Below are positions 1-24,338 of a stretch of 24,338 nucleotides of DNA, in pieces. The stretch is from IMG/VR virus record IMGVR_UViG_3300028177_000036, positions 1 to 24,338 of that record. The stretch is one strand, 5' to 3'. The notes beneath the pieces were generated by a model. It saw only the letters and a list, made by a program, of their open reading frames with translations, made no database searches and was not told where the DNA came from. The stretch comes from a virus. Numbering within the stretch: position 1 is the first letter of the stretch; each line of letters opens with the position of its first letter. The position numbers were made by a program, and so were the translations under genes.

Positions 1-113
1 CTTGGGTAACTGGGAGCCTCCACCTGATGCTTGGAGATGCCCTTAAAGAAAGCTCTGTTACTGCCAATAACACATCTATCCTGCCCCCACTATTTTTCTC
101 TTGAGATTTTATT

Positions 114-557
114 ATGTTAGATTTAATTGCAGAAATGAACAAATGCGAAATGAAATATCTCCGTACGGATGAAAACGGAGATTTTCCTGGCGATGTGCCT
201 GTTAGAATATTTGATGTTTATGATGATAGATTTGGGGATCTTGGTCATTATGAACAAATTGGTGGCCATATCTTTGGTTCTTATTGGGGAGAATTAGAAT
301 ATTTCTCCGATTCTCATGGTGGAGAAACTATGGAGGAAGATATAAAAATTGCATCTAAAGAATGTGATGAGCATTTGCTTGCTGAATATGGCGATTGGCA
401 AGAAGGTCATGGGCAAGAAGGTGTTGCAACAGACGATTGCCCGTATGGTGGTGGAAATTTTGTGTGCTTTGATAATGATGATGGAACCTATACAGGCATT
501 ATGCTTGGATCACTTTCGACTGTAGAATTTACCAGTGATATAGAAGATGTATATTGA
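114..557 (+). CDS. Hypothetical acidic protein, 147 residues
   Basis: I do not recognise this protein. It is rich in Asp, Glu, Gly and Tyr, has no membrane segment or signal peptide, and contains three Cys residues apart from the start region (around residues 84-118). Aromatic and acidic residues alternate in its C-terminal half (for example GGGNFVCFDNDDGTYTG), which suggests a small soluble globular protein. It lies upstream of the baseplate hub gene, reads in the same direction, and its last codons overlap the next small gene by 11 bases, so the two are probably translated together. The start has no strong Shine-Dalgarno sequence (TGAGATTTTATT precedes the ATG). No function is assigned; a DNA- or host-directed accessory role is as plausible as a structural one. 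Confidence 0.6.
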   Translation: MLDLIAEMNKCEMKYLRTDENGDFPGDVPVRIFDVYDDRFGDLGHYEQIGGHIFGSYWGELEYFSDSHGGETMEEDIKIASKECDEHLLAEYGDWQEGHGQEGVATDDCPYGGGNFVCFDNDDGTYTGIMLGSLSTVEFTSDIEDVY

Positions 558-762
558 ATTACGAGAAAAATCCGGAAAGCATTATGTTATGATTAGGCAT
601 GATGATTCCAAAGATAAACCAGTTGCTCAATTTGTAAGTAATAATCCTGTTGAGGCATATAATGTTGCTAGACAATATGCGAAACAGAATAAGTGCTTAA
701 TAAGAGCTACTAAAGGTGGTACTGAAACTCCAGAATTACCCCCACAACCAGGAGAAGCTTAA
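547..762 (+). CDS. Hypothetical protein, 71 residues
   Basis: I do not recognise this small protein. Its N-terminal half reads as a short beta-rich unit (MYIELREKSGKHYVMIRHDD), followed by a likely helix (PVEAYNVARQYAKQNK) and a Pro/Glu-rich tail (TETPELPPQPGEA) that is probably disordered. The start codon lies inside the end of the preceding gene (11-base overlap), so translational coupling is likely. The coding-like composition and the tight overlap are the main reasons to accept it. Immediately after its stop is a GAGGTG Shine-Dalgarno-like sequence followed by a five-codon reading frame (774-791), which may be the relic of a further gene start. No function is assigned. Confidence 0.55.
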   Translation: MYIELREKSGKHYVMIRHDDSKDKPVAQFVSNNPVEAYNVARQYAKQNKCLIRATKGGTETPELPPQPGEA

Positions 763-1009
763 GAGGTGAAAATATGAAATATGAAAAGTAAAATCGTAAG
801 GCGAGCGAACTTTACGGTTGCTGTTAAATCGCACTAAATAAGGAAAAAGTCCTACACATACAGTAGGCAATATATAGAAAAGTCCTTGATCGAATACTGC
901 AAGTTAAATTGACCACGATAGCACAACCTCTGCAATAAACTAAGGCAGGAAGCTCTGCCCCGATTGATGTAACCCAACACTGTGTAAGTATACTATAAGC
1001 GCAGTCCCT

Positions 1010-1039
1010 AGATGTTACCTCTCGCTCGGGGCATCTTTT
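1010..1039 (+). terminator. Possible weak intrinsic terminator before the hub gene
   Basis: AGATG (1010-1014) can pair with CATCT (1032-1036), and CCTC (1018-1021) with GGGG (1028-1031), with a TTA bulge and a six-base loop. A short run TTTT (1036-1039) follows. It would end read-through from the small upstream genes just before the late promoter at 1080. The U tract is short and interrupted by GG, so this is only a candidate. The GGGG strand can instead pair with CCCC at 958-961. Confidence 0.35.
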
Positions 1040-1079
1040 GGCCTAAAGATCCTCATTTTTGTAAAGCTTTATTTATTCA

Positions 1080-1087
1080 TATAAATA
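1080..1087 (+). promoter_or_regulatory. T4-type late promoter upstream of the baseplate hub gene
   Basis: An exact match to the T4 late promoter box TATAAATA, 22 bases before the ATG of the gp5-like gene. A transcript starting about 6-7 bases downstream would carry the GAGGA Shine-Dalgarno sequence (1096-1100), about 10 bases before the start codon. In T4, this box is read by host RNA polymerase carrying gp55/gp33 with the sliding clamp; those factors are not in this window. Confidence 0.8.
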
Positions 1088-1109
1088 TTAAAGACGAGGA
1101 TAACATTAT

Positions 1110-4100
1110 ATGGCATTTTTAGGACAAGATGGTTTTTACTGGGGAATGGGGGTTGTAGAGGACCGATTCGATCCAGAAAAATTGAACCGTGTGCGAGTCA
1201 GATGGCTTGGTATACACGATGATGGTAAAGAAAATATACTAACAAAAGACCTACCGTGGTCTACAGTAATGCAGCCCGCAACCGCTACATCTATGGCGGG
1301 TATTGGTGAACAGTCTGCTGTAGTAGAAGGCACTTGGGTTGTGGGGTTTACTAAAGACACTGCAACGATGCAAGATTGGGTAGTGATGGGAACTTTACCA
1401 GGGCTCAATACTACTACTGCTTATCGGGGTGGTAATACATCAGGCGACAGTTGGGCCTTTTCTCAGTGGGGTGCTATACCTCATGCTCGTGCTTGGAATA
1501 AATCGAGAGGTGATTTAAAAGAATTTACTGAAAGTATCTCTGGTGATTTTAAAAATGATGAAATAGAAGAATTGCGTTCTGTATCCTCAAAAAAATATAT
1601 AGATTACGAAAAGGGTTTTTATGATCCTACAATGGATCAGAGAGACATACCACATCCGCCTAGTGATGCTTCTTATGGTAATCCTGGTTCTGGTGGTGGT
1701 CATGTTTATACTCCACCTAAAGATGCTCCAGGCTTCATAACACTAAATGATCCTGATAAGAAAATAAACAGAGTACCTAACTGGGCAATACATCCTTTAG
1801 GAGATCATCCTTCTATACACGACCTCGACCCTCTTAATGAAAAACTTTGGGATTATGAATATAGACCTCCAATTGCATTTGCTCGTGCAACACATTCTGA
1901 TGTATTGCATTATCTTTTTAAAACCACTCGCCGTATAACAGCAGATCGAAGATTTCTTTCTGGTTGGATTGACTTTGGTACATTCAGATGGCCAGATTCT
2001 AATACCTATATGCGTGATGACTCTGATTTTTTTCCAGAAGGCATAGAAATTGAACGAAAGTATACAGGATCATTTGGAGATCACGAAAAGGGTAGAGAAG
2101 GTGTTATATTTTCGACAGGTTATCTAGAGCCGAAGTATTGGTCAGAGGATCGAGAGTATGCATCTAAAGGTGGAACATGGGGCCCAGCGTTTCCTGTAAC
2201 TAGAGATAAACCAGCAGTATCAACAGACCCGGCGGGCCTAACAGGAATAGGTGAATTAGATACTAGAGCTGGTTGGGGTCAAGCGTCTGGTGAAGAAACT
2301 GGTTACTGGGCCATCGAGGGGGAAGATTATAGAGTCCCACACCCCAGAGTAAGATGGGTTCGCAAGAGACATTTGAGTCCTACTGAAAGACGAACTTGTT
2401 GGGAACTATTTAGGAATGGTCATTACGGGACAGGCGTGTATAATATTAGTGAACCCGATGAAGGGCGTCAAGATATTATGTGGAGAGATGTAAAAGAAGA
2501 TGATCTTATAGTTGTACCTACTCCTGATACTAATGCGTTGGCTATGGGTGGTATTCCAATTTCGTTTACCGATGGAAAAATAGTAGAGACAAAAGCCAGT
2601 TTATGGGCAGATGATACTACTTATTTTAATGATCCAGATTTAAGTAAAGGAAAACCAGCAAAACCATTATTGCAAAAAGGGGATATCGTGCAAATTGCCG
2701 GTGTTCGGGGTATGCAAGAAATCAATGGCCGTATTTTTAGATTATTAGATTGTATTGATAGTGGAACATCGTTTTCAATGGAACTAGGAACGGTTAATGG
2801 TCAAGTCTGGGCGGGACCAAGTGGTATAGATTGGGAACCGGAACCAGACATCGTAGAGTACTTGGATGAGTTTGGTGAAAAGCAGGAACGCATAGGTATA
2901 GCTAAAAATGGGGTAGGTAAACCAGCAGTTTTTGGTGCGCCTGTTGATAATGCCAATTTTTCCGAATATTTGGGTGGTGGTGTTGTTATACCACATAACC
3001 CACATTGGATACTTTGTTGGAAAGCCGATATGCGGGAAAGACAGATTAATATCGGTTCACCAGATCCAGAAACAGGTGTTAATGCAGGATTTTGGAATCA
3101 ACCCACTGGTGACTTCAATGCAACATACCCATTTAACCATGTTTATGAATCCGAGTCGGGTCATGTCATGGAATACGATGATACACCAGGCGCAGAACGA
3201 ATACACCAATTTCATAGATCAGGAACACACTATGAGATCGACCACAACGGGTCTAAAACTAATTATATAAAAGGTGACAATTACGATATACGATTACATG
3301 ATGATTATATGTATGTTAAGGGTAAAGTAGTTCATACATTCGATGATGAGGTAATGATTCGGTATAATGATCGTGCAGATATTTCTGCCGCATGGAAATT
3401 GCAATTATGGTCGGGTGGTGATTTAGATATTCATTCAAAACGAAATATCAACATGAAAGCTGATGGTGATATTAATATGCAGGCAGATGGTCATATTAAT
3501 ATCGGTGGAACAACATTAACACACGCCGTAGCTGATACAACTATGGCTGGTTCTAGAGTTGCAAAGGAATTTTCTAAAGTTAAGATTAAAACAGGTCATT
3601 TCGTTGTAGAGGCAATTGGTGATATTGACCGACCTAAAGAATATGCTATTAATCTACAAGGTAATGAAGGTCCTATTGGAATCAAAACTCTACATGATAA
3701 TGATGCAGGAAATATTCATATTGCCTCTGGTTGGGATATGGAACTCTTTTCATGGAGACATCAATACCGAACAGCTGGAAAAATATCGAATCCATCAAAT
3801 ATTTACGATTATGCAATTGATAATATTTACATAGAAGCAGAAGCTCAGAATATTGAGATTACTGTTCCTGCTGGTTATCTCCATGCATCAATAATGAAAG
3901 AAATAGACTTAAAAAGTTGTACGGAAGATATTAGGTTGCAGGCATTAGCTAAAGACATTAATCTAAAGGCCAAACTTAATGTTTTGGTTCAGGCAGAAGA
4001 TGAGGATATTGATCTTACTGCTGCTCTGAATATAAATGGAAAGGCTGGTGTGGATATTACTCTAGATGCAGCTGATGATCTTATGGTTTATGCAGGCGAT

Positions 4101-4805
4101 GAAATTAGAATGAGGTCGGTTGGTGATATGCTACTTTCTTCCATAGATAATATTAAAATTGATGCTGAAGATGATCTACATCTTAAAGCTGATTTGGATG
4201 TTCATATAGAGGCAGTGGGTCAAAGTATTCATCAACTTGCTGGTGAAATGATACTAATTACTGCAACAGATTTTGTTGATCTCAAGGCTTCAATTATTGA
4301 TCTTGAGGCATCGGCTATTAATCTAAATGGAACATCAACAGCTGCCACGGCAGCTTCTAATGCTTTCGGTCCTGCGGTACAGACCCCAACATTACCAGAT
4401 GATGCAATATCTTCAATAGAAAGTTTGAAGGCTTGGATACCAGATACTTTGGAATTGTTATCTATTGACTTGCCTAATCCTAGACCAGCAGTAGGTACAA
4501 CTATTAGTCAGTTGGCTCTTAATGAGATGAAACCGGACGTGGGATTTGGTGGTGAGAATATTCGTAATCTACATGATGGTATTGCAGATATGGAAAAAGG
4601 TTTAAGTGCTTATGTAACAAAAAAATATCCTGCAACAGATGAAATGAAAGTATATGAGATGGATCAAAGTGAAGCATTTTGGACAGGTATGCATCAGTCT
4701 GTTGTGCAAGATCCGTGGAATGGAGAAACAGGAGAACCGTTTGTTGTTCCGTCACTTGGGCCCGAAAGAGCTATACGATATCCGCCTGTCGCACCACCAT
4801 GTTAA
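1110..4805 (+). CDS. gp5: Baseplate central hub / tail spike protein, gp5-like, large variant
   Basis: Builds the trimeric spike at the centre of the baseplate that pierces the host envelope. Residues 1-100 resemble the T4 gp5 OB-fold: 'GVVEDRFDPEKLNRVRVRW' and 'LPWSTVMQPATATSMAGIG' match T4's 'GVVEDRMDPLKLGRVRVRV' and 'LPWMSVIQPITSAAMSGIG'. Near residue 673, 'YPFNHVYESESGHVMEYDDT' followed by PGAER matches the start of T4's C-terminal domain. From there to about residue 1085 runs a VgrG/gp5C-like beta-helix of short repeats (DINMQADG, DIDLTAAL, DDLHLKAD and similar). T4 gp5 has 575 residues; this one has 1231, with about 570 unrecognised residues where T4 has its lysozyme domain (no lysozyme motif seen) and an extension of about 135 residues after the helix. 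Start supported by GAGGA at 1096-1100. Confidence 0.9.
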   Translation: MAFLGQDGFYWGMGVVEDRFDPEKLNRVRVRWLGIHDDGKENILTKDLPWSTVMQPATATSMAGIGEQSAVVEGTWVVGFTKDTATMQDWVVMGTLPGLNTTTAYRGGNTSGDSWAFSQWGAIPHARAWNKSRGDLKEFTESISGDFKNDEIEELRSVSSKKYIDYEKGFYDPTMDQRDIPHPPSDASYGNPGSGGGHVYTPPKDAPGFITLNDPDKKINRVPNWAIHPLGDHPSIHDLDPLNEKLWDYEYRPPIAFARATHSDVLHYLFKTTRRITADRRFLSGWIDFGTFRWPDSNTYMRDDSDFFPEGIEIERKYTGSFGDHEKGREGVIFSTGYLEPKYWSEDREYASKGGTWGPAFPVTRDKPAVSTDPAGLTGIGELDTRAGWGQASGEETGYWAIEGEDYRVPHPRVRWVRKRHLSPTERRTCWELFRNGHYGTGVYNISEPDEGRQDIMWRDVKEDDLIVVPTPDTNALAMGGIPISFTDGKIVETKASLWADDTTYFNDPDLSKGKPAKPLLQKGDIVQIAGVRGMQEINGRIFRLLDCIDSGTSFSMELGTVNGQVWAGPSGIDWEPEPDIVEYLDEFGEKQERIGIAKNGVGKPAVFGAPVDNANFSEYLGGGVVIPHNPHWILCWKADMRERQINIGSPDPETGVNAGFWNQPTGDFNATYPFNHVYESESGHVMEYDDTPGAERIHQFHRSGTHYEIDHNGSKTNYIKGDNYDIRLHDDYMYVKGKVVHTFDDEVMIRYNDRADISAAWKLQLWSGGDLDIHSKRNINMKADGDINMQADGHINIGGTTLTHAVADTTMAGSRVAKEFSKVKIKTGHFVVEAIGDIDRPKEYAINLQGNEGPIGIKTLHDNDAGNIHIASGWDMELFSWRHQYRTAGKISNPSNIYDYAIDNIYIEAEAQNIEITVPAGYLHASIMKEIDLKSCTEDIRLQALAKDINLKAKLNVLVQAEDEDIDLTAALNINGKAGVDITLDAADDLMVYAGDEIRMRSVGDMLLSSIDNIKIDAEDDLHLKADLDVHIEAVGQSIHQLAGEMILITATDFVDLKASIIDLEASAINLNGTSTAATAASNAFGPAVQTPTLPDDAISSIESLKAWIPDTLELLSIDLPNPRPAVGTTISQLALNEMKPDVGFGGENIRNLHDGIADMEKGLSAYVTKKYPATDEMKVYEMDQSEAFWTGMHQSVVQDPWNGETGEPFVVPSLGPERAIRYPPVAPPC

Positions 4806-4814
4806 GGAGAAATT

Positions 4815-5114
4815 ATGCTAGGAATTCATAGACACGGAGATAGTAGGGCTTGTGGAGCTACTACAGTAGTTACAGGACAGACGACTGTTTTTGCTGATGG
4901 TAAATTAGTATCTGTTAACGGAGATCCTAATACAGATGGTAATGGAAATTTAGTGGCAGCTTGTGCTAATGTTTATATTGGCGGCCAGGCGTTGGTAGTA
5001 ATTATTGGAAACAAAGCGGGCCCGGATGGTTTATGTATACCAATTGGTGCCGCTCATTGTGCTCCTAATGCCTCATCAGGATCATCAACTGTTTTTGTTG
5101 GTACTGGTAATTAA
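4815..5114 (+). CDS. PAAR-motif spike tip protein
   Basis: A 99-residue PAAR-family protein, the role played by gp5.4 in T4: it caps the beta-helical spike with a sharp, metal-binding cone that first contacts the host membrane. The N-terminal HRHGDSRACGATTV, the repeated Gly-rich turns and the C-terminal GAAHCAPNASSGSSTVFVG are typical of the family. Candidate metal ligands are H5, H7, C13, C50, C74, H81 and C82; known PAAR proteins bind one zinc through His and Cys. It starts 9 bases after the hub gene stop behind a strong AAGGAG, the usual gene neighbour arrangement for a spike and its tip. PAAR proteins normally sit on the end of the needle; here the partner has a long extension after the needle, so how they dock is unclear. 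Confidence 0.9.
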   Translation: MLGIHRHGDSRACGATTVVTGQTTVFADGKLVSVNGDPNTDGNGNLVAACANVYIGGQALVVIIGNKAGPDGLCIPIGAAHCAPNASSGSSTVFVGTGN

Positions 5115-5135
5115 TTTTATATAAAGGAGAAAAAG

Positions 5136-5375
5136 ATGTTAAGTATGTTAATTGAAAAAGTAAAAGATAGAGATTTAAGTCTAGGTACAATACTCATTAT
5201 TATTGCAGTATTAGTATGGATAATTCCAGTTAAGCTGGTATTGTCAATTTTAGGAATTTATGGTTTGATACAAATCTTCTGGAAGAAGGAAGAGAAAGTA
5301 GAGGAAATACATCAACACCATCACCATCATAATAATGGTCAAAAAAAGAAAGTGACAAGGAAGAAGAATGGCTAA
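5136..5375 (+). CDS. Small membrane protein with a His run and basic tail, 79 residues
   Basis: Not recognised as a named family. Residues about 17-33 (LGTILIIIAVLVWIIPV) and 34-50 (KLVLSILGIYGLIQIFW) are hydrophobic and probably form one long or two closely spaced membrane helices. A charged tail follows with HQHHHHHNN at residues 59-67 (five consecutive His) and a Lys/Arg-rich end (KKKVTRKKNG). It has a strong AAAGGAG Shine-Dalgarno, lies between the spike tip and gp25, and overlaps the next small gene by 8 bases. The size and two hydrophobic stretches would allow a holin-like or other membrane role, but nothing proves it; a virion-associated peptide is equally possible. Confidence 0.65.
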   Translation: MLSMLIEKVKDRDLSLGTILIIIAVLVWIIPVKLVLSILGIYGLIQIFWKKEEKVEEIHQHHHHHNNGQKKKVTRKKNG

Positions 5376-5508
5376 AAAAATATATCTCGCAACTTCTAGA
5401 CAAGACGCCGTAAAAAAGAGAACTTCTATTGGAGATTCTGTAAGATCACGTCCTAAGAATAAAAACAAAAAACGAAACTGGAAGAAGTATAAAGGTCAAG
5501 GCAAATAG
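5368..5508 (+). CDS. Very basic 46-residue protein
   Basis: A short gene starting at ATG 5368, inside the end of the membrane protein gene (the sequence ATGGCTAA carries its start and the upstream stop), and ending at TAG 5506-5508. The product begins MAKKIYLATSRQDAVKKRTS and ends in a run rich in Lys, Arg and Asn with NWKKYKGQGK. It is too small and too charged for a catalytic domain; binding to nucleic acid or to an acidic surface of the virion is an inference. The GAAG/AGAAG sequences just upstream could serve as a ribosome site, and the 8-base overlap implies coupling. Its stop overlaps the candidate promoter box in front of gp25. Not recognised further. Confidence 0.6.
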   Translation: MAKKIYLATSRQDAVKKRTSIGDSVRSRPKNKNKKRNWKKYKGQGK

Positions 5509-5515
5509 ATAAATA
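5508..5515 (+). promoter_or_regulatory. Candidate late promoter GATAAATA in front of gp25
   Basis: One mismatch (first base) from TATAAATA, and a match to the looser NATAAATA form known for T4-like cyanophages. It ends only 6 bases before the gp25 ATG. If it is active, transcription would start about at the start codon, giving a leaderless message; no Shine-Dalgarno sequence is visible in front of gp25. It may also be a chance match. Confidence 0.4.
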
Positions 5516-5521
5516 TTACAT

Positions 5522-5980
5522 ATGCCAGCAACACAATATACAGGATTTACAGATGCTGAATCTGTAAACAATAGTAAACAAAGTTCTTTCATTTATAAGG
5601 ACTTAAATTTATATTTTACTCGCAATCCGGTTACGAGCGATGTATCTATGGTTACGGACGTGCAAGATATCAAACGTGCCGTCCGTAATATAGTATTACT
5701 TAATCCTGGAGAAAAACCATTTCATCCAGAGATTGGTACTGGTGTAAGAGGTGCATTATTTGAGAATTTTACTCCTCCTATCTTACAAGCTTTGCGAGAT
5801 AGAATAGAGGCGGTGGTTAGTCGTTACGAACCTAGAGTTACAGTTCAATCTGTAAGTTTTAATGATCCCGATTCTCAAAGAATGGACAATAACGAATTAC
5901 GATGTCAAATATCCTTTGTCATCAATAATGCTCCACAGATTATAGAGGAAGTGGATCTAATGCTACAGAGAGTACGATAA
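5522..5980 (+). CDS. gp25: Baseplate wedge protein gp25
   Basis: gp25-family protein (related to TssE of type VI secretion), part of the wedge core that clamps around the hub and helps start sheath assembly. Diagnostic parts are seen: 'IYKDLNLYFTRNPVTSDVSM' near residue 24, 'DVQDIKRAVRNIVLLNPGEK', 'PFHPEIGTGVRGALFENFTP', and the conserved EPR motif in 'VVSRYEPRVTVQSV' (around residue 100). At 152 residues it is slightly longer than T4 gp25 (132). The chosen ATG is the only one upstream of the conserved core; the next Met is inside it. The gene ends in TAATG, sharing one base with the gp6 start, so gp25 and gp6 are probably translationally coupled. Confidence 0.93.
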   Translation: MPATQYTGFTDAESVNNSKQSSFIYKDLNLYFTRNPVTSDVSMVTDVQDIKRAVRNIVLLNPGEKPFHPEIGTGVRGALFENFTPPILQALRDRIEAVVSRYEPRVTVQSVSFNDPDSQRMDNNELRCQISFVINNAPQIIEEVDLMLQRVR

Positions 5981-7896
5981 TGGCCGCAGGAATTAATACT
6001 AAAGGTAAGATGAGTATTACCGAATTAGACTTTGACCAGATCAAAGCTAATATGAAAACATATCTTAAAGGTCAGTCACAATTTACTGATTATGACTTTG
6101 AAGGTTCGGGAATCAATATTCTACTAGACACACTAGCTTACAATACACACTATAATGCCTTCTTGGCTAATATGTTGGCCAATGAAATGTTTTTAGATAC
6201 TGCTCAAAAACGCAATTCGGTGGCTTCTCATGCAAAGGCATTAGGCTATACTCCAGTATCTATTAAAGCACCGACGGCTTATGTGAAAGTACAAGTTAAT
6301 AATGCAATAGGTGCCAATATTATTATGCCTGAAGGTTTTAATTTTATTACTTCAATACAGGGTGTAACCTATCAGTTTGTTAATACTACAGAAAGAATTA
6401 TTCAACCGTCTAGCGGCATTTATGTTTTTGGCGCCTCCAGTGGTATTCCTGTATATGAAGGTACATGGACTACATCACGATTTACTGTTGATCTATCTAA
6501 TGCGGATCAGAAATTCATATTACCTAATATTGGTGTAGATATTTCGACTCTTAAAGTACAGGTGCAGACTAGTGTAGGAGATTCAACTACTGCAACATAT
6601 ACTCCGGCAACTTCACTTGTTGACATTACAGCTACAACTCAAGCTTATTTTGTACAAGAGACTGTAAATGGTGAATGGGAAATTTATTTTGGTGATGGTA
6701 TTGTCGGTAAATCTTTGATAGATGGTAATATCGTTATACTCAAATATGTTATAACTAATGGTGTTGATGCCAATGGTGCAATTTCTTTTACTGCTGATGC
6801 TGGTATCTCAGGTTTTGCTGATATTACTACTACAACTATGACAGCTGCGGCTGGTGGTGCTAATGCGGAAACCATAGAGTCGATGAAGTATAATGCTCCA
6901 TTTAGTTATGCGGCACAAAACAGAACAGTAACAGCAAAAGACTATGCGGCTATTATACCAACCATATATCCTAATGTAGAATCTATTGCAGTATGGGGTG
7001 GTGAGTATAATAATCCTGCGGTATATGGTAAAGTTTATATTAGTATTCGTCCTAAGGCAGGTAATACTTTAACGCAATCAACAAAAACTTCTATTGTTGA
7101 TTCTTTAGAAGATTATAATATTGCATCTGTCACGCCAGTTATACTTGACCCAGAGACTACTAAAATCGTTCCTACGGTCAATTTTAAGTATAACAATACA
7201 TTGACAGACAAGACAAAGGAAAGCCTTGCAGCGCTCATTACAACCGCAATCACGACATGGTCCGATGATAACCTAGAGAAACACGAAGCGATCTTTAGAT
7301 ATTCAAAGTTCACTACTATGATTGATGAGGTAGACCCGTCTATATTGTCAAACATTACCAGAATTAAGATGAGTAAAACATTTTTGCCGACAACAGGCGT
7401 TGCAACAAAATATACTATTCTTTTTGAAAATGCTCTTTATAATCCACATAGTGGCCATGCTGCATCAACAGCGGGCACAACTGCCGGTGGTATTTTATCG
7501 TCTACTGGTTTTAAATATTCTGATGATACTGTAAATGTTTATTATTATGAAGATGATGGTGCTGGTAATATAAATGCTTATTATGTTTCTGGTACATCTA
7601 AAGTATATAAATCTGGTGCCGTAGGAACTATAACCTATGTAACAACCGGAACAGTTACAGGTGGAACTTTAGTATTAACTAAAGAAGATATTGCTTCTGT
7701 AGAAAACTATGATGGTACGACACAAACTTATATTAGACTTACAGTACAACCAAGTTCTAATGATCTTGTCCCCGTAAGAAATCAAGTACTAGAAATTGAT
7801 ACTTATAATATGTCAATCACTGGAGCTGCTGATACTGTAGCTGCCGGTGCATCTGATGGAGGAACACAATACTCCACAAGTAGTTCTTATAATTAA
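5980..7896 (+). CDS. gp6: Baseplate wedge protein gp6 (baseplate J-like)
   Basis: A 638-residue homologue of T4 gp6 (660 residues), the dimeric wedge protein that forms the inner baseplate ring and joins neighbouring wedges. The N-terminal region reads almost as in T4: 'KGQSQFTDYDFEGSGINILL' followed by DTLAYNTHYNAF, NEMFLDTAQKRNSVASHAKALGY (split here for length) around residues 30-90. The middle (roughly residues 290-400) has the baseplate J-like features 'NRTVTAKDYAAIIPTIYPNV', ESIAVWGG and YGKVYISIRPKAG. The C-terminal part (after residue 500) is Tyr/Gly/Thr-rich, as in other marine T4-like gp6 proteins. It starts within the gp25 stop (TAATG) and is followed 2 bases after its stop by gp7, so the wedge genes form one transcription unit. 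Confidence 0.92.
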   Translation: MAAGINTKGKMSITELDFDQIKANMKTYLKGQSQFTDYDFEGSGINILLDTLAYNTHYNAFLANMLANEMFLDTAQKRNSVASHAKALGYTPVSIKAPTAYVKVQVNNAIGANIIMPEGFNFITSIQGVTYQFVNTTERIIQPSSGIYVFGASSGIPVYEGTWTTSRFTVDLSNADQKFILPNIGVDISTLKVQVQTSVGDSTTATYTPATSLVDITATTQAYFVQETVNGEWEIYFGDGIVGKSLIDGNIVILKYVITNGVDANGAISFTADAGISGFADITTTTMTAAAGGANAETIESMKYNAPFSYAAQNRTVTAKDYAAIIPTIYPNVESIAVWGGEYNNPAVYGKVYISIRPKAGNTLTQSTKTSIVDSLEDYNIASVTPVILDPETTKIVPTVNFKYNNTLTDKTKESLAALITTAITTWSDDNLEKHEAIFRYSKFTTMIDEVDPSILSNITRIKMSKTFLPTTGVATKYTILFENALYNPHSGHAASTAGTTAGGILSSTGFKYSDDTVNVYYYEDDGAGNINAYYVSGTSKVYKSGAVGTITYVTTGTVTGGTLVLTKEDIASVENYDGTTQTYIRLTVQPSSNDLVPVRNQVLEIDTYNMSITGAADTVAAGASDGGTQYSTSSSYN

Positions 7897-7898
7897 AA

Positions 7899-10800
7899 AT
7901 GGCAACAATCACCAGTAAAGTTTCAATTCAGGTTCCTGGTCAGCAACCTGAGTTTATACAGGCCGATCATCCGGACTTTCTTTCATTTCTCAAGGGTTAC
8001 TATGAGTTTATGGAGTCTGCTGAGCTCAAATTAAAAACATTGGGTTCAGTTGATTCTATTTTATATGAAGAAGGGGATACCACCTATATCACATTAGAGA
8101 ATGAAAATAGATATAGAGATTCTAATAATAAAATTCTAATTCAAGATACTCCTAATGGTGCGTTTGTAAACGGAGAAACTATTACAGGTCAAACATCAAA
8201 GGCTACTGCGGTTATTCGTACAGAAGATATTAATGCCGGTTCTCGTCTATTCATATCGTCCCAGAACAAATTTATTATTGGTGAACAAATTATAGGTGCA
8301 ACTTCAAATGCATCTGGTATTATTGATGGGTATGCTGCAAATCCAGTAGAAAACATAATGCAGTTGTTGGATTATGCAGATGTAGATAATACTATTGATT
8401 CATTCTTTACAGAATTTAAAGAAGCCTTTATGCGAACTATACCAGATAATTTGACAGCTGGTGTAGATAAGAGAAAACTATTAAAGAACATTAAAGACCT
8501 GTATCGTGCAAAGGGTACAAGAAAAGGCCATCAATTATTTTTTAGAATACTATTAGGTGAAGAAGCAGAAATTTCATATCCTACAAAAGAAATGCTACGA
8601 GTTTCTGATGGTAAATGGTCTGAAGATCAAGTTTTAAGATTATCAGCAACTAACTCTACAATATTAATGGAAGATTCTTCAGCTTCTAATGGTGATATTT
8701 TCATCTTAATGGAAGATAGTGGTCAGATACTTACAGAAGATAATGTTGCTGGTACTGATAATCTGAGGAATTTTATAGGACAAACAATCACACAAAGAGC
8801 AGTTACCGATTTAAGTATCCTAGCTGGTGGTGCATATTATACCGCAGGATATTCTGTTATAGGTAAAGCGACAGCTGTTGTTGATGGTATCTTCCAATAT
8901 AATATTGCAGGTGAAACTATTACTGAAATTATAGTGAATCCTGGAAGTGTTAGGGGTACGTTTTTTCCAGGACACGATGTAAGTGGTATAGACAATGCAG
9001 ATAATAATCTTGTTTTAGAAGGTAAAATAAATTCTATCATAAGTAAGGCAGACTTAACAGCTGCAACTTTCCAGAGTAGTCAATATTTTACAACTACTGA
9101 TTCTGTTACCATTTCTGCTGATACTGGTGTTGGTGGTCTTGCTTCTATTGAAACTGTTACTTCAGGAACAATAGATAATATTATTGTAGATTCGGTTGGT
9201 AGTGGTTATCTGGCCGGTGATCAGATTGTGGTTAATAACGCCAATACAAATGGTACAAATCTTGCAGGCGAAATATCTATTGTTAATGGTGGGTTTATTC
9301 CAGAGATAGGAACACTAACTGATAATTTTAGAATTACTTTAGAAAGTGGAACTCCCGGACAACCAGGAGAGCTTTTATTAGAAGAATCGTATTTTGATTA
9401 TGAATCTCCTACAGGCGTTTTTGATATCAACGAAGTTATCACAGGACAAACTTCTGAAGCTGTGGGTAGAGTAATCGGTATAGACTTGACTACAAAAACT
9501 ATTACCTATATGGCTGCGGGAGGTACATTTACATTAGGCGAAACGATAATAGGTTCAACGAATTCTTACAAGGTTACTTTAATTACTAATACTGTAAATA
9601 ACTTTGAAGCACTTGAAGATGATATTGGTATGGTGGCCACTGATAGAATTGGTCTAGAAAATCAAACCACAATAAGTGATACTTATACTGGTAGTGCTAT
9701 AGTCCAAGAAAGTGGAACAGGTGTAGGTGATATTACTGATGTAAGAATTACAGCCATAGGTTATGGTTATACGTCATTGCCGACATTAACAATTACAACA
9801 GCTTCTGGAGTTGATGGTACGATACGTGCTAAAGGTACTGGTGTTGGTGAAATTAGTGGTATCAATATTTTGAATCAGGGGACACATTATACAGATTCAG
9901 CATCATTAAAATTTAATACCGACTCTCAGTTCTTATGTACTGAACTTTCTGGTCAATTTACTTTAAACGAACCTATTAAAGGTTCTAGTTCTGGTGCAAC
10001 GGCACGATTTAAGTCTCAGACGGATACTCTAGGTATTATAAAAATGGATCAATTAAGTTTGACTCCATTTATACCCGGCGAAGTACTTGTGGCGCTATCG
10101 TCTGGTAGAACTGCAATACTAAACTCATATAAGAAAACTATAATCCCAGGAGCAATAGGTACTCTTGTTAAAACGACAGGTAAATATATTGGTCAGGATG
10201 GTTTCTTAGATGACGTTTCTATGAAGATTCAGGATAGTTATTATTATCAGGATTATTCTTATGTGGTAAAAACAGGATCCTCTATTGTAGAATGGAGAGA
10301 TGATTTACTTGCATCAGTTCATCCAGCTGGTTGGGCTGTATTTGGTCAGGTAGATATTGCTTCACTATTACAACAATTGGCTAATATTACATCTGTTACT
10401 ACATTGGGTGGTGCTTACAAACTTATCTTTACAGCTTTACTTGGTATGCGGTTGGGTACTACAGATCAAGTACCTATTAACCCAACACCGATGGATGAGG
10501 CTATAGAACCTAAAGATGGTACAGGTAAGGTTTATAATCCTGCACTCAAACTTTATCCAGGAACAGCATTTACTGTACACGAAACCATTACAGGTGGAAC
10601 ATCGGGCGCAACAGGTAAGGTAGTTTCTGAAGATGTTGAAGATGATGGAAGTCGTGTAATGACTTATGCACCTACATCTGGAATATTCCAAGCCGCAGAA
10701 ACTATTACTGGTTCCGGTTCTGGTGTAACAAGTACAGTCTATGCTGTCTGGGGATTGAGAGGTGTTAGGGATCGTACATTACACCACAGGATGCACGTTG

Positions 10801-11318
10801 AGTGGCAGTTTGGTGGTGAAGGATATACTTATCAAGGAATGCCAGACTATGGTGCTCTTAATTCCTTTAAGTTTATGGAAAGTGAAGTATTATCGGCAGC
10901 ATCTACATTAACATTTAGAAGTCATAATGTATATGTTTCACAGATACCTTTTAGTACTTTAAGTGCTACTATTAATAATTCTGTTACTACTATAGGTGTT
11001 GCAAGTGCTACTAGTTATCCGACTGCCGGAACGATACAGATTGGTAGTGAATTAATTGATTATACAGGGAAGGCTGGTAATAGTTTTACTGGTTGCACAA
11101 GAGGCGCACATTCTACAACCGCCGCATCACATACATCTGGTGTAAGGCTGAACGCCGTAAGGTGGGCAATGAATCAAGATGGTGTATCAGGATTCAGACT
11201 ATCAGATTGGGCAACAGATTACAAAGGAACAGCTTTAACCATTGGGGATTTAACATCATACCCCGAAAGAAAAAACAATATAAGTCCTCCAACAGAGGTT
11301 ACGCTCTATAAGACTTAA
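7899..11318 (+). CDS. gp7: Baseplate wedge protein gp7, repeat-rich variant
   Basis: Wedge protein of the gp6-gp7 heterotrimer that links the inner baseplate to the peripheral parts. Two stretches match T4 gp7: 'DLYRAKGTRKGHQLFFRILL' plus GEEAEISYP (residues about 200-228; T4 has YSTKGIEASYKFLFKVLYNEE), and 'YYYQDYSYVVKTGSSIVEWR' plus DDLLASVHPAGWAVFG (about 779-815; T4 SYYVMKIKSNLPSSRWKSDVIRFVHPVGFG, shortened). It has 1139 residues against 1032 in T4, but the T4 N-terminal half is not visible. Instead there are about seven copies of a GE-x-I-x-G-x-T-S-x-A repeat and, at residues 1021-1078, an F-P-x-x-G-type module. The gene lies between gp6 (2-base gap) and gp8, the T4 order. No clear Shine-Dalgarno sequence; probably coupled to gp6. 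Confidence 0.82.
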   Translation: MATITSKVSIQVPGQQPEFIQADHPDFLSFLKGYYEFMESAELKLKTLGSVDSILYEEGDTTYITLENENRYRDSNNKILIQDTPNGAFVNGETITGQTSKATAVIRTEDINAGSRLFISSQNKFIIGEQIIGATSNASGIIDGYAANPVENIMQLLDYADVDNTIDSFFTEFKEAFMRTIPDNLTAGVDKRKLLKNIKDLYRAKGTRKGHQLFFRILLGEEAEISYPTKEMLRVSDGKWSEDQVLRLSATNSTILMEDSSASNGDIFILMEDSGQILTEDNVAGTDNLRNFIGQTITQRAVTDLSILAGGAYYTAGYSVIGKATAVVDGIFQYNIAGETITEIIVNPGSVRGTFFPGHDVSGIDNADNNLVLEGKINSIISKADLTAATFQSSQYFTTTDSVTISADTGVGGLASIETVTSGTIDNIIVDSVGSGYLAGDQIVVNNANTNGTNLAGEISIVNGGFIPEIGTLTDNFRITLESGTPGQPGELLLEESYFDYESPTGVFDINEVITGQTSEAVGRVIGIDLTTKTITYMAAGGTFTLGETIIGSTNSYKVTLITNTVNNFEALEDDIGMVATDRIGLENQTTISDTYTGSAIVQESGTGVGDITDVRITAIGYGYTSLPTLTITTASGVDGTIRAKGTGVGEISGINILNQGTHYTDSASLKFNTDSQFLCTELSGQFTLNEPIKGSSSGATARFKSQTDTLGIIKMDQLSLTPFIPGEVLVALSSGRTAILNSYKKTIIPGAIGTLVKTTGKYIGQDGFLDDVSMKIQDSYYYQDYSYVVKTGSSIVEWRDDLLASVHPAGWAVFGQVDIASLLQQLANITSVTTLGGAYKLIFTALLGMRLGTTDQVPINPTPMDEAIEPKDGTGKVYNPALKLYPGTAFTVHETITGGTSGATGKVVSEDVEDDGSRVMTYAPTSGIFQAAETITGSGSGVTSTVYAVWGLRGVRDRTLHHRMHVEWQFGGEGYTYQGMPDYGALNSFKFMESEVLSAASTLTFRSHNVYVSQIPFSTLSATINNSVTTIGVASATSYPTAGTIQIGSELIDYTGKAGNSFTGCTRGAHSTTAASHTSGVRLNAVRWAMNQDGVSGFRLSDWATDYKGTALTIGDLTSYPERKNNISPPTEVTLYKT
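10959..11132 (+). repeat. FPxxG/YTGK module, copy A (in gp7)
   Basis: Residues 1021-1078 of gp7. The pattern is T-T-I-x-V-x-S-x-T-x-(F/Y)-P-T-x-G-T-I-x-I-G-x-E-x-I-x-Y-T-G-K-x-G-N-x-x-T-G-x-T-R-G ... S-T-T-A-A-x-H. The same module occurs in the DUF4815 protein (two copies) and in the gene at 20787. It is probably a small beta domain; the function is unknown. Confidence 0.75.
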
Positions 11319-11326
11319 CGGATCGT

Positions 11327-11334
11327 TATAAATA
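11327..11334 (+). promoter_or_regulatory. T4-type late promoter upstream of gp8
   Basis: An exact TATAAATA in the 47-base gap between the gp7 stop and the gp8 start. A start site about 6-7 bases downstream leaves a leader that contains AGGAA (11353-11357), 8 bases before the gp8 ATG. It probably boosts gp8 and the long downstream fibre block. Confidence 0.8.
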
Positions 11335-11365
11335 ATAGAGATAATAAAATTTAGGAAATAATGCC

Positions 11366-12772
11366 ATGGCAGCAATCGTCACAAATAAATTTAGAATTAA
11401 TAACTCAGAGCAATTTTATGAGTCATTTTCTGAGGCTACACCAACAGTATATTATCTGTTCGTAGGTAGACCTCAAGTATTCTCGTCTAGTGCGGGAGGT
11501 GGAACAGATAGTGTTCCTCCAACTCCACTAGATAATGTCGTAGACGAATATATGTACTATCGGGACATGATTGCTGCGAAGAAAATTAGCGCTAGTGATG
11601 TTTCTTATGCAGTCCCTAGACATGATTGGGTAACGGGTACAATTTATGACTTTTATCGTGGTGATTACGGCGCAACAGTAAATGGTTCTGTCGTTCAGAC
11701 GGTTGGTGGTATTACTGATCCTTTTGCAACTACATCCAAAATGTATGTAAGAAGTTCTGCTGGTAATGTGTATAAATGTATGTGGAATAATTCTGGGGCT
11801 GCATCTACTGTAGAGCCTACTGGTACTACTACATCAGAATTTACAACTGGTGATAGTTATGTATGGAAATTTATGTATACTCATACTGCAACAGAAACTA
11901 GTAGTTTTCTAACTACAGATTTTATGGCAGTGCATACAGACGCAACAGTGTCGGCTGCGGCCGTTGATGGTGCTGTCAACCGATACATCATAGCAAATGG
12001 TGGTGCTGGTTATACAAACGGAACATATGCCACACAGACATTGCGTGGTGATGGTTCAAGTGCAACATTTACTGTGATAGTGTCTGGTAATTCAGTTACC
12101 TCCGTAGCTGGTGTTGTGGCTGGAACAGGATACACTTTTGCGGATCTTAATATAGATAATATTTCTGGTATTGGTACACCATCTACAAGTGCTATTGTCG
12201 TTCCTATTATCGGACCCAAAGGTGGTCACGGAAACAATGCAATGGAAGAACTTGGTGGATTCTATGTAATGACTAATACTACCATTGCAGGCACCGCTGG
12301 TTCTGGTGACTTTGTAGTAGATCAAGACTTCCGACGCATTGGTGTTGTTAGAGATCCATTCAATTTCGGCACAACTGTTATTTGTTCGGCTGATACAAGA
12401 CAGGCGCTTAAGAATGTTACTTTTAGTGGGACACCTACTGGGTTTACAAATGATGAAGTTATCTCAGGCGGTACATCTGGTGCGAAAGGTATTGTTGTTG
12501 ATTTTGATGCAACTACAAAAATACTCAAGTATATTCAGACTGAATGGACTGGTGTTAAGACTACTGCCGGTGCAACACAGCAAGATTTAGTTGCGTTCGC
12601 TGCATCAGAAATTATTACTGGTGCAGATTCGGGCTCAACAGCTACAGTAAGTACAGTAAATAATCCAGAAATAGAATACTACTCCGGGGATTCAATTTAT
12701 ATAGAAAATAGATCACCGATTACACGAGCTAGTGATCAGACAGAAAACATCAAGCTCATAATTGAGTTTTAG
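11366..12772 (+). CDS. gp8: Baseplate wedge protein gp8, enlarged
   Basis: Homologue of T4 gp8, the dimeric wedge protein bound to gp7 in the outer part of the wedge. The N terminus 'AIVTNKFRINNSEQFYESF' matches T4 'AIVTSKFRTEKMLNFYNSI'; 'VPRHDW' (residues 83-88) matches T4 'IPRRDW'; 'GDSYVWKFMY' (about 162-171) matches T4 'GDGYVWEYLF'; and the C-terminal 'YYSGDSIYIENRSPITRASD' plus QTENIKLIIEF matches T4 'SGEMIYMENRPPIIMAMDQT'. It has 468 residues against 334 in T4. Much of the added length lies between about residues 200 and 435 and includes a G-x-G-Y-T-type beta repeat and two T-S-G-A-type repeats (about 364-380 and 415-430) also found in gp7 and the DUF4815 protein. The upstream ATG at 11361 is out of frame; ATG 11366 is used. 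Confidence 0.93.
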   Translation: MAAIVTNKFRINNSEQFYESFSEATPTVYYLFVGRPQVFSSSAGGGTDSVPPTPLDNVVDEYMYYRDMIAAKKISASDVSYAVPRHDWVTGTIYDFYRGDYGATVNGSVVQTVGGITDPFATTSKMYVRSSAGNVYKCMWNNSGAASTVEPTGTTTSEFTTGDSYVWKFMYTHTATETSSFLTTDFMAVHTDATVSAAAVDGAVNRYIIANGGAGYTNGTYATQTLRGDGSSATFTVIVSGNSVTSVAGVVAGTGYTFADLNIDNISGIGTPSTSAIVVPIIGPKGGHGNNAMEELGGFYVMTNTTIAGTAGSGDFVVDQDFRRIGVVRDPFNFGTTVICSADTRQALKNVTFSGTPTGFTNDEVISGGTSGAKGIVVDFDATTKILKYIQTEWTGVKTTAGATQQDLVAFAASEIITGADSGSTATVSTVNNPEIEYYSGDSIYIENRSPITRASDQTENIKLIIEF

Positions 12773-12774
12773 CT

Positions 12775-13155
12775 ATGACTGAATACGAACAAATGAGAAT
12801 AGAACTCGCCAAGCAGTTTAGAGAGACAGTTCCAGTGGGTCGCCAAGGACCACTGTTAGATAAAGACGGAAAAGATATGGCCCACGGGATGTATGGTAAG
12901 ACTCAAACGAAGTATCAAAAAGAATGCGCTAGTAAAAGTGCCACAGGTAATACTTGGCGCCGTGGCTCTAAACAGACTGCTGAGGCACGACAGAAGATGA
13001 GCGACAGTATAGATCACAGTGGCGACAATAACCCACGATGGAAAGGTGGTATATCACTGGGCGAGAAAAGGAAAGAGTATATGGCTAACTGGTATAATAA
13101 AAATAAACACCACTATCAAGCTGGTGGTAAGTACAGCGATAGGAAGGCCGCATAA
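12775..13155 (+). CDS. NUMOD3-type homing-endonuclease-like protein, no nuclease domain seen
   Basis: A 126-residue basic protein that does not look structural. 'HGMYGKTQTKYQKE' and 'GNTWRRGSKQTAEARQKMSD' followed by HSGDNNPRWKGG resemble the NUMOD3 DNA-binding motifs (G-K-x-H-S-x-E-x-R-x-K-I-S) and the NPRWKGG element of phage GIY-YIG and HNH homing endonucleases. The C-terminal 'EKRKEYMANWYNKNKHHY' also resembles the basic helices of such enzymes. I see neither a GIY-YIG domain nor a complete HNH motif, so it may be a minimal DNA-binding remnant or a degenerate free-standing endonuclease. It is inserted exactly between gp8 (2-base gap) and the DUF4815 gene (TAATG overlap), and its 3' end supplies the AGGAAGG ribosome site for that gene. 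Its codon use looks richer in G and C than its neighbours. Confidence 0.65.
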   Translation: MTEYEQMRIELAKQFRETVPVGRQGPLLDKDGKDMAHGMYGKTQTKYQKECASKSATGNTWRRGSKQTAEARQKMSDSIDHSGDNNPRWKGGISLGEKRKEYMANWYNKNKHHYQAGGKYSDRKAA

Positions 13156-16100
13156 TGCCAGCAAAAACAGATTTTGATGTATCACCTTACTGGGATGATT
13201 TTAAACTTGATTCAGATTTTTATAGGGTTCTTTTTAGACCGGGCTTTGCAGTTCAGGCTAGAGAATTAACAACACTTCAAACAATACTCCAAAACCAGAT
13301 TGAACAATTTGGTAATCATGTATTTAAAGAAGGTTCTATTGTTATTCCTGGTAGTGTTGGGTATGATAAAAATTATTATGCCTTAAAGGTACAAGCCAGT
13401 TATTTGTCTGGAACGGTTAGTACTTATTTAAGTCAGTATGTTGGTTCTACTATTACAGGCGCTACTTCTGGCGTTACGGCTAGAGTAGTAAATTATTCTG
13501 TGGCAGATTCTACTACTGGTGATCCTGATACTCTATACATTAAGTATATGAATACTTCTACAGCAGATAATTCTACTGTAGTGTTTAGTGATGGTGAAAA
13601 TATTTCTGCTGATAAGATTATTTCATCCTATGCAATAAATATCGCATCTGCTACAGCAGCAGCTTCTGCCGCAACGGCTACTGGTTCTGCGGTTACTGTT
13701 CAGGCTGGTATATATTATGTTCGTGGGTTCATGGTACAGAATACCGAACAAACGATTATACTAGACAAATATACTAACACACCATCATATCGTGTTGGTT
13801 GGACAATAACAGAGACATTAGTTACTCCAGAAATGGACAGTTCTCTACTAGATAATGCACAAGGTTCATCTAACTATGCAGCCAAAGGCGCTCATAGATT
13901 TAAGATGACTTTGGCAATAGCAAAGAAAAGTTTAACCACAACGGATGATTCAGATTTTGTAGAATTGGCTAGACTTAACTCTGGTAGAATTGAAAGCAGA
14001 ATTAAATTTACAGAATATAGTGTTATTGCAGATATGCTTGCTCGTCGTACTGATGATGAGTCTGGTGATTATATTGTAAAACATTTTGATATAGATCCTA
14101 GAGAAAGTTTAGACGATGGTACAAACCGTGGTGTATATACGGCCGCTCAGGGTGGTGATGAGACTAAGGATGTTCTAATCATTTCGCCAGGTAAGGCATA
14201 TGTTGATGGTTATGAATTAGACTTACAGGCGTCACAGTATGTAAATATAGATAAGGCACGAACAACTAAAAATGTACAGAATGATTCTGTTCCTGCAGAC
14301 TTGGGTAACTATGCTCAAGTTGCAAACGTCTATGGACAACCGGACATTAGTGTCGTTGGTGCTACTATAGATGCATTTAAGTTTGTAAAACTATACGACC
14401 AACAGACAACAGTAAGAGGTTCGTCTGCTGGTTCTAATATTGGTTATGCACGATCTCGTTCCTTTGAATATAACAGTGGAACAATAGGTACACATACTGG
14501 TGCTACCAAGGCCATCTATCATCATTATTTGTTTGATGTTTCGTTGTTCAATACGATTGATGTGACCGGTGCCCATACTCTTACTGCTAATGCTGTCATT
14601 ACTGGTGCTACTAGTGGCGCCAATGGTATTCTAGTTGCATCAATTAGTGGCGTTGCTCAATTCCAATTGATGCAACAGGTAGGACAATTTATTGTCGGTG
14701 AAGCAATTACTTCTAGTGTATCCACAGATACTGTTCCTGGTAGTAGTGCTATCTTAGCAACAACTAACTCCACAGCAAATCAAAAGACATTTGCTAGAGA
14801 TGTTAAACAGATTTTTTCTGACAATACTGGATTAGATTATACTGCTGATATGAATTTATCAGAATCGGTAACATTGGGTGGTACTGTTACTTGGGCCACA
14901 GGAACAACTCTTAATGGACTTAATACTACATTTTCGTCTGATTTGGTTGTTGGTGATATTATTTCATTACCTACTGGTGCTGCAGGCATCCAAGAAGAAC
15001 GTAGAGTAACATTGGTTACTAATGATACTACTGTTACAGTAAGTGCAGTGTTTAGTAATGCTGTTACTTCCGTTAATGTTGCACGGCTCAGGGGTAAGAT
15101 CACACAAGAAGAAGAAACTGTATTACTTTATAAATTACCTAAAAATAATGTTAAGACTCTATTAGACAGTGGTGGTGCTACTGATACATCTTATTCATAT
15201 CGTAAACAGTTTACTGGTACAACAAACGCATCTAGTGTTGTCACATTTACACTATCTGCGGGCCATACTTGGGCGGCACCATCCGTAGCTAGAAATTATA
15301 CAATGGTGGTGACTTCGGGCGGTGCATCTGCATCTGTTGGTGATGTGGTTAGTATAACAGGAACAGGAACTACAGTAGGTCAGACACTAACGATTACTGA
15401 TATTCCCTTTCTTGGTGCTAGTACTGGTGTTGAGTTGTTAGGAACTGCTAATTATGCAACATCTCTCCAACGATCCAAAACAGCAAACAAGATGACTTCT
15501 AAACAAATTCAGTCCACTACAGCGGCTGGTACTTATACTTTAGTATTTGGTGAAAGAATTTCTGATGCTGAAATTTCACTTTCATATGCAGACGTTTATA
15601 AATTACACGCCGTATATGAATCTGCCAATGATACAACAGATGCTGTTACACCAACATTAACACTATCAAACAATACAGGGACACTTACAGTAGGTGAAAT
15701 TATTACAGGTAGTGCTTCTGGAGCAACAGGCCGTATAATTTCAACCTCAGGTTCTCCTGTTGTTGCTAAATATGTAAAGATTTCAGGAACATTCACAACA
15801 CTAGATACCATTACTGGCGGAACATCTGCTGTAACAGCTGGTATTAGTGCTCTGACTAATGGTGATCAGAATATCACTTCAAATTTCTTACTTGATACAG
15901 GTCAAAGAGATTCGTTTTATGATGTTGGTCGTATCGCAAGAAAACCAAATGTACAACTCCCAACTGGAAGATTGTTAATCATTTATGATTATTTCTCGCA
16001 CGGTACTGGTGATTATTTCTCAGTAGATTCCTATACAGGTCAGGTAGATTATAAAGACATTCCTAAATATACAGCTTCAAGAGTTGATCCTGATTCTAGG

Positions 16101-19100
16101 GCACCTATTGGTGAATATGAATTGCGGGACGTTATAGATTTTAGGCCTAGAGTAAAAAATCAGATACAAAATGCGGCATTGATTACGGGTAAAAATCCAT
16201 TTTCTTTTATAAACAAAAATTTTGAAGATACTGGTTCTGTAAATGGTAATTTGGTTGCGCCTGATGATAATGTCACTATGGATTTTGATTTTTATCTTGC
16301 TCGTAAAGATTTACTATATCTCAATCGTAGTGGTGATTGGACTATAGTTAAAGGTGTGCCGGCCGAAGCTCCGACCTGGCCTGCCACAGATAATATTGGT
16401 ATGTTAGTATGTAAACTTGGAATCTCTGCCTATACTTTTGAACCTGATAAGATAGATGTAGCCTATTTAAATAATAAAGGCTATACTATGAAAGATATTG
16501 GTAAACTTGAAACCAGAATTGGAAAATTAGAATACACTACTACATTGGCTATGTTGGAAAGAGAAACAGATTCATATATGATTCTGGATGGTGATGGCCT
16601 TAACAGATTTAAGTCTGGTTTTATTGTTGATAATTTTTATGGACATAATATAGGTAATGTTACTCATCCTGATTATCATTGTTCTGTAGATCCTGGGGTT
16701 GGTGTATTGCGTCCTGTTGGAGTTCAAACAGGTGTTAATCTAATAGAAGAAAATACCACCGATGCTCAAAGAGCAACTGATGGTTATCAAAAGACAGGCG
16801 ACCTTATCATGTTGCCTTATACAGAAACCGACGAGGTGATTCAACCCTACGCCAGTCGTGTAGAAAGTGTCAACCCATATAGTGTAACAGAATGGATTGG
16901 TGATCTAGTACTACAACCAGAAACAGATGTATGGATGGATGATGATCGTATCCCCTCTATCACTATTAACGTAGAAGGTAACTATGAACAGTTACTCCGT
17001 GAACAGACAGAGGCTGGAACATTAGGTACTATTTGGAATTCATGGAACACTACATGGACTGGGAATACTTCAACAACCGTCAATACTACTTTTGAAAACC
17101 TAGGGTTACTTTGGGATCCTAATAGAGGCACAACCACAACCACAACAGATGTAAGACAACAACGAACTGGGATGAATACTCGGCTAGTAGAACGTATTGA
17201 TAATATTTCTGCTGGAGATCGTGTAACGAATATAGAAATTGTTCCTTGGATGCGAGCAAGAGATGTAAACTTTACTGTAACTGGTATGAAACCTAATACA
17301 AGAGTTTATGCTTTCTTTGATGGTACAGATGTAAATGCTGATGTTAAACCAACATTAACTAGTGCTAAATCCACAACATTGTCGGTAAATTTAGCAAAAG
17401 CGGATGCTACTACAATAACAGTTGCATCTACAACAGGATTTCCAGATTCAGGAACTATGGCCCTTGGTGATACAAATGAAGTCGATCCTTTTGGTATTGG
17501 ATTTATTAAACAAGAACAAGTTACTTATACAGGAAAAACTTCTACTACATTTACGGGTCTTACTCGCAATACAGGTAATCAATATGAAGAGCCTCAGAAC
17601 TGGTTAGCAACAACTCCGATTGATGATGCTACATATGGTAACCAATTAGTAACTGATGATGTTGGAACTCTTTATGGTAGATTTAAAATACCTAATACAG
17701 ATACTAAACGATTTAGAATAGGCCGAAGAACTTTCCGTTTAACTGATAGTTCTTCCAATTCTCAGACTGTAGGGTTTGTTAATACTTCCGCAGAAAAAGA
17801 ATATATGGCTCTTGGTCATAAACAGACCAAACAAGAACTTATAATGGCAACTCGTAATGCATCAATAACAAGAGTACCATTATCCGAATCTAGACAAACT
17901 ACTGTAACATCAACAAGCGCTGGTGGTGGTGGTTGGTATGATCCATTAGCACAAACTATTATGTGTGATAAAGCAGGTGGTATGTTTATTACTAGTGTTG
18001 ATATTTTCTTTTCACATAAGGCCGCTGCTTTACCAGTATGGATGGAGATACGTTCAGTAATAAATGGATATCCTTCACAAGAAATTTTACCATTTTCTGT
18101 GAAATCATTGCAACCGGCAGATGTCACCGTAAACACAACTGATGGAACTACAGCAACAAAGTTTTTGTTTGATAGTCCAGTTTACTTGCGAGAAAATTTG
18201 GAGTATGCTCTTGTGGTTGCTTCTGATAGTCCAGATTATAAGATTTGGATATCACGATTGGGTGAAGTAGACATTGGTGGTACACGAGCTATTTCCACAC
18301 AACCAACATTAGGTTCGCTGTTTAAATCACAGAACGCATCTACATGGACTGCATCACAATTTGAAGATATGAAATTTACAATGCGCCGAGCAAAATTTAC
18401 AGTTGGTACATCTGCTGAGTTTACTACGGTTAATGAAGCATTTACAGAACAGAATATTAGTGCAGGTGGTGGTAATGGTCTTATACCAAAATTGGCCAGA
18501 AATCCAATAGAAGCTGTAAATGGTAATTCTTTGGTGAAGGTTAATTTTGTTAATCATGGTAATCATGATACGGATAGTTATGTAGAAATTAAGGGTGCTA
18601 TTTCTGATATAGGAAATACTGCATTGAATGGTTCTATTTCTAGTGCCGCTACAACTATTATTTGTGATGATGTTACTAATTTTCCAACAGCAGGCACAGT
18701 AAGGATTGATGATGAACTTATCACATATACAGGTAAGACTGGCACGACACAACTAACAACTTGCACAAGAGGCACCGCTAATGGTGATGGTACAAGTACT
18801 ACAGCAGCAACGCACGATGATAATAGTATAGTATTTTTATATATGTTGGGTGGTATTCCTTTGATTGAAATTAATAAGATACATCCGGCTGTTGCTAATG
18901 TTGAATTGGATAGTTTTACTGTTGTAACAACAACTGCTGCGACTACTAAAGTTACGGCTGGAGGTAGTGATGTTTTTGCAACTAAGAATGTTTCTTATGA
19001 TGTGGTGCAACCTATCATACAAACAATGGAATTACCATATACGACTATTACATCAAAACTACAATCTACAACAGGTTCGACTGTAGGATCAACACAAAAT

Positions 19101-19796
19101 GCCTATCAAAGATTAAGTGCAACTACTGCTATTAGTCTACCCATGAATGAAGATTACTATTTTGATGCACCACAAATCATTTGTTCTCCGGTTAATGAAA
19201 CTAATAACGTGTCAGGCAACAAATCCTTTAGAATGTCTGCAACATTATCAACAACTAAAGATAATGTGAGTCCTGTTATTGATACACAACGAATGTTGGC
19301 GTGCTGTGTATCTAGTCGTATTAATGAGATTGATACTTCTTCAGATGTTAATACAATATTTACAAACTATAAGGCTATGACCGAACCTACTGGTGATAAT
19401 AATAAAGCAATTTATATTACCAAGAAAATTACACTTCAGAGTGCTGCAACAGCATTAAAGGTGTATATAGATGCTGTTCAAATGTCAGAAGCTGATATCC
19501 AAGTTCTATACAAATTGCAACGTATTGATACGGCCGAACCTTTTGAAGATTTGGGTTGGGTGAAGTTTACAGGTGCTGGAGGAACTGCTGATGGTAGACC
19601 TGATCCTTCGGTGGCCACTTCAAAATCAAGACAAGATTTTAGAGAATATCAATATCTTGCTGGTAAGGCTGTAAATGGTACAGGAACTGCTCTGGATGAA
19701 TTTAATGCTTTTGCAATTAAGATTGTAATGCAGGGTAAGAATAGTTCATTACCACCCCTAATTAAAGATTTTAGAGCAATAGCATTGGCAACATAA
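13155..19796 (+). CDS. Giant DUF4815-family virion protein (baseplate periphery / fibre attachment)
   Basis: A 2213-residue structural protein. The N terminus (YWDDFKLDSDFYRVLFRPGF, AVQARELTTLQTILQNQIEQ) is the DUF4815 signature found in many marine myoviruses. Other family landmarks: 'YTASRVDPDSRAPIGEYELR' (about residue 970), 'IGKLETRIGKLEYTTTLAML' (about 1114), 'PNTRVYAFFDGTDV' (about 1385), 'GGMFITSVDIFFSHKAAALP' (about 1608) to WISRLGEVDIGG (about 1705), and the end LPPLIKDFRAIALAT. It sits where T4 has gp9/gp10, so a role in the baseplate periphery and fibre attachment is inferred. Inserted are four or five I-T-G-x-T-S-G-x-x-A repeats (residues about 98-900) and two F-P-x-x-G modules (1409-1475, 1824-1887). 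The start lies in TAATG with AGGAAGG 7 bases upstream. Confidence 0.88.
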   Translation: MPAKTDFDVSPYWDDFKLDSDFYRVLFRPGFAVQARELTTLQTILQNQIEQFGNHVFKEGSIVIPGSVGYDKNYYALKVQASYLSGTVSTYLSQYVGSTITGATSGVTARVVNYSVADSTTGDPDTLYIKYMNTSTADNSTVVFSDGENISADKIISSYAINIASATAAASAATATGSAVTVQAGIYYVRGFMVQNTEQTIILDKYTNTPSYRVGWTITETLVTPEMDSSLLDNAQGSSNYAAKGAHRFKMTLAIAKKSLTTTDDSDFVELARLNSGRIESRIKFTEYSVIADMLARRTDDESGDYIVKHFDIDPRESLDDGTNRGVYTAAQGGDETKDVLIISPGKAYVDGYELDLQASQYVNIDKARTTKNVQNDSVPADLGNYAQVANVYGQPDISVVGATIDAFKFVKLYDQQTTVRGSSAGSNIGYARSRSFEYNSGTIGTHTGATKAIYHHYLFDVSLFNTIDVTGAHTLTANAVITGATSGANGILVASISGVAQFQLMQQVGQFIVGEAITSSVSTDTVPGSSAILATTNSTANQKTFARDVKQIFSDNTGLDYTADMNLSESVTLGGTVTWATGTTLNGLNTTFSSDLVVGDIISLPTGAAGIQEERRVTLVTNDTTVTVSAVFSNAVTSVNVARLRGKITQEEETVLLYKLPKNNVKTLLDSGGATDTSYSYRKQFTGTTNASSVVTFTLSAGHTWAAPSVARNYTMVVTSGGASASVGDVVSITGTGTTVGQTLTITDIPFLGASTGVELLGTANYATSLQRSKTANKMTSKQIQSTTAAGTYTLVFGERISDAEISLSYADVYKLHAVYESANDTTDAVTPTLTLSNNTGTLTVGEIITGSASGATGRIISTSGSPVVAKYVKISGTFTTLDTITGGTSAVTAGISALTNGDQNITSNFLLDTGQRDSFYDVGRIARKPNVQLPTGRLLIIYDYFSHGTGDYFSVDSYTGQVDYKDIPKYTASRVDPDSRAPIGEYELRDVIDFRPRVKNQIQNAALITGKNPFSFINKNFEDTGSVNGNLVAPDDNVTMDFDFYLARKDLLYLNRSGDWTIVKGVPAEAPTWPATDNIGMLVCKLGISAYTFEPDKIDVAYLNNKGYTMKDIGKLETRIGKLEYTTTLAMLERETDSYMILDGDGLNRFKSGFIVDNFYGHNIGNVTHPDYHCSVDPGVGVLRPVGVQTGVNLIEENTTDAQRATDGYQKTGDLIMLPYTETDEVIQPYASRVESVNPYSVTEWIGDLVLQPETDVWMDDDRIPSITINVEGNYEQLLREQTEAGTLGTIWNSWNTTWTGNTSTTVNTTFENLGLLWDPNRGTTTTTTDVRQQRTGMNTRLVERIDNISAGDRVTNIEIVPWMRARDVNFTVTGMKPNTRVYAFFDGTDVNADVKPTLTSAKSTTLSVNLAKADATTITVASTTGFPDSGTMALGDTNEVDPFGIGFIKQEQVTYTGKTSTTFTGLTRNTGNQYEEPQNWLATTPIDDATYGNQLVTDDVGTLYGRFKIPNTDTKRFRIGRRTFRLTDSSSNSQTVGFVNTSAEKEYMALGHKQTKQELIMATRNASITRVPLSESRQTTVTSTSAGGGGWYDPLAQTIMCDKAGGMFITSVDIFFSHKAAALPVWMEIRSVINGYPSQEILPFSVKSLQPADVTVNTTDGTTATKFLFDSPVYLRENLEYALVVASDSPDYKIWISRLGEVDIGGTRAISTQPTLGSLFKSQNASTWTASQFEDMKFTMRRAKFTVGTSAEFTTVNEAFTEQNISAGGGNGLIPKLARNPIEAVNGNSLVKVNFVNHGNHDTDSYVEIKGAISDIGNTALNGSISSAATTIICDDVTNFPTAGTVRIDDELITYTGKTGTTQLTTCTRGTANGDGTSTTAATHDDNSIVFLYMLGGIPLIEINKIHPAVANVELDSFTVVTTTAATTKVTAGGSDVFATKNVSYDVVQPIIQTMELPYTTITSKLQSTTGSTVGSTQNAYQRLSATTAISLPMNEDYYFDAPQIICSPVNETNNVSGNKSFRMSATLSTTKDNVSPVIDTQRMLACCVSSRINEIDTSSDVNTIFTNYKAMTEPTGDNNKAIYITKKITLQSAATALKVYIDAVQMSEADIQVLYKLQRIDTAEPFEDLGWVKFTGAGGTADGRPDPSVATSKSRQDFREYQYLAGKAVNGTGTALDEFNAFAIKIVMQGKNSSLPPLIKDFRAIALAT
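17379..17579 (+). repeat. FPxxG/YTGK module, copy B (in DUF4815 protein)
   Basis: Residues 1409-1475. It follows the common pattern (TTITVASTTGFPDSGTM ... QVTYTGKTSTTFTGLTRNTG), but has an insertion of about 10 residues in the middle (EVDPFGIGF region) and a degenerate end without the S-T-T-A-A-x-H motif. It lies directly after the family's PNTRVYAFFDG segment. Confidence 0.65.
18624..18815 (+). repeat. FPxxG/YTGK module, copy C (in DUF4815 protein)
   Basis: Residues 1824-1887: NFPTAGTVRIDDELITYTGK followed by T-C-T-R-G and, after a short Gly/Asp insertion, S-T-T-A-A-T-H. It is closest to copy A in gp7. It interrupts a region that otherwise reads like a conserved DUF4815 segment (VNHGNHDTDSYVEIKGA before, PLIEINKIHPAVANVELDS after). 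Confidence 0.72.
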
Positions 19797-19797
19797 T

Positions 19798-20019
19798 ATG
19801 GAAAATATTAAAGGTAGAGCTGATATTGTTAGAGACCCAAACACTCGGGCAATAATTAATATAGATGTTGCATCACATGAAACAGCAGTTGCTGCTAGTA
19901 AGGCAAGACAATTGGCAAAAGAACAATTAAAGATAAACACAAACGATATAAATAGTATAAGAGATGAGTTGTCTGATATTAAATCATTATTAAAACAATT
20001 GGTAGATAGAAATGGCTGA
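19798..20019 (+). CDS. Small coiled-coil protein, 73 residues
   Basis: An unnamed small protein of a type I associate with the end of the large structural gene in marine T4-like phages. The N terminus 'KGRADIVRDPNTRAIINIDV' may form a short beta unit. The rest is strongly helical and amphipathic, with heptad-like spacing of Leu/Ile in 'INSIRDELSDIKSLLKQLVD' (residues about 51-70), suggesting a trimeric or dimeric coiled coil. It starts one base after the DUF4815 gene stop with no obvious Shine-Dalgarno sequence, so it is likely coupled, and overlaps the next gene by 8 bases. A chaperone or connector role for the fibres is only an inference. The coding sequence contains an exact late promoter box (19947-19954). 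Confidence 0.65.
   Translation: MENIKGRADIVRDPNTRAIINIDVASHETAVAASKARQLAKEQLKINTNDINSIRDELSDIKSLLKQLVDRNG
19947..19954 (+). promoter_or_regulatory. Candidate internal late promoter TATAAATA
   Basis: An exact TATAAATA within the coiled-coil gene, 58 bases before the next start codon (20012). It could drive the small-protein and fibre block separately from the long transcript across the 6.6-kb DUF4815 gene. Since the box encodes Ile-Asn-Ser in frame and the genome is AT-rich, chance cannot be excluded. Confidence 0.45.
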
Positions 20020-20206
20020 TAGAAATGTAACGGCAAGTGATACATTTGCTGAATTTAGAAACACCATGAATGAAACTATGACCGATGTGGGAGATATCTC
20101 ACAGTTGGGTAGTTCGTTTGGTGGGACACCTACCGATATGGTAGAGGCTTGTAATACTAAGGCAACAGTAGCCTTTGCAATTTCTATGCCGGTGGCTTTA
20201 GGATAA
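20012..20206 (+). CDS. Small tandem paralogue 1, 64 residues
   Basis: A 64-residue protein that aligns without gaps to the next gene product, with about half the positions identical by eye. The pattern is R-x-V-x-x-x-D-x-x-x-E-(F/W)-R, then D-(V/I)-G-D-I-x-x-L, then G-T-P-T-D-(M/L)-V-E-A, ending V-A-L-G. Similar 'DTF-x-x-(F/W)-R ... GD-x-x-L ... V-x-A-x-N' stretches occur, as far as I know, at the N termini of marine phage fibre proteins, where they precede the repeat part. Here the unit is a complete stand-alone gene, so it may be a connector or a fibre base. It starts inside the upstream gene (8-base overlap) and is followed 4 bases later by its paralogue. Confidence 0.68.
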   Translation: MADRNVTASDTFAEFRNTMNETMTDVGDISQLGSSFGGTPTDMVEACNTKATVAFAISMPVALG

Positions 20207-20210
20207 AACG

Positions 20211-20405
20211 ATGGCTAATAGAACAGTACCTACAACCGACAGTATAGAAGAATGGAGAGTTACTTATAATAGTTCGGCTGTTGATATTGGTGATATTGGA
20301 AATCTCAATAATACATTCACAGGCACACCAACAGATTTAGTAGAGGCTGTTAATTCAAAAACAACAACAGGATTTAGTATCGCAATGGCAGTCGCCCTGG
20401 GATAA
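20211..20405 (+). CDS. Small tandem paralogue 2, 64 residues
   Basis: Duplicate of the preceding gene: the same length, no gaps in the alignment, and the same end (VALG). Differences include F to W in the E-(F/W)-R motif and Cys to Val in V-E-A-(C/V)-N. The hydrophobic/Gly-Thr-Pro core (FTGTPTDLVEAVN) is kept, so both copies appear to be under selection. AGGA 8 bases before the ATG (in the tail of copy 1) is a plausible ribosome site. Function as for copy 1: probably a small virion or fibre-base protein, unproven. Having two copies suggests either a heteromer or separate partners for the two different fibres downstream. Confidence 0.7.
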   Translation: MANRTVPTTDSIEEWRVTYNSSAVDIGDIGNLNNTFTGTPTDLVEAVNSKTTTGFSIAMAVALG

Positions 20406-20420
20406 AAGAAGGTAACAATT

Positions 20421-20783
20421 ATGGCAAATGATTTTAAAAGCAATTCAAAAAGTAATATTGCAATAGACAGTGGTACATATTCAACTATGTATACTGCTCT
20501 GTTAGATAAAGAGACTATTCTCCTTGAGGTCGATATTGCAAATACATCAGCTAGTGATATTACAGTAGATGTTAAGATTAACAAAAACTGTAGGGCTAGT
20601 ACAGGTGTTGATGATATATTTTTAGTTAAGGCCGCACCTGTCCCTGTTGGTGGTGCATTGAAAGCTGTCAGTGGACAGAAAATTGTTATGGAAGGATCTG
20701 GAACTGGACTAGATACCATCACAGTGGCGGCAAGTGCTGCAAGTGCCGCAGATTGTATCGTATCTTACTTAGAGGACGTATAA
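20421..20783 (+). CDS. Probable small virion structural protein, 120 residues
   Basis: A beta-rich protein with the pattern ...TYSTMYTALLDKETILLEVD, IANTSASDITVDVKINKN, FLVKAAPVPVGGALKAVSGQ, KIVMEGSGTGLDTITVAASA, ADCIVSYLEDV. Proteins with this order (nucleating 'ANTS-x-x-x-I-T-V-D-V', then 'A-P-(I/V)-P-V-G', then 'K-x-V-(L/M)-E', ending '-S-Y-L-E-x') are common small virion-type proteins near the fibre genes of marine T4-like phages, from memory. It has a GAAGG ribosome site and lies in line with the fibre genes (3-base gap to the next). A capsid or fibre-surface jelly-roll-like fold is possible but not shown. There is no signal peptide or membrane segment. Confidence 0.7.
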   Translation: MANDFKSNSKSNIAIDSGTYSTMYTALLDKETILLEVDIANTSASDITVDVKINKNCRASTGVDDIFLVKAAPVPVGGALKAVSGQKIVMEGSGTGLDTITVAASAASAADCIVSYLEDV

Positions 20784-20786
20784 TAA

Positions 20787-21557
20787 ATGGCTAATGACAG
20801 TTATATTGGAACTGGTCCTGCTGATAGAGACCCAACGGTATCGGATAATTCGGTAACGGAAGGGAAGATTGCAAATGACGCCGTAACTAATACCAAGATA
20901 GCCGATAATGCGGTAGATGGTGCTCAGATTGCTTTGACAGGAAATGTTCAAGGCGCTGTTATGTATTATAATGGAACTGATTGGATAGTTTTGACTCCTG
21001 GAACTTCGGGCGAAGCATTAAAAACTCAAGGTGCAGGACAGAATGTAGTATGGGGTGCAGTATCTTCTACTGGTGATTTTGCCAACGGTGGTGATACGGC
21101 TACTGCAAATAGAACCCTTGGTAATAACGATAATTTTGAATTAGGGTTTGAAACTAATGCTATCAATTGGTTGAATATCAATACAGACGGCATACCAGAA
21201 ATTACTGGTGGACTATCGGCGAACTTTGATACAGCTGGAGTTGGTACTACATTAAGTGCTGGTATAGATGCGTCTGTAACAACCATACCCATAACGAGTT
21301 CTACAGGATTTCCAGCTACAGGAACCGTGGGAGTAGGAACAGAAGAAATTACATATACAGGTGTAGTAGGAAATACTTTAACCGGCGCTACAAGAGGTGC
21401 TAATAGCACAACAGCAGCCGCACATCTTTCAGCTGCTGCAATAGGAACAGTATTCAGTACTCCTGCTAATTATAATGCATTGTCAGCGGGACCTATAGGA
21501 GTAGCGGTGGGGTCAACAATATCATTAGGTACTGATTCAACTTGGACGGTCGTATGA
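20787..21557 (+). CDS. Fibre-like structural protein with FPxxG module, 256 residues
   Basis: A likely tail-fibre or fibre-base protein. Residues 1-90 contain 'VTEGKIANDAVTNTKIADNA' and 'VMYYNGTDWIVLTPGTSGEA', both common in phage fibre N-terminal regions. Residues about 97-140 contain 'NGGDTATANRTLGNNDNFEL' and 'GFETNAINWLNI', a motif seen in marine fibre proteins before a variable tip. Residues 156-213 are copy D of the F-P-x-x-G module. The protein is short for a full fibre and has no chaperone-type C-terminal domain that I can identify. Its last codons share ATGA with the next gene (21554-21557), so translation is coupled to the first adhesin gene. GAGGA lies about 12 bases before the start. 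Confidence 0.72.
   Translation: MANDSYIGTGPADRDPTVSDNSVTEGKIANDAVTNTKIADNAVDGAQIALTGNVQGAVMYYNGTDWIVLTPGTSGEALKTQGAGQNVVWGAVSSTGDFANGGDTATANRTLGNNDNFELGFETNAINWLNINTDGIPEITGGLSANFDTAGVGTTLSAGIDASVTTIPITSSTGFPATGTVGVGTEEITYTGVVGNTLTGATRGANSTTAAAHLSAAAIGTVFSTPANYNALSAGPIGVAVGSTISLGTDSTWTVV
21252..21425 (+). repeat. FPxxG/YTGK module, copy D (in fibre-like protein)
   Basis: Residues 156-213 of the 256-residue protein: TTIPITSSTGFPATGTVGVG, E-E-I-T-Y-T-G, G-N-T-L-T-G-A-T-R-G, S-T-T-A-A-A-H. It has the same order and spacing as copy A in gp7, 10 kb upstream, in a protein with no other similarity to gp7. Confidence 0.75.
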
Positions 21558-22036
21558 GCAAATTAAGAGTAAACGAACTAGATACAAGAAGTGGAACTAC
21601 TGTAACAGTAACCACTGGTAAGACATTGGATGTGCCTGCTGGTGCAACAATAACTGTAGCAGGAACACAAACTGTTTCCGGTACTCAAACAGTTAGTGGT
21701 GCTCAAACGAATACTGGTACATTAGATATATCAAGTGCTACAGTAACATTACCGGCTACATTGCCGGCGACAATAGGAACTAATATAACACAACTTCCTG
21801 GTGCAAATATTACTGGAACTATTCCATTAGCTGCATTGGGTAATGCTCCTGCTACGGATGTAACTGGTTTAGAGAACGATATAGCACTACTTGGTTTTAA
21901 GGTTGCCTCCAACGGTAGTTTGGTAAAATATAATCTAGTAGACCAAACAGTTGATGACTTTCAGGATGCGTCAGGTGTAAATGCGGGTGGATCGACTGAC
22001 GCAATAAGAAATGTTACTTCAAAGTATTATAGCGGA
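21554..22036 (+). repeat. Shared adhesin N-terminal module, first copy
   Basis: Codons 1-161 of the LamG fibre gene. It corresponds to 23071-23508 in the next gene, and the product patterns run in parallel: V-N-E-(L/I)-D-x-(R/K)-(S/T)-G-T-T-(V/I)-T-V-T-T-G-K-T-L-D-V-P, later G-A-N-I-T-G-T-I-P, D-D-(or N-D-)I-A-L-L-x-F-K, Y-N-L-V-D-Q, and K-Y-Y-S-G. The first copy has about 15 more residues, partly from a repeated T-Q-T-V-S-G. Confidence 0.8.
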
Positions 22037-23065
22037 GCGTTAGAAGGCCCAGCGATTGATGGCTATATAGAAACATTGTTTCATGGTGATGGAGCAAATA
22101 GCGGAACAACTTTTACGGATTCATCTAGTAATGCATTTACCGTTCAGTCTAGCGGTAGCATAGTAACCTCCACAACCAGCCCAAAGTTTGGCACTGCATC
22201 TATTCATGTTCCAAACGCAACTAGCGACTATATATATTGGGGTGCGGGCAGTGCTAATCTGGATTATGGTGCTAACCCGTGGACTATTAGTTTCTGGATA
22301 AAGACAACTCATTCTAGTGGTACAGGAAAAATACTTGGAAGAAATAATGGCAGTGCTGGTAATCATAATTTCGATATAAGCGTTAATATTTCTTCAACTG
22401 GTATGATGTCTATTACCACTAATACTAATACCGAATACGTTAGTGCGGGATTAACAACTACCGCTGTTAATGATGGGGCGTGGCATCATGTTGAATTTAC
22501 TAGATCAAGTCAATATATCCGTGGTTTTATAGATGGTGTGCTTGAGGGTACTACAGACGTTACCGTTAATTCCGTAATCAATAGGACATCGTCGGCTATT
22601 TATTTGGGTTATATGAATGGTGGTCATTATGGGGGTGCTGTTTGTTATCTAGATGAAGTTGAGATTTCTCTAGGTATTGCTAGGCACACAGCGACTTTTA
22701 CTCCACCTGTCGCTGCGTGGGGAGAAAGTGAAGCGGCGAATATGACTTTAGTTTCGGCAACAACAGCCGCACAAGCTGCACCCACTAAAGGAGATATAGT
22801 TCTTACTCATACCAATGGTGCTGGATCAACCACTTTAGGTACTGACCTCACCGCAGAAATAAGCGCAGACGGTGGAAGCACATGGACGGCGATGACTTTG
22901 GGGTCAGAAGGAAGCACAGGTACTCACAATATTGCTACAGCCCACAACGTAACCATAACAAGTACAATCACCGCTCCATATAATATGGCATATAGAATAA
23001 AGACTTTGAATCAGGCTGTAGGCAAAACCACAAGAATCCACGCTGTCAGTCTAGGATGGAGTTAA
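21554..23065 (+). CDS. Modular tail fibre/adhesin with LamG-like domain, 503 residues
   Basis: Probable receptor-binding fibre. The start is ATG 21554 (overlap ATGA with the previous stop); a TTG four codons upstream would add only MDGR and is less likely. Residues 1-161 (MSKLRVNELDTRSG ... KYYSG) are a Thr/Val/Gly-rich anchor homologous to the next gene. Residues about 172-387 are a LamG/concanavalin-like domain (Laminin_G_3 type): ETLFHGDGANSGTTFTDSSS, WTISFWIKT, WHHVEFTRSSQYIRGFIDGV, YLDEVEISLGIARHTATFTP. Residues about 395-503 form a further module (EISADGGSTWTAMTLG ... AYRIKTLN ... TRIHAVSLGWS) known from marine fibres. LamG folds usually bind carbohydrates, so a surface sugar receptor is inferred. 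Confidence 0.85.
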   Translation: MSKLRVNELDTRSGTTVTVTTGKTLDVPAGATITVAGTQTVSGTQTVSGAQTNTGTLDISSATVTLPATLPATIGTNITQLPGANITGTIPLAALGNAPATDVTGLENDIALLGFKVASNGSLVKYNLVDQTVDDFQDASGVNAGGSTDAIRNVTSKYYSGALEGPAIDGYIETLFHGDGANSGTTFTDSSSNAFTVQSSGSIVTSTTSPKFGTASIHVPNATSDYIYWGAGSANLDYGANPWTISFWIKTTHSSGTGKILGRNNGSAGNHNFDISVNISSTGMMSITTNTNTEYVSAGLTTTAVNDGAWHHVEFTRSSQYIRGFIDGVLEGTTDVTVNSVINRTSSAIYLGYMNGGHYGGAVCYLDEVEISLGIARHTATFTPPVAAWGESEAANMTLVSATTAAQAAPTKGDIVLTHTNGAGSTTLGTDLTAEISADGGSTWTAMTLGSEGSTGTHNIATAHNVTITSTITAPYNMAYRIKTLNQAVGKTTRIHAVSLGWS

Positions 23066-23070
23066 AATAA

Positions 23071-23508
23071 ATGAGTAAACTGAAAGTAAACGAAATAGAT
23101 TCCAAAACAGGGACTACTATTACAGTCACTACCGGGAAGACATTAGATGTTCCTGCAACAAGTACATTAACGGTAGCTGGAACTCAAACAGTAACTGGTA
23201 CAGTAAATCTAACTAGTTCTACATTAACGCTGCCCGCTACATTACCGGCTTCATCTGCTGCTAATTTAACGAATATTCCTGGTGCAAATATAACTGGAAC
23301 TATTCCAGCTGCTGCATTAAGTAATGTAGATACGACTGGACTCCAAGACGATATAGCCCTTCTTGCTTTCAAGACACAAGCAAACGGTTCTTTGGCTCGC
23401 TATAATTTGGTAGATCAATCCGTGGATGCCTTTGAAGATGCTTCTGGTGTAGATACATCGGCTTCTACTAATGATGGTAGAAATTCATCTGGGAAATACT
23501 ACAGTGGA
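23071..23508 (+). repeat. Shared adhesin N-terminal module, second copy
   Basis: Codons 1-146 of the glycine-rich adhesin, paralogous to 21554-22036. The DNA has drifted, mostly at third positions, but short identical blocks remain (for example GGTGCAAATAT and ACTGGAACTATTCCA), so the two copies could recombine only inefficiently now. Confidence 0.8.
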
Positions 23509-24338
23509 GTTGGATCGGTTACTGCTACAGGTGGAACGATCACAGTAGATGGTGATTATACCGTACATAAATTTACTGTTGTTGGAAACTCAACTTTTAC
23601 TACCGATACTGCTCAAGATGTAGAATATCTTGTAGTGGGTGGTGGTGGAGCCGGTGGTGGTACTGGTACTGGTTCTAATCACATGGGTGGAGGCGGTGGA
23701 GCTGGTGGTTTTAGAACTGCTACTGGTTTTCCTGTAACAGCAACAAGTTATACAATTACAGTAGGAGCTGGTGGTACTGCTGCCACTGATGCAAGTGGTA
23801 ATTCTGGTGCAAATTCTGTATTTTCTACCATAACAGCAGCCGGTGGTGGTGGCGGTGGTGGCCCGGCTATAGTTGGTACTGCTGGTGGTTCTGGTGGTGG
23901 TGGCTCATACGATCATGCCGGTGGTGCTGGTAATACACCATCTACATCTCCTGCACAAGGTTTTGCTGGCGGTACATCTGGTGCCGGTGGTGCAACAGCT
24001 GGTGGTGGTGGAGCTAGTGAAGTAGGTGAAGGTGCAGCATCGACATCTGGGCCTTCTGGAGCTGGTGGGGCTGGGACGGCCAATGATATAGTATTAGCCA
24101 GCACCAATGTCACCTATGCTGGTGGTGGGGGTGGTGGTAAATCTAATGATTATTCAGGCGGTGCTGGTGCTGGCGGTGCTGGTGGGGGCGGTGCTGGTGG
24201 GAAGGGGGCTGTCGGAAATGCTGGCACAGCAAATACTGGAGGTGGTGGCGGTGGTGCTGGTAATGATTCTGGCGTCAATAAACTTGGTGGTGTTGGTGGT
24301 TCAGGCATAGTGGTTATTAGAAGGCCAACTGGTGGTAG
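23071..24338 (+). CDS. Glycine-rich modular adhesin (partial, continues past the window)
   Basis: An open reading frame from ATG 23071 to the window edge (422 full codons, no stop in frame). Residues 1-146 are homologous to the N terminus of the LamG fibre gene, ending at KYYSG. Residues about 150-187 form a beta region (FTVVGNSTFTTDTAQDVEYL) that leads into a glycine-rich domain from residue 188 on, with long Gly runs broken by short variable stretches (AGGFRTATGFPV, YTITVGAGG, SVFSTITAAGG, YAGGGGGGKSND). It reaches the typical end GGSGIVVIRRPTGG just before the edge. This pattern is known from marine phage fibres; polyglycine II helices form the receptor-binding tip of T4-like phage adhesins such as gp38 of S16. 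GGAG lies 11 bases upstream of the start. Confidence 0.82.
   Translation, partial: MSKLKVNEIDSKTGTTITVTTGKTLDVPATSTLTVAGTQTVTGTVNLTSSTLTLPATLPASSAANLTNIPGANITGTIPAAALSNVDTTGLQDDIALLAFKTQANGSLARYNLVDQSVDAFEDASGVDTSASTNDGRNSSGKYYSGVGSVTATGGTITVDGDYTVHKFTVVGNSTFTTDTAQDVEYLVVGGGGAGGGTGTGSNHMGGGGGAGGFRTATGFPVTATSYTITVGAGGTAATDASGNSGANSVFSTITAAGGGGGGGPAIVGTAGGSGGGGSYDHAGGAGNTPSTSPAQGFAGGTSGAGGATAGGGGASEVGEGAASTSGPSGAGGAGTANDIVLASTNVTYAGGGGGGKSNDYSGGAGAGGAGGGGAGGKGAVGNAGTANTGGGGGGAGNDSGVNKLGGVGGSGIVVIRRPTGG

Follow-up and report, generated by a model that had tools for sequence, protein, structure and literature searches.

Putative tandem tail adhesins of a T4-like marine myophage carry swappable tips between two co-varying modules

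How do two neighbouring phage genes come to share one beginning and yet carry tips of unrelated folds, and what does the rest of each protein contribute to such an arrangement? The question is raised by the right end of the window, the whole stretch of DNA analyzed here, which is a 24,338-base fragment of the IMG/VR record IMGVR_UViG_3300028177_000036. The exchange of tail-fibre tips is a well-established way for phages to change what they stick to. Many phage fibres need a dedicated chaperone, and why swapped tips still fold and trimerise is less understood. Most of the abundant marine phages are uncultured.

The genes in question are co-oriented neighbours that lie 5 bases apart in the ORF listing of the window. 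The ATG of gene 1 also overlaps the stop of the gene that precedes it, and the two adhesin genes are probably co-translated.

21554-23065, plus strand: gene 1, 503 aa, with a LamG tip
23071-24338, plus strand: gene 2, 422 aa, with no stop before the contig end

An earlier note on this DNA had described a shared N-terminus of 161 and 146 residues in these products, followed by a sharp switch. Both observations are borne out by composition-adjusted BLASTP, in which 99 of 161 N-terminal residues are identical (61%, E 3e-50), a score that rejects mere likeness of composition. The alignment stops exactly at residues 161 and 146, past which BLASTP finds no significant similarity between the two proteins. 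We collected relatives from IMG/VR, with loci labelled by an L and a number, and aligning the related phages' loci, which the note had suggested for locating the module boundary, again gives a sharp joint: mean pairwise identity is 0.52 over the last 10 residues of the connector described next, versus 0.18 over the following 10.

Comparison with these relatives indicates that each protein very probably consists of four parts, namely an anchor, a connector (MID), a tip and a conserved C-terminal domain (CTD), with the CTD of gene 2 predicted to lie past the contig end.

21554-21856, plus strand: gene 1 anchor, the phage-specific N-terminus (residues 1-101, MSKLRVNELD...)
21857-22036, plus strand: gene 1 MID connector (residues 102-161, ending in KYYSG)
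22037-22738, plus strand: gene 1 tip, LamG / ConA-like lectin (Pfam core 22220-22666)
22739-23062, plus strand: gene 1 CTD (residues 396-503)
23071-23328, plus strand: gene 2 anchor (residues 1-86, MSKLKVNEID...)
23329-23508, plus strand: gene 2 MID connector (residues 87-146, ending in KYYSG)
23509-24336, plus strand: gene 2 tip, a glycine-rich adhesin domain (reading frame still open where the contig stops)

The shared N-terminal block is real, but it is made of two modules, a phage-specific anchor and the MID, rather than one. Between genes 1 and 2 the anchors are 71% identical in amino acids and 75% in nucleotides, and the MIDs are 63% identical in nucleotides. The gene 1 anchor has 72-80% amino acid identity to the anchors of genes A and B in each of two related loci (L179 and L180) and no match among cultured phages, and the gene 2 anchor has 76% identity to that of L179 gene B. 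The MID, which is present in many phages, has 60 residues (DDIALLGFKVAxNGSLAKYNLVDQTVDDFQDASGV...KYYSG; mean column identity 67% over the 52 sequences of alignment A1), and it matches no entry in Pfam or PHROGs. The CTD has about 108 residues (NMTLVSTTTAAQAAPTKGDIV...AVSLGWS; mean column identity 74% over the 42 sequences of alignment A2) and has no Pfam match.

MID and CTD occur together in 191 ORFs, 124 after removing redundancy, and the ORF ends exactly with the CTD in 120 of these 124. A MID without a CTD is found in 22 ORFs, 21 of which run off their contig; the remaining one (L022) is a split ORF. Gene 2 breaks off at VVIRRPTGG, where its best relative, gene 2 of L018, reads VVIRRPTTGG and then continues into a CTD. 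Because MID-only ORFs are either contig-cut or split, and because the L018 gene continues in this way, gene 2 very probably has its CTD past the contig end.

The tips had been described as C-terminal, which does not hold: they are internal, between the MID and the conserved CTD, since the last module of protein 1 is the CTD and the contig stops just before gene 2 would reach its expected CTD. The C-termini had likewise been called completely different. This is correct for the tips (LamG versus glycine-rich) but not for the last ~108 residues of protein 1, which are the conserved CTD, and since this CTD follows glycine-rich tips in relatives too, the difference is probably confined to the tip. 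The ‘second module’ noticed in protein 1 does exist, as this CTD and not as part of the unique tip.

The tips themselves can be assigned to folds. In protein 1, residues 223-371 match Laminin_G_3 (PF13385, 9e-16; 58.8 bits, above the curated cut-off of 27.6), and the modelled LamG region matches generic ConA-like folds, with low model confidence for the anchor and for much of the LamG region itself. Residues 170-417 of protein 2 match Gly_rich_2 (PF21722, 7e-25); against cultured phages gene 2 had no matches, probably an effect of low-complexity filtering. The model of this tip, with pLDDT above 90 across most of its length, superposes on the Pam3 fibre 7ypx (Z 16.4, rmsd 2.6 Å over 187 residues, 30% identity) and on the Bxb1 tail tip (Z 15.5), and its best non-phage fold match is ALK (Z about 8). 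As modelled, the gene 2 tip has the TNF-like plus glycine-rich fold of cyanophage Pam3 gp24. That fibre, as described, has an N-terminal helix anchor and three domains only, whereas the tip here is preceded by a MID and should be followed by a CTD. Similarly, the gene 1 tip resembles the LamG / ConA-like lectin domains of other phage structural proteins but lies inside the MID-CTD frame. These tips would contact the host surface, one as a LamG lectin and the other as a Pam3-type glycine-rich adhesin, and both adhesins may be displayed simultaneously. Matches of the LamG tip to neurotoxin binding domains, and a Pfam Toxin_R_bind_N match in L108, were traced to the common ConA-like lectin fold, and no relation to toxins is claimed. 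One relative (L064 769-2859) is a single protein with a glycine-rich tip plus a LamG domain inserted within its CTD.

Tandem duplication followed by divergence, with no exchange of tips among phages, would be one possible origin for adjacent, co-oriented genes whose anchors are this alike in DNA and hold direct repeats:

21681-21845, plus strand: direct repeat copy 1, anchor region, 165 nt (73% identity)
23162-23326, plus strand: direct repeat copy 2, anchor region, 165 nt (spacing 1481)

We nevertheless consider this origin very improbable, given that the two tips have unrelated folds and that the nearest relative of each lies in another phage, behind a different anchor. The tip closest to that of gene 1 is in L046 gene 2 (69% amino acid identity; anchors 27%), and the tip closest to that of gene 2 is in L018 gene 2 (87%; anchors 32%). 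Among the relatives, the same anchor with unrelated tips and the same tip with unrelated anchors both occur at the nucleotide level. L004 and L045 are 33% identical in the anchor, 72% in the MID, 86% in the tip and 68% in the CTD, and L038 and L032 are 48% identical in the anchor, 89% in the tip and 69% in the CTD. Conversely, L010 and L012 are 99% identical in the anchor and 87% in the MID versus 53% in the tip. In gene 1 of L010, MID and CTD are both variants, and behind them stand the final codons of a canonical CTD, a scar left by replacement. We conclude from these alignments that tips have been exchanged between phages; recombination in and around the MID and CTD would swap them both among tandem copies and among phages. 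The proposal of a constant part with exchangeable tips is upheld by these swaps, although the KYYSG joint separates connector from tip and not anchor from tip. Most tips in the first-analyzed genes are glycine-rich, the others being LamG and a third type, and F5/8-type-C-like tips are also present in the wider loci.

Domain shuffling in phage receptor-binding proteins has been described, with near-identical N-termini joined to non-homologous binding domains and with fibres and spikes showing recent sharing between taxonomic families (PMC10684548). The fibre examples in that work swap a terminal domain, whereas here a matched pair brackets the tip. Tandem adhesins with different tips also recall the invertible tail-fibre module of the haloarchaeal phiCh1 type, which PMC8651126 mentions. 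A programmed variation cassette, either a phase-variable inversion or a diversity-generating retroelement, is nonetheless extremely improbable at this locus, where both genes have the same orientation and no inverted repeats of at least 20 nt occur in 21400-24338. Neither a reverse transcriptase nor a serine recombinase is encoded in the record, but this is a 24-kb fragment, and an enzyme farther away is possible.

Which phage carries these genes is indicated by what lies upstream.

13155-19796, plus strand: VrlC-type baseplate protein, left edge of the host-recognition cluster (phrog_358, full score)
20787-21557, plus strand: 256-aa protein overlapping the start of gene 1 (weak PHROG tail-fibre match, residues 17-49)

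The window has the order gp25, gp6, wedge protein, gp8, VrlC and a small phrog_473 gene, which is the order in HTVC008M, Mosig and Melnitz, and its VrlC is 35-42% identical to VrlC or baseplate proteins of cultured phages. Both adhesin genes lie a short distance behind VrlC and the structural gene of phrog_473. In pelagimyophages, tail-fibre genes usually come after VrlC, within a host-recognition cluster that is hypervariable, according to passages of PMC7029224, and the passages concerned of that study and of Mizuno et al. on metaviromic islands (PMC3909814) place variable putative receptor-binding genes with concanavalin-type domains at the same position. These passages treat variability of genes or islands and do not contain the MID-CTD frame, and the terms glycine and lectin are absent from PMC7029224. 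MID and CTD are absent from the compared stretch of HTVC008M, Mosig and Melnitz.

Searching with the anchor identified a syntenic sister, L179, that is 67-71% identical to the window in core nucleotides and 61% at the VrlC end; the anchors are about 78% identical, and the tips that follow are unrelated. Three tandem genes in L179 share the window's anchor. Gene A combines it with another connector and a glycine-rich tip and has neither MID nor CTD, gene B has the anchor, MID, a different tip and CTD, and gene C is cut at the contig end. The suggestion that further copies occur is thereby supported, and because the sister has three, more adhesin copies to the right of the window are plausible. 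Taken together, these observations make it highly probable that genes 1 and 2 are tandem tail adhesins of a T4-like marine myophage, situated at the start of its host-recognition cluster, with swappable tips in a MID-CTD frame. The anchor, which is common within this phage group, is most likely the part by which the fibre docks to the virion.

Other features of this region also deserve mention. The 256-aa upstream gene is unusually conserved in L179 (93% amino acid and 92% nucleotide identity over 20787-21557, while flanking core genes are at 61-71%), and we read this segment as possibly recently exchanged or as a recombination arm. Two tandem 64-aa paralogues (20012-20206 and 20211-20405), paired in L179 as well, match about 50 N-terminal residues of the larger proteins that HTVC008M, Mosig and Melnitz encode at this position, and they appear to be stand-alone N-terminal pieces of fibre-like proteins. 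Between gp8 and VrlC, a lysine-rich 126-aa ORF (12775-13155) with no Pfam or PHROGs match resembles a homing-endonuclease fragment, by eye only.

If tips are exchanged, what do the modules on either side contribute? Across 121 genes, pairwise identities of MID and CTD have a rank correlation of 0.69, and the partial rho with the tip held constant is 0.61 (p 0.002), a p-value that is merely indicative because the sequences share ancestry and independence is overstated. With the CTD held constant, the MID-tip correlation in these genes is 0.26; in a narrower first set it falls to 0.11, which is not significant, versus 0.64 for MID and CTD. For the anchor, identities show no correlation in the first set and a weak one in the larger (0.13-0.21, with anchor and MID at rho 0.21). 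A variant MID is always paired with a variant CTD (L010, L018, L019 and L180). By these comparisons, MID and CTD appear to be a matched pair that brackets the tip.

One way to account for the CTD is as a second receptor-binding domain that binds carbohydrate, which would give two binding heads per protein. Its model is all-beta (pLDDT about 88-96), and its profile is weakly similar to a sialidase region (7lbu, E 0.002). However, MS2 coat proteins outscored the sialidase in the same search, and we judged both relations to be chance or too weak. Moreover, conservation is much higher in the CTD than in the tips (median identity 67% versus 40%), and the same CTD stands behind LamG, glycine-rich and other tips, so a second head seems improbable to us. 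A relation of the MID to the NusA repeat (E 0.006 in a PDB search) disappeared when the MID profile was used.

Glycine-rich genes that have no CTD provide a potential explanation of the pair. In L179, a 129-aa ORF (5615-6004, phrog_7759) lies directly behind the CTD-less gene A. Such a small ORF is directly downstream of 14 of 19 CTD-less glycine-rich genes and of 0 of 77 CTD-bearing ones in the non-redundant set (Fisher 5e-13), although this value overstates independence, as the sequences share ancestry. The pool was gathered through MID, CTD or anchor and is biased, but the two kinds are often found in the same locus. Three of the five exceptions have, by eye, a shorter, similar-looking ORF. 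The same arrangement of glycine-rich gene and small ORF is found in the cultured phages HTVC025P, CRP-143, CRP-207 and Melnitz; CRP-143 has further CTD-less glycine-rich genes without an adjacent small ORF of their own, and in Greip the small ORF is located away from any glycine-rich gene. In the window, the contig stops inside gene 2, and the 77 CTD-bearing relatives have no such ORF directly downstream.

The Pam3 glycine-rich fibre gp24 requires a small phage-encoded chaperone, gp25 (PMC9608196; PDB 7ypx, 7yfw). By sequence, the small ORF matched none of the solved fibre chaperones, Pam3 gp25 included; we nominate phrog_7759 as a candidate fibre chaperone family. Another solution is the C-terminal intramolecular chaperone (Peptidase_S74, as in K1F and T5), likewise a conserved C-terminal domain behind unrelated binding parts, and in HTVC008M a fibre encoded shortly behind VrlC ends in an S74 domain. 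Peptidase_S74 (PF13884) has no match anywhere in the window, and the CTD differs from it in that it is modelled as all-beta and is coupled to another module, the MID.

From the exclusivity of the small ORF, the chaperone need of Pam3 gp24 and the S74 end of the HTVC008M fibre, we infer that MID and CTD may jointly form a split presentation and assembly frame, which would do in cis the job of the separate small chaperone of CTD-less glycine-rich fibres. We regard the replacement of a separate helper by this built-in frame as an evenly balanced proposal. It is also possible, though we lean against it, that MID and CTD have a structural role alone, as the two pieces of a platform beneath the tip that serves docking or trimerisation and does no chaperoning, and that the small ORF is an unrelated accessory. 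Their co-variation independent of the tip fits such a platform, as would a MID that packs on the CTD: MID pLDDT is 69-86 in gene 1, with the CTD present, versus 42-49 in gene 2, with it missing, although the two predictions came from different alignments. The platform alone, however, leaves the pattern of the small ORF unexplained.

If the built-in assembly frame is correct, a tip-bracketing frame that is mutually exclusive with the small ORF would explain how unrelated tips move between unrelated phages. The adhesin pair is of a known general kind, and the MID-CTD frame is a little-described form of tip swapping, of which our literature search found no description. The frame also offers a simple means to find adhesins and tips in marine phages, and the phrog_7759 proteins are testable candidates for a chaperone family.

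The frame is not confined to T4-like neighbourhoods. Seventy-six other loci adjoin a protein that matches the ‘particle protein’ of podoviruses such as Pseudomonas phage tf, and the L051 locus has a tape-measure gene, which together place the frame in quite different tailed phages. Tentatively, and with somewhat more doubt than belief, we propose that MID and CTD are halves of one undescribed plug-in frame, which would let tips of unrelated folds do without a separate chaperone and would be mobile across myovirus, podovirus and other tailed-phage backbones, phages choosing among this frame in cis, a small-ORF chaperone in trans and S74. Related modules also appear in cellular genome records. 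A 3380-aa frame in a Woesearchaeota MAG (L075 2170-12309) has MID-like, tip and CTD-like modules, which would lie outside phages if the Woesearchaeota bin is right. Finally, alphaproteobacterial genomes (Magnetospirillum, Kiloniella, Shinella and others; L065-L067 and L069-L074) encode tail-fibre-like proteins with the CTD and often the MID, and one of these loci, L066, has three such proteins in tandem.
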